This document shows, piece after piece, positions 1 to 59,960 of a stretch of 59,960 bases of DNA. The position numbers were made by a program, and so were the translations under genes. Position 1 is the first letter of the stretch. Each line of letters opens with the position of its first letter. The DNA comes from Alistipes sp. (GTDB lineage: Bacteria; Bacteroidota; Bacteroidia; Bacteroidales; Rikenellaceae): the NCBI GenBank assembly GCA_017408825.1, contig JAFQTX010000015.1:1-59960 (forward strand), given 5' to 3'. Below the pieces are notes generated by a model. It was not told the DNA's origin, searched no databases, and worked only from the letters and a program-made list of their open reading frames with translations.

Positions 1-206
1 CTTGAACGAATCTCCGACAATCGGCGACTCTTGCTCTCGGCCAGGTTCGCCCAATCCTCCTTGGAGAGTTCTTGCCCCGTAGAGTAGTATTTCTGCTTGC
101 GGTTGTAGATGACCTGTATCTTCACAGGAAACAATCCGCTCTTCTTAGCTCGACGGGCATCCAACACCGAGAGTACTGAGATACCGTCCTTTGAATACTT
201 GAACAT
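1..206 (-). CDS. Tyrosine recombinase/integrase, N-terminus only (cut by window edge)
   Basis: Reading leftward from an ATG at 206, an open frame of 68 codons runs off the window. The product begins MFKYSKDGISVLSVLDARRA and continues with a segment of the type PVKIQVIYNRKQKYYSTGQE followed by LSKEDWANL. This is the layout of the Arm-DNA-binding domain at the start of Bacteroidota phage-type integrases: basic strand, 'Y.TG' turn, then an acidic-Trp helix. The catalytic domain with its R-H-R-Y residues would lie outside the window, so activity cannot be judged. The gene points away from the housekeeping block, which suggests that an integrated element lies to the left. A good promoter and an inverted repeat sit just upstream. 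The family call rests on the N-terminal domain alone. Confidence 0.7.
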   Translation of the reverse strand, partial: MFKYSKDGISVLSVLDARRAKKSGLFPVKIQVIYNRKQKYYSTGQELSKEDWANLAESKSRRLSEIRS

Positions 207-238
207 AATCTGCCGTTTTTTAGGTTATTTACTTCTGT

Positions 239-271
239 GTATGCAAATCCTTGTACATACTATTTGCATAC
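239..271. repeat. 10-base perfect inverted repeat in the integrase leader
   Basis: GTATGCAAAT (239-248) and ATTTGCATAC (262-271) are exact reverse complements separated by 13 bases. The repeat lies between the integrase -7 element and its start codon. The octamer ATGCAAAT recurs at 296-303, and a related palindrome ATTTGCAAAT lies at 356-365. The arrangement looks like an operator or a recombinase arm-type site. This is inferred from symmetry and position only. Confidence 0.6.
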
Positions 272-302
272 AAAAGTAGATATTATCGGCAAATTATGCA
301 AA
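271..302 (-). promoter_or_regulatory. Integrase promoter
   Basis: On the minus strand TTTG (299-302) lies 20 bases before TACTTTTG (271-278). This fits the Bacteroidota primary-sigma pattern TTTG-N19-21-TAnnTTTG. The 5' leader would be about 60 bases. Confidence 0.65.
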
Positions 303-390
303 TCACAAGAAAAGAAAATTTGCCAAATACGCTAAAACACAATGTTTTGCATATCATTTGCAAATCTTAGAAAATGGGTGAAAATACCCT

Positions 391-463
391 ATAATTTACT
401 TAAAGTAAATGAGGATTTTGAGGGCGAGCGTAACGACAAAATACACTTTTTATTCAACCTCCT
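391..463 (+). repeat. Dispersed repeat, copy 1
   Basis: About 73 bases align, with roughly 80 percent identity by eye, to 13043-13114. Shared blocks include GTAAATGAG, TTTGAGGG, ACAAAATA and CTTTTTATTCA.CCTCCT. The terminal 18 bases (446-463) are the exact reverse complement of 12992-13009, the left arm of the second copy. No partner arm is visible here, so this copy looks truncated. Confidence 0.6.
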
Positions 464-468
464 TTTGG

Positions 469-1248
469 CTAAAAAAGCCCCAATGCTTTACAGGCATTCC
501 ATATTCCATCCTTATCGACATCTGTCGTGATGTAGTCGGCACGCTGCTTAAGCTCCTCACAAGCGTTGCCCATTGCCACCTTTGTCCACACATCGACAAA
601 CATCGAGAGGTCGTTGATACCATCGCCAAAGACAATCGCATCCTCATATCGAGCGCCATAGTGGTCGAGGACATAACGCACGCCACGAGCCTTGTCGGCC
701 GGCTCAATAAAGATATACTCGGGCAAAAAACGACACCACGGCAGCTCACGAAGAGTCTGCAAACGCTGCTCATCTGGCTCACGACACGCCACATATGCCT
801 TATATAGTGTGTCACAGGCACGCGGGTCGAGAGAGGGGTCGATGCGTGTCTTCATATAGATATCACGTGTGAACTCCTCGAAGCGGCCATCGGGTGCGGT
901 GCGAGTATCCGAGTTGTCGAGCTGCAACGCCCAGGGCATATTATGCTCACGACACTCATCTATAAGCCTGATTATAAGCTCTCTATCAAGAGGCTCGATG
1001 CCAAGTAGCTTGCCGTCGATGGTAATGCCATAGCCTCCATCACTCACCATATTCTCAAAGCCCAGCTGCTCAAGGTATTCACGTGCCATGGCCTCGGAAC
1101 GTCCTGTGGCAATGGCCAAGAAGTGTCCCTTGCGACGCAGTAGCTCAATGGCCTGTTGCGTAGACTCGGGGATATATGCATTGTCGTAGCCTCCCGCCTT
1201 GAGCGTACCATCTATGTCGAAAAATATGTAACGTCGTCGTGTCATCAT
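469..1248 (-). CDS. HAD-superfamily hydrolase, Cof/type IIB
   Basis: A 259-residue cytosolic phosphatase of the Cof type, which act on sugar phosphates, flavin or PLP-type phosphates. Motif I is FFDIDGTL with the nucleophile at D11 and the general acid at D13. The C-terminal motif GDGINDLSM (about 208-216) supplies the Mg-binding aspartates. The length fits the family, with a cap domain between the motifs. The frame stays open upstream to 1401, but the TACCTTTG promoter element at 1263-1270 lies inside that extension, so the start is placed at the MM pair (1248 or 1245). The gene stands alone and is divergent from the acyltransferase. The substrate cannot be predicted from the sequence. Confidence 0.88.
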   Translation of the reverse strand: MMTRRRYIFFDIDGTLKAGGYDNAYIPESTQQAIELLRRKGHFLAIATGRSEAMAREYLEQLGFENMVSDGGYGITIDGKLLGIEPLDRELIIRLIDECREHNMPWALQLDNSDTRTAPDGRFEEFTRDIYMKTRIDPSLDPRACDTLYKAYVACREPDEQRLQTLRELPWCRFLPEYIFIEPADKARGVRYVLDHYGARYEDAIVFGDGINDLSMFVDVWTKVAMGNACEELKQRADYITTDVDKDGIWNACKALGLF

Positions 1249-1262
1249 CTTTGAGCTTTGTG

Positions 1263-1270
1263 CAAAGGTA
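1263..1270 (-). promoter_or_regulatory. -7 element of the HAD phosphatase gene
   Basis: TACCTTTG on the minus strand, 15 bases before the chosen ATG. No clear -33 TTTG is seen at the expected spacing. It decides the start codon by excluding the longer frame. Confidence 0.5.
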
Positions 1271-1405
1271 ACGATTTTTTCAATAGCATCCATACGGGTA
1301 TGCAATATTGTGGATATATAATCCAAATACGCATTTATACTTACTATATGTAAGTAGTTGAATTTACGTACATTAACCCTACAATATTCAAAAAGGTTCA
1401 AATTT

Positions 1406-1438
1406 TTTGTGGAGTTATAGAATAAATTACTATCTTTG
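1406..1438 (+). promoter_or_regulatory. Promoter of the acyltransferase-SDR operon
   Basis: TTTG at 1406-1409, 21 bases, then TATCTTTG at 1431-1438. The ATG follows 22 bases after the -7 element. Confidence 0.7.
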
Positions 1439-1460
1439 GGCGGAAAATGCGAATAATTCT

Positions 1461-2822
1461 ATGACTAAAAAACGAACACCCAGAGATCACTCCTTCCTTT
1501 TGAAGGCGTTTCGCCTCTACTTGCAGTATGTCAATTCGGGCCTCTATTTCCGCAAAGAGCATATCATAGGTCTTGAGAATGTGCCTGTTGATGGTACACC
1601 CTGTGTTGTGGTGTCTAACCACCAAAACTGTCTTAACGACCCACTATGCGTATGCCTGCAACTTACAGACCGTCGCATGAACTTCATTGCTCGTGCTAAT
1701 GTCTTCAAAAATCCGATATTCAACAAAGCACTGCGTGCTATGGGCCTTCTCCCAGCCTACCGTATGAGTCACGAGGGCTTCTCGGCGATCAACAAGAATC
1801 GCTCGACGATGGACGCTGCAGGTCAGGCGCTTACCGATGGTGAGACCCTGATGCTATACCCCGAGGCCGACCACCAGGATAAGCGTTGGCTGGGTACGTT
1901 CAAACTCGGATATTTGCGTATCGCTTTTGAGGCTGCCGAGAAGATGAACTTCGAGCAGGATGTGATGATACTACCATCGTGCAACCACTACTCGAACTAC
2001 TTCCACGCTCGCACCGATATGCTTATCAAGTTCGACCGCCCCGTGTCGCTCAAGCCATACTACGAGCGCTACAAGGAGTCACCTCGTGAGGTGATGGTCG
2101 AGGTCAATGAGCTTATTCGCAGCAAGATTCAGGCGCTGATGCTCCACGTGAGCGACCTTGAGCACTACGACCAGATAGACTACTTGCGTGAGACGGAGTA
2201 TGGTCGTCTGTATGCTATTAAGCACGGCTTTAAGCCCAACTATCTACCTTCACGCCTGCTCTCCGACCAGCAGTTTGTCGATAATATGCAGCGTGCTACG
2301 GAGGAGCGCCCCGAGGAGATGGAGCGCGTCTACGAGGATACCAAGGAGTATGCCTTGGGAATGAAGCAGCTCGGCATACGTGACTGGCTCTTTAGACGTA
2401 ATCCTGGTGCTGAGGCGGCTATGTTGCGTGGTCTTGGGCTACTCATCCTATTGCCACTATTCATCATCTCGATTATCCCTACGTGCTTGATGTTTATCAT
2501 CCCTAAGATCTTCATCAACAAGCTCATCAAGGACCATATGTTCATCAGCTCGTTCAATATTGGCGTAAGCGTGTTCGTCTCGGTGCCTATATGCCTTATC
2601 ATCCCAGTGGTATTGCTATGGATTTTTGCGGGCTTCTGGTGGGCCTTTGGCTACTTCTTAGCCTTCCCCGTGATGTTTATCCTTGCGTGGAACTATATGC
2701 GTCTGTTCCACAAGTTTGTGGGCTCGTGCCGCTTTGTTATGCGCAAGAACCGCAGCCGTATCAACGAGCTACGTGAGCTTCGCAAGAGCATCTACGAGAG
2801 GCTCGACGCAATCCTTGACTAA
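1461..2822 (+). CDS. PlsC-like glycerophosphate acyltransferase, membrane protein
   Basis: A 453-residue protein that should transfer acyl groups to a glycerol-phosphate-type acceptor at the inner membrane. The acyltransferase block is VVVSNHQNCLNDP with H54 and D60. The spacing is H-x5-D rather than the usual H-x4-D, as in some GPAT-like subfamilies. A second block, LMLYPEADHQDKRWLGTFKLG, corresponds to the phosphate-binding PEG motif. The C-terminal third holds strongly hydrophobic stretches (about 325-350 and 365-415), so it is longer and more membrane-embedded than classical PlsC (about 240 residues). The start at 1461 follows the promoter directly; upstream in-frame codons overlap the -7 box. 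The SDR gene follows after 2 bases, so the two are co-transcribed. Confidence 0.82.
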   Translation: MTKKRTPRDHSFLLKAFRLYLQYVNSGLYFRKEHIIGLENVPVDGTPCVVVSNHQNCLNDPLCVCLQLTDRRMNFIARANVFKNPIFNKALRAMGLLPAYRMSHEGFSAINKNRSTMDAAGQALTDGETLMLYPEADHQDKRWLGTFKLGYLRIAFEAAEKMNFEQDVMILPSCNHYSNYFHARTDMLIKFDRPVSLKPYYERYKESPREVMVEVNELIRSKIQALMLHVSDLEHYDQIDYLRETEYGRLYAIKHGFKPNYLPSRLLSDQQFVDNMQRATEERPEEMERVYEDTKEYALGMKQLGIRDWLFRRNPGAEAAMLRGLGLLILLPLFIISIIPTCLMFIIPKIFINKLIKDHMFISSFNIGVSVFVSVPICLIIPVVLLWIFAGFWWAFGYFLAFPVMFILAWNYMRLFHKFVGSCRFVMRKNRSRINELRELRKSIYERLDAILD

Positions 2823-2824
2823 CG

Positions 2825-3583
2825 ATGTCACACTATCGTGCAATAATTATAGGGGCTACCTCGGGCATTGGGCTCGAGGTAGCTCGTCATTTAGCCCAGC
2901 GTGGTGTTATGTTGGGTGTTGCTGGCCGTCGCATGGAGCGCCTCGAGGAGCTTGTGGCGGAGTATGGCTCAGAGCAGATTAAGGCTGTGAGTATGGATGT
3001 GCGCAGCGAGGATGCCACCAAGGCCCTTGACGAACTTATTGCTGAGGTGGGAGCCCCCGACTTGCTGCTCTACGCCTCTGGCATCGGCAAGCAGAACCCT
3101 ACGCTCGACGAGCAGATAGAGTGCGACACGGTGATGACCAACTCGCTGGGTATGGTACGTATCGTGGGCCACTTCCTCAACTTCGTGAAGCGAGAGGCTA
3201 AGTACGACACAAAACATAAGGCCCATATCGCCGTAATTAGCTCCGTGGCGGGCACTCGTGGCATGGGCTCAGCACCCGCCTACTCGGCAACAAAGAGTAT
3301 GCAGAGCGCCTATCTGGTGGCTCTCTCGCAGCATGTACGCATGGAGCATATACCAGCCATCTTTAGCGACATACGCCCCGGCTTTGTCGCCACCGACATC
3401 CTCAACCCCAACAAGCACTACCCTATGCTTATCAGCCGAGAGCGTGCGGCACGCTACATCCTACGTGGTCTAAAGCGCCGCCGCCGCATAATCACCTTCG
3501 ACTGGAAGTTCCGCCTTATAACCTTTATTTGGCGACTTATCCCACGGTGCGTGTGGGAGCGAATGACCTTTATTCGCAACTAA
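2825..3583 (+). CDS. Short-chain dehydrogenase/reductase
   Basis: A 252-residue classical SDR using NAD(P)H. The Rossmann motif is GATSGIG at 10-16. The catalytic set is S139/S140 and Y153-x3-K157 (YSATK). The GxGxxG-type start, the NNAG-like segment at YASG (83-86) and a basic C-terminal helix all fit the family. It starts 2 bases after the acyltransferase stop, so the pair probably acts in one lipid-related pathway, for example reduction of a keto lipid intermediate. That role is inferred from the neighbour; the substrate is unknown. Confidence 0.86.
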   Translation: MSHYRAIIIGATSGIGLEVARHLAQRGVMLGVAGRRMERLEELVAEYGSEQIKAVSMDVRSEDATKALDELIAEVGAPDLLLYASGIGKQNPTLDEQIECDTVMTNSLGMVRIVGHFLNFVKREAKYDTKHKAHIAVISSVAGTRGMGSAPAYSATKSMQSAYLVALSQHVRMEHIPAIFSDIRPGFVATDILNPNKHYPMLISRERAARYILRGLKRRRRIITFDWKFRLITFIWRLIPRCVWERMTFIRN

Positions 3584-3589
3584 AATAGA

Positions 3590-3616
3590 ATAGGCGAGGC
3601 ATAACACCTCGCCTAT
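3590..3616. terminator. Bidirectional hairpin between SDR gene and pepD
   Basis: Arms ATAGGCGAGG (3590-3599) and CCTCGCCTAT (3607-3616) pair perfectly across a 7-base loop between two convergent genes. The T-run on either side is weak. Confidence 0.6.
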
Positions 3617-3638
3617 CTCATATTAGGTAATCGACAGA

Positions 3639-5093
3639 CTACTTAACTACTCGTAGGAGTTCTACAAGCAGTCTCCAGAACTTGTCTACGGTTGCAATCT
3701 CAAGGCGCTCATCTGGCGAGTGAACACCACGAAGTGTTGGGCCGAACGACACCATCTCGAGGTGAGGATACTTCTCGAGGAACAAGCCACACTCCAAGCC
3801 AGCGTGGATTGCACGCACCTTAGGCTCTGTAGCAAAGAGGTTACGATAGCACTCCACAGTGGTTGCGAGCAGCGCTGAGTCGGGATTAGGCGACCAGCCT
3901 GGATAGCCATCCGAGTGCTCAACATCGCAGCCAGCGAGGTAGAATACCGACTCGATAGTCTGTGCAGCATAGAGCTTAGCACTCTCAACAGAGGAGCGCT
4001 GCGAGGTGGTGATAACAACTTGCTGCTCGTCGTTGAACTTCACCGAAGCGAGGTTTGTAGAGGTCTCCACAAGTCCTGGAACGGCAAACGACATAGCCAA
4101 AACACCGTTAGGAAGAGCGACAAGAGTGATGAGCAGGGCGCACATATCATCGTTGGTCATAACCTCCGAAACCTCACCCTCGACATCCTCAACAGCGAAG
4201 CGCATACGTGGCTCGGTGTGCTTAAACTCCTCCATCATCATCTGACCAAACTCCAAATAACGCTCCTCGAAGTCCTCCTTAGACTCAGCAGGGACACCCA
4301 CAATGGCGTATGCCTCACGAGGGATAGCATTACGTAGGTTACCACCGTCGAACTTAGCCAAAGCGATCTGGAACGTATCACAAGCATTATACAAGAAGCG
4401 AGCAAGCAACTTATTAGAGTTGGCAAGGCCCTTGTTGATATCATCGCCCGAGTGGCCACCAAGCAAGTCGCCTACCTGCAAGCGTACGAAGGCATAACCC
4501 TCGGGGGCTGGCTCAAGGTCGTAGTCGAACTTGGCAACAGTGTCGATACCACCAGCACAGCCAATAAACAACTCGCCCTCGTCCTCAGAGTCGAGGTTTA
4601 CAAGATACTTACCCGTAAGCATACCCTCGCCAAGGCCAAATGCTCCAGTAAGGCCTGTCTCCTCATCGACAGTGAAGAGGGCCTCAATAGCAGGGTGCTC
4701 CAAACTATTGTCGAGCAACACAGCGAGTGCTGCAGCCATACCGATACCGCAGTCAGCACCAAGCGTAGTACCCTCGGCCTTAACCCACTCACCCTCAATC
4801 TTTGTGCGTATAGGATCGTTTTCGAAGTCAAACTCCACGTCAGAGCGCTTCTCGCACACCATATCCATATGTGACTGAAGAATTACCGCTGGGCGATCCT
4901 CATAGCCTGCGGTAGCAGCCTTGCGGATAACAACATTACCTGTGGCATCTGTCTGATAGTCGAAGCCATGTTTCTGGGCAAAGGCTACCAACCACTCTAT
5001 AATCTTACCCTCCTTCTTCGATGGGCGTGGCACTTTGGTGATGTCGTCAAACTGCTCCCAAATGAGTTTGGGCTCTAAATCTCGAATTGTCAT
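3639..5093 (-). CDS. pepD: Aminoacyl-histidine dipeptidase (M20 family)
   Basis: A 484-residue metallopeptidase that splits Xaa-His and other dipeptides in the cytosol. The di-zinc set of the M20 fold is visible: SHMDM (H75, D77), GADCGIGMA (D114) and VDEETGL (E144, E145, the catalytic base and a ligand). Length and the long lid-domain insert match PepD of Bacteroidales. The start MTIRDLEPKLIWEQFDDI is the usual family N-terminus. It lies 25 bases after batB on the same strand, so it may be read through from the bat operon, although its function is unrelated. Confidence 0.92.
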   Translation of the reverse strand: MTIRDLEPKLIWEQFDDITKVPRPSKKEGKIIEWLVAFAQKHGFDYQTDATGNVVIRKAATAGYEDRPAVILQSHMDMVCEKRSDVEFDFENDPIRTKIEGEWVKAEGTTLGADCGIGMAAALAVLLDNSLEHPAIEALFTVDEETGLTGAFGLGEGMLTGKYLVNLDSEDEGELFIGCAGGIDTVAKFDYDLEPAPEGYAFVRLQVGDLLGGHSGDDINKGLANSNKLLARFLYNACDTFQIALAKFDGGNLRNAIPREAYAIVGVPAESKEDFEERYLEFGQMMMEEFKHTEPRMRFAVEDVEGEVSEVMTNDDMCALLITLVALPNGVLAMSFAVPGLVETSTNLASVKFNDEQQVVITTSQRSSVESAKLYAAQTIESVFYLAGCDVEHSDGYPGWSPNPDSALLATTVECYRNLFATEPKVRAIHAGLECGLFLEKYPHLEMVSFGPTLRGVHSPDERLEIATVDKFWRLLVELLRVVK

Positions 5094-5118
5094 AGTTGAT
5101 TAGTTTTAAGTTAGTATA

Positions 5119-6156
5119 TTATTTATCGTTACGTTCAAAGAGTTTGACGTTGCGTAGCAGAGGATTGCGCCGTGAGAGCAGAAGCATCTCGACAACGAGC
5201 AACAACAAGCCAGCACCCAAAAACCACTGATACTGCTCGTCGTACTCCTCGAATACCACCTCCATAAGTTGCGCCTCCTCAATCTCGTTGAGTCGTTCGA
5301 TGATACCCTCAAGGCCGAAATCCTCGTTGTGCGAACGGGTATATATGCCCTCGGTGGTCTCGGCAATCTGTTGCAACAGCTCCTCGTTGAGTTTTGTAAG
5401 CACCATCTTACCCTCGTCATCCTCAATATGCACGCCATCAACCTTAAGAGGTTTACCCTCGGGCGTGCCGATGCCTATGCAACAGACGATGATACCCTGC
5501 TCCTTGGCACGCTTTGCCGCCTCGAGGGCTCTTTCGTCGTGGTCCTCACCATCGGTGATAAGTATCATCACACGGCTCTTCGTGTTGTGCGTGCTACTCG
5601 AGAACGAGAGCAATGCCGTTTCGATAGCCTCGCCCAGATCGGTACCCTGCGCCCTAATAAGCAAGGGTGATAGGCGCTTAACCTTTGCTAAGGCCATAGT
5701 ATAGTCCGATGTCACAGGGAGCACCACCTCCGACTCGTCGGCAAAGGCCACGATACCCACGCCATCATCCTCCATATCCTCAACAAGCTGCGTAATGGCG
5801 TAACGTGTACGCTCCATACGGCTTGGCTCGACATCTTCGGCAAGCATCGAGTTCGACACATCAACAACAAGCACTATCTCACGACCCTTACGCTCACGGC
5901 TACTTAGCTTAGAGCCTGTCTGTGGGCGAGCCATAGCCACAACAATGAGGGCTACGGATGCAGCCAACAGCGAGCTCTTAATCCAGCTACGAGCCTTAGA
6001 GTAGTCGGGCATCAATCGCTCGAGCGTCGTAGGATTACCCATACGGCGCAGTTTATGCTGTCGGAAGACTATCATCACCCAGTTGAGTAGCAGTATGGCG
6101 GGCACTAATAGTAGTAGCCACAGCCACTCGGGCGATGCAAAACTAAATATACTCAT
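5119..6156 (-). CDS. batB: BatB, von Willebrand A-domain membrane protein
   Basis: A 345-residue inner-membrane protein with two N-terminal membrane helices (about 10-30 and 60-77), a periplasmic vWA domain and a C-terminal helix (about 312-328). The MIDAS metal site is DVSNS (D99, S101, S103), with a later TDGEDHD element. BatB and BatA form the core of the Bacteroides aerotolerance (Bat) system. The gene starts 29 bases after batA ends. In the best-known loci a TPR gene (batC) and batD follow; here the next gene is pepD. Confidence 0.88.
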   Translation of the reverse strand: MSIFSFASPEWLWLLLLVPAILLLNWVMIVFRQHKLRRMGNPTTLERLMPDYSKARSWIKSSLLAASVALIVVAMARPQTGSKLSSRERKGREIVLVVDVSNSMLAEDVEPSRMERTRYAITQLVEDMEDDGVGIVAFADESEVVLPVTSDYTMALAKVKRLSPLLIRAQGTDLGEAIETALLSFSSSTHNTKSRVMILITDGEDHDERALEAAKRAKEQGIIVCCIGIGTPEGKPLKVDGVHIEDDEGKMVLTKLNEELLQQIAETTEGIYTRSHNEDFGLEGIIERLNEIEEAQLMEVVFEEYDEQYQWFLGAGLLLLVVEMLLLSRRNPLLRNVKLFERNDK

Positions 6157-6185
6157 ACTCTTCTAACTATCAAATATTAAGTGCG

Positions 6186-7166
6186 TTAGGTTAAACGGTT
6201 AAGGACTACTCGGCTTATGAACAACTCGGCCATAAGGAGTAATACGCCCCAAAGCACCCATCTGAAGAATAGCTCCTCGTAGCTTACGTAGTCGGTCACC
6301 TCAATCTTGCTCTTCTCCATCTGGTCAATCTCCTCGTAGATCCTTGTCAGCGCCTCAACATTCTCGGCACGGAAGTACTTGCCCCCCGTAATCTTCGATA
6401 TCTCGCGCAACAGATCCTCGTCGATCTCAACATCCATCATCGCCATAAACACATTGCCAAATGGGTCCATAGCGGGTGTTGGCGCCTTACCACGACGACC
6501 CACACCAATGGTATATACCTTAATGCCGAGGTCACGAGCAATCTCGGCAGCCATACGTGGCGATATTTGACCGCTATTGTTCACACCATCTGTCATCAGC
6601 ACCACAACCTTCGACTTTGCACCACTCTCACGCATACGGTTGATGGCCGTAGCAAGACCATTACCTATGGCCGTGCCATCGTCAATAATACCGCTGCGTA
6701 GGCGTGCAAGTGCGGTCTGCACAGCGGCACGATCGGGCGTTAAAGGGGCCTGTGTGAAGGCCTCGCCAGCAAAGGCGACAACAGATAGTCGGTCGCCCTC
6801 ACGATCGGCCACAAACTCAGAGGCTATGCGCTTCGAGGCCTCAAGACGGTCGGGCTTGAAGTCCTGAGCAAGCATCGAGCCCGAGATGTCCATCGCAAGC
6901 ACAATATCGACACCCTCGACCGTAACATCTCGCTCGGCGTGCATCTTAACGGGGCGTGCGAGAGCAACGACAAACATCATTATGGCCGCAAGGCGCAGTA
7001 TCACAGGGAGCGGGCGCAACCAGTAGCGTAACGTACGTGGAGCACTCTGGCGTCCGAGTGTAGAGACTGTGAGTGTTGCTCGACGACGGCCTATCCAGAT
7101 GTGGTAGGCCACGAGCAGCGGCACAAGTAGCAGTAGCCAAAATATTTCGGGATTCTGAAAATTCAT
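6186..7166 (-). CDS. batA: BatA, von Willebrand A-domain membrane protein
   Basis: A 326-residue paralogue of BatB with the same layout: N-terminal helices (about 8-24 and 52-71), a vWA domain with MIDAS DISGS (D93, S95, S97) and a TDG(V)N element, and a C-terminal helix before the end. It starts 3 bases after the TPR gene stop, which implies translational coupling. The family is tied to oxygen tolerance and to MoxR-type chaperone systems that may insert metals into, or mature, envelope proteins. The biochemical role is not established. Confidence 0.88.
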   Translation of the reverse strand: MNFQNPEIFWLLLLVPLLVAYHIWIGRRRATLTVSTLGRQSAPRTLRYWLRPLPVILRLAAIMMFVVALARPVKMHAERDVTVEGVDIVLAMDISGSMLAQDFKPDRLEASKRIASEFVADREGDRLSVVAFAGEAFTQAPLTPDRAAVQTALARLRSGIIDDGTAIGNGLATAINRMRESGAKSKVVVLMTDGVNNSGQISPRMAAEIARDLGIKVYTIGVGRRGKAPTPAMDPFGNVFMAMMDVEIDEDLLREISKITGGKYFRAENVEALTRIYEEIDQMEKSKIEVTDYVSYEELFFRWVLWGVLLLMAELFISRVVLNRLT

Positions 7167-7169
7167 ACT

Positions 7170-8081
7170 CTACCAATTTTTCTTTCCGTGGATCACAACA
7201 CCCTGCTTACCATTCTTAATCTTATCCTGAGTCTTATCCTCCTCGGCCTGTATAGCATCAAGCATACGCTCCTGCTCGCCACTCAAGTTCTGAGGCTTTG
7301 GGTTGTTGTCCTGGGGAGCATCCTCCTGCTTCGGATCATCACCGTCGGGGTTTTGCTCCTCATCGTCAGGCTCCTCGTCGGAGTTATTATCGTCGGATTC
7401 GGGATCTTGATTATTATCTCTCTTGTCATCCCCCTTATCCCTGTCTTGGTTATTCTCCCCCTTATTGTCGTTGTTGTCGTTCTGCTGCTGGTCCTGATTA
7501 TCATCGCCTCCCCCGCCGTCAGAATTCTGATCTTGGTTCTTGTCCTGATTTTTGTCCTGGTTCTGATTATTCTGACTGTTCTGCTGAGCGTTACGCTTCT
7601 GATCTACAATACGCTTTGTGAGGATGTAGTTACGCTTGGTCTCTGCATCGTCTGGATTGAGTTTCAGCGACTCACGAAAGGCATTAAGCGCCGCCTCGTA
7701 GTTCTGTTGCAGAAAGAGGCTCTCACCAATATTGCGCAATAGCTCAGCACGCTGCACATCACTGATACTCTCCAAGCCTATAACCCCCTCATAAATAGCA
7801 TTTGATAGCTCTGCCGTATATGTACTATCGGGATTCTCGAGCGTGATATGCATAAAGGCGTTAGCACGGTTATACAGCGCCTCATACGAGTTAGGGGCGT
7901 GCTCCAACGCCTCGTTATAGCGGTTTAAGCTATTGTAGTAGTTGTGGCGACGAAACTGCTTGTTACCCTCACGCACCAAGCCTCGTTCGGGGAGTAGCTG
8001 CGCCGAGAGCGACGCCACGCCAACAAACATAGCCACTACGACGATGACTACGCCACGTAGTATGACACTTTCTCTTATCAT
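7170..8081 (-). CDS. TPR protein with Asn/Gln/Asp-rich tail (BatC-like)
   Basis: A 303-residue exported protein. It has a signal peptide ending near SLSAQ (about 28), then TPR-type helix pairs (about 30-160: NYYNSLNRYNEAL, NYEAALNAFRESLKLNPDD). A roughly 95-residue tail follows, made almost only of N, Q, D, K and G, and the protein ends in a more ordinary segment. TPR content and operon context match BatC. The position is unusual: it lies between the DUF4381-like gene and batA rather than after batB. It overlaps the preceding gene by 4 bases (ATGA). The tail is probably disordered and slippage-prone at DNA level. Confidence 0.75.
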   Translation of the reverse strand: MIRESVILRGVVIVVVAMFVGVASLSAQLLPERGLVREGNKQFRRHNYYNSLNRYNEALEHAPNSYEALYNRANAFMHITLENPDSTYTAELSNAIYEGVIGLESISDVQRAELLRNIGESLFLQQNYEAALNAFRESLKLNPDDAETKRNYILTKRIVDQKRNAQQNSQNNQNQDKNQDKNQDQNSDGGGGDDNQDQQQNDNNDNKGENNQDRDKGDDKRDNNQDPESDDNNSDEEPDDEEQNPDGDDPKQEDAPQDNNPKPQNLSGEQERMLDAIQAEEDKTQDKIKNGKQGVVIHGKKNW

Positions 8082-9220
8082 TCGCCAATCTTTGTTTCAA
8101 TGGTTATATCCTCCTTGCCCTCAACCTTCTCGATGTCGATAACCTTGGTGTTCTCCACGAAGTAGTAGGCACGTAGGTAGTTCTCCTCGTTCTCGGCAGC
8201 CTCGGGCTCAGCCTTTGCAAACTTCACCATATCGGCCGTGCGCAACAGGGCCACAAGAGCCATACGGCTATCACGAGGAATATCAACATCGGCCAAGGCC
8301 TCGATAATCTCGTCGGTGGTATACTCCAAGGCGGAGATACTCCAACGCTCCGAAATATATACTCGGATAATCGACGTAAGGGCCGTATAGTATTGTTTGT
8401 ACTTGCCATTCTGCCACAGCTTGCGGTTGTGCAACTCCACCAGCGCCTTGTTAGCCACGATGTGTGGGGCAATCTTAGGCATTACACGCACCTGCGTCTC
8501 ACGCTTGCGCATATGACGATATAGGAGTGTGGCAATAAGCCAGATGATGAGCGAGAGGATGAGCAGTGCGATGATGCCATAGATAACATAGTCACGAACC
8601 TCCATAAAGCGGAACGGGAGATCCTTCTGTGTGTTGATACCATCAGTGCGCAGCTGTTGTGCCGCCATCAGCGAATCCACCTTAAAGCCCTGCTGCGACG
8701 TGGGGTCGGCCACAAGGAAACTTATCGTGTCGAGATCCTCGTAGCGCTTAACACTGAGTGTCAAGGTATCACGGGCATATACTGTATCGGGTAGCTCACG
8801 GTTCTTCTCGAAATATAGTATCGAGGGGCGAAGATGCATATCGCCAGTCTCCATCACGGCAAGCTTATAGCGCTTACGCAGGTGCAGACGACGGCCCTCA
8901 ACCCTAAGCGTGTCGATGGCATAGTCCTCGACGAGCTCGAGATTATCGCTATCGTAGGCGGTAAACTGCGAGATGTGAAGTAGGTTTTCAGCCCTCTTTT
9001 TAATATCATCAGGTGTGGGGTTACCATCGAAGTCGGGGATACCAATCTCCGTGGCACGATCCTTCTCAATCTCGATGACATACTCAAACTGATCACCCAC
9101 CTCAACGCTATCCTTCGAGAAGTAGGCACTAAGCGTTGGGCGGTCGGCACGTGCTGTGCCAACGCTAAGCAGCATAACGAGTGCTACGCCCCAACGGAGT
9201 ATCTGCCGTGATCTTTTCAT
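8078..9220 (-). CDS. BatD/DUF4381-like membrane protein of the bat operon
   Basis: A 380-residue protein with signal peptide (1-25, ARADRP), a beta-rich periplasmic part (about 30-205) and one membrane helix (211-234). The cytoplasmic tail (235-380) carries the pattern LWQNGKYKQYYTALTSIIR and a YTTDEI element. In aerotolerance loci a protein of this kind sits between DUF58 and batA. It may supply the membrane anchor for the MoxR/vWA assembly; that is inference. It overlaps its neighbours by 4 bases on both sides. The exact subfamily was not resolved by eye. Confidence 0.7.
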   Translation of the reverse strand: MKRSRQILRWGVALVMLLSVGTARADRPTLSAYFSKDSVEVGDQFEYVIEIEKDRATEIGIPDFDGNPTPDDIKKRAENLLHISQFTAYDSDNLELVEDYAIDTLRVEGRRLHLRKRYKLAVMETGDMHLRPSILYFEKNRELPDTVYARDTLTLSVKRYEDLDTISFLVADPTSQQGFKVDSLMAAQQLRTDGINTQKDLPFRFMEVRDYVIYGIIALLILSLIIWLIATLLYRHMRKRETQVRVMPKIAPHIVANKALVELHNRKLWQNGKYKQYYTALTSIIRVYISERWSISALEYTTDEIIEALADVDIPRDSRMALVALLRTADMVKFAKAEPEAAENEENYLRAYYFVENTKVIDIEKVEGKEDITIETKIGE

Positions 9221-10101
9221 CGTTGTTTGAACATCTTAATAAGTTCGACTACGAAGTCGCCATCGGTGGCAACCGTAGCACAATCTATGCGGTTGTGGCG
9301 CAACAGCTCCTGAATACGCTCACGGCGCTGGGTATACTGCTCAGCCCAGTAGTCACGTACACGGCGTGACGAGGTGTCGAGCCACTCGGTAGCACCAGTC
9401 TCAGCATCACGCACCTCGATGATACCAACGTCGGGCAGCTCCTTATCGCAGTTATCGTAGACCTCAACAGCCATAATATCGTGTTTCGACGATGCGATCT
9501 TTAGTGCATCATCTAAACGTGAATCATCGCCTGGCGAGTTGATAAGGTCGGAGAGTAGGAATGTTGTGGTGCGCTTCTTATTCACACCAACGAGGTAGCG
9601 CAACGCCTCCGAGATATTTGTGGCCTCGCCCTTAGACTCGAAGCCAACAAGCTCACGGATGATCGTAAGAATGTGGCTACGGCCCTTCTTCGGAGGTATA
9701 AACTTCTCGACACGATCCGAGAAGAGTATGCACCCCACCTTATCGTTATTCTTCGATGCCGAGAATGCAAGCGTAGCAGCTATCTCGGTGATAAGGTTCT
9801 TCTTGGTGCGCTCCGAGCTACCAAACATACGTGATGGCGATATATCCACAAGAAGCATCATCGTGAGCTCACGCTCCTCCTCATACACCTTGACATGCGC
9901 TCTCTCCGAGCGGGCTGTGACATTCCAGTCGATATCACGCACATCGTCACCCACACGATACTCTCTTACCTCCGAGAACGACATACCACGACCACGGAAG
10001 GCCGTATGGTACTTGCCGGCGAATATCTCGTCGGAGAGACCTCGGGTCTTAATCTCGACTCGGCGCACTCGGCGCAATATTTCGTTTTCGCTCTGATGCA
10101 T
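9217..10101 (-). CDS. DUF58 domain protein of the MoxR-Bat operon
   Basis: A 294-residue cytosolic protein. The DUF58 signature, FRGRGMSFSEVREYRVGDD followed by VRDIDWNVTAR, spans about 35-64. It is followed by a degenerate vWA-like domain with a DISPS element at 86-90. DUF58 proteins are near-constant partners of MoxR ATPases. The start codon shares one base with the moxR stop (TAATG), so the two are translationally coupled. Confidence 0.9.
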   Translation of the reverse strand: MHQSENEILRRVRRVEIKTRGLSDEIFAGKYHTAFRGRGMSFSEVREYRVGDDVRDIDWNVTARSERAHVKVYEEERELTMMLLVDISPSRMFGSSERTKKNLITEIAATLAFSASKNNDKVGCILFSDRVEKFIPPKKGRSHILTIIRELVGFESKGEATNISEALRYLVGVNKKRTTTFLLSDLINSPGDDSRLDDALKIASSKHDIMAVEVYDNCDKELPDVGIIEVRDAETGATEWLDTSSRRVRDYWAEQYTQRRERIQELLRHNRIDCATVATDGDFVVELIKMFKQR

Positions 10102-11099
10102 TAGGGCACAAGGACATTGTTAAGGATGTCGGTAACAATCTGCTCCGAGGTGATATTCTCGGCCTCGGCCTCATACGTAAGACCGATACGGTGGCGCAAC
10201 ACGTCGTGACACACGGCACGTACGTCCTCAGGAATTACGTAGCCACGGCGCTGAATGAAGGCATAGGCCTTAGCTGCCTTGGCCAACGAGATGCTGGCAC
10301 GTGGCGAGCCGCCATAGGCGATGAGTGGCTGCAGATGCTGGAGCTTATACTCCGAAGGCTCACGTGTGGCAAAGATGATATCTATGATATACTTCTCGAT
10401 CTTCTCGTCCATATATACCTGCTTGACAACCTCTCGTGCACGCATAATGTCCTCGGGGCGGATAACACGAGTAACCTCTGGAAGACCCTCACCACGAAGG
10501 TTCATACGTATGATATCGAGCTCCTCGCCACGCTTTGGATACGAGATCTTTGCCTTGAGCATAAAACGGTCCACCTGTGCCTCAGGTAGTGGATATGTAC
10601 CCTCCTGCTCCAGCGGGTTCTGTGTTGCGAGCACCAGGAATGGCTCAGGAAGAGCGTATGTCGTATCACCAATGGTCACCTGTTTCTCCTGCATAGCCTC
10701 GAGCAGTGCCGACTGCACCTTTGCTGGCGAGCGGTTGATCTCATCGGCAAGGATGAAGTTAGCGAAGATTGGACCTCGCTTTACGGCGAACTCCTCGTTG
10801 CGCTGCGAGTATATCAGTGTACCGATAAGGTCGGCAGGAAGCAGATCGGGAGTAAACTGAATACGTGCGAACTTAGCATCTACGGCCTTCGAGAGTGTTG
10901 TTATCGCCAAGGTCTTAGCAAGACCTGGAACACCCTCCAACAAAATATGTCCATCGGACAAAAGGCCAATAAGGAGTGTATCTACGAGGTGCTGCTGACC
11001 CACGATTACTCGGCCCATCTCCTTACGTAGAGTCTCTACGAATACCGACTCCTGCTCGATATGAGCATTGAGCTCTTTGATATTAACTACTTCGTTCAT
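10101..11099 (-). CDS. moxR: MoxR-family AAA+ ATPase
   Basis: A 332-residue AAA+ chaperone-like ATPase, first gene of the operon. Walker A is GVPGLAKT (56-63) and Walker B is in FILADEINR (about 121-129). A sensor-1 ATQNP and an arginine-finger-type segment follow. The length is typical. MoxR ATPases act with vWA proteins to remodel or mature client proteins. Here the clients would be handled by BatA and BatB encoded downstream. The promoter at 11190-11220 would give a leader of about 85 bases. Confidence 0.93.
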   Translation of the reverse strand: MNEVVNIKELNAHIEQESVFVETLRKEMGRVIVGQQHLVDTLLIGLLSDGHILLEGVPGLAKTLAITTLSKAVDAKFARIQFTPDLLPADLIGTLIYSQRNEEFAVKRGPIFANFILADEINRSPAKVQSALLEAMQEKQVTIGDTTYALPEPFLVLATQNPLEQEGTYPLPEAQVDRFMLKAKISYPKRGEELDIIRMNLRGEGLPEVTRVIRPEDIMRAREVVKQVYMDEKIEKYIIDIIFATREPSEYKLQHLQPLIAYGGSPRASISLAKAAKAYAFIQRRGYVIPEDVRAVCHDVLRHRIGLTYEAEAENITSEQIVTDILNNVLVP

Positions 11100-11189
11100 T
11101 GCGTGTTATATGTTTTTTATTTTGCTTTTCGAATATCGGGCAACCATCGTCGTCCAAAGGACGAAACGTCACACGTGCACAAATTATTG

Positions 11190-11220
11190 CAAATATACGA
11201 TTTTTTTAGCAAAGAACAAA
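11190..11220 (-). promoter_or_regulatory. moxR-bat operon promoter
   Basis: TTTG (11217-11220), 19 bases, TATATTTG (11190-11197) on the minus strand. Confidence 0.7.
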
Positions 11221-11377
11221 GTGAAACCGAGAGCTTAAACCTCAGATCATCGGATGCAACAACAGCCATATTGAGCATCACCGATATAAATAAGATTTTG
11301 ACCTTTTTCGACTATTCCGGCGTTTCACCCCACGAAAAAGCCATTTCACCCCGCCATTTTGTACTATTCAATGGCAA

Positions 11378-11412
11378 TTTGGCGTTAAATAACAAAAAAG
11401 TTAGTATCTTTG
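11378..11412 (+). promoter_or_regulatory. Promoter of the Ser-rich lipoprotein gene
   Basis: TATCTTTG at 11405-11412, with TTTG at 11378-11381. The spacing of 23 is slightly long, so the -33 element is less sure than the -7 element. Confidence 0.5.
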
Positions 11413-11473
11413 TAATGGATAGAATAACGTGCAGAGTTTTTGCACTATGTCTAACAACTAAAATTTTAGGCCT

Positions 11474-12982
11474 ATGAGAAGATTATTCGCAATATTAGCC
11501 TTAGCTTGTAGCGCTCTACTGGCGGGCTGTTCGTCACTATTTAGCACATCGTCGGTCGTATCCAACGATCTATATCGCACAGATAATCGTATCGCCGTCG
11601 CCAACCGCATCAAGGCTGAAGCCGAGGCTAAGCGTGCTGAGGCTGAGGCCGAGAGGGCCGAGTGGGAGGCACGTCAGGCAGCTGCCGAGGCGGAGCGTGC
11701 CGAGGCGGAATACTACGCATCGTTGAACACAGAGCCAAGCTACTCGTCGATTGTCGCCAATGACTATGAGAGTGCCTATGCTCGTCGTCTCTACGGCTTC
11801 AACTCATCGTCGTATCGTATGCCTTCGAGCTACTACAGCCTATCGACAAGTCGCAATATGACATATGCCACGGCCTACGACCCAGCGTTCTACAACATTA
11901 TGGTATCGGGCGATCAGGTGTGGGTAGAGCCTAAGTATATCACCTCGATGTTTGGCTCGTGGGGCGCTACAAACGTAACCTATGGCCTATACTCATCGCC
12001 TTGGAACTTCGGCTGGAGTATGCATATCGACCCATTCTACTACTCGTGGTGGGGATACCCTCGCTACTCGTGGTACGACTGGAACTGGAACATCTGCTAC
12101 AACCCTTGGCATAGTGACTGGTACTACTGGAACCACTGTTATGGTTACCACTACTACGACCACTACTATAGCCACCACCATGGCCATCACCATAACTATC
12201 CAAGCTATGCTCCTCCACGCCCCCCTCATCACCGTCCAGACCACGACCACGATCGTCCTAATCGTCGTCCTAACCACGGCTATGTTACTACGGGCTCGGG
12301 GGCATCGTCAGGCAGCTTCATAGGCAACCTAAATGGCGGCCGTGGCTCAGAGGGCTCACGCTACACCTCGCCAACAACTAACATCAACTACGGCACAACA
12401 ACACGCCCTGGTGGTGATAAGAATACAGGTAATAGCTCACGCCCAGGAGGTAGTGGATCAGTATCAACTGGCATAAACAGCGATAGCAAGTATCGTGGTG
12501 GCAGCGTTACCAAGATCAATACCTCGGTTTCATCGACAGTGAGCACGCCAGGCAACATCACAATACAGACTTCGGGGGGCAATAAGACAACCGTGACCAA
12601 CGGCTCGTCATCGACAGGCAAGGGGTCATCTACGGGCAACTTCCGTCAGGGTGGCACAACAAGTCGTGGCTCTTCGACCGTATCGTCGGGTAGCAGTACA
12701 AGCGAAAAGCGTGGTGGCACAACCTCGACACAGCGAGGTAGCTCATCGTCAAGCCGCTCAAGCAGCAAGGTTTCGACCTCGACAAACAAGAGCTCGTCAA
12801 GTTCATATCGTGGCTCGTCATCGTCGTCAAGAAGCACCACACGCTCATACGGCACCTCGTCGTCGGCACAACGCAGCACAACGATATCAGGCAACTCGTA
12901 CCGAGGCTCGTCGAGCAGTGGGTCGTATAGCGGCAGTAGCAGTGGCTCATCACGCGGAGGTAGCACCTCATCACGTAGATAA
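11474..12982 (+). CDS. Low-complexity surface lipoprotein (coiled coil, Tyr/Trp/His-rich, Ser-rich)
   Basis: A 502-residue lipoprotein of unknown function. The signal ends in the lipobox LLAGC with C19. Next comes an Ala/Glu/Arg heptad-like coiled coil (about 43-82). A region rich in Tyr and Trp follows, ending in a dense His stretch near 222-260 (YSHHHGHHHN and similar) that could bind metal. The last half (about 265-502) is almost only Ser, Gly, Thr and Arg, ending in SSRR. Low-complexity codon runs make many false frames on both strands. The inverted-repeat element 12992-13114 follows immediately. Surface exposure and metal binding are inferred from composition only. Confidence 0.8.
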   Translation: MRRLFAILALACSALLAGCSSLFSTSSVVSNDLYRTDNRIAVANRIKAEAEAKRAEAEAERAEWEARQAAAEAERAEAEYYASLNTEPSYSSIVANDYESAYARRLYGFNSSSYRMPSSYYSLSTSRNMTYATAYDPAFYNIMVSGDQVWVEPKYITSMFGSWGATNVTYGLYSSPWNFGWSMHIDPFYYSWWGYPRYSWYDWNWNICYNPWHSDWYYWNHCYGYHYYDHYYSHHHGHHHNYPSYAPPRPPHHRPDHDHDRPNRRPNHGYVTTGSGASSGSFIGNLNGGRGSEGSRYTSPTTNINYGTTTRPGGDKNTGNSSRPGGSGSVSTGINSDSKYRGGSVTKINTSVSSTVSTPGNITIQTSGGNKTTVTNGSSSTGKGSSTGNFRQGGTTSRGSSTVSSGSSTSEKRGGTTSTQRGSSSSSRSSSKVSTSTNKSSSSSYRGSSSSSRSTTRSYGTSSSAQRSTTISGNSYRGSSSSGSYSGSSSGSSRGGSTSSRR

Positions 12983-12991
12983 CAATCGTTG

Positions 12992-13114
12992 AGGAGGTTG
13001 AATAAAAAGATGTGGTTTTAGGCCTGCAAAGCCCCCAAAAGTGTAGTTTACTAAGTGTAAATGAGTATTTGAGGGTGAGCAGAACTACAAAATAGACTTT
13101 TTATTCAGCCTCCT
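12992..13114. repeat. 123-base element with 18-base terminal inverted repeats (dispersed repeat, copy 2)
   Basis: The left arm AGGAGGTTGAATAAAAAG (12992-13009) pairs with the right arm CTTTTTATTCAGCCTCCT (13097-13114), 17 of 18 positions. The right part (13043-13114) is similar to 391-463, and its last 30 or so bases match the minus strand of 59823-59853. Size, terminal repeats and dispersed copies fit a small non-autonomous element, but no target-site duplication was confirmed. It could also serve as a terminator for the upstream lipoprotein. Confidence 0.6.
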
Positions 13115-13154
13115 TGATTAACAACTCAATACGATAACGAAACTTACTCGGTCT

Positions 13155-14822
13155 ATGAGAACTCTATACAAAATATTCGCAACAGTCGTTTGCAGCCTAC
13201 TCGTCGTGCAGAGTAGCTGGGCGCAGCTCAACGTGGGTGGCGTGGCGCTGAACAACGACATAATATCGTGGGGTGATATGTACAACCTCACCCACACCAC
13301 ACACAACTATGGCACGGCTCGCTCGATGGCTATGGGTAACGCCTTCACGGCACTTGGCGCAGATATGATCTCGGCGTCGCTCAACCCTGCGGGTATCGGC
13401 ATGTACGTGAATAGCGATGTCAGCTTCTCGCCAATGATGCAGTTTACAAAGAGCCATACGCCTGGCACAGACCCATTCCATAGCAACGATTTCAAGGATC
13501 ACTCAGAGCGCTTTGGAATGTCGAGTGCGGGAGGTGTCTTTACAGCATATCGTGGTGCTGGCGCCCTTACCAACTTCAACTTCGGCTTTGTATATAACCG
13601 TATCGCCGACTTTAACCAGAACATCAAGTACGCATCGTGGGGCAACCCATCAAACGACTCTATGGCTAACCTCTTCTGCACACTCTCGAACGTCGATGGT
13701 TTGATAACCGATGCCGACGGAAAGATGAGCTGGGGTAATGACCCCTACTACTGGGGTCCGGTGCTTGCCTACAAAAATGGACTTACGAACAAGGATGACC
13801 AAGGCTGGTATATCGACCGCATAGGCCCAGATGCCGAGATTGATCAATATACATCGCTCGAGACACGTGGCTCGATTGGCGAGTATGACTTTTCGTTCGG
13901 CTTTAACTTTGTTGATAAGTTCTACCTCGGTTTTACGCTTGGTATTCAGGATATCAACTACAAGCGCAACGTATTCTACGGCGAGGACTATGTCTATGCG
14001 GATGGCAACTATCCTAATGGCAACGACATGCCCTACCAGCTCACCTATATGAACTACGCTCAGACAACACGCATATCGGGTAGTGGTGTGAACTTCAAAC
14101 TCGGCTTTGTATGGCGTCCAGCAACGTGGTTGCGCATCGGTGCAGCATACCACACGCCAACAGCCTATCGACTCTCTCTCGAGTACTTCGGCGATATGTG
14201 GTCTGAGACATATAGTGCTGGCTCGAACCCCGATGGCTACGACATTGATAATAGTGGTTATATGTGGGACTATGTTGAGTCGCCTGTGCAGGAGGATAAG
14301 GGTAAAAACCGTTGGAAGATAAACTCTCCATCACGTGTTATGGTGGGTGCTGCGGTGACCGTTGCACAGCGACTTATCATCTCGGCCGACTATGAGCTTA
14401 GTTTCATCAATAAGGCTAAACTTAAAGGATCACCTATCCAGGGTCTTGACTACGTGGGAACGATGAGTGAAATGTTCAAGAATAGTAATACCGTGCGTCT
14501 TGGTGCAGAGCTACGCCTACTCCCCGCTTTAGATCTACGCGCAGGATACATCTGGAGTGGTTCATCACTACGCTACCCTGATGAGATCTACTCTCGTCCA
14601 CTTATCGACACTAAGCAATACGTTACGGCAGGTATAGGTTTCCGCCTAAGTAACACCACATACCTCGACCTTGCCTACCAGTATAACGCCAACAAGTATA
14701 CTCGCTATCAGTCGTTCTACGGCACAGGTATGGCTAACGAGTGGGAGAATGCCGAGGCTATCGCCGTACGTAGCAGCGTAGACCGTCATATCGCAGTGCT
14801 CACACTCGGATTTAGGTTCTAA
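13155..14822 (+). CDS. OmpP1/FadL/TodX-family outer-membrane protein
   Basis: A 555-residue beta-barrel porin for hydrophobic compounds such as long-chain fatty acids. The signal peptide ends near SSWAQ (23). The family hallmark follows the start of the mature part: RSMAMGNAFTALGAD, then LNPAGIG, which corresponds to the hatch-domain NPAG motif. Alternating polar and hydrophobic strands run to a C-terminal strand ending in FRF, the usual BAM recognition signal. The gene stands alone after the repeat element and before a strong bidirectional hairpin. No TAnnTTTG promoter was found close upstream. Confidence 0.88.
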   Translation: MRTLYKIFATVVCSLLVVQSSWAQLNVGGVALNNDIISWGDMYNLTHTTHNYGTARSMAMGNAFTALGADMISASLNPAGIGMYVNSDVSFSPMMQFTKSHTPGTDPFHSNDFKDHSERFGMSSAGGVFTAYRGAGALTNFNFGFVYNRIADFNQNIKYASWGNPSNDSMANLFCTLSNVDGLITDADGKMSWGNDPYYWGPVLAYKNGLTNKDDQGWYIDRIGPDAEIDQYTSLETRGSIGEYDFSFGFNFVDKFYLGFTLGIQDINYKRNVFYGEDYVYADGNYPNGNDMPYQLTYMNYAQTTRISGSGVNFKLGFVWRPATWLRIGAAYHTPTAYRLSLEYFGDMWSETYSAGSNPDGYDIDNSGYMWDYVESPVQEDKGKNRWKINSPSRVMVGAAVTVAQRLIISADYELSFINKAKLKGSPIQGLDYVGTMSEMFKNSNTVRLGAELRLLPALDLRAGYIWSGSSLRYPDEIYSRPLIDTKQYVTAGIGFRLSNTTYLDLAYQYNANKYTRYQSFYGTGMANEWENAEAIAVRSSVDRHIAVLTLGFRF

Positions 14823-14843
14823 ATCTAAGATATAGGCATACAA

Positions 14844-14877
14844 CAATGGCGACCACTCATTTGAGTAGTCGCCATTG
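14844..14877. terminator. Hairpin between porin gene and pullulanase gene
   Basis: Arms built on CAATGGCGAC and GTCGCCATTG, extended by ACTC/GAGT, form a long stem with one mismatch around ATTT. It lies between convergent genes and can serve both. Confidence 0.7.
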
Positions 14878-14896
14878 CTATTATATGAAGCATAGC

Positions 14897-16858
14897 CTAA
14901 AACTCGGCAAGGATAACGCCGCTGATTGGGGCGACAGTGACTGTACCGTTGCTCTCGACAGCATCGCCACCATTAAGTGTCCACCTCTCGCCATCAGTAA
15001 TCCAGCGATACGAGCCCTTAGGGATAGCAAACTCAACGCTCTCTCGTGAGCCATTCATAAGCACCACGATGCGCTTTGCAGAGTCGATGCCCTCCAGCTC
15101 ATCAAGCACAAAGCCTACGGCCGTAGCGTTATCACACTCGATAAACTTAAGGTGCTTGCGTACCTGGTCGCCACTCTCAAGAGCAAAGGCGGGGTGCGCC
15201 TTGCGTAGTGCGATAAGACCCTTATAATACTCCACAAGGTCGTTATAGCGGCTCTTAAGCGACCAGTCGATAGCGTTATACTTATCGGGCATATTATAGG
15301 TGTTCTTCTCGCCGTGCTTTGAGCGGAATAGCTCCTCGCCGCAGAAGATAAATGGAATACCCTGCGAGGTGAAGACACCAAACTGCGCAAGGCGCACCAT
15401 CTTAAGGAGCTCCTGCTCCGAGGCTTCGGGCGAGATATGCTCGAAGCGGTCACGAAGGTTATGGTCGTCGTGGCACGACACATAGCTCACGTGCTGCTCA
15501 GGGTCGATGGTCCACGCCTCAGCGTGATCTACCTCTGGGTGCTCAACGCCCGCAACGATACCAAACTTCAATGCCTCCTTATTACCCTCAACGCCGTGGA
15601 CGAAGCCTCCTGCCGAGAGGTCGAGCTTACCACGCAACGCATCACGAATATCGTCCGAGAAGGCAGCAACACCGGGCATATGGTAGGTGTAACGCTTGAA
15701 TGCCAACTTAGACTCATCGTACAATGGTGCACTCGCAGCCCATCCCTCGCCATAGAGCAAGATGTTAGGGTTCAACGCCTCAAGACGCTTACGTATAAGG
15801 TTCATAGTCTCGATATCGTGGATAGCCATAAGGTCAAAGCGGAAGCCATCAATGTGGTACTCCTTAACCCAATACTCCAACGACTCGACGATATACTTCT
15901 GCATCATAGGCTTATCGCTGGCAGTCTCGTTGCCACAGCCCGAGCCATCGGCAAAAGTACCATCCTCACGCATACGGTAGAAGTATCCTGGTACGGTAAG
16001 CTCAAAGCCACAATTCTCGGTCGAGGTGGTGTGGTTGTATACCACGTCAAGCACCACGCAAAGGCCCGCATCGTGCATCGCCTTCACCAAGCACTTAAGC
16101 TCACGAATACGAGCCTCAGGGTCGGCAGCATTTGTCGAGTAGGTACCCTCAGGTGTGCTATAGTTCTTAGGCTCGTAGCCCCAGTTATATTGGTCCGAAG
16201 GCTTAGACTCGTCGATAGAGCCAAAGTCTGCCGTTGGGAGCAGATGTACGTGTGTTACGCCAAGCTCCACGATATGGTCGAGGCCTGTTGCAAGGCCCTC
16301 CGCAGAGCGTGTGCCACGCTCCGCCATACCGAGATACTTGCCAGGGTACTTACTGCCCGCAGAGGCGTGTGCTGTCATATCACGATAGTGCATCTCGTAG
16401 ATCACACGCTCCGAGGGCTTAACCTCGGGAGCACGATCCTCGCTCCACCCCTCAGGGTCGGTATTACGAAGGTCGATAATTGCACCACGGTCACCATTTA
16501 CACCCACGGCCTTGGCAAAGATTCCCGCAGTCTCCTTCAGAGTCTTGCCATCTACGGTAAGCTGAAAGGCGTAGAGCCTACCACGCTGGTCGCCCTCGGC
16601 CGTAGCTCTCCACAGACCACTATCACCACGAGTCATAGCAATCTCCTGAGCCAAGCTATCGCCATCGTAGAGGCGCACAACGGCACTTTCGGCTGTTGGG
16701 CCCCACACCTCAAAGGTAGTACGTTCAGGTGTGTAGCTCATCTCCTCAATAGGCCTCTCTGGGATAGCATACACATCGTCGGTTGCCCCTGCGCAAGAGG
16801 CTACAGCTACGGCGGATAGCAGTATCACACCATAGCTTAAGATGTTGTGTAAAGTCAT
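14897..16858 (-). CDS. pulA: Type I pullulanase, lipoprotein
   Basis: A 653-residue GH13 debranching enzyme that hydrolyses alpha-1,6 bonds in pullulan and glycogen-type glucans. The signal peptide ends in a lipobox with C22 (AVASC), so it is membrane anchored. An N-terminal CBM48-like domain (about 40-130) precedes the barrel. The type I hallmark YNWGYEP is at 224-230. The catalytic set is D342 (GFRFDLM), E371 (LLYGEGW) and the Asp of YVSCHDDHNL. It is the last gene of a tight five-gene operon whose other members are not sugar enzymes. No SusC/SusD pair is nearby. Confidence 0.93.
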   Translation of the reverse strand: MTLHNILSYGVILLSAVAVASCAGATDDVYAIPERPIEEMSYTPERTTFEVWGPTAESAVVRLYDGDSLAQEIAMTRGDSGLWRATAEGDQRGRLYAFQLTVDGKTLKETAGIFAKAVGVNGDRGAIIDLRNTDPEGWSEDRAPEVKPSERVIYEMHYRDMTAHASAGSKYPGKYLGMAERGTRSAEGLATGLDHIVELGVTHVHLLPTADFGSIDESKPSDQYNWGYEPKNYSTPEGTYSTNAADPEARIRELKCLVKAMHDAGLCVVLDVVYNHTTSTENCGFELTVPGYFYRMREDGTFADGSGCGNETASDKPMMQKYIVESLEYWVKEYHIDGFRFDLMAIHDIETMNLIRKRLEALNPNILLYGEGWAASAPLYDESKLAFKRYTYHMPGVAAFSDDIRDALRGKLDLSAGGFVHGVEGNKEALKFGIVAGVEHPEVDHAEAWTIDPEQHVSYVSCHDDHNLRDRFEHISPEASEQELLKMVRLAQFGVFTSQGIPFIFCGEELFRSKHGEKNTYNMPDKYNAIDWSLKSRYNDLVEYYKGLIALRKAHPAFALESGDQVRKHLKFIECDNATAVGFVLDELEGIDSAKRIVVLMNGSRESVEFAIPKGSYRWITDGERWTLNGGDAVESNGTVTVAPISGVILAEF

Positions 16859-16884
16859 AATAGTAGAAGTATGTTTTGTTAGTG

Positions 16885-18324
16885 TTACTCTACGTAGTTG
16901 CGCACACCCTCAACAGGACGACTTATCGCCGTGGTCTCAAGCTCCTCAAAGCCAACCTCCGAACGTGTCGCTGAGGTGGAGATGTTGCGCCCTGTGACCT
17001 TTGCCAGAGCTGTCACAAGAGCTATGTCGTGAGATTGATCACCCCAGTCGGCACGTGGTAGCGGGTAGTTTTTATCGCTTAGGCCAAACTCGTTAGCCTC
17101 GTTGGTAAGGTCTACATCGGGGGTAATGCCCTCGCCCCAGCCGCCGTAGCCCTTAGCATCGAAACACATAAAGGTGATGGGAGCATACTCCACGGTAACA
17201 TCTGTATTGGCAATCGTGGTGCGTGTGACATCCATACCGCAGTTCTTACCCTCGGTTGTCGAGCCAACGAGCGTCACGGGGAAGTCTAAGCCACGCAAGC
17301 CCATAATCACCAGCTCCGAGGCCGAGGCACTATAATCCGAGCAGATGACCGTAAGGCGCTCGAGGTTGGCGAGTTGGTCAGATGTATTTACGAGCTTAAA
17401 TTGTTGTGTTGTGTCGTTCTTTGTATTCTTTGGATTACGAGTAATCTGGCAGAGAAGGCCACCCTCATACGACGCTGGCACAAGTGCCGAGCATAGCTTC
17501 ACGGCCGAAGCCACCGAGCCGCCACCATTGCATCGTAGGTCGAGTATCACCTCGCCCACGCCCTCTGCGGCAAACTCACCGAGAACACCCAACAGCTCAT
17601 CGTCGTACTCCGACTCAAAGCCTGTGTATACAAGATAGCCTATCTTTTTGTCGTAGCCCTCAATCTCGATAATATCGTTGTAAACAACAGGAGTCTTGGC
17701 ATAAGCACCCTTGGTAAGCTCAACATCGAAAGTCTCCTTGTCGCCCGTCTGGCGCTTTAGCTTCAGTTTGAGCGCAGAGGCCGTATTGTCTTGAATGGAG
17801 GTGAAGCGTGTAGCGTAGTTTTCGGGCGTGATATACGAGCCACCAATCATAGTGATGATATCACCACGCTTAACACCCGCCTCGGCAGCTGGTGAGTTGG
17901 GATAGACACTCTCAACCAAAAAACCATAGTTCCTAAGATCGTTGTCGATAACCACGATGGTATAGTGCAGCTCGACACCAAAGCCCGACACCGATGCTCG
18001 TGTAGATGACTCATACTCACGAATATAGGAGTAGAAGACACGCTGTCCCTTGCTGTTTACATATCCATCGTCGGTATTACTCTCAAGGCGACTTAGTGTC
18101 TGCGAGAGGTAGTTTTCCCACGCCACACTGCGATTGAACGTATTACACTTTGCGCCCACCTCGTCGAGCCAATAGTACTCGTTCTCAAGACGAAGGTCGA
18201 TATAGTCGATGATGCTCTGGTCGGTAGCTGAGTTTCCTCCACCCGAAGGTCGATCGATACCAGGGTACGAGGGTTGTGTACACGCCACAAGGAGCATTGT
18301 GACAAATAGACTAAATCGTTTCAT
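16885..18324 (-). CDS. S41-family (C-terminal processing type) peptidase, lipoprotein
   Basis: A 479-residue envelope protease. The lipobox is LLVAC with C15. A PDZ domain (about 118-190) includes the GFLVESVYPNSPAAEAGVKR segment. The S41 core has LDLRCNGGG (262-269) and SDYSASASEL (329-338), which holds the catalytic Ser. The catalytic Lys would lie in the following GSTTEGKNCG segment. It differs from classic Ctp proteases in being a lipoprotein with a modest length. It ends 26 bases before pullulanase and starts 9 bases after nth. Confidence 0.88.
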   Translation of the reverse strand: MKRFSLFVTMLLVACTQPSYPGIDRPSGGGNSATDQSIIDYIDLRLENEYYWLDEVGAKCNTFNRSVAWENYLSQTLSRLESNTDDGYVNSKGQRVFYSYIREYESSTRASVSGFGVELHYTIVVIDNDLRNYGFLVESVYPNSPAAEAGVKRGDIITMIGGSYITPENYATRFTSIQDNTASALKLKLKRQTGDKETFDVELTKGAYAKTPVVYNDIIEIEGYDKKIGYLVYTGFESEYDDELLGVLGEFAAEGVGEVILDLRCNGGGSVASAVKLCSALVPASYEGGLLCQITRNPKNTKNDTTQQFKLVNTSDQLANLERLTVICSDYSASASELVIMGLRGLDFPVTLVGSTTEGKNCGMDVTRTTIANTDVTVEYAPITFMCFDAKGYGGWGEGITPDVDLTNEANEFGLSDKNYPLPRADWGDQSHDIALVTALAKVTGRNISTSATRSEVGFEELETTAISRPVEGVRNYVE

Positions 18325-18333
18325 ATTAGGAAG

Positions 18334-18975
18334 TTATTTATTATTCTCGATGAAATATTTGCACACTGCCGTAATGCCGCACTTCTCGCACTTTGGCTTA
18401 CGTGCCAAGCAGGTATATCTACCGTGAAGAATAAGCCAATGATGGGCTATGGGCAGCAGATGACGAGGAAACCCCTTCTCGAGTTGTCGCTCGGTGGCAA
18501 GCGGTGTGCGAGCATTGCGCGAAAGGCCTATGCGTGCCGCAACACGGAATACGTGGGTATCAACAGGCATCACCTCACGCCCCCACAACACAGCGCCCAC
18601 AACATTTGCAGTCTTACGCCCTACACCCTGCAACGACTCGAGGTCGGCTGGGTCGTATGGCACCTCACCACCAAACCTTTCGACAATCTGGCGAGAGAGC
18701 GTAGCCAGATGCTTAGCCTTATTGTTTGGATAGGATATACTCTTAATATAGTCGTAGATCTCTGCCTCCGAGGCCTTGGCCATCGCCGCAGCATCGGGAT
18801 AGGCCTCAAAAAGCGCTGGGGTGGTGAGGTTTACACGCTTATCGGTACACTGTGCCGACAGCACAACAGCCACCAACAGTTCGAAGGGAGTGCGGAAATT
18901 AAGCTCACTCTCGGCCGTAGGCATACTCTTAGAGAAGTACTCTATAACGTAGTCGTATCGTTGCTTGGTTGTCAT
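18334..18975 (-). CDS. nth: Endonuclease III
   Basis: A 213-residue DNA glycosylase/AP lyase for oxidised pyrimidines. The helix-hairpin-helix is LQGVGRKTANVV with K121, the catalytic lysine. D139 is in MPVDTHVFRV. The 4Fe-4S loop C189-x6-C196-x2-C199-x5-C205 is complete. The frame is open to 19005, but MTTKQRYDYV (ATG at 18975) shares its A with the stop of the upstream glycosyltransferase (TAATG) and matches the family N-terminus. That start implies translational coupling. Confidence 0.94.
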   Translation of the reverse strand: MTTKQRYDYVIEYFSKSMPTAESELNFRTPFELLVAVVLSAQCTDKRVNLTTPALFEAYPDAAAMAKASEAEIYDYIKSISYPNNKAKHLATLSRQIVERFGGEVPYDPADLESLQGVGRKTANVVGAVLWGREVMPVDTHVFRVAARIGLSRNARTPLATERQLEKGFPRHLLPIAHHWLILHGRYTCLARKPKCEKCGITAVCKYFIENNK

Positions 18976-19913
18976 TATTTGCGAGTTTTGCGCCACATAC
19001 GCCAAAATATCTTCTTGGCAAAGAGGCCATACGAGGCGATGTTCTTAACGAGTGGGCGGTAGGCTTTGACATCTCGTCGCCAACGAGCTATGTACTCACC
19101 TACCGAGCCATTATATGATAGCACCCAAAGGGCGGTATTATGCTTCGAGTGTTGCAGCTCATCGTGGAGTTTGCCATTATTGTAACGCTCATCATACCAG
19201 AGGCTTATATCGGCCAACGAGTCTACGAAGGCTATCTTTCGGCGGTAGTCCTCATCGTGGCTCACGCTGCGCTTAAGCACTCGATGAACAGCCATAGGGC
19301 AGTCGATAGCCATATATCGGCTACGTGCGGCAAACCACAGCCACATAGGCAGATCGTCGGTAAGCCACTCGGGGTGTTCGTCGGGTCGTATCTCGGCATA
19401 ATACTCTTCGACAAGCTCTCGGCGTGCCACAACAGTGCAGTTCTCGGCGGGGTTGCGACGTAACATTGCCTCGAATGTCGTGGGACAATCCTCAGTCTCG
19501 GGGTATAGGGTCACACCACCCTCCTCATCACGTCGCTCAGAGCGGGTATAGCACATTCCCACATCGGGGTTTTGCTCCAACAACTCGACCTGAAGTTGCA
19601 GTTTCTTACGATGGGTAAAGTAGTCATCGCCATCGAGCAGTGCTATGTACTTGCCCCTTGCAGCAGCAATAGTGCGGCGATAGTTCTTACGCCAGCCCAC
19701 ATTCTCTTCCGCAGTTATCACACGTATGCAGTCGGGGTACATACGCTCATAGTCACGCACAACGGCCATCGTGCGGTCGGTGCTACAATCCTCGCCCACA
19801 ACGATTTCGACGCCAAACGAGGTCTGCTGACGTAGCACACTCTCGATAGCCTCGGCGATGTATCGCTCGTGGTTGTAGGTGGTCATAATGACCGATAGAG
19901 TAACATCGAACAT
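18975..19913 (-). CDS. Family 2 glycosyltransferase
   Basis: A 312-residue GT-A enzyme that transfers a sugar from a nucleotide donor, probably for cell-surface glycan. The N-terminal GT2 pattern is complete: SVIMTTYNHERYI, GEDCSTD, then LLDGDDYF containing the metal-binding DxD. There is no membrane helix. It sits alone between uvrD (7 bases away) and nth (1-base overlap) rather than in a polysaccharide cluster, so its acceptor is not suggested by context. Confidence 0.87.
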   Translation of the reverse strand: MFDVTLSVIMTTYNHERYIAEAIESVLRQQTSFGVEIVVGEDCSTDRTMAVVRDYERMYPDCIRVITAEENVGWRKNYRRTIAAARGKYIALLDGDDYFTHRKKLQLQVELLEQNPDVGMCYTRSERRDEEGGVTLYPETEDCPTTFEAMLRRNPAENCTVVARRELVEEYYAEIRPDEHPEWLTDDLPMWLWFAARSRYMAIDCPMAVHRVLKRSVSHDEDYRRKIAFVDSLADISLWYDERYNNGKLHDELQHSKHNTALWVLSYNGSVGEYIARWRRDVKAYRPLVKNIASYGLFAKKIFWRMWRKTRK

Positions 19914-19920
19914 AGCAGCG

Positions 19921-22335
19921 TTATTTTGTGGTTAGTTTCGCAAACTTGGCAAGCAGTGTTTTTGAGCCATACTCCTCAAAGTTTACCACAAGTTTATGAT
20001 CGGTGGCCAGCGGCTCGATACGCTCGATGCGTCCTACACCAAACTTAGGGTGCTCAACACGGTCGCCCACAGCATAGGCACACTCACTAACTTCGGCCGT
20101 AGCACCCACAGAGCGCACACCCACAGAGCGCATACCAGCACTCACTGGGTTAAGAGGCTTGGGCTGAGCAACAATCTCGGGACGAGGGCGCTGAGGTTGC
20201 TGCTGGGAGCTCCCTCCAAACCTGCGCACGGGCACCTCACCACGACGTGTGTCATAGCGCTGACGTGGAGCATCGCTCATTGAACGTGGCTCATCACCGA
20301 GGCCCGTCATAGCACGCTCCCAGCGGCTACGGCCACTAAGCTCTGCGATATCGAAGTTAGCATCGATATACTCACTGTCGATATCTCGCAGGAAGCGGCT
20401 TGGCTGCGTATTCTCGGTCTTGCCCCACACTCGACGCATCTCGGCAAATGAAAGCATCACAGCACGTTTAGCACGTGTTATGGCCACATACATCAGACGT
20501 CGCTCCTCCTCAAGATCGGTGAGCGACTCAACAGAGCGGCTCGAGGGGAACAGACCCTCCTCCATACCAACGATATATACATAGTCGTACTCAAGGCCCT
20601 TGGCCGAGTGCACGGTCATCAGCGTAACACGGTTGCCGTCGTCCTCCTCATCCTGATCGGTCTGCAACATAATGTTCTGCATCCACTCATCGACCGTAGG
20701 CCCAAACTCGGCATCACGCAGGCCCTCTTCAACATCCTTGGCACACTCCTCCTCATACGTACTCATCATCGTGAGCAGCTGGTCGAGGTAATCTTTCGAC
20801 GTATCGTTCTCGGGTTTCTTCTCAGCCTCGAGCATATGGAGTATGCCACTGCGGGCCAACACCTCCTTACCAAAGTCGCAGACACCCATCTGTGTTCGCT
20901 GCGCCTGAAGCTCCTGAATCATACGCACAAAGTCGCCTACCTTACGCACCACGACCTTCTCAACAGCATCCAACACTGGCGAGGCTATAAGCTCGCTTAC
21001 GGCGTGCCACATCGAGAGACCCTTGCTTCGTGCGATATCCTCGATACGTGCCACGGTGGTATCACCAATACCTCGTGCAGGGTAGTTTATAACGTGCTTG
21101 AACGACTCGTCGTCGTGGGGGTTGATGATAAGGCTGAGGTAGGCCAACATCTTACGCACATCCTTATGCTCTAAGAGCGACATACCCTTATATACACGAT
21201 AGGGGATACCACGACGTGTGAGTGCCGCCTCGAACAGACCGTGCTGCTTGTTGGTACGATACAAGATTGCGAAGTCTCGCCACTGGGCACCATCACGTGC
21301 CCTATCCTTGATATCCATGGCCACCTCTACAGGCTCGTAGCTATCCTCAAGCACACGCACAAGGCGTATCTTCTCGCCACACTCGGCAGCCGAGAAACAC
21401 CTCTTCTCCAAACGGCGTGAGTTATGGGCGATAAGTGAGTTTGCAGCATCGACGATAGTCTGCGTCGAGCGGTAGTTCTGCTCGAGTTTGTAGACCTTAG
21501 TGGTCGGATAGTCACGCTGGAACGAGAGTATATTCTCGATCTTAGCACCTCGGAAGGCATAGATACTCTGCGCATCGTCGCCCACAACACACACGTTAGA
21601 GTGCCTGAGGGCCAGACGACGCACGATGATGTATTGCGCCATGTTGGTATCCTGATACTCATCAACGAGGATATACTTAAACTGATCCTGATAGGCCTCC
21701 AGCACCTCTGGAGCATCACGCAACAGGATATTTGTCTGCAGTAGCAGGTCGTCGAAGTCCATAGCTCCGTTACGCTTGCAACGTATGCAGTACTCGTTAT
21801 ATATCTCTCCAATTTCGGGCATCTTCGCCTCACGATCCTCAGTGCCAAGCACCGCATTGGCAATATAGGCACCAGGGGTTATCAACGAGTTCTTAGCCAT
21901 CGAGATACGAGCTGCCACAGCCTGGGGTTTGTACCGCTCCTCCGAGAGGTTTTTATCCTTGATGACGCTCTTGATAAGGTTCTTTACGTCGTTAGGCTCA
22001 TAGATGGTATAGCTCTGTGGGAAGTTGATACGCTCGGCATTTTCGCGCAAGATGCGTGAAAACACAGAGTGAAATGTTCCCATACGTATAAATCGTGCCT
22101 CGCTACCCACCATACGCTCGATACGCTCACGCATCTCACGTGCCGCCTTATTGGTAAACGTCAGGGCGAGTATCGAGCTGGGCTTCACACCATTAGCTAA
22201 CATATAGGCAATACGCGTAGTAAGCACACGTGTCTTACCCGAGCCAGCACCCGCAATGATGAGCGAGGGACCCTCGTAGTTGATAACAGCATCACGCTGT
22301 GCGGGGTTCAAACCTTGTAATATATCTTCGTGCAT
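19921..22335 (-). CDS. uvrD: UvrD/PcrA-type DNA helicase
   Basis: An 804-residue superfamily 1A 3'-5' helicase for excision and mismatch repair and for clearing stalled forks. Walker A is GAGSGKT (29-35). The motifs LALTFTNKAAREM, VDEYQDTN, GDDAQSIYAFRGA, YRSTQTI, MTVHSAKGLE and YVAITRAK follow in order. The C-terminal region is disordered and then ends in the small RNA-polymerase/DNA-binding-type fold (GDRVEHPKFGVGRI) typical of PcrA. The start is set at 22335 because the TATCTTTG element at 22358-22365 lies inside the longer frame that runs to 22422. It is the first gene of the operon. Confidence 0.94.
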   Translation of the reverse strand: MHEDILQGLNPAQRDAVINYEGPSLIIAGAGSGKTRVLTTRIAYMLANGVKPSSILALTFTNKAAREMRERIERMVGSEARFIRMGTFHSVFSRILRENAERINFPQSYTIYEPNDVKNLIKSVIKDKNLSEERYKPQAVAARISMAKNSLITPGAYIANAVLGTEDREAKMPEIGEIYNEYCIRCKRNGAMDFDDLLLQTNILLRDAPEVLEAYQDQFKYILVDEYQDTNMAQYIIVRRLALRHSNVCVVGDDAQSIYAFRGAKIENILSFQRDYPTTKVYKLEQNYRSTQTIVDAANSLIAHNSRRLEKRCFSAAECGEKIRLVRVLEDSYEPVEVAMDIKDRARDGAQWRDFAILYRTNKQHGLFEAALTRRGIPYRVYKGMSLLEHKDVRKMLAYLSLIINPHDDESFKHVINYPARGIGDTTVARIEDIARSKGLSMWHAVSELIASPVLDAVEKVVVRKVGDFVRMIQELQAQRTQMGVCDFGKEVLARSGILHMLEAEKKPENDTSKDYLDQLLTMMSTYEEECAKDVEEGLRDAEFGPTVDEWMQNIMLQTDQDEEDDGNRVTLMTVHSAKGLEYDYVYIVGMEEGLFPSSRSVESLTDLEEERRLMYVAITRAKRAVMLSFAEMRRVWGKTENTQPSRFLRDIDSEYIDANFDIAELSGRSRWERAMTGLGDEPRSMSDAPRQRYDTRRGEVPVRRFGGSSQQQPQRPRPEIVAQPKPLNPVSAGMRSVGVRSVGATAEVSECAYAVGDRVEHPKFGVGRIERIEPLATDHKLVVNFEEYGSKTLLAKFAKLTTK

Positions 22336-22357
22336 CTCTATATCCGTTTTTCGTCTA

Positions 22358-22388
22358 CAAAGATACAACTTCCTACGCCACCGACCAA
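22358..22388 (-). promoter_or_regulatory. uvrD operon promoter
   Basis: TATCTTTG (22358-22365) on the minus strand, with TTG (22386-22388) 20 bases upstream. It drives the five-gene operon down to pulA. Confidence 0.6.
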
Positions 22389-22501
22389 TTTCCGAAACGA
22401 TATTTTTTCGTATGGCCACCAAAATTGTTTCAACCCCGCCACACCTAATTTTAGGCCAACAATTTTACTTCGTAAGATTTCACTTTTCATAAAATTTTTA
22501 T

Positions 22502-22509
22502 TACCTTTG
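22502..22509 (+). promoter_or_regulatory. metG -7 element
   Basis: TACCTTTG, leaving a leader of about 70 bases before the metG ATG. No clear -33 TTTG at standard spacing. Confidence 0.5.
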
Positions 22510-22582
22510 TTCCATATTATGCGCTCGGGCGTAGCACGTGGTGTGCTTACTGCCGTAGCATCAAACATTTAGAGCAAATAAA

Positions 22583-24625
22583 ATGAGTAAAGAGTATAAG
22601 CGTTATCTTATAACATCGGCACTACCCTATGCCAACGGACCTGTTCATATCGGCCACTTGGCAGGTGTTTATGTGCCTTCAGATATCTATACCCGCTATC
22701 TGCGCCTCAAGGGCTACGACGTTATCTCGGTATGTGGTAGCGATGAGCACGGCGTGCCCATCACAATCAAGGCCCGCAAGGAGGGTATCACCCCTCAGCA
22801 GGTAGTAGACCGCTATCACGAAATTATCGAGAAGTCGTTCCGCCGCCTCGGCATGTCGTTCGACATCTACTCACGCACATCATCACCTACCCATCGTGTC
22901 ACAGCATCGGAGTTCTTCCGCAAGCTATACGACGAGGGCAAGTTCATCGAGCAGACATCTATGCAGTACTACGACGAGGAGGCTAAGACATTCCTCGCCG
23001 ACCGCTATATCGTGGGTACGTGTCCTCGTTGCCAGAACGAGAAGGCATATGGCGACCAGTGCGAGAAGTGTGGTTCGACACTCTCACCCGATGAGCTTAT
23101 CAACCCCAAGAGCGCAGTATCAGGTGCTGTTCCCGTAAAGCGTGAGACAAAGCATTGGTATCTGCCTCTCGACAAGTATGAGGGATTCCTACGTGAGTGG
23201 ATCTTGGAGGGTCACAAGGAGTGGAAATCGAATGTATATGGTCAGTGCAAGAGCTGGCTCGACCTCGGCCTTCAGCCACGTGCCGTAAGCCGTGACCTCG
23301 ACTGGGGTATTCCTGTGCCTGTGGAGGGTGCAGATGGCAAGGTGCTATACGTATGGTTCGACGCACCTATCGGCTATATCTCTGCTACTAAGGACCTTAC
23401 ACCCGACTGGGAGAAATATTGGAAGAGCGAGGATACCAAGATGGTACACTTCATCGGCAAGGATAACATCGTGTTCCACTGCATCGTATTCCCATCAATG
23501 CTTAAGGCTCACGGCGACTACATCCTTCCTGAGAACGTGCCTGCAAACGAGTTCCTTAACCTCGAGGGTGACAAGATATCTACATCGCAGAATTGGGCTG
23601 TATGGCTCCACGAGTATCTCGATGAGTTCCCAGGCAAGGAGGATGTGCTACGCTACGTACTCTGCGCCAACGCCCCAGAGACCAAGGATAACGACTTTAC
23701 GTGGAAGGACTTCCAAGCACGCAACAACTCGGAGCTTGTGGCCGTATTGGGCAACTTCGTAAATCGTGCCTTGGTGCTTACCAAGAAGTATTACAACGGT
23801 GTGATACCTGAGCGTGGCGAGCTTACGGAGTATGACGAGGCCACTATCGAGGAGCTTCAGAAGATTAAGGCATCGTTGGAGCGTAACATCGAGCACTACC
23901 ACTTCCGTGAGGCCCTGAAAGATGCTATGGCATACTCACGCATCGGCAACAAGTATCTCGCCGACACAGAGCCTTGGAAGGTGGTTAAGACAGATCCTGA
24001 GCGTGTCAAGACAATACTCAACATCGCACTCCAGATCACAGCAAATACAGCTATCGCCATCGAGCCATTCATGCCATTCTCGGCTGAGAAGATGCTCAAG
24101 ATGCTCGCCGTAGATAAGTTTGGCTGGGAGCAGCTCGGCTCTATGGAGCTATTGGCTGCAGGCCACACCATTGGCGAGGCACAGCTACTCTTCGAGAAGA
24201 TCGAGGATGACGTGATCCAGGCACAGCTCGACAAGCTCGAGGCATCACGCAAGGCTAAACTTGCTGCTGAGGCCGCACAGAATGTCACAGAGCAGAAGGC
24301 CGAAGTTACGTTCGATGATTTCCAGAAGATGGACATCCGAGTATCTACAATTCTTGAGGCCGAGAAGGTGGCAAAGACCAAGAAGCTCCTGAAGCTCACC
24401 ATCGACACTGGCATCGACAAGCGCACCATCGTGTCGGGTATCGCCGAGTACTATACTCCTGAGCAGCTCGTAGGCCGCCAGGTACTTGTTCTGGCCAACC
24501 TCGCACCACGTGAGATCAAGGGCATCGAGTCACGAGGTATGATCCTTATGGCCGAGGATGCGCTGGGCCGACTGGTACTCGTTCAACCTGAGGATAAGAC
24601 AATGTCGGGCGCAATGATTGGATAA
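22583..24625 (+). CDS. metG: Methionyl-tRNA synthetase
   Basis: A 680-residue class I synthetase. The HIGH motif is H22-I-G-H25. The zinc knuckle CPRCQ.. CEKCG is in the CP domain. The KMSKS counterpart is KISTS (331-335). An extra C-terminal EMAP/Arc1p-type tRNA-binding domain (about 575-680, [11 protein letters not shown]) explains the length. A linker rich in Ala, Lys and Glu joins it to the core. The gene is divergent from uvrD with its own promoter. Confidence 0.96.
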
Positions 24626-24713
24626 CACAAACAACTGATTATTAATGGGTTAGCCTTATTACGACAACCTAAAAATACAAAAAATAACAACCAACTTAAA
24701 CTTTAGCTTTATT

Positions 24714-25727
24714 ATGGAAAACATTAAATGGGGAGAGCTTGGTTTTGCTTACTACAAGACAGCTTTCAATGTTCGCTACCACTATGCCAACGGCCAGTGG
24801 AGCCAGATGCAGGTGACTGACGATGAGTACATCAAGATGCATATGTCGGCAGCTTGCTTGCACTATGGTTTGGAGATCTTCGAGGGTCTTAAGGCTTTCC
24901 GTGGTGTTGATGGTAAGGTACGTTTGTTCCGTCCAGATGAGAACGCTAAGCGTATGATCAACTCAGCAAACCGCCTTTGCTTGCCAGCTCCTACTGTTGA
25001 GCAGTTCGTTGAGGGCTGTATGGAGTGCGTTCGCCGCAATATGGACTTCGTTCCTCCCTATGAGACTGGTGCATCGCTCTACTTGCGTCCTACCCTTCTC
25101 GGTACTAAGACCTGCCTTGGTGTACGTGCTGTAGATGAGGCCGACCTCATCATCTTCTGCGCTCCAGTAGGTCCATACTTCAAGGGCGGCATGAACGCTA
25201 TCAAGGCTCTTATTATGCGTGACCAGGACCGTGCTGCTCCACGTGGAACAGGTGACGTTAAGGTAGGTGGTAACTACGCTTCATCTATCTGGTCATTGGA
25301 GTCGGCTCACCAGAAGGGCTTCTCTAACGTTCTCTACCTCGATGCTGCTACCCACAGCAAGGTTGAGGAGTTTGGTGCAGCTAACTTCTTCGGTATCAAG
25401 GATGGCAAGTACATCACTCCTAAGTCATCATCAATCCTTCCTTCAATCACCAACAAGAGCCTTCGTCAGATTGCTGCTGACCTCGGCCTTGTAGTTGAGG
25501 AGCGTGATATCCCTGTTGAGGAGCTCGCAACATTCGAAGAGGCAGGTGCTTGCGGTACTGCTGCAGTTATCTCGCCTATCGGCGCATTGTATGACCTTGA
25601 CAACAACGTTACATATGACTTTGGTATGAAGGTTGGCGAGACTTGCAAGAAGATGTACGACCGCCTTCAGGGCATCCAGTATGGTCGCTGCGAGGATACA
25701 CACAACTGGAATATCGTTGTTGAGTAA
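24714..25727 (+). CDS. ilvE: Branched-chain amino-acid aminotransferase
   Basis: A 337-residue fold-type IV PLP enzyme for the last step of Val, Leu and Ile synthesis. The Schiff-base lysine is K183 in DVKVGGNYASS. The EVEEFGAANFF-like motif appears as KVEEFGAANFF, and GTAAVISPIG binds the cofactor phosphate. Codon choice (many gct, ctt and gtt) differs slightly from the flanking genes and suggests strong expression. The coding sequence contains a 16-base parS-like palindrome at 25235-25250 across codons for the RAAPRGTG segment (AAPRGT). Confidence 0.95.
   Translation: MENIKWGELGFAYYKTAFNVRYHYANGQWSQMQVTDDEYIKMHMSAACLHYGLEIFEGLKAFRGVDGKVRLFRPDENAKRMINSANRLCLPAPTVEQFVEGCMECVRRNMDFVPPYETGASLYLRPTLLGTKTCLGVRAVDEADLIIFCAPVGPYFKGGMNAIKALIMRDQDRAAPRGTGDVKVGGNYASSIWSLESAHQKGFSNVLYLDAATHSKVEEFGAANFFGIKDGKYITPKSSSILPSITNKSLRQIAADLGLVVEERDIPVEELATFEEAGACGTAAVISPIGALYDLDNNVTYDFGMKVGETCKKMYDRLQGIQYGRCEDTHNWNIVVE
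25235..25250. promoter_or_regulatory. parS-like ParB site inside ilvE
   Basis: TGCTCCACGTGGAACA matches the known parS form TGTTCCACGTGGAACA at 15 of 16 positions. The same 16-mer recurs exactly at 25995-26010. Here it lies in coding sequence, where a terminator hairpin would make no sense. No parA/parB is in the window. Confidence 0.6.
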
Positions 25728-25760
25728 TTTCTGGCGATAAAGGGTCATCTGTGACCTAAC

Positions 25761-25819
25761 AATCCAATGGGCGAATGGGAAATACGTCAAGTATATCCCA
25801 TCCGCCCTTTCTCTTTATC
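25761..25819 (-). repeat. Dispersed hairpin repeat, copy A
   Basis: The reverse complement of this 59-base stretch matches 40422-40480 with only a few differences. It is itself a hairpin: a TGGGCGAATGGGA-type arm and a TCCCATCCGCCC-type arm around AATACGTCAAGTATA. Copy A lies just after ilvE and may act as its terminator. Confidence 0.65.
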
Positions 25820-25855
25820 GGAGCTATATCTAATCCTTTATGACAAGAAATTGAA

Positions 25856-25970
25856 TTAGGGAGATTAGTGAGCTTTAGGAATTTAGGGAGTTTTTTTTTG
25901 GGGGGGGTAATTGAGATCAGTTATAGACCCGTAGAACTCCTTGTCTATATAACTTCCCTAACCTCTCTAA
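25856..25970. repeat. Long imperfect stem with TTAGGGAG-type arms
   Basis: TTAGGGAGATTAG (25856-25868) pairs with CTAACCTCTCTAA (25958-25970), 11 of 13 positions. A second TTTAGGGAG lies at 25882-25890, followed by T9G8. The arms resemble those of the hairpin at 34893-34970. Confidence 0.5.
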
Positions 25971-25991
25971 CCACACACTCTCCAAAAAAAG

Positions 25992-26013
25992 GAGTGCTCC
26001 ACGTGGAACACTC
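25992..26013 (-). terminator. mnmG terminator overlapping a second parS-like site
   Basis: A 22-base palindrome (20 of 22 symmetric) contains TGCTCCACGTGGAACA at 25995-26010, identical to the site in ilvE. Read on the minus strand it is GAGTGTTCC-ACGT-GGAGCACTC followed by C and seven T, a good intrinsic terminator 28 bases past the mnmG stop. Both readings are possible and are not exclusive. Confidence 0.65.
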
Positions 26014-26040
26014 TAAAATATTAATATAAATAAGTTGGTC

Positions 26041-27924
26041 CTATCTGCCAAACTTAACGAGCAACACATTAATATCTGCTGGCGACACACCCGGAATACG
26101 TGATGCGTGGCCGATAGTTGTTGGACGAATACGGCTAAGTTTTTGGCGAGCCTCAATAGTCAATGACTGCATTGAGTCGTAATCGAAGTTCTCTGGAATG
26201 GCGATACTCTCAAGGCGATGCATCTTCTCAGCGAAATATCGCTCACGCTCGACATAGCCTCGATACTTAATTTGTATCTCAGCCTGCTCAACAACCTCAT
26301 TCGAAAGGTCATTTTCGGCAATGAAACGCTTTAGCTTAGGCGACACCTCCGCAAGAGTTTTTATGGTCACATTACTACGAAGAACTATGTCATAGAGCTT
26401 TTTTCCCTGCGATAAAGGCTCCTCGCCAAGCGAAATTAAATAGCTGTCAATTTCGCCTTTTTTGACGGACGACTGACGGAGCATCGAAATAAGCGATTCT
26501 ACGGCCGCATTTTTTTTGAGCAAATTTTGATACTTCCCCTCGCCTACAAGACCAATTTTATAGCCAAGCGGGGTGAGTCGAGCATCGGCATTATCCTGTC
26601 TAAGGAGAATGCGATACTCCGCCCTCGAGGTAAACATACGGTAAGGCTCATCGACACCCTTAGTCACAAGGTCGTCGATCAAAACGCCGATATATGCCTC
26701 ATCACGACCAAGAACCACAGGCTCCTCACCACGTAACGAGCGGTGAGCATTGATACCTGCCAATAGGCCCTGGGCTGCGGCCTCCTCATATCCCGTAGTG
26801 CCATTCACCTGACCAGCGAAGTAGAGACCATCGACGAGCTTTGTCTCAAGTGTGTGGCGCAGCTGCGTAGGTGGGAAGTAGTCATACTCTATGGCATACC
26901 CCGGACGGTAGACGTGGACATCCTCGAAGCCTACAATGTTACGTAGTGCCTCCATCTGCACCTCAAAGGGTAGCGACGATGAGAAGCCATTAAGATAGTA
27001 CTCATTGGTCGAGCGCCCCTCAGGCTCTAAGAATAGCTGATGCTGTTGCTTATCTGCAAACGTGCGTAGCTTATCCTCGATGCTGGGACAGTAGCGAGGG
27101 CCAATGCCCGAGATTGTTCCGTTAAACAATGGCGAACGGTCAAAGCCTGTACGCAGGATGTCGTGAACACGCTCCGACGTATAGACCATAAAGCAGGGTA
27201 GTTGCTCCCTAACAGGCTCAGTATCTGGGTCATACGAAAACTTCGAGGGTTCTGCATCACCCTCCTGAACCTCGAGTGCATCGAAGTTGATAGTGCGAGC
27301 ATCGAGCCTAACAGGAGTACCTGTCTTCATCCTTCCAGACTCAAAGCCGAGCCTAAGGAGCGATGCCGTAACACCGTGCGACGCCTGATCGCCGGCTCTT
27401 CCTCCCTCGGCACTCGCCTCTCCACAGTGCATAACACCCTCGAGGAATGTTCCTGCTGTGAGCACCACACGGCTACACTCTATCTCCACGCCCATTCGTG
27501 TTTTTACGCCCCTTACACGGGGTTTCTCACCCGAATGGTCGAAGAGTATCTCCACGACAGAATCTTGCCACAGATAGAGCCTATGAGTGTTTTCAAGTCT
27601 CCTACGCCACAGCTGCGAGAATAGTTGCTTGTCGCACTGCGCACGTGGGCTCCACATAGCGGCACCCTTAGAACGATTGAGCATACGGAACTGAATAGCC
27701 GAGCGGTCGGTAATACGTCCCATTATACCACCAAGAGCATCTATCTCCCTGACAATCTGACCCTTAGCCACACCACCCACGGCAGGATTACACGACATTG
27801 AGGCTATCTTCTCCATGTCGATGGTAATGAGTAGGGTGCGTGAGCCAAGGCGTGCGGCAGCCGAGGCAGCCTCACACCCAGCGTGGCCAGCACCTATAAC
27901 CACTATGTCGTACTGGAGTTTCAT
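26041..27924 (-). CDS. mnmG: tRNA uridine-34 carboxymethylaminomethyl modification enzyme (GidA)
   Basis: A 627-residue FAD protein that works with MnmE to modify U34 in the wobble position of tRNA. The dinucleotide-binding motif is GAGHAGCEAA (from about 12). The GidA signatures SMSCNPAVGGVAKGQ and the C-terminal IPGVSPADINVLL are present. Length is standard. Its start overlaps the ybeY stop by 4 bases (ATGA). It is the last gene of the pheS-to-mnmG minus-strand run. Confidence 0.96.
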   Translation of the reverse strand: MKLQYDIVVIGAGHAGCEAASAAARLGSRTLLITIDMEKIASMSCNPAVGGVAKGQIVREIDALGGIMGRITDRSAIQFRMLNRSKGAAMWSPRAQCDKQLFSQLWRRRLENTHRLYLWQDSVVEILFDHSGEKPRVRGVKTRMGVEIECSRVVLTAGTFLEGVMHCGEASAEGGRAGDQASHGVTASLLRLGFESGRMKTGTPVRLDARTINFDALEVQEGDAEPSKFSYDPDTEPVREQLPCFMVYTSERVHDILRTGFDRSPLFNGTISGIGPRYCPSIEDKLRTFADKQQHQLFLEPEGRSTNEYYLNGFSSSLPFEVQMEALRNIVGFEDVHVYRPGYAIEYDYFPPTQLRHTLETKLVDGLYFAGQVNGTTGYEEAAAQGLLAGINAHRSLRGEEPVVLGRDEAYIGVLIDDLVTKGVDEPYRMFTSRAEYRILLRQDNADARLTPLGYKIGLVGEGKYQNLLKKNAAVESLISMLRQSSVKKGEIDSYLISLGEEPLSQGKKLYDIVLRSNVTIKTLAEVSPKLKRFIAENDLSNEVVEQAEIQIKYRGYVERERYFAEKMHRLESIAIPENFDYDSMQSLTIEARQKLSRIRPTTIGHASRIPGVSPADINVLLVKFGR

Positions 27925-28358
27925 AGAATTTCGTCACGCAAAAGTTTAAGATAGCGATTCTCCATCTGACGCATCTTGCGCTCGGCAGATGGGCTCTTAT
28001 CTTTATGTCCACATAGGTGGAGAGCACCGTGAACTATCACACGACGCATCTCATTGATTGGCAGAGCGTTATACATTGGAGCATTATCCGTAACTGTTGC
28101 CACATCGATATACACCTCGCCAGCAACGACGCCCTCTCCTACCCTACTCTCACGATCCTCAAAGGTGATGACATCGGTAAAGTAGTCGTGGCCAAGAAAG
28201 TCACGATTCATCTGTCGGTGATACTCCGACGAGCAGAATATATAGTTTATTTCGCCCGCACGATAACCCTCACGACGTATCACCTCATCAATCCAGCGAC
28301 GTATCTTAAGACGCTGAGCGAGGTTATAGCTACAATCCTGGGTGAAGAAACGAATCAT
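27921..28358 (-). CDS. ybeY: Endoribonuclease YbeY
   Basis: A 145-residue single-domain metallo-RNase for 16S rRNA 3'-end maturation and ribosome quality control. The metal motif reads HGALHLCGHKDK with H110 and H114. The third ligand of the usual H-x3-H-x5-H is Asp (D120), with an extra His at 118. The rest of the fold (VITFED..., GEVYIDV) is normal. It is coupled to mnmG by a 4-base overlap. A 194-base foldback element occupies all of its upstream gap. Confidence 0.9.
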   Translation of the reverse strand: MIRFFTQDCSYNLAQRLKIRRWIDEVIRREGYRAGEINYIFCSSEYHRQMNRDFLGHDYFTDVITFEDRESRVGEGVVAGEVYIDVATVTDNAPMYNALPINEMRRVIVHGALHLCGHKDKSPSAERKMRQMENRYLKLLRDEIL

Positions 28359-28361
28359 ATA

Positions 28362-28555
28362 AAGGTATGTTCTATAAATTAGTAAATATGTTATACGCTT
28401 TCGGCAGACTTTTTTTCGGTCGCTTTTGAATTTATTGTGGTATATTTCTCATTTTTCCTCAGTTACAATGCTCGCATTGCGCCATCATAATAAATAAGAA
28501 ATATCCTCACAATAATCTTCAAAATCAACTCGACCTAATTTATAGAACCTACCTT
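28362..28555. repeat. 194-base nested foldback element
   Basis: The outer arms, 28362-28382 and 28535-28555, are 21 bases each with one mismatch (core TTCTATAAATTAG). An inner pair lies at 28434-28449 and 28497-28513 (ATTGTG...ATATTTCT type). At the centre is CAATG-ctcg-CATTG (28466-28479). The element fills the gap between ybeY and the upstream EnvC-like gene almost exactly. The left arm contains a weak TACCTTTA -7-like string facing ybeY. Confidence 0.65.
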
Positions 28556-28558
28556 AAG

Positions 28559-29689
28559 CTATTTCTTAAAGCAGTCCATCACATTCATCGGAGTGCTGGA
28601 CTTTGTATTGATAATCATAAACTGCATATAGGCGCTCATCGTGCCGTTATGGTCTACGCCGATGCCTATCACGCCAATCTGCTCGTTACGCTTCACAACA
28701 TCACCCTCCGAGACCTCAATCTGGCTTAGGTGCGTATATACCGAGACATAGTGTCCGTGGGCAATCATCACCGTAGAGTGGTTTGTATTATCTGTCACGA
28801 TGCGTACAACCTTACCCTCATAGATACTACGCACAGCATCGCCCTTCTTACCACTTATCTTGACCATATTGGTCTGCATCTTGTGCGTTTTACCGCCCGC
28901 TACGGGGAGATTTAAGGCCTTTGTTGATGAGCTGAAGCTCTTACCCACCTTATTGTTCTCGGTGAGCTTACGGAGCTCCTTAGTGGCCTTTTCGAGCTCC
29001 TCCTTCTGGCGTTTCTGCTCGGCGAGGGCCTTGCGCTCCTCGTCCGAGAGCTTCTCGTATTCACGCTTCGCCTGCTCACGGTCACGCTCCAGATCTCGCT
29101 TCTCTGCCTCGAGCGACATACCCACAGAGTCGAGCTCTGCACGACGCCCATCGAGCTCCTCACGCATTGCCACCAGCATACTACCCTGCTCTCGGATAGA
29201 CTCCGCAAGCTCGGCACGCTGCTCCGCCACGTGGCGAATGTTCACCATACGATGAGCCGCCTCCGAGACACTTGTCGAGGAGAAGAGATAGGTCGTTTCG
29301 TTGCTTGACTTATAGTTTCGATGTGCTACACGCACAGCCTCGGCATAAATCTTCTTGTTATTCTCAAGGGCCTCAGCCAACGAGTCTATCTGGCGATTAA
29401 GCTGCTTGGCTTCAACATCAAGCATATCACGTTTACGCTCAGTCTCAGCTATATACGATGTACGAAGGTTCATCTGCTCGGTGAGCTTCTCTACACGCTC
29501 CGTGGCACTACCCTTCTGCTTCTTAAGCTCCTTGACCTGCTGCTCTACCCTCTTAAGGTCTCGCCTACACTGCTCTACACGCTGCTTCTGCTGTGCCACA
29601 GTGACACGCTGTGCCGAGGCCTCGCCAGCACACAACATCAGGGCCACAGCAACAAGTAGTGAGAGTATGAATTTAGAGTATTGCAACAT
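28559..29689 (-). CDS. EnvC-like coiled-coil protein with degenerate M23 domain
   Basis: A 376-residue periplasmic protein. The signal peptide ends near ASAQ (27). A long coiled coil (about 28-260) rich in E, K, R and Q follows. A C-terminal LytM fold (about 275-376) has HGHYVSVYTHLSQI. The first zinc motif (HxxxD) and the final HxH are not seen: the matching segments read AVRSIYEGKV and SAYMQFMII. The domain is therefore probably catalytically dead and acts as an amidase activator during cell division, as EnvC and NlpD do. That role is inferred from the family. It lies 2 bases after the TPR gene. Confidence 0.85.
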   Translation of the reverse strand: MLQYSKFILSLLVAVALMLCAGEASAQRVTVAQQKQRVEQCRRDLKRVEQQVKELKKQKGSATERVEKLTEQMNLRTSYIAETERKRDMLDVEAKQLNRQIDSLAEALENNKKIYAEAVRVAHRNYKSSNETTYLFSSTSVSEAAHRMVNIRHVAEQRAELAESIREQGSMLVAMREELDGRRAELDSVGMSLEAEKRDLERDREQAKREYEKLSDEERKALAEQKRQKEELEKATKELRKLTENNKVGKSFSSSTKALNLPVAGGKTHKMQTNMVKISGKKGDAVRSIYEGKVVRIVTDNTNHSTVMIAHGHYVSVYTHLSQIEVSEGDVVKRNEQIGVIGIGVDHNGTMSAYMQFMIINTKSSTPMNVMDCFKK

Positions 29690-29691
29690 AG

Positions 29692-31440
29692 CTAATCATC
29701 GGATGATAGTTCCTCCTCCAGCAGGCGTGGCATGATATGCTCACCTAGCTCCTCGGCATCGTAGCCCTTCTCTATGGCCTTTTTCCAGTAGGTCTCGGCC
29801 ATAAACTTCTCGCCTAAGTCCCAGAGAATATCGGCATAGTGAACAAGCAGCGAGGCACTCTGCTGACGGTTTAGTGCCAGTGCCTGCACCATATACTTCT
29901 TTGCCTCAACGTTGCGTCCCAAAAGATGAAGTATCCAGGCATAGGTGTCGAGGTAGTTGTAGTTACCCTCCTCGATGGTTATTGCCAGCTGCGACATTGC
30001 CAGCGCGCGCTCCAGCTCACGGTTCTCAAGCGCAAGGAAGTAGGCATAGTTGTTCAGCGCCGCAGCATTCTCAGGGTTATATTCAAGCGCCTTGTCGTAG
30101 GCTTTGAAGGCACGTATATTATCATCCTCTTCGTGGTACATATCGCCTATGCTACACCATAGCAAGCTACGTGTAACATCGTTCGGAGCACTCTTAAGCG
30201 CTCTACGATACACCTTGATAGCTCCTGCCGTGTCGCCATCAGAGTATCTTTCGTATGCAGCCAAACTCGCTATGTCGATATCACCCGGGAAGCGCTCAAT
30301 AGCCTTGTTCACAATACTGTCTGCCAGCTTATCACGCTTAAGTATCGTGGCGAGCTCATAGGCCAGCGAGAAGTCGTTAGGCATAGCGTTATCATCCTCG
30401 AGATGGCGCATCAAATAGTCCACTGCCTCGTCATATCTCTCACCGAAGAACAGATGTATGGAGTATAGTTTTACAACCTCTCGATCGGTAGGATACTTCG
30501 TCGCAAGAATGAATATCAGCCTGCCAACATTAAAGTAGTGATGGCGATAAAAATTCTCATCATCGACGAATGCCTTTACGTGTTTAAGTTTGAGGTGGAA
30601 GGGCTGGCGATCATCACGGAAGAGCAACTCCTCGAGGTAGAACACACGCTCCACGTTGTTCTGGCGGATATAAAAGTCGAGAAGCGCTACCGTAGCATTG
30701 ATATTTGTAGTATCGAGTTTGTGGGCACTCTCAAGCGTCTGCATAGCCATCGAGTCACGCCCTGCAGCCTCATATGCTGTTGCCAAGTCGATATGTGCTT
30801 GCACATCGTAAGGGGTGTCAAACAGCAGGCGCTCGCCCTCAGCAATAGCCCTATCAAATAGTCTCAACTCCAACAACAATCCCTGCTTGATACGTGCCAG
30901 GTAGCTATTACGACCAAGGCGCATATCGGCAGAGTCGAGCACAGCAATCGCCGAGTATGGCATCCCTCTAAGTGCGTATATACGAGCAAGATAGTAGTAT
31001 GAAGAGACATCATGGCTATCGAGTGCCATCAGACGTCGATATACCCCCAAGGCGTTTGACAGATCGCCTCTTGTTACGAGTATCTCACCATAGTGCTGTG
31101 CATACCACTTATTCGACGAATCCACCTCATAGGCACGACGAGCCAAATTGACTACCTCATCAGCCTTAACACTATTAAGGCGGGATAATGAGTATAACGC
31201 AGGGGCATAGAGGCTATCTTCAGCGATGATGCCACGCCACAGACGCTCGGCCTTTGTCGTATCTTGCCAAATAGCCAGACTCTTCACCGCCTCGCTATGT
31301 CGGCGTGACAGGGCGAGGGTATCTACCCTACGCTCCTCGTCGAGATCTTCGACATACACAAGGGGCTTATCGACAGCCGAAAAGGCGGTCAGCAGCACCA
31401 TCATAGACAGCGCTAATAGACTATGTATAAGCCATTTCAT
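29692..31440 (-). CDS. Exported tetratricopeptide-repeat protein
   Basis: A 582-residue protein with signal peptide (about 1-22) and at least ten TPR-type helix pairs through its length. Examples are AYEAAGRDSMAMQTLESA, AFKAYDKALEYNPENAAAL and YNYLDTYAWILHLLGRN. The C-terminus is acidic (EEELSSDD). TPR arrays bind peptides or proteins; no enzyme domain is visible. It lies between pheS and the EnvC-like gene with short gaps (38 and 2 bases), so a scaffold role in cell-wall assembly is possible but only inferred. Confidence 0.82.
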   Translation of the reverse strand: MKWLIHSLLALSMMVLLTAFSAVDKPLVYVEDLDEERRVDTLALSRRHSEAVKSLAIWQDTTKAERLWRGIIAEDSLYAPALYSLSRLNSVKADEVVNLARRAYEVDSSNKWYAQHYGEILVTRGDLSNALGVYRRLMALDSHDVSSYYYLARIYALRGMPYSAIAVLDSADMRLGRNSYLARIKQGLLLELRLFDRAIAEGERLLFDTPYDVQAHIDLATAYEAAGRDSMAMQTLESAHKLDTTNINATVALLDFYIRQNNVERVFYLEELLFRDDRQPFHLKLKHVKAFVDDENFYRHHYFNVGRLIFILATKYPTDREVVKLYSIHLFFGERYDEAVDYLMRHLEDDNAMPNDFSLAYELATILKRDKLADSIVNKAIERFPGDIDIASLAAYERYSDGDTAGAIKVYRRALKSAPNDVTRSLLWCSIGDMYHEEDDNIRAFKAYDKALEYNPENAAALNNYAYFLALENRELERALAMSQLAITIEEGNYNYLDTYAWILHLLGRNVEAKKYMVQALALNRQQSASLLVHYADILWDLGEKFMAETYWKKAIEKGYDAEELGEHIMPRLLEEELSSDD

Positions 31441-31478
31441 CCTATGTATCCAACTCTTTGCCCCTCCGAGAGGATTAA

Positions 31479-32504
31479 TTACAATGCGCTCTCAAACTGG
31501 TTGAGGAAGCGCACGTCGTTCTCGAAGTATAGACGCAAGTCACCCACGCCATACTTAAGCATAGCGATACGCTCAATACCCATACCAAAGGCAAATCCCG
31601 AGAACTCCTTAGGGTCGATATTATTTGCCTCGAGAACATTAGGATCCACCATACCGCAGCCCATAATCTCGAGCCAGCCAGTACCCTTACATACGCCACA
31701 GCCCTTGCCGCCGCATATCGAGCACGACACATCCACCTCGGCCGAAGGCTCGGTGAATGGGAAGTATGACGGACGCATACGAATCTGCGCCTGCTCGCCA
31801 AAGAGCTCCTTGGCGAAGTAGAGCAACGACTGCTTCATATCGGCAAACGACACGTTGCGGTCGATATAAAGGCCCTCGATCTGGTGGAAGATGCAGTGTG
31901 CACGGTATGAGATAGCCTCGTTACGGAACACTCGACCAGGGCATATCACACGAATAGGTGGCTTCTGACGCTCCATAGTGCGCACCTGAATCGACGAGGT
32001 GTGGGTACGAAGCACTACATCGGGATTGCTCTCGATGAAAAAGGTATCCTGCATATCACGTGCAGGGTGCTCGGGTGGGAAGTTGAGTGCCGAGAATACG
32101 TGCCAATCGTCCTCAATCTCTGGACCATCTGCAACGGTATAGCCAAGACGTGAGAAGATGCTAACAATCTCGTTCTTCACCATTGAGATAGGGTGGCGTG
32201 AGCCCACCTGCTCTGAGGTGCCTGGACGTGTCATATCATCGATATGCGAGGCCTTCATTGCCTGTGCATTGCCAATCTCCTCCTTGAGGGTGTTAATGCG
32301 CTCGGTAGCTACATTTTTGAGGTGGTTGAGCTTCTGTCCCAGCTCACGCTTCTGCTCTGCGGGGACACTCTTAAACTCCTCCATAAGCATACCCAGCTCA
32401 CCCTTCTTACCAAGGATCTTGATTCGGAAAGCCTCGACGTCGGCAGCTGTCTTAGGCGCAAATGCCTCGATTTCGGCCAAAAGTTTTTCAATTTTGTTGA
32501 TCAT
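31479..32504 (-). CDS. pheS: Phenylalanyl-tRNA synthetase alpha subunit
   Basis: A 341-residue class II subunit. The N-terminal coiled coil (about 1-90) recognises tRNA. Motif 2 is in the VFRNEAISYRAHCIFHQIEG segment and motif 3 is GMGIERIAMLKYGVGDLR. The partner pheT is not adjacent. The gene heads a minus-strand run that continues to mnmG. The start MINKIEKLLAEIEAF is the usual N-terminus. Confidence 0.96.
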   Translation of the reverse strand: MINKIEKLLAEIEAFAPKTAADVEAFRIKILGKKGELGMLMEEFKSVPAEQKRELGQKLNHLKNVATERINTLKEEIGNAQAMKASHIDDMTRPGTSEQVGSRHPISMVKNEIVSIFSRLGYTVADGPEIEDDWHVFSALNFPPEHPARDMQDTFFIESNPDVVLRTHTSSIQVRTMERQKPPIRVICPGRVFRNEAISYRAHCIFHQIEGLYIDRNVSFADMKQSLLYFAKELFGEQAQIRMRPSYFPFTEPSAEVDVSCSICGGKGCGVCKGTGWLEIMGCGMVDPNVLEANNIDPKEFSGFAFGMGIERIAMLKYGVGDLRLYFENDVRFLNQFESAL

Positions 32505-32516
32505 AGATATTTTGTA

Positions 32517-32547
32517 TTGTATTTTTTGCGTTTATTTCGTATATTTG
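32517..32547 (+). promoter_or_regulatory. Promoter of the patatin-like gene
   Basis: TTG (32517-32519), 20 bases, TATATTTG (32540-32547). It crosses the pheS leader, so the two divergent promoters overlap in space. Confidence 0.6.
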
Positions 32548-32585
32548 TGATGAAGCCACAAGGTTTTATTACATAAAATAACGTA

Positions 32586-32593
32586 CAAAGTTA
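32586..32593 (-). promoter_or_regulatory. pheS -7 element
   Basis: TAACTTTG on the minus strand, about 80 bases before the pheS ATG. Confidence 0.45.
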
Positions 32594-32608
32594 CTAATAA
32601 TTTCGCAA

Positions 32609-34879
32609 ATGTCAAGAATTTATCGTGCAATAATTCTCCTTATGCTACTTATTCCAATAAGTAGTCCTGCGCAGAAGGTGGGTGTTGTGCTCAGTGGTGG
32701 CGGTGCTAAGGGCCTATACCACATTGGAGTACTACGTGCTCTTGAGGAGAACGGCATCCCCATTGACTATATCGCTGGCACATCTATGGGCTCGATAATC
32801 GGAGGTCTTTACGCCTCGGGATATAGCATTGAGGAGATGGAGGATGTGGCGCTATCGGGCGATATGGCACGCTGGGTGAGTGGCGGCATTGACCACAAAT
32901 ACAACTTCTACTACCGCGAGCGTGACCAGATTGCCAATATCGTGTCGCTGCCTGTAACTTTAGGCGAGAAGGGTAGTAGCGACGAACTACCACGACTCAA
33001 GCTCCCCGGCTCGGTAATGGGAACCTCGGAGATAGACCTCGCCCTATGCAACTACTTCACACAACCCACTGCCGCAGCACACCGAGACTTCAATCGCCTG
33101 ATGATACCCTTCTTCTGTGTGGCAACAGATATTGAGAACCACCGTGCCGTAGAGCTTCGCAAGGGTGACCTTGCTCTGGCCATACGTGCCTCGATGGCTA
33201 TCCCCGTGGCCTTTCCACCTGTCGAGATCGACTCGGTGCTGATGTGCGATGGCGGCTGCTACGACAATTTCCCTTGGCGCTCGCTCGACGAGAACTACGG
33301 CCCAGACATCATCATCGGCGTAAGTTGCACCTCGATTAAAGAGCGCCTAAACCGCAATGCCTCGGTGGTTGAGCAGGCAATGGCCCTAATAACCAAGCCG
33401 ACAGACTATAACCTTCCCGAGGGACGATCTGTATTTATCCAACGTGATGTAGATGTCTCGGTACTCGACTTCAATAATGCGAAAGAGATTATGGCTCAAG
33501 GTTATAACGACGCCATACGTGCGATGCCGCAGATCAAGAGTCTCATCACACGTCGTATGAGTGCCGAGGACTACTCCGCACGACGTGATAGGTTTCGCAG
33601 CAGCTGGCCCGACTCTAAGATGGGCACGATAACGGTAAGTGGTGTTAAAGATCGCCAAAAGAGTGTCGCAGAGAGCTCGCTCAATATGGGTCATAATCGT
33701 GAGCGTGACACACTCCCATTAACAGCCAAACAGATGGGCGAAAACTACCTTACGATGCTTGCCAACCTACCCATCGATAGTAAGTTCCCATCTATCGTAC
33801 ACAACGACTCAACCGATCGCTACGACGTATTTGTTGAGCTTGAGGCAAAGCCCAACTTCGACATCCTTATAGGTGGTAATATCTCCTCTACGGCCTTCAA
33901 CCAGGCATATGTAGGACTACGCTATCAGTCGGTAGGCAAGGTTATGCAGTCGTTCGAAGCCGACGTGTTGCTTGGCCCAGTACATACAATGGCACGAGCC
34001 AAGGGTCGCACAACATTTATCACCGACAAGCCAATATACCTATACTATGGTTATAACTTTAATATTACCAACACGTTAAAGGGAAATTTTGGCAATCTCA
34101 CACCTGTCGATAACGCCGAGCAGATGAAGGCCATGGAGAACTACTTCTCCTTCTCGTTAGGCTCGGCGCTTACACGCAAGAGTGTCCTCGATGCAACGCT
34201 TCACGTTGGCCGCAACGGATACAGCTACGAGATGGAGGGCTACGAACGTAGGCAGTACACTCACTTTTCGTATGTCGGAGGCCAGCTATCGTTCGACCGC
34301 ACGTCGTTCGACAAGCCACTATTCCCCACCTCAGGATCACGCCTAACGGCCTCAACAATATATATCTACGGTCGTGACGAGCGCAACTCACCCGACGACC
34401 ATATCGACAAGATACGACAGTGGGGTGGTGTCAAAGCCTCGTGGGAGCAGTATATCGACCTCACCCACGACGGGCGCTTCTCGTGGGGACACTCCATCGA
34501 GGGTGTATATACCAACCACCCAACGCTCGACTCGAAGGAGGCCACCGACCTCTCGGCACCACACTATGCCCCGCTGCTTCATTCACGCATGGTATATATG
34601 CCAGAATTTCGTGCCGACCGCTATATTGGTGTAGGTATAATGCCGACAGCACGTATCGTGGGTAACCTCTATGCTCGAGTGAGTCTGTACGCAATGCTAC
34701 GTGATAAGTATAACGACGCACTAATGCACTATTTATCAGATGTTTCGCTCATATATCATACGCCTATTGGCCCAGTGAGTTTATCGCTGACAAAATATGG
34801 ATTTAACACCAAAAATAATCTATACCTAACCTTCAACCTCGGCTACGCCATATTTGGAAATAAGGGACTCTTTTATTAA
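32609..34879 (+). CDS. Patatin-like phospholipase with C-terminal beta-barrel (type Vd-like)
   Basis: A 756-residue protein with a signal peptide (about 1-21). A patatin domain (about 24-300) follows: the oxyanion loop GGGAKG at 30-35, the nucleophile elbow GTSMG with S59, and the catalytic D214 in CDGGCYDN. The C-terminal half (about 400-756) is a run of amphipathic strands with aromatic ends, like the BamA/Omp85 barrel. This is the PlpD layout, in which the barrel secretes or displays the lipase. The final residues GLFY give an aromatic end. The patatin set is complete, so lipase activity is likely. Confidence 0.88.
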   Translation: MSRIYRAIILLMLLIPISSPAQKVGVVLSGGGAKGLYHIGVLRALEENGIPIDYIAGTSMGSIIGGLYASGYSIEEMEDVALSGDMARWVSGGIDHKYNFYYRERDQIANIVSLPVTLGEKGSSDELPRLKLPGSVMGTSEIDLALCNYFTQPTAAAHRDFNRLMIPFFCVATDIENHRAVELRKGDLALAIRASMAIPVAFPPVEIDSVLMCDGGCYDNFPWRSLDENYGPDIIIGVSCTSIKERLNRNASVVEQAMALITKPTDYNLPEGRSVFIQRDVDVSVLDFNNAKEIMAQGYNDAIRAMPQIKSLITRRMSAEDYSARRDRFRSSWPDSKMGTITVSGVKDRQKSVAESSLNMGHNRERDTLPLTAKQMGENYLTMLANLPIDSKFPSIVHNDSTDRYDVFVELEAKPNFDILIGGNISSTAFNQAYVGLRYQSVGKVMQSFEADVLLGPVHTMARAKGRTTFITDKPIYLYYGYNFNITNTLKGNFGNLTPVDNAEQMKAMENYFSFSLGSALTRKSVLDATLHVGRNGYSYEMEGYERRQYTHFSYVGGQLSFDRTSFDKPLFPTSGSRLTASTIYIYGRDERNSPDDHIDKIRQWGGVKASWEQYIDLTHDGRFSWGHSIEGVYTNHPTLDSKEATDLSAPHYAPLLHSRMVYMPEFRADRYIGVGIMPTARIVGNLYARVSLYAMLRDKYNDALMHYLSDVSLIYHTPIGPVSLSLTKYGFNTKNNLYLTFNLGYAIFGNKGLFY

Positions 34880-34892
34880 ATATTTCGCATAG

Positions 34893-34970
34893 AGATATTG
34901 AGGAATTTTAGGGGAGATTAGGTTCACTGAATGAGTGTGCGCTAACCTCCCCAAATTCATTAAACTCTCT
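34893..34970. repeat. Long hairpin after the patatin gene
   Basis: The arms centre on GGGGAGATTAG and CTAACCTCCCC, with an inner CACT-gaatg-AGTG and an outer GAATTTT/AAATTC pairing. It probably terminates the patatin transcript. The arm sequence resembles the stem at 25856-25970. Confidence 0.55.
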
Positions 34971-34998
34971 AAATTCACCCTTAACGAGTCCTCTACTC

Positions 34999-35029
34999 TT
35001 TGATTTTTCGCATTTTTTTTCTACCTTTG
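34999..35029 (+). promoter_or_regulatory. yebC-ileS promoter
   Basis: TTTG (34999-35002), 19 bases, TACCTTTG (35022-35029), with a leader of about 65 bases. Confidence 0.65.
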
Positions 35030-35100
35030 CCCCATTGTGTATATATTCATATACATCAGCGCTATTTGAGCAACAAAATTAACAATAAAAATATATTACT

Positions 35101-35838
35101 ATGGGAAGAGCATTTGAGTATCGCAAGGCGAGAAAGATGAAGCGCTGGGGACATATGGCGCGAGTATTTACAAAGATTGGTAAGGAGATCGAGATGGCTG
35201 TTAAGGCATCGGGTCCAGATCCAGCATCAAACTTGCGTCTTCGTCTTCTTATGCAGAATGCCAAGGCCGAGAATATGCCAAAGGAGAACGTCGAGCGTGC
35301 TATCAAGCGTGCTACCGACAAGGACTCTGCCGACTACAAGGAGATGATCTACGAGGGTTATGGTCCTCACGGTATCGCCGTGTTGGTTGAGACCGCTACC
35401 GACAACACTAACCGTACAGTAGCCTCTGTGCGTATGTACTTCAACAAGTATGGTGGTACTCTCGGTACATCGGGCTCAGTAGGCTTTATGTTCGAGCACA
35501 AGTGCGTATTCAAGTTCAAGCCAACAGCAGGTGCCGACCTCGAGGAGATGGAGCTCGAGATGATCGACTTCGGCGTTGATGAGTTCTACGCTGAGGAGGG
35601 CGAGGTAACTGTATACGCAGCATACGAGTCATTCGGCCAGATCCAGACCTGGATCGAGGATAAGGGCTACGAGCTTGTATCTGGTGAGGCAGTACGCATC
35701 CCTACCGACACCAAGGAGCTTACCCCAGAGCAGCGTGAGGCTGTAAACAAGCTTATCGAGCATCTCGAGGAGGACGACGACGTGACCAACGTCTACACCA
35801 CAATGGCCGAGAGCGACGAGGAGGGCGACGAGGAGTAA
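35101..35838 (+). CDS. yebC: YebC/PmpR-family protein
   Basis: A 245-residue protein of the TACO1/YebC family, known as transcription regulators and as factors that help ribosomes through difficult sequences. The N-terminal signature (W16GHMARVFTKIGKEI, then NLRLRLLMQNAKAENMPKEN) is complete. The acidic middle and C-terminal domains follow. The tail ends in a run of Asp and Glu. It lies 23 bases before ileS and is probably co-transcribed. Confidence 0.93.
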   Translation: MGRAFEYRKARKMKRWGHMARVFTKIGKEIEMAVKASGPDPASNLRLRLLMQNAKAENMPKENVERAIKRATDKDSADYKEMIYEGYGPHGIAVLVETATDNTNRTVASVRMYFNKYGGTLGTSGSVGFMFEHKCVFKFKPTAGADLEEMELEMIDFGVDEFYAEEGEVTVYAAYESFGQIQTWIEDKGYELVSGEAVRIPTDTKELTPEQREAVNKLIEHLEEDDDVTNVYTTMAESDEEGDEE

Positions 35839-35861
35839 CACAAACACAACAAAAGTTAGGT

Positions 35862-38800
35862 ATGAACAAGTTTAAGGAGTATAAGGGTCTTGACCTTGCA
35901 GGCGTTGCCGACGAAGTGTTGGCACGTTGGACCGAGCAGGACACCTTTCACAAGAGTATAACAACACGAGAGGGACACCCCACATTTGTATTCTACGAGG
36001 GCCCACCATCAGCCAATGGTATGCCAGGTATTCACCACGTGATGGCACGAACAATTAAGGATGTATTCTGCCGCTACAAGACACAGAAGGGGTATCTCGT
36101 ACACCGTAAGGCTGGATGGGATACTCACGGTCTTCCAGTGGAGCTTGGTGTCGAGAAGAAGCTCGGCATCACCAAGGAGGATATCGGCAAGAAGATCACC
36201 ATTGAGCAGTATAACAAAGAGTGCCGTGAGGCCGTGATGGAGTATACCGACATCTGGGAGGACCTTACTCGCAAGATGGGCTACTGGGTGAATATGGACG
36301 ATCCATATATCACCTACGACAATAAGTTTATTGAGACCCTATGGTGGCTTCTCAAGCAGCTCTACGACAAGAACCTCTTATATAAGGGCTACACCATCCA
36401 GCCCTACTCACCAGCAGCTGGTACAGGACTCTCAACCCATGAGCTTAACCAGCCAGGCTGCTACCGAGATGTTAAGGATACGACTTGTACGGCACAGTTC
36501 CGCATCCTCGAGCCTAAGGCTGAGATGGAGGGTTGGGGTACACCTGTGTTCTTGGCATGGACAACAACACCTTGGACACTTCCTTCGAACACAGCACTCT
36601 GCGTAGGCCCTAAGTACGACTATGTGGCCGTTCGCTCTTATAACCCTTACACCGCAGAGAAGATTACGGCCGTTGTTGCTGAGCCATTGCTCTACTCAAT
36701 CTTCAACAAGAAGGCTGAGGGCATCGCTTTGGAGGATTACAAAGCTGGCGACAAGCTCATCCCATTTGAGGTTGTTGGCAAGTGGAAGGGTACTGAGCTT
36801 GAGGGTATGCACTACGAGCAGCTTCTGCCATGGGTTAAGCCTGTGGAGGCTGATGAGAATGGCAACTGGAAGGAGGCATCAGCAAAGGCCTTCCGTGTAA
36901 TCCTCGGCGACTATGTTACCGTTGAGGATGGTACAGGTATCGTGCATATTGCACCTACGTTTGGTGCTGACGATGCCTTCGTGGCACGCCAGGCAGGCAT
37001 CCCATCGTTGTTTATGATCAACAAGCGTGGCGAGACACGTCCTATGGTTGATTTCACTGGTAAGTTCTACCTCAAGGCAGAGCTCGACGAGAAGTTTGCC
37101 GCAGAGTGCGTAGCCGCATCTTACGACGAGTATGAGGGCCGCTTCGTGAAGAACGCCTACGACCCACAGTTCACCGTAGATGGTCGCTACGACGAGAAGG
37201 CAGCAGCAGCAGCCGAAAACCTCGACATCTACATCTCGATCAAGCTCAAGGAGTCAAACAAGGTATTCAAAATTGAGAAGCATACCCACAACTATCCACA
37301 CTGCTGGCGTACAGATAAACCCGTGTTGTACTATCCTTTGGACTCTTGGTTTATCCGCACCACAGCACTCCGTGAGCGTATGATGGAGCTCAACAAGACC
37401 ATCTACTGGAAGCCTGAATCTACAGGTACCGGTCGCTTCGGCAAGTGGCTCGAGAACATCAACGACTGGAACCTCTCACGTTCACGCTTCTGGGGTACTC
37501 CACTGCCAATATGGGCTACTGAGGACCGCACCGAGCTTAAGTGTATCGGCTCTATCGAGGAGCTTATCGCAGAGATCGAGAAGGCAGTAGCTGCTGGCGT
37601 GATGAAGGAGAACCCATACAAGAACTTCAAGGTGGGTGATATGTCGAAGGAGAACTACTCGACCGATAATATCGACCTCCACCGCCCATACGTTGATAAC
37701 ATCATCCTCCTTTCGTCAAAGGGTGAGCCTATGCGTCGTGAGCCAGACCTCATCGACGTATGGTTCGACTCAGGTGCTATGCCTTATGCGCAGGTGCACT
37801 ACCCATTCGAGGCTAAGGAGGGCTTCGACCAGATCTATCCTGCCGACTTCATCGCCGAGGGCGTGGATCAGACTCGAGGCTGGTTCTACACCCTGCACGC
37901 TATCGCAACAATGTTGTTCGACTCTGTAGCATTCAAGAACATCATCTCTAACGGTTTGGTGCTCGACAAGAATGGCAATAAGATGTCGAAGCGCCTGGGT
38001 AATGCCGTAGATCCTTTCGATGTGCTTAAGAAGTATGGTGCCGACGCAACACGCTGGTATATGATCTCTAACTCACAGCCTTGGGACAACCTTAAGTTCG
38101 ATGTCGATGGCGTTGATGAGTGCCGCCGTAAGTTCTTCGGCACGTTGTACAACACCTACTCGTTCTTTGCGCTCTACGCAAATATCGACGGCTTCACCGG
38201 CCACGAGGAGGAGGTGCCTGTTGCCGAGCGCCCAGAGATCGACCGCTGGATACTCTCGGAGCTTAACTCACTCATACGTGATGTTACCGCATCGTTGGAG
38301 GACTACGACCCAACACCTGCAGCACGCCGCATCGACCAGTTTGTAGGCGAGAACCTCTCTAACTGGTACGTACGTCTTAACCGTAAGCGTTTCTGGGGTG
38401 GTGAGCTAACCAAGGATAAGCTCGCAGCATACCAGACACTCTACACCTGCTTGGAGACTGTGGCAATGCTTGCAGCACCTATCGCTCCATTTATCACCGA
38501 CCGCATCTTCTGCGACCTTAACGCCACAAGCGGCCGTCACACTGAGGAGTCGGTACACCTCGCAGAGTTCCCTGTAGCCGACGAGTCGCTTATCAACCGT
38601 GAGCTCGAGGAGATGATGTCACTCGCTCAGCGTGCCTCATCTATGGTGTTAGCGTTGCGTCGTAAGGTGAATATCAAGGTACGTCAGCCACTGCAGAAGA
38701 TTATCATCCCTGTGCTTGATAAAGTTATGGCAGCACATATCGAGAAGGTACGTTCGCTCATCATGGGCGAGGTTAATGTCAAGGATATCGAGCTTATCTC

Positions 38801-39347
38801 AGATACCACAGGCATCATCACCAAGCGTATCAAGCTCAACTTCAAGGCCTTCTGCCAGCGCTATGCTCAGCTTGCTAAGCCTATGTCAGCACTCGTGGCA
38901 TCGTTCACTCAGGAGCAGATCGCCGCTATCGAGGCTAATGCCGAGACCACGCTCGAGGTTGCTGGCCAGCAGGTTGTTGTTACGGCAGCCGACTTCGAGA
39001 TTACCTCGGAGGATATGCCAGGCTGGTTGGTAGCATCTGAGGGTAAGCTTACCGTTGCTCTCGATATCACCATCAGCGACGAGCTTCGTCGTGAGGGCGT
39101 GGCACGTGAGCTTGTAAACCGCATCCAGAACATCCGTAAGGAGTCTGGCTTCGAGGTTACCGACAAGATCCGTGTCGAGATCGAGGCTACTGAGCTTACA
39201 ACACCTGCTGTTGAGAGCTTCGGCAACTATATCTCACAGCAGACCTTGGCCGTAGATGTTAAGGCTGTAGCAGCTCCTACGGGGGATTTTGTTATCGACT
39301 CAGACATCGACGAGACACCACTAAAGATCGCCGTTACAAAGGCTTAA
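35862..39347 (+). CDS. ileS: Isoleucyl-tRNA synthetase with GIHH signature
   Basis: A 1161-residue class I synthetase with an editing domain (GWDTHG, CP1 insert with TTTPWTLPSNTALCV) and KMSKR at 707-711. The first signature motif, normally HxGH, reads G56-I-H-H59, i.e. the first and third positions are exchanged. In published work on IleRS type 2 enzymes this GxHH form goes with extreme mupirocin resistance. Length, KMSKR and the lack of a C-terminal zinc finger fit type 2. It is expressed with yebC and is followed by a strong terminator. Confidence 0.95.
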   Translation: MNKFKEYKGLDLAGVADEVLARWTEQDTFHKSITTREGHPTFVFYEGPPSANGMPGIHHVMARTIKDVFCRYKTQKGYLVHRKAGWDTHGLPVELGVEKKLGITKEDIGKKITIEQYNKECREAVMEYTDIWEDLTRKMGYWVNMDDPYITYDNKFIETLWWLLKQLYDKNLLYKGYTIQPYSPAAGTGLSTHELNQPGCYRDVKDTTCTAQFRILEPKAEMEGWGTPVFLAWTTTPWTLPSNTALCVGPKYDYVAVRSYNPYTAEKITAVVAEPLLYSIFNKKAEGIALEDYKAGDKLIPFEVVGKWKGTELEGMHYEQLLPWVKPVEADENGNWKEASAKAFRVILGDYVTVEDGTGIVHIAPTFGADDAFVARQAGIPSLFMINKRGETRPMVDFTGKFYLKAELDEKFAAECVAASYDEYEGRFVKNAYDPQFTVDGRYDEKAAAAAENLDIYISIKLKESNKVFKIEKHTHNYPHCWRTDKPVLYYPLDSWFIRTTALRERMMELNKTIYWKPESTGTGRFGKWLENINDWNLSRSRFWGTPLPIWATEDRTELKCIGSIEELIAEIEKAVAAGVMKENPYKNFKVGDMSKENYSTDNIDLHRPYVDNIILLSSKGEPMRREPDLIDVWFDSGAMPYAQVHYPFEAKEGFDQIYPADFIAEGVDQTRGWFYTLHAIATMLFDSVAFKNIISNGLVLDKNGNKMSKRLGNAVDPFDVLKKYGADATRWYMISNSQPWDNLKFDVDGVDECRRKFFGTLYNTYSFFALYANIDGFTGHEEEVPVAERPEIDRWILSELNSLIRDVTASLEDYDPTPAARRIDQFVGENLSNWYVRLNRKRFWGGELTKDKLAAYQTLYTCLETVAMLAAPIAPFITDRIFCDLNATSGRHTEESVHLAEFPVADESLINRELEEMMSLAQRASSMVLALRRKVNIKVRQPLQKIIIPVLDKVMAAHIEKVRSLIMGEVNVKDIELISDTTGIITKRIKLNFKAFCQRYAQLAKPMSALVASFTQEQIAAIEANAETTLEVAGQQVVVTAADFEITSEDMPGWLVASEGKLTVALDITISDELRREGVARELVNRIQNIRKESGFEVTDKIRVEIEATELTTPAVESFGNYISQQTLAVDVKAVAAPTGDFVIDSDIDETPLKIAVTKA

Positions 39348-39374
39348 AAGAGCCTTTTTAGCCATACAATGAAG

Positions 39375-39407
39375 AGTGTGACTCCAATGCGGGTCACACT
39401 TTTTTTT
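39375..39407 (+). terminator. ileS intrinsic terminator
   Basis: AGTGTGAC (39375-39382) pairs with GTCACACT (39393-39400), followed by a run of seven more T after the arm. Classic rho-independent form. Confidence 0.85.
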
Positions 39408-39414
39408 GATTATA

Positions 39415-39446
39415 TTTGCGTATTTCATAATTTTTGTATATCTTCG
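39415..39446 (+). promoter_or_regulatory. dksA-like gene promoter
   Basis: TTTG (39415-39418), 20 bases, TATCTTCG (39439-39446), one mismatch in the -7 box. The TTTG itself ends a second candidate -7 box, TATATTTG at 39411-39418. Confidence 0.5.
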
Positions 39447-39485
39447 CTTATTATAAATGTATAACCGTACTAAAACGTTACGATT

Positions 39486-39860
39486 ATGGCAGAGGAGAAG
39501 ACTCGTTACAACGACGCCGAACTCGAGGAGTTCCGTCTACTTATTGAGCAAAAACTTGCATCGGCACGTGCCGACTACGATATGTTGCGCACAGCAACCT
39601 CAAACGAGAACGATACCGAGGACTCGTCACCAACCTTTAAGGTTATGGAGGAGGGCGCCACAACCCTCTCCAAGGAGGAGTATGGCCGCTTGGCACAGCG
39701 CCAGGCGAAGTTCATCCTCAACCTTGAGATGGCATTGGTGCGCATCAAGAATAAGACCTACGGCATCTGCAAGACCACAGGCAAGCTTATCCCACGTGAG
39801 CGTCTACTGCGTGTTCCTCACGCTACGGAGTGTATCGAGGCCAAGGAGGCCCGCAAGTAG
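39486..39860 (+). CDS. TraR/DksA-type regulator with incomplete zinc finger
   Basis: A 124-residue protein. An N-terminal acidic coiled coil is followed by the DksA-type C-terminal segment YGICKTTGKLIPRERLLRVPHATECIEAKE. Only two of the four finger cysteines remain (in GIC and TEC); the second and the last positions are replaced. This reduced finger is seen in DksA-like proteins of the phylum, which bind RNA polymerase in the secondary channel. The coiled-coil tip carries acidic residues (ENDTEDSS), although alignment to the DksA tip was not done. A single-gene transcript between two terminators. Confidence 0.85.
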   Translation: MAEEKTRYNDAELEEFRLLIEQKLASARADYDMLRTATSNENDTEDSSPTFKVMEEGATTLSKEEYGRLAQRQAKFILNLEMALVRIKNKTYGICKTTGKLIPRERLLRVPHATECIEAKEARK

Positions 39861-39950
39861 TGAAGTGGCGTGATTTGTACGAGGCATTAGACCACATCTG
39901 CCGTTATGCTCATATAGCGGTAGGGTAGTAGTTGGCGGCTGAAGATGTTT

Positions 39951-39990
39951 AGAGAGTAGCTGGGTATAGACCTTGGCTACTCTCTCTTTT
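39951..39990 (+). terminator. Terminator after the dksA-like gene
   Basis: AGAGAGTAGC (39951-39960) and GCTACTCTCT (39976-39985), then CTTTT. Confidence 0.7.
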
Positions 39991-40050
39991 GTGGATGGGG
40001 TAGTCGTTATACCTCTCCACCATAGAAAAGGCACTATTTGAAATAAAGAT

Positions 40051-40295
40051 AATGAGACCGTAAGACAATTAAGATGGTCGGGTATCACGCTGTGGTTTCG
40101 GCTATTGTTTCGGCTGTTGGCGCTGTCGGTTGAAACAATCGTAATTGTCTTAGTGTCTTTATTTTTTAAGACCATTGGGATCATTAGGACCATAAGACCA
40201 TTACGAGGTCGGGTATCAGCTGTTGTTTCGGCCGCTTGCGCTGTTGGCCGTTGGCGCTTTGGCCGTAACCATCTTAATTGTCTTACGGTCTCATT
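40051..40295. repeat. Palindromic element with perfect 28-base arms
   Basis: 40051-40078 and 40268-40295 are exact reverse complements. A competing partner for the left arm, TAATTGTCTTA at 40142-40152, allows an alternative fold. Inside is a direct repeat of GGTCGGGTATCA (40076-40087 and 40207-40218), each followed by GCTGT.GTTTCGGC-like sequence. CATTAGGACCATAAGAC (40182-40198) can pair with 40296-40313. The element therefore looks like a diverged tandem duplication of a hairpin unit. Confidence 0.75.
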
Positions 40296-40376
40296 GTCTT
40301 AATGGTCCTAATGCTCCTAAAAGAATTGAGCTGCCCACCAGGTTTTCAGACTGATCCGAGAAAGGGCAGATGACCT

Positions 40377-40533
40377 CCTATCGTGATAATTTATTGGAAG
40401 AAGGGGTTAGATGTGGTCTCGATTAAGAGAAAGGGCGGATGGGACATACTTGGCGTATTTCCCATTCGCCCTTTGGATTGATAGGAGAGCAGAAAAACCC
40501 TATCGTGATAAATTTATTGGGAGAAGGGGTTAG
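40377..40533. repeat. Direct repeat pair CCTATCGTGATAA...GGGGTTAG
   Basis: 40377-40410 and 40498-40533 are nearly identical (one indel, one or two changes). They flank the dispersed hairpin repeat. Confidence 0.7.
40422..40480 (+). repeat. Dispersed hairpin repeat, copy B
   Basis: Matches the minus strand of 25761-25819. Arms AAGGGCGGATGGGA (40431-40444) and TCCCATTCGCCCTT (40460-40473) pair at 13 of 14 positions. Confidence 0.65.
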
Positions 40534-40639
40534 GCTTGGTCTATCGCAAAAGAAACCACCACAGGATAGTACTTAAACGTACAGCCTGCGGTGGTTTACT
40601 TTTGTGATGGGCGAGAATGACCCCTTCTCCCAATAAATT
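40511..40639. repeat. 19-base perfect inverted repeat reaching the fba stop
   Basis: 40511-40529 and 40621-40639 are exact reverse complements (AATTTATTGGGAGAAGGGG form). The right arm covers two of the three bases of the fba stop codon. The left arm belongs to the direct repeat above. Confidence 0.65.
40553..40597 (-). terminator. fba terminator hairpin
   Basis: AAACCACC (40553-40560) and GGTGGTTT (40590-40597), with inner CAGG/CCTG pairing. On the minus strand the stem ends in TTTCTTTTG. Confidence 0.6.
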
Positions 40640-41636
40640 ATGCTTTGTTGTCAGAACCAAGAACCTCCTTAATCTTATGAATATAGAGCTTCTTCATATT
40701 GTCACGTGCAGGACCAAGGTACTTACGTGGGTCGAACTCTGCAGGCTTGTTTGCAAACACCTCACGAACAGCTGCAGTCATTGCAAGACGTGAGTCAGAG
40801 TCGATGTTAATCTTGCATACAGCGCTCTTAGATGCCTTGCGGAGCTGCTCCTCAGGAATACCTACGGCAGCCTTCAACGCACCACCATACTTGTTGATGG
40901 TGTCTACCTCGTCCTGAGGTACTGATGATGAGCCGTGAAGAACGATAGGGAAGCCAGGAAGCTGCTTCTCGATCTCAGCCAATACGTCGAATGCCAATGG
41001 AGGAGGAACAAGACGGCCAGTCTGAGGATCAAGAGTACACTGCTCAGGAGTGAACTTAAATGCACCGTGTGAAGTACCGATAGAGATAGCCAATGAGTCG
41101 CAACCAGTCTTAGTAACGAAGTCTACAACCTCCTCAGGCTTAGTGTAGTGGCTCTCCTCAGCAGATACCTCATCCTCAACACCTGCCAACACACCAAGCT
41201 CACCCTCAACAGTCACGTCGAACTGGTGTGCATAGTCTACAACCTTCTTGGTGAGAGCTACGTTCTCGTCATAAGGAAGGTGCGAGCCATCAATCATCAC
41301 CGACGAGAAGCCCATATCGATACAGCTCTTGCATGTCTCGAATGAGTCACCGTGATCGAGGTGAAGAACGATCTGTGGCTGCTCCCAGCCGAGCTCCTTA
41401 GCATACTCAACAGCACCCTCAGCCATATAGCGAAGAAGGGTCTGGTTAGCATACTGACGAGCACCCTTCGACACCTGAAGGATCACTGGAGACTTTGTCT
41501 CTGCAGCAGCCATAATGATAGCCTGAAGCTGCTCCATATTGTTGAAGTTGAATGCTGGGATAGCATAACCGCCATCAACAGCCTTGCGGAACATCTCGCG
41601 AGTATTCACGAGGCCCAAATCCTTGTAATTGATCAT
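40638..41636 (-). CDS. fba: Class II fructose-bisphosphate aldolase
   Basis: A 332-residue zinc enzyme of glycolysis and gluconeogenesis. Metal and catalytic elements are present: LHLDHGD, VEGELG with the ligand Glu, GTSHGAFKF and LHGSSSVP. The length and the N-terminus (MINYKDLGLVNTREMFRKA) are those of the Bacteroidales class II group. Codon choice is biased toward abundant codons, in line with high expression. It stands as a single gene with its own promoter and terminator. Confidence 0.95.
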   Translation of the reverse strand: MINYKDLGLVNTREMFRKAVDGGYAIPAFNFNNMEQLQAIIMAAAETKSPVILQVSKGARQYANQTLLRYMAEGAVEYAKELGWEQPQIVLHLDHGDSFETCKSCIDMGFSSVMIDGSHLPYDENVALTKKVVDYAHQFDVTVEGELGVLAGVEDEVSAEESHYTKPEEVVDFVTKTGCDSLAISIGTSHGAFKFTPEQCTLDPQTGRLVPPPLAFDVLAEIEKQLPGFPIVLHGSSSVPQDEVDTINKYGGALKAAVGIPEEQLRKASKSAVCKINIDSDSRLAMTAAVREVFANKPAEFDPRKYLGPARDNMKKLYIHKIKEVLGSDNKA

Positions 41637-41722
41637 ATTACAAAATATATTTAGTGTTAAAAAATTACTCTGTCACTATAATCATGCAACCATAGTCACA
41701 CCCCTTTAGTGCAACTACTTTG

Positions 41723-41730
41723 CAAAGGTA
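41723..41730 (-). promoter_or_regulatory. fba -7 element
   Basis: TACCTTTG on the minus strand, about 85 bases before the fba ATG, so the leader is fairly long and AT-rich. Confidence 0.5.
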
Positions 41731-41781
41731 ATAAAAATTATTGAGGAAAATCTAAATTAATTAAAATTTTTTAGAAACAAC

Positions 41782-41805
41782 AAAAGAGGCGCAGCGGCCT
41801 CTTTT
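41782..41805 (-). terminator. Terminator of the nrnA-msbA operon
   Basis: AAAAGAGGC (41782-41790) and GCCTCTTTT (41797-41805) form a perfect stem 22 bases past the msbA-like stop. Confidence 0.7.
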
Positions 41806-41827
41806 ATCATCATATGCTACCACGCTA

Positions 41828-43666
41828 CTATTTGAAGCTCTGCATAGCGATAAGGTGGGCATATACACCCTCCTTAGCGAGCAGCTGTGTATGAGTACCC
41901 TCCTCAACAATCTTTCCCTTGTCGATCACAAAGATTCTATCGGCGTTATAGATTGTGCTGAGGCGGTGAGCTATGACAATCGACGTACGACCCTTAAGTA
42001 GGTTGGTAAGAGCATCCTGCACCAGCTTCTCGCTCTCGGTATCGAGTGCCGATGTAGCTTCGTCGAGGATAAGTATCTCGGGGTTTTTAAGCACTGCACG
42101 TGCTATGCTGATACGCTGACGCTGACCTCCCGAGAGTTTAGCACCACGATCACCAATATTTGTGTTATAACCCTCGGGGCTCTCCATAACAAAACTATGG
42201 GCATTGGCCACCTTCGAGGCTTCGACGACCTCCTCGTGTGTTGCCGAGGGGCGACCCATAAGGATATTACCCTCGATAGAGTCGTTAAAGAGCACTGTCT
42301 CCTGCGCCACGATGCTCATACGTGCACGCAACGACTCCTGCTTATACTCCTTGACATTGACACCATCGAACAGCACCTCGCCGGCAGTAACATCGTAGAA
42401 ACGGGGGACAAGCTCGCTGAGTGTCGATTTACCACCTCCCGAAGCACCTACCAAGGCGATAGTCTCGCCTTTACGAAGTTTGAGATTTATGCCGTCGATA
42501 ACATCGCGCGAGCCATCGTAGCTAAAGCGCACGTCACGAAGCTCGATAGACTCCTTGAGGCCCTCAAACTCCTTAGCATCAGGAGCATCCTTCACCTCGC
42601 CCTCAGCATCGAGCAGAGCGAAGATACGCTCACCAGCAGCAACACCCTGGTTGATATTAGCAAACTGGTCTATGAACGAGCGCAAAGGGCGTGTAATCTG
42701 CGAGAAAGCGGCGATAAAGGCAATAAAGCCAGCACCACCAATAAGACCCTCACCCACGAGCAGACCTCCAAATACAAGGATGATAGCCACAGCCGTGATA
42801 CCCATAAACTCACTCATAGGCGAGGCGAGCTGCTGACGGCGTGCCATAGATATGAGTAAGTCTGAGAGGCTCTGGTTTATCTGCTTAAACTTATCGGCAA
42901 GAAATCTCGAGGCGTTGTATCCCTTGACAATCTTAATGCCTGATAGCGACTCGTCGAGTACCGACACAAGTTCGCCCATACGCTCCTGGCTACGCATAGC
43001 AGGGTGACGTAGACGCTTAACAACACGGCCGACAACCAAACCTACGATAGGAAGGAATAGAATGGCAAACAAGGATAACTGCCACGAGATACCAATCATA
43101 AGCACCAGGTATCCAACGATGAGGAAGGGGTCGCGGAAGGCCACCTGAAGAGTGTTGGTGATACAATACTGAACGACCATCACGTCCTGTGTAATCTTCG
43201 ACATAATGTCACCCTTACGCTGGTTGCTGAAGAAACCTACGTTGAGATTTATCACGTGAGAGAACATATCGTCACGCATACGCTGTATAGTATTGACTCT
43301 GAGGCTCTCAACAGTCATCGCCGCAGCATAGCGGAAGAGGTTACTGAGGAAGTTCATCATAATGGTGACGATACCAAGCAGCGCAAGGAACTTCACCGCC
43401 GTATAGCTCTCACCGAAGACAAGGGTATATAAATAGCTAAGAATAGCCGTGAAGCCTGCCTCGGTAAACTCTATCGTAGGAAATGAGTATGTAGGCTCAA
43501 AACCAAAACCGCCATCGCTATTAAACATAGCGTTGAGGATTGGGATGATCATCGCATAGTTGAAGGTGTTGAACACCGCATGAAAGGCTGCGAAGAAGAA
43601 GTATGGTATAGTGTAGCGACTCAGTGGCTTAGCAAAGTCGAGGAGTCGTAAATAGGTCTTAAACAT
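41828..43666 (-). CDS. MsbA-like ABC exporter (fused TMD-NBD)
   Basis: A 612-residue half-transporter that works as a homodimer in the inner membrane. Six membrane helices lie in the first 340 residues. The nucleotide-binding domain has Walker A GASGGGKST, signature LSGGQRQRISIARAV and Walker B ILILDEATSALD, then the H-loop IVIAHRLSTI. Lipid A or lipid export is the usual role of this subfamily; drug export cannot be excluded. It starts 20 bases after the DHH phosphoesterase. Confidence 0.88.
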   Translation of the reverse strand: MFKTYLRLLDFAKPLSRYTIPYFFFAAFHAVFNTFNYAMIIPILNAMFNSDGGFGFEPTYSFPTIEFTEAGFTAILSYLYTLVFGESYTAVKFLALLGIVTIMMNFLSNLFRYAAAMTVESLRVNTIQRMRDDMFSHVINLNVGFFSNQRKGDIMSKITQDVMVVQYCITNTLQVAFRDPFLIVGYLVLMIGISWQLSLFAILFLPIVGLVVGRVVKRLRHPAMRSQERMGELVSVLDESLSGIKIVKGYNASRFLADKFKQINQSLSDLLISMARRQQLASPMSEFMGITAVAIILVFGGLLVGEGLIGGAGFIAFIAAFSQITRPLRSFIDQFANINQGVAAGERIFALLDAEGEVKDAPDAKEFEGLKESIELRDVRFSYDGSRDVIDGINLKLRKGETIALVGASGGGKSTLSELVPRFYDVTAGEVLFDGVNVKEYKQESLRARMSIVAQETVLFNDSIEGNILMGRPSATHEEVVEASKVANAHSFVMESPEGYNTNIGDRGAKLSGGQRQRISIARAVLKNPEILILDEATSALDTESEKLVQDALTNLLKGRTSIVIAHRLSTIYNADRIFVIDKGKIVEEGTHTQLLAKEGVYAHLIAMQSFK

Positions 43667-43686
43667 AGTTTTACATTAGGTAATCG

Positions 43687-44712
43687 TTATAGGAGTCCCT
43701 CGGCGGCATACTCCTTAACACACTTTTCATAGTGTTTGATAGTCTCGTCCATCGTCATAAACGACTTACCACCAGCAGCATTCTTATGGCCACCGCCATT
43801 GAAGTAGCGCTGTGCAAAGAGGTTTACGTCGATGTCGCCACGTGAGCGTAACGACACTCGTATAAAGTCGGTATGCTCGGTAAACATCGCCGACATCTTC
43901 ATCTTCTTGATCGTTAGCGGGTAGTTTACAAAGCCCTCGGAGTCACCCTGCTGAAACCAGAAACGACGCATCTCATCTTCAGTGAGTGACATATGCGCCA
44001 CCGTGCCACCGTGGAAGATCTTCATCTTGCGGTTGATGACATAGCCAAATAGGCGGGCACGACCCTCGGTGAACGAGTTATATACGTGATTGTGAATATC
44101 AGGGATTGATATTCCCGTCTCGGCGAGCAACGACACTACACGGAAGACATCGGGAGTTACAGACGAGAAGGCGAAGTTACCCGTGTCGGTCATCATACCT
44201 ACAAATAGGTTTTCGGCCATTTCACACGAGATATGCTCAATACCAAAAAGACGCTCAACGAGGAGTGCCACAAGATAGCAGGTGCTCGACGCCTTAGGAT
44301 AAGAGAGCATAAGATCGAAATCCTCGCTTGCATCGAGGTGATGGTCTATAAGAACACGCTTGGCGTGCTGGTTCTCGTCAATAAGATCACCCAACTGGTC
44401 GAGGCGTGAGAGTAGATGAAAGTCCAAACAGAAGATTATGTCTGCACGCTTAAGGGCCTCTTTAGCAGCACCCTTATCATCTTGTTTGAATATCACAACA
44501 CTCGAGATATTGGGCATAAACTCAAGGTAGTATGGATAGCGATTTGGGAGTATACAGGTCACCTCGTGTCCCTGTTTTCGCAAAATCTCTGCCCAAGCCA
44601 ATGACGAACCTACTGCATCTCCATCGGGATTGGTATGCGAAAGGATAACTATCGATCGTGGGGTGGCAATAAGCTCTCGAAGGGCCTCTATCTTTGCTGT
44701 TGATATCTCCAT
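43687..44712 (-). CDS. DHH/DHHA1 phosphoesterase (NrnA-like)
   Basis: A 341-residue cytosolic enzyme that degrades short oligonucleotides and/or pAp, or cyclic dinucleotide products. The DHH part has SHTNPDGDAVGSSLA, then DFH and IDHHLD. The DHHA1 part ends in GGGHKNAAGG. The start is set at the ATG at 44712 (MEISTAKIEALREL), because the TATATTTG box at 44732-44739 lies inside the longer frame that begins at 44784. It forms an operon with the ABC exporter. Confidence 0.88.
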   Translation of the reverse strand: MEISTAKIEALRELIATPRSIVILSHTNPDGDAVGSSLAWAEILRKQGHEVTCILPNRYPYYLEFMPNISSVVIFKQDDKGAAKEALKRADIIFCLDFHLLSRLDQLGDLIDENQHAKRVLIDHHLDASEDFDLMLSYPKASSTCYLVALLVERLFGIEHISCEMAENLFVGMMTDTGNFAFSSVTPDVFRVVSLLAETGISIPDIHNHVYNSFTEGRARLFGYVINRKMKIFHGGTVAHMSLTEDEMRRFWFQQGDSEGFVNYPLTIKKMKMSAMFTEHTDFIRVSLRSRGDIDVNLFAQRYFNGGGHKNAAGGKSFMTMDETIKHYEKCVKEYAAEGLL

Positions 44713-44731
44713 AAATCCAAGATTAATTTCG

Positions 44732-44739
44732 CAAATATA
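44732..44739 (-). promoter_or_regulatory. -7 element of the nrnA-like operon
   Basis: TATATTTG on the minus strand, 20 bases before the chosen start codon. It settles that start. Confidence 0.55.
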
Positions 44740-44857
44740 ACAAAAATAGGTGTAAATACATAATATTGCCTCGATTTTATCCATTGAAACAATATATTAG
44801 GCCTATCGGACAATATTAAAAAAAGTCCAAAAACAGCCCAAAAAACAACTTTTTTTA

Positions 44858-44865
44858 TATCTTTG
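44858..44865 (+). promoter_or_regulatory. sppA -7 element
   Basis: TATCTTTG, preceded by an A/T-rich tract; leader about 30 bases. Confidence 0.55.
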
Positions 44866-44901
44866 CAGTTAGTTAATGGATAATCTTAAATTTTCAAGCA
44901 T

Positions 44902-46695
44902 ATGAACTTTTGGAAGACCTTTTTCGCTGCTTTGTTGGCTTTGGTTGTAGGCTCAATAGTAATGTTTATACTAAGCATTATTTTTGGCTTCTCGCTCCTT
45001 GCCTCGATGAGTATCCCTGCGGTCACTGTTCCCGAGCGCTCTGTGCTCTGCATCAACCTTAACGAGAGTATTATTGACTCACCCAACCTATCGCCTCTCA
45101 ACAACATCAACCCCGAGACAATGACACTTGAGACACCTATCACTTTGTTTCAGGCTATCTCGGCCATAGAAAAGGCTGCAAACGATGATAACATCGAGTG
45201 TATATATCTATATCTCAATGGTATGGGTACTATATCGGCATCTAACATTGAGGAGCTTCGTAGTGCCCTTGAACGCTTCAAACTCTCGGGAAAGAGCATT
45301 GTCGCATTCGATGATATGTATACCCAGGGTGAGTACTACCTCGCATCGGTTGCCAATAGGGTATCGCTCCATCCAGAGGGTAGCATTGATTGGCGAGGTG
45401 TAGGCTTCGATGTTATGTTCTATAAGGGCCTTATGGATAAGCTCAACGTAGAGGTCGAGATCTTCCGCCCTACGGAGTGTAAGTTTAAGAGTGCCGTAGA
45501 GCCATACTTTCTAACTAAGATGTCGGAGGCCAACCGCACACAGATGGAGAGCCTTGCGCAGTCGATGTGGAAGACAATTGTTTCGGATATTGCTGCAAGC
45601 CGTAATGTCGAGGCCAACACACTTATCGCATTAGCGGCTGATCTTAAGGTAAATACAGCCAAGGATGCAAAGCAGTATGGTTTGATCGATGCCGCCGAGT
45701 ATGAGGATGAGGTTGATGCCTATATCGAACAACTTGGTGTTAAGCGCAACCGTCGTGGCGAGCTTAATAAGATTTCGCTCTACAACTATGTTACGGCTAA
45801 TGGTATGTTCGATACGTCGTTTGCTACAGGTCAAAATCAGGTGGCTATCATCTATGCTAATGGTCAGATTGTTGATGGTAATAGTGTAGGCGACGGATAC
45901 ATCTTTAGCAACACGCTTGCAAAACAGATTCGTGATGCTCGCCTCGATAAGAATATCAAGGCTGTGGTGCTTCGTGTAAACTCACCAGGTGGCTCAGCAC
46001 TTGCCTCGGATGTTATCTGGCGAGAGATGACTCTGCTTCAGAAGAGCAAGCCTGTGGTTGTGTCTATGGGAGAGTATGCCGCAAGTGGTGGCTACTATAT
46101 CTCAGCTCCTGCCGACTATATTGTCGCTGACAGACTTACGCTCACGGGCTCTATCGGCGTCTTTGGTACAGTGTTTAATATCGAAAAACTTCTCTCTAAC
46201 AAACTGGGTATCACCACCGACTTTGCTGGCACATCTGCCTCGGCCAATGGTCTAAGCTTCCTGCGCCCACTATCCGACCGTGAGAAGAGTGTTGTAACCG
46301 AGAGTGTTGATAACATTTACAACGTATTCACTACAATTGTTGCCGAGGGTCGTAACCTCAGCAAGGAGAGGGTATATGCCATCGCCGAGGGTAGAGTGTG
46401 GAGTGGTGCTACGGCAGTAGAGAATGGTCTTGCCGATGCCAATGGAGGTCTATCAGATGCTATCTTAAAGGCTGCTGATCTTGCTGATGTTGTAGGCGAC
46501 TTCCGCATTAAGGAGATTATGTCACCTCTTTCGGAGTTTGAGTTATGGTTGCAGACTCTCGGAATGGTTGCTGCCAACTCATATGGTGTAGAGTATAATA
46601 GCGAGATACAGACTCTCGTAGAGGATAATCTTAATATATTTACAAACAGAGGTATTCAGATGCTTGAACCCCAGCGTATGAAACTTAACTTATAA
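44902..46695 (+). CDS. sppA: Signal peptide peptidase SppA, 67K type
   Basis: A 597-residue membrane-anchored S49 protease that degrades cleaved signal peptides. One N-terminal helix (about 7-33) is followed by two tandem S49 domains, as in the long form. The Lys/Ser dyad is K196 (in CKFKSAVEPY) and S395 (in YAASGGYYIS). It is followed by mrp after 10 bases. Confidence 0.93.
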   Translation: MNFWKTFFAALLALVVGSIVMFILSIIFGFSLLASMSIPAVTVPERSVLCINLNESIIDSPNLSPLNNINPETMTLETPITLFQAISAIEKAANDDNIECIYLYLNGMGTISASNIEELRSALERFKLSGKSIVAFDDMYTQGEYYLASVANRVSLHPEGSIDWRGVGFDVMFYKGLMDKLNVEVEIFRPTECKFKSAVEPYFLTKMSEANRTQMESLAQSMWKTIVSDIAASRNVEANTLIALAADLKVNTAKDAKQYGLIDAAEYEDEVDAYIEQLGVKRNRRGELNKISLYNYVTANGMFDTSFATGQNQVAIIYANGQIVDGNSVGDGYIFSNTLAKQIRDARLDKNIKAVVLRVNSPGGSALASDVIWREMTLLQKSKPVVVSMGEYAASGGYYISAPADYIVADRLTLTGSIGVFGTVFNIEKLLSNKLGITTDFAGTSASANGLSFLRPLSDREKSVVTESVDNIYNVFTTIVAEGRNLSKERVYAIAEGRVWSGATAVENGLADANGGLSDAILKAADLADVVGDFRIKEIMSPLSEFELWLQTLGMVAANSYGVEYNSEIQTLVEDNLNIFTNRGIQMLEPQRMKLNL

Positions 46696-46705
46696 TATAT
46701 AGTAT

Positions 46706-47761
46706 ATGAACGAACAACTTGAGGCGCTACTGCGTCAAATTATACACCCCGAGACAGAGCAGAATATTGTAGATAGCGGCTTTGTAGATCGTGCCGATCG
46801 TGGTGAGGATGGCTCAATAGCTATTACCCTGCGCTTTCAGAAGGCCCGTGACCCCTTTGCACAGCGTGTTAAGCGCCAAGTGGAGGAGCTTATGAAGAGA
46901 ACATTCCCTGAGAATGAGTGTTTAGTGATCATCCGTGAGGCTAAACCCAAACCACGTCGTAGAGAGCAGCAGACAACAACATCGGAGATATGTCGTGTTG
47001 TGGCCATCGCCTCGGGTAAGGGAGGTGTTGGTAAGTCTACGGTTACGGCAAACCTCGCCGTAGCTCTGCGCCATAGAGGTTATAACGTAGGTATTCTCGA
47101 TGCCGACATATATGGTCCTTCGCAGACTAAGATGTTTGGTTGTGAGGGTTATACCCCAGAGGCAGAGCGTGACGAGGAGGGTAACGACTATATCATCCCA
47201 GCGCAGTCGCTCGGCATCAAGATTATGTCTATCGGCTTCTTTATCAATCCTACGGATGCTCTTATGTGGCGTGGTGGTATGGCCGTAAATGCTCTTCATC
47301 AGCTTGCTCACCAGACAAAGTGGGGTAAGCTCGACTACCTTCTTATCGACCTTCCTCCAGGAACAGGCGATATTCACCTCTCTATTATCAACGAGCTTAA
47401 AATATCGGGTGCTGTAATTGTCTCTACACCTCAGCAGGTTGCTGTTGCCGATGTTGTGCGTGGTGTTGAGATGTTCCGCCACCCTCAGGTAGATATTCCT
47501 GTTTTGGGTGTTGTTGAGAATATGGCGTGGTTCACTCCTGAGGAGCTACCCGATAATCGTTATTACCTATTTGGTCGTGGTGGTGCTGCAGAGTATGCTG
47601 CAAAGGCGGGTATTGATCTTCTTGGCCAAGTACCTATCATACAATCTATTATGGAGTGTGGTGAGAGTGGTAATCCGGCAAGTGGCGTAGATCCACGTGT
47701 TGAGGAGTACTATGCAGATATTGCCGAGAAGATTGTTGAAAAGCTACCGGCGGAGTGTTAA
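46706..47761 (+). CDS. mrp: Mrp/ApbC-type Fe-S carrier ATPase
   Basis: A 351-residue P-loop protein for iron-sulfur cluster delivery. An N-terminal MIP18/DUF59 domain (about 1-85) precedes the ATPase, with the deviant Walker A GKGGVGKST at 104-112 and DADIYGPSQ. The CxxC that bridges the cluster in many Mrp proteins is not seen; the matching region reads VVENMAWFTPEELPDNRYY. Co-transcribed with sppA; terminator at 47814-47849. Confidence 0.92.
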   Translation: MNEQLEALLRQIIHPETEQNIVDSGFVDRADRGEDGSIAITLRFQKARDPFAQRVKRQVEELMKRTFPENECLVIIREAKPKPRRREQQTTTSEICRVVAIASGKGGVGKSTVTANLAVALRHRGYNVGILDADIYGPSQTKMFGCEGYTPEAERDEEGNDYIIPAQSLGIKIMSIGFFINPTDALMWRGGMAVNALHQLAHQTKWGKLDYLLIDLPPGTGDIHLSIINELKISGAVIVSTPQQVAVADVVRGVEMFRHPQVDIPVLGVVENMAWFTPEELPDNRYYLFGRGGAAEYAAKAGIDLLGQVPIIQSIMECGESGNPASGVDPRVEEYYADIAEKIVEKLPAEC

Positions 47762-47813
47762 AAAGTATGTTGGTAAATGTGTGTAAGTTTTTAATAAATA
47801 AATTTGCAAAATC

Positions 47814-47849
47814 GAGAGCGGTCGTTGTATATACGGCCGCTCTCTTTTT
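47814..47849 (+). terminator. mrp terminator
   Basis: A 12-base stem (GAGAGCGG... and ...CCGCTCTC, one G.T pair) around TGTATAT, followed by five T. Confidence 0.85.
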
Positions 47850-48200
47850 CCAAAAATATTTCGACTTTTTTGTTATTACACTTATCAACCTCTTTTCTCA
47901 GGGTTTTCGACCACGAGTGTTAATATTCCCAAAGTGTTCAGTTGTTAATATTATGTTTGTTGATATTGTTAATTTCTATTTTAATTATTGATTTTTAACT
48001 ATTTAATATTAAAAAAATATAAACAAAAATAAAAATTAGTGTTGATATCTTCAGCCTCCAAAACTTACTAACACAATTAACAGGGTTTATTATTATTATC
48101 TTTTATTTATTATAAAATATAAGTATTAAAAAAATAAAAATTAGATGTTCACAACTGGGCTAACGAGGAGAGTAAAAATTTTCAACCAAGTAGCCCAACA

Positions 48201-48230
48201 CAAAAATAGGGTAGTGATAAATCACTACCC
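48201..48230 (-). terminator. comM terminator
   Basis: GGGTAGTGAT and ATCACTACCC pair perfectly around AA. On the minus strand the stem is followed by TATTTTTG. It lies 72 bases past the comM stop. Confidence 0.7.
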
Positions 48231-48301
48231 ATATCATTAGATTTATCTTTCAAAAAAGATAGCTCCCCTCTACTTAATAAACACTCTTTTAGCACCCCTT
48301 T

Positions 48302-49840
48302 TTAGGCTCTCCACTGCTCTCTATCGAGCGAGCGATAGCCAATAGCCTCCGAGATATGCGCAGGCTCTATATCGGCCTTATTGTCGAGATCGGCGATGGT
48401 GCGGGCAACCTTAAGTATTCGGTCGTAGGCACGAGCCGAGAGATTAAGACGCTGCATGGCTCGCTCCAAAAGTAGGCTACACTCCTTACTTAGGGGTGCG
48501 AACTCACGAAGCATAGCACTATTCATCATCGCATTGCAGTGTATATCGAGTTCGGCGAAGCGACGAAGCTGTATTTCGCGTGCCGCAACAACACGCCTAC
48601 GAACCTCCTCGCTCGACTCCTCAACTCTTTCGGCCGACATATCTGAGATGGTTACTGGCACAACCTCCACGTGGATGTCGATACGATCCATCAGAGGACC
48701 TGATATGCGTGACATATAGCGATGAACCGTAGCTGCTGAGCAGGTACACTCCTTCGTAGGGTGGTTGTAGTAGCCACAAGGGCATGGGTTCATAGATGCT
48801 ATAAGCATAAAGTTGGCGGGGTAGTCCACCGAGTATTTAGCACGTGATATGGTTATATGTCTATCTTCGAGTGGTTGGCGCAGCACCTCCAAGACACTAC
48901 GTCCAAACTCAGGCATCTCATCGAGGAAAAGCACTCCATTATTAGCTAACGACACCTCGCCAGGTTGTGGATTTTGACCACCGCCAATAAGTGCTACTTG
49001 TGATGTGAGATGATGAGGTGTGCGGAAAGGACGCTCGTATATAAGTCCACGATGTGTTCCTATCTTGCCTGCCACGGAGTGTATCTTGGTGGTCTCAAGA
49101 GCCTCGTCGAGGGTCATTGGTGGAAGTATAGAGGGCATACGTCGTGCCAACATAGTCTTTCCCGAGCCTGGCGAGCCTATCATTATAACGTTGTGACCTC
49201 CCGCTGCGGCGATCTCCAAGGCTCGCTTAACAAATGTCTGGCCCTTGACATCGGCAAAATCCTCTGCGTAGAGCTTATCTACAGCCGAAGAGTCGTATGA
49301 GATAATATGCTCCTCGGCAACGAGAGGCATACGACCAGAGAGGATCTCGCATATCTCCACGAGAGAGCCTACACCGATGATATCTATGCCATCGACCACA
49401 GCACCCTCCGAAACATTGTCTTTGGGTAGAAATACTCGTTTTAGGCCTCGCTCACGAGCGTGAGCAACAAGTGGAAGTACACCTTTGACAGGGCGAATAG
49501 TACCATTTAACGATAACTCACCGATGAACATCGAGTCGTCGATAAGATTGGTTGTAAGCTGATCTGTGGCAGTAAGTATACCAATGGCTATAGGTAGGTC
49601 GTAGAGCGAGCCCTCCTTACGAAGGTCGGCAGGGGCAAGATTTACGACAATCTTCTTGGCAAGCAGTCGGTAGGCACTATTTTCGAAGGCGGCTTGGATG
49701 CGTTGTTCACTCTCCTTAATAGTGTTGTCGGGAAGTCCAACAATGTAGAGACCGATACCTCCGCCGGCGACATTTACCTCGACGGTGACATCTACAGCCT
49801 CGATACCTGTGATAGCTCCACTATGTACTTGAACAAACAT
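48302..49840 (-). CDS. comM: YifB/ComM-type Mg-chelatase-like AAA+ ATPase
   Basis: A 512-residue ring helicase. An N-terminal ChlI-like domain (about 1-170, VNLAPADLRKEGS) precedes the AAA+ core with GSPGSGKT and FLDEMPEF, and a C-terminal Mg-chelatase domain (SARAYDRILKVARTIADL). ComM promotes branch migration when incoming DNA is integrated in transformation. In this phylum the role is less certain. It starts 11 bases after the dnaB stop, so the two are likely an operon. Confidence 0.93.
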   Translation of the reverse strand: MFVQVHSGAITGIEAVDVTVEVNVAGGGIGLYIVGLPDNTIKESEQRIQAAFENSAYRLLAKKIVVNLAPADLRKEGSLYDLPIAIGILTATDQLTTNLIDDSMFIGELSLNGTIRPVKGVLPLVAHARERGLKRVFLPKDNVSEGAVVDGIDIIGVGSLVEICEILSGRMPLVAEEHIISYDSSAVDKLYAEDFADVKGQTFVKRALEIAAAGGHNVIMIGSPGSGKTMLARRMPSILPPMTLDEALETTKIHSVAGKIGTHRGLIYERPFRTPHHLTSQVALIGGGQNPQPGEVSLANNGVLFLDEMPEFGRSVLEVLRQPLEDRHITISRAKYSVDYPANFMLIASMNPCPCGYYNHPTKECTCSAATVHRYMSRISGPLMDRIDIHVEVVPVTISDMSAERVEESSEEVRRRVVAAREIQLRRFAELDIHCNAMMNSAMLREFAPLSKECSLLLERAMQRLNLSARAYDRILKVARTIADLDNKADIEPAHISEAIGYRSLDREQWRA

Positions 49841-49851
49841 AGGTCTATATC

Positions 49852-51411
49852 TTAGAAAGGCGCTATATCAAACTCGTTGGGGATGCCCGCACTTGACATA
49901 CCCGATTGCATACCTTGTGGCGGAGTGCTCATAGGAGGTAGGCTGTTGCTGCTCGACGAGTAGTCGTCGTAGCTCTCCATTGGCTGCTGAAGAACATCAG
50001 AAGCAATAGAGGAGTCGGCATCGACAAACTTTGCTTGATCCTTGATAAATCGTAGGTTTACGTCAGTAACCTCACCATTACGGTGCTTGGCGATGATAAT
50101 CTCGGCCATACCTGCAGTTGATAATCCCTGCTCGTTTGTTGTAAGACCGTAGTACTCAGGACGGTGGATAAATGCTACCACGTCGGCATCCTGCTCGATA
50201 GCTCCCGACTCACGAAGGTCCGAAAGCTGAGGACGCTTTGAGCCACCACGATTCTCAACATTACGGCTGAGCTGCGAAAGAGCAATGATTGGAATGTCGA
50301 GCTCCTTGGCAATAGCTTTAAGCGTACGTGAGATGAGCGACACCTCCTGCTCACGATTACCACGTGTCTCGGCCGAGGCTGCTGTCATCAGCTGCAAGTA
50401 GTCTATGATGATGAGCTTGATGTCGTATTGTGTCTTTAGACGGCGAGCCTTAGAGCGAAACTCGTAGACCGATAGCGCTGGGGTATCGTCGATAAAGAGT
50501 GGAGCACGGCCAAGCTCGATGGTCTGCTTCTCGAGGTGGGCCCACTGTGCAGGGGTGAGGTTACCCGTACGCAGATCCTTTGAGTTGAGCTGTGTCTCGG
50601 CAACGATAAGTCGGTTCATAAGCTGAACCGATGACATCTCCAACGAGAAGAAGGCTACGGGTGACTTAAACTCTACGGTCATATTGCGAGCCATAGTGAG
50701 CACAAAGGCGGTCTTACCCATTGATGGACGTGCAGCGATGATGATAAGATCCGAGGGTTGCCAACCAAGCGTGATGCTATCGAGGTCGGTAAATCCCGAA
50801 CGTACGCCATTATACTCGCCGGCGGTCTTTGCTGCCGCCTCAATCTGCTTGAGTGCCTTATGAAGAATGTCGGAGGATGACTGCACCGAGCGCTTTACGT
50901 TACCTTCGGATACCTTGAATATCTCCTGCTCGGCAAAACCGATAAGTTCAGTGACGTCTACCTCCTCGTCGTAGGAGCGGCGCTGAATCTCTGTGGCTGA
51001 GCGTATAAGCTCACGCTGAACATACTTCTGAGCAATGATCTTGGCGTGAAACTCAACGTGTGCTGCTGTTGCCACACGCTGTGTAAGTTCGGCGAGGTAT
51101 GCAGCACCTCCCACCTTCGAAAGTTGCTTCTGCGCCTTAAGGTGCTCGGTGACTGTATATAGGTCGATAGCCTTCATATCCATCGACAAATCGAGGATGG
51201 CCTTAAAGATGATACGGTGCTCCTCGGTGTAGAATGTATCTACCGATAGATACTCCTGAACATCGATGATGGCATCCTTCTCGAGCATCAACGCTCCGAG
51301 TACAGCCTGCTCAAGTTCGATCGACTGTGGTGGGGTAATACCCTCAAGTTCAGTAAGTTGTGTGTAAGCCTCCTGATTATTTTTCGATGGTTTGTTATAT
51401 TGTTTTGCCAT
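49852..51411 (-). CDS. dnaB: Replicative DNA helicase DnaB
   Basis: A 519-residue hexameric helicase. The N-terminal domain starts at PPQSIELEQAVLGALM. The RecA-like domain has the Walker A segment ARPSMGKTAF and the later IIDYLQLM. The C-terminal tail is rich in Ser, Pro and Met, as in many DnaB proteins, and ends in DIAPF. No intein is present. Two single-mismatch DnaA-box-like 9-mers lie in its upstream region, one overlapping the -7 box. Confidence 0.96.
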   Translation of the reverse strand: MAKQYNKPSKNNQEAYTQLTELEGITPPQSIELEQAVLGALMLEKDAIIDVQEYLSVDTFYTEEHRIIFKAILDLSMDMKAIDLYTVTEHLKAQKQLSKVGGAAYLAELTQRVATAAHVEFHAKIIAQKYVQRELIRSATEIQRRSYDEEVDVTELIGFAEQEIFKVSEGNVKRSVQSSSDILHKALKQIEAAAKTAGEYNGVRSGFTDLDSITLGWQPSDLIIIAARPSMGKTAFVLTMARNMTVEFKSPVAFFSLEMSSVQLMNRLIVAETQLNSKDLRTGNLTPAQWAHLEKQTIELGRAPLFIDDTPALSVYEFRSKARRLKTQYDIKLIIIDYLQLMTAASAETRGNREQEVSLISRTLKAIAKELDIPIIALSQLSRNVENRGGSKRPQLSDLRESGAIEQDADVVAFIHRPEYYGLTTNEQGLSTAGMAEIIIAKHRNGEVTDVNLRFIKDQAKFVDADSSIASDVLQQPMESYDDYSSSSNSLPPMSTPPQGMQSGMSSAGIPNEFDIAPF

Positions 51412-51441
51412 AGGTCTAAATGCTCAAAAAAAATTCATCCA

Positions 51442-51471
51442 CAAATTTAAGAAATTTATGCCGAAAATCAA
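51442..51471 (-). promoter_or_regulatory. dnaB-comM promoter
   Basis: TTG (51469-51471), 19 bases, TAAATTTG (51442-51449) on the minus strand. The DnaA-box-like TCATCCACA overlaps its downstream edge. Confidence 0.6.
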
Positions 51472-51665
51472 TCGTTTACTGTAAGTAAGTTGTTATAAGT
51501 TGTTTTGAAGTTATCAACATAGTGGTGTTAGTAATTAGTAGGTCTCCCTTAGAAACCGAAACTATCTTTTGTAGCAACGAACAAACTCTTTCAATAAAAT
51601 TCAAAACAGCTTCTTAATTTTGTGATATTTAACACCTCCTCTTACTATCTTTACGTAATTATTCG

Positions 51666-51673
51666 TATCTTTG
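51666..51673 (+). promoter_or_regulatory. -7 element of the LolC/E-type operon
   Basis: TATCTTTG, 73 bases before the ATG at 51747. A clear -33 element was not found. Confidence 0.45.
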
Positions 51674-51746
51674 GCATCATAATGATGTTTTAATTACAGC
51701 AAACTTCTACATCTGCCCTATTGGGCGAGGCCGTGAATAATGAAGA

Positions 51747-52988
51747 ATGAGAGTAGAGTTTAACATAGCACGTCGTCTGTCGAGTCGCAAAAATGGACTC
51801 CGAGCAGGTGTAATGGAGCGTGTGGCAACATTCGCAACAATGATTAGTGTTGCGGTGATAATTGTCACACTATCTGTGGTTGTAGGCTTCAAAGAGAGTA
51901 TCGATGAGCTAATCACGGGAGCATCTGCCGAGATTGTGGTCACAGCACCACAGAGCCGTGGTGTGGTGTCGCCAGTGACTATCGAGTCGAGTGCCGAACT
52001 CAAAGCTATCCTCGAGTGCGATGATGTTGTGCGCTACTCGCCATATACGGCTAAGGAGGGTGTGGTGAAGAGCGACGAAAATATTGTAGGTGTGATGCTT
52101 AAGGGTGTCGATTCGCTCTACGATTGTAGCTTTTTACAGAGCCATATAGTAGAGGGCACGCTACCACGTCTTTCGGGTGAGCCACGCTCGCGCGATGTGT
52201 TGATCTCAAGCCATATTGCCCAGCAGATGGATGTTGTGGTCGGCGATCGCATAGAGATGCTCTTTGTGGATGGAGAGAGTGGTTTGCTACGAGATAGATT
52301 TGCCGTATGCGGAATCTTCGATACGGGGATTGATGTTATTGACAACACATTAGTAATTAGCGATATACGTAATCTTGCTCGTTTCTACGATGGTGCCTAC
52401 GATAGAGTTACAGGCTATGAGCTTTGGTTGAAGCCCGAGTCCGATGTGGAGATGGTAAACAAGCGCCTAAATAGAGAACTTATCGACCTCTATATGCTTA
52501 CCGAGCAGAATGTCGAGGCATTCACTACTAAATCAATATTTCCGAATCTCTTTGGATGGTTGGCTACACATGATGTCAATGCATTGTTTATCACCATTAT
52601 AATGATTGTTGTGGCGCTGTTGAATATGACCACAGCACTACTTATCATTGTGCTTGAGCGCCAACGAATGATTGGCGAGCTGCGAGCTATGGGTATGCGT
52701 CGCAGCGGTGTTGTGCGAATATTTGTTTACAGAGCACTATTTATCATCTCACGAGGAGTGGTGTTGGGTGCAATTATTGGCGTGGCTATCTGCCTTGTGC
52801 AACATTTTTGGGGTGTTGTACCACTTCCCTCTGAAGGCTATATTCTAACTACTGTACCAGCTGCGTTATGCTGGGGACGTTGGCTTATGGCTGTCGTGGC
52901 AACAATCGTTGTTACACTTGTTGTGATGATTCTTCCAGCAATGTTGGCGGCACAGGTATCACCATCAAAAGCAATAAGATACGAATAA
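51747..52988 (+). CDS. LolC/E-type ABC transporter permease
   Basis: A 413-residue inner-membrane protein of the lipoprotein-releasing (LolCDE) type. One N-terminal helix (about 29-49) is followed by a large periplasmic domain (about 50-270) and three C-terminal helices with an FtsX fold (ERQRMIGELRAMG loop, final QVSPSKAIRYE). The N-terminal ERVATFATMISVAVI segment is typical. The ATPase LolD is not adjacent. ubiE follows after 15 bases. Many lipoproteins in this window would be clients. Confidence 0.88.
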   Translation: MRVEFNIARRLSSRKNGLRAGVMERVATFATMISVAVIIVTLSVVVGFKESIDELITGASAEIVVTAPQSRGVVSPVTIESSAELKAILECDDVVRYSPYTAKEGVVKSDENIVGVMLKGVDSLYDCSFLQSHIVEGTLPRLSGEPRSRDVLISSHIAQQMDVVVGDRIEMLFVDGESGLLRDRFAVCGIFDTGIDVIDNTLVISDIRNLARFYDGAYDRVTGYELWLKPESDVEMVNKRLNRELIDLYMLTEQNVEAFTTKSIFPNLFGWLATHDVNALFITIIMIVVALLNMTTALLIIVLERQRMIGELRAMGMRRSGVVRIFVYRALFIISRGVVLGAIIGVAICLVQHFWGVVPLPSEGYILTTVPAALCWGRWLMAVVATIVVTLVVMILPAMLAAQVSPSKAIRYE

Positions 52989-53003
52989 AGGAGTTATATA
53001 AGT

Positions 53004-53723
53004 ATGAAACCATATAACCAGGAGCAGACCAAAAAGGAGCAGGTTGAGCAGATGTTTGATAATATCGCACCTACGTACGATCGACTAAACCATATTTTGT
53101 CGTTTAATATTGATAAGCTATGGCGTAGGCGTGTGGTGCGCATCCTACGTAAGTCAAATCCTGATATGGTTATGGATATGGCAACGGGTACAGGCGATCT
53201 GGCAATAGCTATGGCTCGCCGTATAAAAGATGTTCGCATCTTAGGTATAGACCTCTCCGAGGAGATGCTTGCCGTAGCTCGTCAAAAAATTGAGAGTGAG
53301 GGTGTTAGTGATAGTATTGAAGTCAAGAAGGGTGATGCTGAGAACCTTACATTTGTCGATAGCGAAACTATGGATGCCGCAACTGTTGCCTTTGGTGTGC
53401 GAAACTTCGAAAACCTTGAGAAGGGACTTGCGGAGATTTATCGTACGTTGCGCACCGGAGGCAAGCTCATAGTGTTGGAGTTCTCGATACCTCGTAACCC
53501 TCTGGTACGCTGGGTATATGCACAATATTCACACCGTCTGTTACCACGCATCGGCGCGATGCTCTCGAAGGATCGTCAGGCATACGACTACCTGCCCGAC
53601 TCTGTGGAGGAGTTTCCCTCGCCCGAGCGTTTTGCCGAGATATTGCGAGGTGTAGGTTTCAGCGATATAAAGGCTCGTTCGCAGAGCTTTGGTATCGCAC
53701 ATATTTATGAAGCAACAAAGTAG
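53004..53723 (+). CDS. ubiE: Demethylmenaquinone methyltransferase
   Basis: A 239-residue SAM-dependent methyltransferase for the last step of menaquinone synthesis (UbiE/MenG). The start KKEQVEQMFDNIAPTYDRLN and the SAM motif MDMATGTGDLAIA are hallmarks. NFENLEKGLAEIYRTLRTGG and the C-terminal GIAHIYEATK are also typical. The next gene starts 4 bases later, so the operon continues. Confidence 0.94.
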   Translation: MKPYNQEQTKKEQVEQMFDNIAPTYDRLNHILSFNIDKLWRRRVVRILRKSNPDMVMDMATGTGDLAIAMARRIKDVRILGIDLSEEMLAVARQKIESEGVSDSIEVKKGDAENLTFVDSETMDAATVAFGVRNFENLEKGLAEIYRTLRTGGKLIVLEFSIPRNPLVRWVYAQYSHRLLPRIGAMLSKDRQAYDYLPDSVEEFPSPERFAEILRGVGFSDIKARSQSFGIAHIYEATK

Positions 53724-53727
53724 AGTT

Positions 53728-54234
53728 ATGTTTAAGCGATTGAGATATTTTATAGTGTTGTGCTTCACGCTGCTCACTGTCACGTCAGCAAAGGCCGATA
53801 TTCTCGACAAGTTTCATTTCGAGCGATTTATCACCGTCACCCACGTGTCAAGTTCGGGAATGAACCTCTGGGTAGAGATTCGTAGCGACTGGGCACATAC
53901 ACTGATTATTAAAAAGGGAAAGGTGGATGTTAAAATTCACGGTAACCAAGTGGCTACCATAGAGTTGCGTGATAAGATTAAGATCCCACCACGCTCCACA
54001 ACCAGGGTGTTGATACCGTTGCGTTTTTCGGCAAACAACACCCTATCGTTGCAGCGAATTTTGCGTCATCTGATCCAATATGGGGGTCTAAACACCACGA
54101 TAGATTACCGTGTGAGGGCGGGTATTAAGGTGCTGAAGATTAATTTTTCAGATAAAAATGTTGCAGTTTCTGAAATTTTGAATAACTTCGCATTATCAAA
54201 TGAGAGTTTGCAGGAGCTTGTAAATATGATTTAA
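53728..54234 (+). CDS. Small exported protein, LEA14/WHy-like
   Basis: A 168-residue protein with a signal peptide (1-23, ending SAKAD). Alternating strands follow, with the layout of an LEA type 2 (WHy) domain: GMNLWVEIRSDW, then IKKGKVDVKIHGN, then IPPRSTTRVLIPLRF. The frame is open back to 53689, but that part overlaps ubiE and lacks a signal peptide, so the ATG at 53728 is chosen. The LEA14 likeness is a pattern judgement by eye. No function is proposed beyond an envelope location. Confidence 0.65.
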   Translation: MFKRLRYFIVLCFTLLTVTSAKADILDKFHFERFITVTHVSSSGMNLWVEIRSDWAHTLIIKKGKVDVKIHGNQVATIELRDKIKIPPRSTTRVLIPLRFSANNTLSLQRILRHLIQYGGLNTTIDYRVRAGIKVLKINFSDKNVAVSEILNNFALSNESLQELVNMI

Positions 54235-54249
54235 TTACCTGATTTGTAG

Positions 54250-55023
54250 ATGAAGAGAGTATTTTTTATCATAGCCATGTGCCTACTAATGTGCGGTGTT
54301 GATGCATCAGCACAGTTTATATCGTCGAAGAAGAGCTCTTTGAAAGTTAGAAGCAGTAGCGGTGGTGTTGTTACCATCGTTGAGGACTCGTGTACAATGG
54401 CTGCAGTAGCTCGTATAGAGAGAGAAGTAAAGACCCCAGCAAAGGTTGGTGGTTATCGTTTTGTGATCTTCCACGACTCGGAACAGTTTGCTGACGAGCG
54501 TGCCACTAAGGCCCTGCGCAAGTTCCGTAGTACGGTGAAGAATGTAACTTCGTACATCAATGTTGAGAGCCCAACATATCGTATCTTGGTTGGCGATTGT
54601 TTCGATCAGGAGGATGTTGCTATTCTTCGCCAGAAGCTCGAGGATGATTATCCCGATGCAGCTCTCTCGGAGGAGGATATTCCATTGCGATTGTTGTTGC
54701 GTGTGGAGGGTTCTAACTATCTTAAGATCGAGCGTAATGGCGTAGTCACTGGTGGCGTTGAGTTTGAGGAGACCTATTTCGATGCTGAGAGCATTGATAA
54801 TGAGGAGGATGAGAGTGTTGTTATCGAGACACCTGCAGACTACGTACAGCCTGCCGAGGAGGGTGTCATAGCTCAACCCGAGGAGGGTGCGACAATAGCC
54901 AAGCCTCTGGAGAAGGAGCTAACCATCATTGCCCCTCCTGTTGAAGAGGATCAGACTCAGTTAATAGCTAAGCCACTTGAGGAACAAGAGGCGGCTGTCA
55001 TAGAAAGACCTATTGAGGAGTAA
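54250..55023 (+). CDS. Exported SPOR-like protein with acidic Glu/Pro tail
   Basis: A 257-residue protein with a signal peptide (1-22, DASAQ). The middle part (about 66-148) follows the SPOR pattern: GGYRFVIFHDSEQFADE, a helix, SPTYRILVGDCFDQEDV, then a helix. SPOR domains bind denuded glycan strands at division septa. The C-terminal third repeats segments of the type I(A/E)(Q/K/R)P.EE, probably disordered. It follows the LEA14-like gene by 15 bases. Confidence 0.72.
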   Translation: MKRVFFIIAMCLLMCGVDASAQFISSKKSSLKVRSSSGGVVTIVEDSCTMAAVARIEREVKTPAKVGGYRFVIFHDSEQFADERATKALRKFRSTVKNVTSYINVESPTYRILVGDCFDQEDVAILRQKLEDDYPDAALSEEDIPLRLLLRVEGSNYLKIERNGVVTGGVEFEETYFDAESIDNEEDESVVIETPADYVQPAEEGVIAQPEEGATIAKPLEKELTIIAPPVEEDQTQLIAKPLEEQEAAVIERPIEE

Positions 55024-55070
55024 TACTTAATAGTTTATAATAACTTTCAAACATAATAAAATTTACAACT

Positions 55071-55394
55071 ATGAAGAAGATGTTTGTTATCGTAGCTATG
55101 TTTGTTGCGGCTACAATGGTTGCTTGCTGTGGCGAGCAGGGTAAGGAGAATAAGGAGTGCTGTGGTGAGCAGAAGACAGAGTGCACAAGCGAGTGCGCTG
55201 GCGACTGCAAGAAGGAGTGCGATAAGGCTGAGTGCAAGGGCGAGTGCAAAAAGGAGTGCGATAAGGCTGAGTGCAAGGGCGAGTGCAAGAAGGAGTGCGA
55301 TAAGGCTGAGTGCAAGAAGGAGTGTGACAAGGCTGAGTGCGAGAAGAAGGCAGAGGCCCCAGCAGAGGCTCCAGCAGCTCCAGAGGCAAAATAA
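55071..55394 (+). CDS. Small Cys-rich lipoprotein with 13-residue repeats
   Basis: A 107-residue lipoprotein. The signal ends in TMVAC with C19 as the lipid anchor. The mature part has 16 further Cys, most spaced C-x3-C-x3-C-x4. From C50 the unit CDKAECKGECKKE repeats twice, then shorter forms follow. The end is Ala/Pro/Glu-rich. Such a chain could chelate soft metals or form many disulfides at the cell surface, a guess from composition. It is the first of three neighbouring small lipoproteins that share the MKK.F...AMF...VAC(C/G)GEQ start. Function unknown. Confidence 0.8.
   Translation: MKKMFVIVAMFVAATMVACCGEQGKENKECCGEQKTECTSECAGDCKKECDKAECKGECKKECDKAECKGECKKECDKAECKKECDKAECEKKAEAPAEAPAAPEAK
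55218..55340 (+). repeat. In-frame 39-base tandem repeats in the Cys-rich gene
   Basis: Units at 55218-55256 and 55257-55295 are nearly identical. They are followed by a 27-base short unit (55296-55322) and a partial one. The array keeps the frame and could vary in number by slippage. Confidence 0.8.
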
Positions 55395-55442
55395 ATCAAC
55401 TCTTGAGATAACGGTGCTCGGAGCGCCGTATCGAGCAAAACG

Positions 55443-55476
55443 GCGAGTGGTCAAGTGTGTGTACCACTCGCTTTTT
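55443..55476 (+). terminator. Terminator after the Cys-rich lipoprotein
   Basis: GCGAGTGGT (55443-55451) and ACCACTCGC (55463-55471), then five T. Confidence 0.85.
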
Positions 55477-55599
55477 CGTATATATATGCTGCCTATTTTA
55501 TGATAAAACGTTGATATAATATGCTCTCAAAGTGTCTCTTAATATATAATCGAGCGAGGCAATATTTATATCATAAAGTAGACTTTTTTGCATAAAAAC

Positions 55600-55630
55600 T
55601 TGTTTTAATAAAATAAAATATTTAATTTTG
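55600..55630 (+). promoter_or_regulatory. Promoter of the Ala/Glu/Pro lipoprotein
   Basis: TTG (55600-55602), 20 bases, TAATTTTG (55623-55630). It shows that this gene has its own transcript. Confidence 0.65.
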
Positions 55631-55670
55631 TATTGAAAAGCAATTATTCATTTAACTAAACTTTACAATT

Positions 55671-55877
55671 ATGAAGAAGGTATTTATGTTTGCTGCTATG
55701 TTCGCAGCTGTTGCATTGGTAGCTTGCGGTGGCGAGCAGGCTAAGGAGGAGAAGGCTGCTGAGGAGGCACCTGTTGCTGAGGAGGTTGTTGAGGCACCTG
55801 CTGCTGAGGAGGCTCCAGCTGCTGAGGAGGCTCCAGTTGCTGAGGAGGCACCTGCTGCTGAGGAGGCTGCAAAATAA
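55671..55877 (+). CDS. Small lipoprotein with Ala/Glu/Pro repeats
   Basis: A 68-residue lipoprotein. The signal MKKVFMFAAMFAAVALVAC has C19 as the anchor, followed by GGEQ. The remaining 45 residues are built from APAAEE/APVAEE hexamers, so the chain is acidic, extended and almost surely disordered. The first 70 bases of the gene match those of the gene at 56060 with only scattered changes, a sign of recent duplication of the leader. It is a single-gene transcript between its own promoter and terminator. Function unknown. Confidence 0.8.
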   Translation: MKKVFMFAAMFAAVALVACGGEQAKEEKAAEEAPVAEEVVEAPAAEEAPAAEEAPVAEEAPAAEEAAK

Positions 55878-55899
55878 TTTAAGCGTATCAACGTTGTAG

Positions 55900-55925
55900 G
55901 GACCAGCATATGCTGGTCCTTTTTT
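55900..55925 (+). terminator. Terminator after the Ala/Glu/Pro lipoprotein
   Basis: GGACCAGCA and TGCTGGTCC pair perfectly around TA, followed by six T. Confidence 0.88.
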
Positions 55926-56012
55926 ATATGTTGCTATCTGGGTAGATGTGTGGTGCGCTTTTAATGGAACAAAATGGACCACTAACTTGTGTTCAAGTAT
56001 AGAAAAAAGCAC

Positions 56013-56020
56013 TATCTTTG
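56013..56020 (+). promoter_or_regulatory. -7 element of the third small lipoprotein
   Basis: TATCTTTG, with a possible TTG at 55987-55989 (spacing 23, slightly long). Confidence 0.5.
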
Positions 56021-56059
56021 TGCTAATATAAATACCACAAAACAAATACTTAAACTATT

Positions 56060-56449
56060 ATGAAGAAGATTTTTACATTTGCTGCTATGTTTGCAGCTGT
56101 TGCACTTGTTGCTTGCGGTGGCGAGCAGCCAAAGCAGACTGAGGAGGTTGATGATGTAACTCTCGAGGTTATTGAGGATGCTGCAGAGGATGCCGCAGAG
56201 GATGTATTCGGCGACATCGCTGATGAGGCTGAGGAGATGACCAATGCTGCAGTGAAGAGCGCTAAGGAGATGACAGATGCTGCTGTGAAGAGCGCAAAGG
56301 AGATGACTGATGCTGCTTTGAAGGAGGCTGACAAGATTGTTGCTGGCTCGTCAAAGGTTGTAAAGGCTGCCGCTAAGGAGGCTGAGAAGGCTATGAACGA
56401 CGCTGCTAAGGAGGCTGAGAAGGCTTTGAAGGATGCTTTCAAATTCTAA
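56060..56449 (+). CDS. Small lipoprotein with 11-residue amphipathic repeats
   Basis: A 129-residue lipoprotein with signal MKKIFTFAAMFAAVALVAC (C19) and GGEQ. An acidic segment (about 27-60) follows. Then come six units of 11 residues, the first three being MTNAAVKSAKE, MTDAAVKSAKE and MTDAALKEADK and later ones of the AAKEAEKALKD type. The 11-mer Ala/Lys/Glu pattern is like group 3 LEA proteins and apolipoproteins, which form long amphipathic helices on membranes or when dried. That comparison is structural analogy only. It has its own promoter and terminator. Confidence 0.82.
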   Translation: MKKIFTFAAMFAAVALVACGGEQPKQTEEVDDVTLEVIEDAAEDAAEDVFGDIADEAEEMTNAAVKSAKEMTDAAVKSAKEMTDAALKEADKIVAGSSKVVKAAAKEAEKAMNDAAKEAEKALKDAFKF

Positions 56450-56473
56450 TTTGTAGTACACAACTTAACACGT

Positions 56474-56506
56474 GGGGTTTGACTTCGAGGGTCAAGCCCC
56501 ATTTTT
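56474..56506 (+). terminator. Terminator after the 11-mer repeat lipoprotein
   Basis: GGGGTTTGAC and GTCAAGCCCC (one G.T pair), then ATTTTT. It touches the stop region of the convergent DUF5689 gene. Confidence 0.82.
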
Positions 56507-57257
56507 ATTGTATCAATATCTGTTGGGCAATGATGCGTAGCGCACAGCGCCTGTCATACCAATCTATGATGCCTATTAGCGTGCACCACTCCGAGGGTAT
56601 CACCTCGGTTGCGTGGTCACACTCCCTCGAGACAACAACCGGTAGAGTGTCGCGCCCATCGGTAAAGTGACGTAGGGTGTTACGAAGGGTTGTCGTTGTG
56701 TCGCACCACATCTGCCCCTGCTCTTCGTCTATGACCCGTAGTGACTCAACGTGAACATATCTCATCACACTGCTTGGCTCTATCTCGCTAACAGTCATTG
56801 TTGTAGGTTTGGGCGGTGTCCCCGTTATGCGGAGCATATTGACATAGTTGAGGATCTCGCCCTCGGGTATTCGATCTACGACATACCTATCTGTTGGCTC
56901 GTGGCCAATAACAAAGCGTGCCCCCTCTCGGCCGATATATAGGCCCGAGCAGTTCACCCTAACATCGCTATATAGTTTGATAATCTCCTCGACCTTTGGG
57001 CAATCTATACTGACCTCGATGCCTCCCGATGCATCGTTGATGACTATTGCTTTGTCTATGTCGCCATATCTGTCGTTGGCCACCACACACCCCTCGATAT
57101 ATAGATCCTGCTTGATGCGCACGGAGCTATCGTCGCACAAGGATTTTAGATAGGCTATCGAGACACACTGCTGTTTTGTTACGTCGGAGGCTTTGTCGCA
57201 GCCCACACCAAGGAGTAGCAGCAGCAGACTAATATGGAGAACAATCTCTCTCATCAC
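56505..57257 (-). CDS. DUF5689-type lipoprotein 1
   Basis: A 250-residue lipoprotein with lipobox LGVGC (C20). The opening (SIAYLKSLCDDSSVRIKQDL, then YIEGCVVANDRYGDID, AIVINDASGGIEVSID) is the DUF5689 pattern: an OB-fold-like module common in Bacteroidota surface proteins. Its start overlaps the end of the upstream paralogue by about 29 bases, a deep overlap kept because the signal peptide needs it. Function unknown; nucleic-acid or glycan binding has been suggested for OB folds in general. Confidence 0.75.
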   Translation of the reverse strand: MMREIVLHISLLLLLLGVGCDKASDVTKQQCVSIAYLKSLCDDSSVRIKQDLYIEGCVVANDRYGDIDKAIVINDASGGIEVSIDCPKVEEIIKLYSDVRVNCSGLYIGREGARFVIGHEPTDRYVVDRIPEGEILNYVNMLRITGTPPKPTTMTVSEIEPSSVMRYVHVESLRVIDEEQGQMWCDTTTTLRNTLRHFTDGRDTLPVVVSRECDHATEVIPSEWCTLIGIIDWYDRRCALRIIAQQILIQ

Positions 57258-58029
57258 GCATCTTTAGTTGATAGTGGTAAGTGTCGGGGTATTTGGCATA
57301 CTGAACGATACCTTGTAGCGAGAGTGTTGTGTTGGGAATATTTCGTGTGGCGTACGAGGCATACTCTCGTGTGTAGATCACCAAGGTGTCGTTGTCAGGG
57401 TCTACAAACGTAGCATATCCTCGCCACTTGGCATCCTTAAGTGTTTGGCCCGCAAGGGTGTCGATAGATGTTGAGCCTACAAGACTCAGCGAGTCGATAC
57501 ACACCAATCGTCCGCACCTCGCTCCATCTAACTCCTTGATGCGGAGGTGTTGTGCTCGGCGTGGTCTCACATCCGTACTTCGCACAATAACCCTATCAAC
57601 GAGTTGTTTCGTTGCCAGATACTCTATGTCATAGGGATCATGGGCTGCGGCCTGCTTACCCACTTGTAGCACCCCATATTTATAGCTTATAGCGCATCCC
57701 GATAGCCGAAGGGCAACCTTTAGCCCCTCGGGGAAATGGGTGTGCAGGTTGTAGCCACCAACCATCACCTCTACAGCTCCGCTATCATCCTCGACAACCA
57801 TCGAGCGATAGAAGTTTGAGGCGCTGTCCGACGATGTCACACGCCCCACGATGATGAGATCCTCTGCGATGTGTGACACCTCGGTGGGAGAGGCGTAGTC
57901 GTGTAGCTCCTTTATTGAGAGTGTAGCCGTGGGAAACACGCTGTTCGGAGTCGGTTCATCGACCTCTCTATTGCATCCTACCAGCAATAGGGTTACACCA
58001 ATGATTACCAACACCTTATGGCGTAGCAT
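57229..58029 (-). CDS. DUF5689-type lipoprotein 2
   Basis: A 266-residue lipoprotein with lipobox LLLVGC. It carries the same module as its downstream neighbour (SIKELHDYA.., DLIIVGRVTSSDSASNFYRS, then VVEDDSGAVEVMV). The frame is open to 58056, but the ATG at 58029 starts right at the signal peptide (MLRHKVLVIIGV) and avoids overlap with serB, which ends at 58035. The two paralogues are clearly diverged, so the duplication is old. Probably read from the serB promoter. Confidence 0.76.
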   Translation of the reverse strand: MLRHKVLVIIGVTLLLVGCNREVDEPTPNSVFPTATLSIKELHDYASPTEVSHIAEDLIIVGRVTSSDSASNFYRSMVVEDDSGAVEVMVGGYNLHTHFPEGLKVALRLSGCAISYKYGVLQVGKQAAAHDPYDIEYLATKQLVDRVIVRSTDVRPRRAQHLRIKELDGARCGRLVCIDSLSLVGSTSIDTLAGQTLKDAKWRGYATFVDPDNDTLVIYTREYASYATRNIPNTTLSLQGIVQYAKYPDTYHYQLKMRDERDCSPY

Positions 58030-58034
58030 AGCTC

Positions 58035-59264
58035 CTACTTTTTGCTCTCTACCCACGAGTCTTTAAGGCCCAGGAAGTAGAGTATGCCATCGAGACCTAC
58101 GGTAGATATTGATTGGCTTGCTGTGGCACGCACCTTTGGTTTGGCGTGGAATGCTATGCCGAGGCCTGCGATGTTGAGCATCGGGAGGTCGTTAGCACCA
58201 TCACCCACAGCTACCGACTGCTGGATGTCGATATTCTCAAACTGACAGAGTAGTCGTAGTAGCTCGGCCTTGCGTGCGCCATCCACAATCTCGCCGGTGT
58301 AGCGTCCTGTGAGCTTGCCATCTTCGACCTCGAGCTCGTTGGCATATACGTAGTCGAAGCCAAAGCGACGCTTAAGATAGTTGCCAAAGTATGTGAAGCC
58401 ACCCGAGAGGATGGCGGTCTTGTAGCCTACACGCTTCAGGATAGTCATCATACGATCGACACCCTCGGTGATAGGTAGGTTCACTGCGATATCCTCCATC
58501 ACGCTCACGTCCAAGCCTTTGAGCAGTGCTACACGCTCCTTGAAACTCTCGCGGAAGTCTATCTCGCCACGCATGGCACGCTCGGTGATGTCACGCACCT
58601 TGTCGCCCACGCCAGCACGGTCGGCAAGCTCGTCGATAACCTCGGTGGTGATAAGCGTAGAGTCCATATCGAAGCATATAAGACGGCGTGAGCGGCGGAA
58701 TATGCCATCCTTCTGGAACGATATATCTACATCGCCCTTTGTGGCTATGCGCATCAGTGCACGCTGGAAGTCTCCCTTGTCCGAGAGTGTGCCACGCACC
58801 GAGAACTCGATACTTGTCTTTGGTGTGCGCTCATCCTCCAATAGGGGCATACGTCCTGTGAGGCGGTTGATGTCGTCGATGTTTAGTCCCTCCTCTGATA
58901 TTGCCTGTGTCACCTCGGATATATGCTCTGCGGTGATCTTACGACCTACCAAAGTGATGATATATCGATTTTTGCCCTGTCCTGTCACCCAGTTGCTATA
59001 CTCCTCGACGGTGATAGGCTCAAAGCGTATGGTGATGTTCATCTCCGAGGCCTTGAATAGCAACTCCTTCATAATCTGTCCTGAGCGCTCGGGCGTGGTC
59101 ATAAAGAGGATGCCGAGGGTCAGTGATTGGTGGATATTGGACTGGCCAATGTCGAGGATGAAGGCGTCGTGGCGTGCGAGTATTCCCGTAAGCGACGATG
59201 TTAGTCCTGGCTTATCCTCGCCAGAGATGTTAATTTGTATTATTTCTATGTTGTCACGCTTCAT
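58035..59264 (-). CDS. serB: Phosphoserine phosphatase with N-terminal ACT-like region
   Basis: A 409-residue HAD phosphatase for the last step of serine synthesis. Residues 1-185 form two ACT-like modules (IINISGEDKPGLTSSLTGIL and RYIITLVGRKITAEHIS), probably sensing serine. The HAD core has DMDST (199-203), the GGF-type motif LSGGFTYF and GDGANDLPML. This long form is usual in the phylum. The promoter box lies at 59297-59304. Confidence 0.94.
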   Translation of the reverse strand: MKRDNIEIIQINISGEDKPGLTSSLTGILARHDAFILDIGQSNIHQSLTLGILFMTTPERSGQIMKELLFKASEMNITIRFEPITVEEYSNWVTGQGKNRYIITLVGRKITAEHISEVTQAISEEGLNIDDINRLTGRMPLLEDERTPKTSIEFSVRGTLSDKGDFQRALMRIATKGDVDISFQKDGIFRRSRRLICFDMDSTLITTEVIDELADRAGVGDKVRDITERAMRGEIDFRESFKERVALLKGLDVSVMEDIAVNLPITEGVDRMMTILKRVGYKTAILSGGFTYFGNYLKRRFGFDYVYANELEVEDGKLTGRYTGEIVDGARKAELLRLLCQFENIDIQQSVAVGDGANDLPMLNIAGLGIAFHAKPKVRATASQSISTVGLDGILYFLGLKDSWVESKK

Positions 59265-59296
59265 GGGTGAAAAGTAATTTTTATGTTTGACGTGTA

Positions 59297-59304
59297 CAAA
59301 TATA
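59297..59304 (-). promoter_or_regulatory. serB -7 element
   Basis: TATATTTG on the minus strand, about 33 bases before the serB ATG. Confidence 0.55.
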
Positions 59305-59355
59305 GGAAATTTTAGACAATTAGCATATCCTTTTGTTGCTAATCTTGATAAATTT

Positions 59356-59592
59356 TTATTCTATGTGAAGTTTTATTAGCTCTTCGCCCAGACGATGCAG
59401 GTGGCGTTCGATATCTTGCATGCGCTCGAACGAGGGTTTCTTGCGTCCGCTTACATAGTGTTGCATAAGTGTACGGTTTATCCCTAATTCACGTGCAATA
59501 GCCGCGACATTAAGCTCAGGGAAATGCTCGAAGATAGTGCCAACGGGATTCTCCCGCTCGATGAGTGTTAGAGGAGTCTCAAGTGGTTTCAT
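59356..59592 (-). CDS. Small helix-turn-helix protein
   Basis: A 78-residue protein with an XRE-type HTH in its middle (about 28-60: NVAAIARELGINRTLMQHYV, then SGRKKPSFERMQDIE). The C-terminal helix HLHRLGEELIKLHIE could make a dimer. The size and the HTH fit an antitoxin-like or phage-type regulator, but no toxin-sized partner is adjacent on either side. It has its own TACCTTTG box. Confidence 0.75.
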   Translation of the reverse strand: MKPLETPLTLIERENPVGTIFEHFPELNVAAIARELGINRTLMQHYVSGRKKPSFERMQDIERHLHRLGEELIKLHIE

Positions 59593-59608
59593 GGTATATG
59601 CTTTTCCA

Positions 59609-59616
59609 CAAAGGTA
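59609..59616 (-). promoter_or_regulatory. -7 element of the HTH gene
   Basis: TACCTTTG on the minus strand, 17 bases before the ATG. Confidence 0.5.
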
Positions 59617-59822
59617 ATCAATTCCAAGCGAAAAAACATATTATTGATGAAAATATTTTGTTGAATCTATTATAAGCCAGCTATTATGAGAGTGAATGTA
59701 TGAAAAGGTGAAATAATATGTTGTAATCAAGCTTTGTTGTGGTTTACATCTGGCGAATTAGTACTTGTGTAATATACTAAATAGAGATACAGAAAATAAT
59801 ATGTAGGTATATCTCTTAATTT

Positions 59823-59853
59823 AGGCTGACTAAAAAGTCTATTTTGTCGTTCT
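59823..59853 (-). repeat. Dispersed repeat, copy 3
   Basis: The reverse complement reads ACGACAAAATAGAC, then TTTTTAGTCAGCCT. It matches the right end of the element at 12992-13114 and of 391-463 (ACAAAATA.ACTTTTTATTCA.CCT). Similarity fades after about 30 bases. Confidence 0.55.
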
Positions 59854-59880
59854 TTGCCGTGATAAGTCATTATCTACGTC

Positions 59881-59951
59881 CGCTAACGAATTATCCATAG
59901 CAATGAGCAGTACGTTTTAGTACAGCCCATCGCTATGCAATTCGCCGAGCG
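59881..59951. repeat. Long imperfect palindrome at the right edge
   Basis: CATAGCAATGAGCAGTAC (59896-59913) and GTACAGCCCATCGCTATG (59920-59937) pair at 15 of 18 positions around a 6-base loop. The stem continues outward with CGAATT/AATTCG and CGCT/AGCG with small bulges. It may be a structured RNA, a terminator or the end of a mobile element. Confidence 0.5.
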
Positions 59952-59960
59952 TTGTATCTA

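Follow-up and report, generated by a model that had tools for sequence, protein, structure and literature searches.

Two identical 16-base palindromes in a genome of Alistipes sp., one inside ilvE and the other between ilvE and mnmG, are very probably parS sites of a chromosomal ParABS system, and as such would make up a small, origin-proximal centromere cluster. The analysis starts from a window of 59,960 nucleotides (GenBank assembly GCA_017408825.1, contig JAFQTX010000015.1), the whole stretch of DNA that was read, whose relevant features are collected in Table 1. The case for parS is carried by the codons of ilvE, which spell the site with little silent variation across relatives, by the occurrence of a parS-type ParB in the genome, by the position of the sites relative to the GC skew and by a recurrent association of such sites with mnmG in the Bacteroidota.

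Table 1. Features of the 59,960-nucleotide window that bear on the predicted parS sites
Feature	Position	Strand	Remarks
ilvE, branched-chain amino acid aminotransferase	24714-25727	+	NF009897 and TIGR01123, above cut-off
parS copy 1 (predicted)	25235-25250		inside ilvE; exact TGCTCCACGTGGAACA
Hairpin resembling a terminator, with T tract, for mnmG	25982-26013	-	contains parS copy 2
parS copy 2 (predicted)	25995-26010		ilvE-mnmG intergenic; exact TGCTCCACGTGGAACA
mnmG (gidA)	26041-27924	-	TIGR00136, 826 bits, above cut-off; convergent with ilvE
Cumulative G-C skew minimum	35099		rough origin pointer; the curve changes little up to about 44 kb

The sequence-only reading that drew attention to the pair had placed two identical 16-mers 760 bases apart and put them one base from a known parS form; both copies are indeed exact and so spaced, and each matches the 16-bp consensus TGTTCCACGTGGAACA with a single mismatch (the chromosomal consensus is quoted as TGTTTCACGTGAAACA in the accessible part of PMC7383237). 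The names ilvE and mnmG, which had been given from the letters alone, hold up against the NCBIfam models. At up to three mismatches the window contains no further place resembling TGCTCCACGTGGAACA; shuffled windows yield on average 0.38 matches at this threshold, and none of 100 shuffles reaches four. The draft genome comprises 1.89 Mb in 44 contigs and is 83% complete; in it the degenerate parS pattern TGNTNCACGTGNANCA occurs at two places, both of them these copies (one in the backward control). Six places lie within three mismatches of TGTTCCACGTGGAACA (four in the backward control), of which the two copies stand at one mismatch and the other four all at three. The proposed search of the whole genome thus found the sites not scattered but confined, in the draft, to these two places, and as the genome is a draft more sites may exist.

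Copy 1 begins with the last base of codon 174 and takes in codons 175 to 179, (GC)T GCT CCA CGT GGA ACA; the six codons encode Ala-Ala-Pro-Arg-Gly-Thr. The codon usage of this ilvE yields the motif spelling with a probability of about 0.0009, so that one genome on its own is suggestive and it is the comparison with relatives that decides. The closest named loci bear Alistipes or Rikenellaceae titles and come from metagenome genomes, mostly of the ruminant gut. The ilvE set comprised 110 loci (L034-L143, some sharing a genome); three partial sequences were dropped and 12 identical ones merged to leave 95, of which 74 encode APRGTG, with L131 and L137 excluded as outside the clade. The exact 16-mer is present in 64 of these 74 non-identical APRGTG-type coding sequences; among the other ten, three end in ACG, one has CGG for CGT and six have lost the site. 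Codon diversity was scored at columns in which at least 90% of the sequences share one amino acid and degeneracy is four or more, and the site codons occupy the six lowest places among 105 such columns in the 74 sequences. When 90%-identity representatives are used, five site codons are still the lowest, and codon 179 comes seventh of 101, after Ser121 and the other five. On a tree from whose construction the site codons were left out, each site column changed three to five times, against a median of 20 for the 77 fourfold columns of the same 74 sequences; the site columns are the six slowest-changing of the 77, and 100,000 random draws of six columns produced no set that low. The orthologue check suggested by the sequence-only reading therefore came out in its favour, with conservation at synonymous positions going far beyond codon constraint: in the ilvE copy selection acts on the DNA itself, over and above what the protein demands. 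All six silent positions of the copy match parS. The sole base off the consensus TGTTCCACGTGGAACA occupies the second position of the Ala175 codon, and it stays because correcting it to T would exchange this alanine for valine.

Conservation at silent sites alone does not name the selecting factor, and the ilvE codons could in principle be frozen for mRNA structure, for translation or for some other DNA-binding protein, the likeness to parS being incidental. Both flanking codons, too, fall below the median in variation (a diversity of 0.36 against 0.58 for codon 173, and 10 tree changes against 20 for codon 180). We nevertheless consider such a constraint very improbable: conservation peaks over the 16-mer itself, the match to parS extends to every silently changeable position, the motif in ilvE is confined, among the loci examined, to the Alistipes clade in which ilvE adjoins the mnmG-linked parS, and a parS-type ParB is encoded in the genome.

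The ilvE copy is dispensable, since it has been lost from six of the 74 coding sequences, is one base off in four and is exact inside ilvE in only 21 of the 37 genus genomes, our own included (coordinates compared by eye). The losses correspond to three inferred events in a presence/absence count that allowed one mismatch, and the six coding sequences concerned keep their intergenic sites at no more than one mismatch. A site at this threshold lies inside ilvE or within 0.4 kb of it in 35 of the 37 genus genomes (again compared by eye); in the remaining two, G018 and G036, ilvE was not found, and the G018 site adjoins mnmG. A second clade of the genus, whose IlvE is about 53-57% identical, uses other codons here and has its sites next to ilvE rather than inside it. 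A separate observation is that copies within one genome share an off-consensus base, coding and non-coding copies alike: there are three TGTTCCTCGTGGAACA in G005 (C74) and two TGTTCCACGGGGAACA in G027 (C11), and CACGGG stands in both G033 sites (C51). It is conceivable, if unlikely, that such copies evolve in concert, relatedness or chance being the alternatives. A change in the ParB helix-turn-helix behind the CACGGG variants was considered and rejected, as the G027 protein equals that of its near relative G024 up to GHAKAIAG in the stretch compared, and the G033 and G015 proteins differ there by one I/L exchange just after GHAK; the helix residues of the G027 and G033 ParB appear unremarkable.

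The intergenic copy has a second aspect, which had been recognised from the letters alone and is confirmed by folding. On the mnmG strand the copy-2 stem (26013-25992, with a 4-base loop) is followed by CTTTTTTTGG, and the hairpin with copy 2 as its core by CTTTTTTT; the RNA folds at -15.2 kcal/mol with a z of -3.8. A terminator scan of positions 24600-26200 gave one result, a number no higher than in shuffles (mean 1.4). The result was copy 2 alone, which bears out the earlier argument that a terminator cannot explain the copy in a coding frame. With its stem, loop and T tract, copy 2 is akin to an intrinsic (Rho-independent) terminator; what sets the sites apart from one is that copy 1 is intragenic and that about half of the related intergenic copies have no stem extension. 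The latter figure derives from 111 distinct contexts, taken as copies downstream of the ilvE start and outside the +521 position, of which 52 have no extension of the stem and 38 lengthen it by three pairs or more; 33 show a tract of T or A, by a criterion that misses tracts absorbed into the stem (L065, L067). It is hence highly improbable that the intergenic copy is an mnmG terminator and nothing else, with the ilvE copy a chance resemblance: the hairpin with its T tract and the 38 extended contexts would fit such an account, whereas the 52 contexts devoid of extension and the frozen silent sites in ilvE do not, and on these two grounds it was rejected as a full explanation. That copy 2 doubles as a terminator here and in near relatives is plausible, and this role leaves the existence of the motif unexplained.

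If the two palindromes are parS sites, a cognate ParB is expected, and the sequence-only reading had named the lack of a parB gene as evidence against itself. The genome in fact encodes parB (G000:C9:5375-5896, above cut-off), the one ParB-family match it contains, next to a gene for a ParA-like ATPase. The best NCBIfam matches of this neighbour are PrgP and ParA_partition, both below cut-off, and no NCBIfam ParA model reaches its cut-off. Among 61 genomes parB was found in 56, including all 34 that are at least 90% complete; four of the five in which it was not found are Alistipes drafts with an exact ilvE site (G009, G011, G017 and G025, completeness 78-87%). The best solved relatives of our ParB are 1vz0 (Spo0J of Thermus) and 6t1f (ParB of Caulobacter). 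Following the Caulobacter residue numbering, which we transferred onto the alignment, our ParB matches Caulobacter in having R at 173 and G at 201, two of the specificity residues whose roles are described in the accessible part of PMC7383237, and two other contacts differ, S172 and R204 each being K. The R and G mark the protein as parS-type rather than Noc-type. Our ParB does score more bits on the Noc model TIGR04285 than on parB_part. We attach next to no probability to the sites serving a Noc-like nucleoid-occlusion protein instead of ParB: the TIGR04285 match falls below the Noc cut-off (222.6 versus 315 bits), the only ParB-family match in the genome carries parS-type residues, and the sites have G as their second base and lie together rather than spread over the chromosome. 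An NBS (TATTTCCCGGGAAATA) has A at base 2 and a CCCGGG centre, and the sites have G and CACGTG. SMC gave only weak matches and none above cut-off in seven Alistipes genomes (G000, G001, G007, G019, G020, G023 and G030), and SMC loading is accordingly not claimed. A protein encoded near the parS sites at 28559-29689 on the minus strand gives weak SMC and peptidoglycan hydrolase matches, all below cut-off, and may be a cell-wall hydrolase with a coiled coil or the activator of one.

That the window lies near the origin, as the pair had been taken to indicate, is supported indirectly by GC skew. The skew minimum of the window is about 9 kb from the sites, and in three relatives the minima, calculated over stretches of 200-400 kb, fall 7.7 kb (G020 and G023) and 7.9 kb (G024, on a shallow curve) from the nearest site; in a fourth, G015, the minimum is 29.5 kb from the sites but 2.5 kb from a contig end, the contig stopping short of a clear minimum. 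As an origin marker dnaA had to be discarded, since in all 12 genomes checked it does not share a contig with ilvE; provided that the contigs are sound, the distances to the contig ends separate it from the sites by no less than about 199 kb in G020 and about 221 kb in G023. DnaA boxes of the form TTWTNCACA number two in the window, against 3.5 expected, and form no cluster. In twelve gut bacteria, according to the part of PMC10197239 that was accessible, parS clusters and skew mark the origin and dnaA does not always do so.

The neighbourhood of mnmG emerges as the common location of these sites. Within the Alistipes clade 57 of 68 named loci reach mnmG, ilvE and mnmG are convergent in all 57, and in 47 of them a site at no more than one mismatch lies between the two genes. 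The degenerate parS pattern matches in 17 of 24 genomes of the order and not in the other seven; the surroundings were checked in 16 of the 17, leaving out G054, whose only match is far from the consensus, and a third match in G048, and at least one site lies within 1.5 kb of mnmG in 16 of 16. Counted by locus, mnmG is within 1.5 kb in 11 of 12 (L005-L016, where L009 is the off-consensus TGCTGCACGTGCAGCA) and likewise in six of seven (L267-L273, where L273 is the off-consensus TGTTTCACGTGTAACA), three of the latter set re-sampling genomes of the former. At the level of the phylum an exact TGTTYCACGTGRAACA is found in 58 of 80 genomes and not in 22, our own among these; of 30 loci from 30 of the 58 genomes, 27 have mnmG within 1.5 kb of the fetched site. 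Sixteen of the 30 belong to one family (f40), and outside it mnmG lies by the site in 11 of 14. Three phylum loci (L239, L240 and L244) carry a consensus parS with no mnmG within reach. In others (L245, L246, L249-L252, L257 and L261-L264) parS pairs with a spacing of about 1.9 kb seem to flank mnmG at both ends, judging from this distance and from the mnmG adjoining the fetched site. Twelve more distant named ilvE loci (L131-L135 and L137-L143, under the titles Tidjanibacter, Prevotella or Bacteroidales) lack both a site in ilvE and, within the flank examined, mnmG. A site at no more than one mismatch occurs in six of these twelve genomes and in none of the other six; one was fetched from each, a further G155 match on another contig being left out, and all six lie within 1.5 kb of mnmG. 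Since the sites fetched from these distant genomes adjoin mnmG and none is in ilvE, the intergenic copy seems to be the older one and that in ilvE a later acquisition.

These observations would fit into a scheme familiar from ParABS systems. ParB may bind the palindromes, load there and spread over ilvE and mnmG, and ParA would move the ParB complex, so that the freshly replicated origin is the first part to separate. The copy on the mnmG side represents the Alistipes form of an association between parS and mnmG seen in most of the Bacteroidota loci examined, and in our species it may end mnmG transcripts as well. Where ilvE and mnmG face each other, an extra copy is written into ilvE by silent codon choice and has been kept by selection in one large clade; it would have been gained once ilvE had become a neighbour of mnmG. 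A gain at this place fits the statement, in the accessible part of the review PMC7333895, that extra parS sites are tolerated solely in the region around the native ones. A much broader proposition, that the Bacteroidota centromere is anchored to mnmG throughout the phylum and recruits neighbouring coding sites by silent mutation, the ParB complex coupling ilvE and mnmG expression to segregation, strikes us as unlikely.

Like chromosomal parS sites elsewhere, ours are 16-bp palindromes one base from the consensus, two of them together, with a skew minimum nearby and parB in the genome; they differ in that one base is kept off consensus by an alanine of IlvE and in that parAB and dnaA are on other contigs of the draft. 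Sites within protein-coding genes have a precedent in Pseudomonas aeruginosa, where, by the portion of PMC4368675 available, parS sites in such genes were altered with the protein unchanged; in Alistipes, by comparison with that portion, silent-site conservation has been measured across a species clade and the gene is ilvE beside mnmG. In the partial literature at hand, consisting of titles and the starts of abstracts, we found no report of a parS in ilvE or of an mnmG-linked parS in Bacteroidota, and none combining parS sites, ilvE and the chromosome; a related query listed one paper, on Shigella VirB. This coverage does not include Livny 2007, reportedly the main parS survey, and an earlier description is therefore possible. 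Both parS and intragenic parS are already known, and what the ilvE case appears to add is unusually clear selection on silent sites.

Overall, ilvE of Alistipes is a clear instance of a metabolic gene that shares its sequence with a chromosome-segregation signal, and the compromise between the two is visible: the single off-consensus base is the very one that the protein holds in place. The association of parS with mnmG could help to locate the origin region in Bacteroidota drafts, dnaA having proved no use for this in the Alistipes genomes checked. The gains and losses of the ilvE copy, finally, provide a natural series for asking why parS multiplies near the origin.
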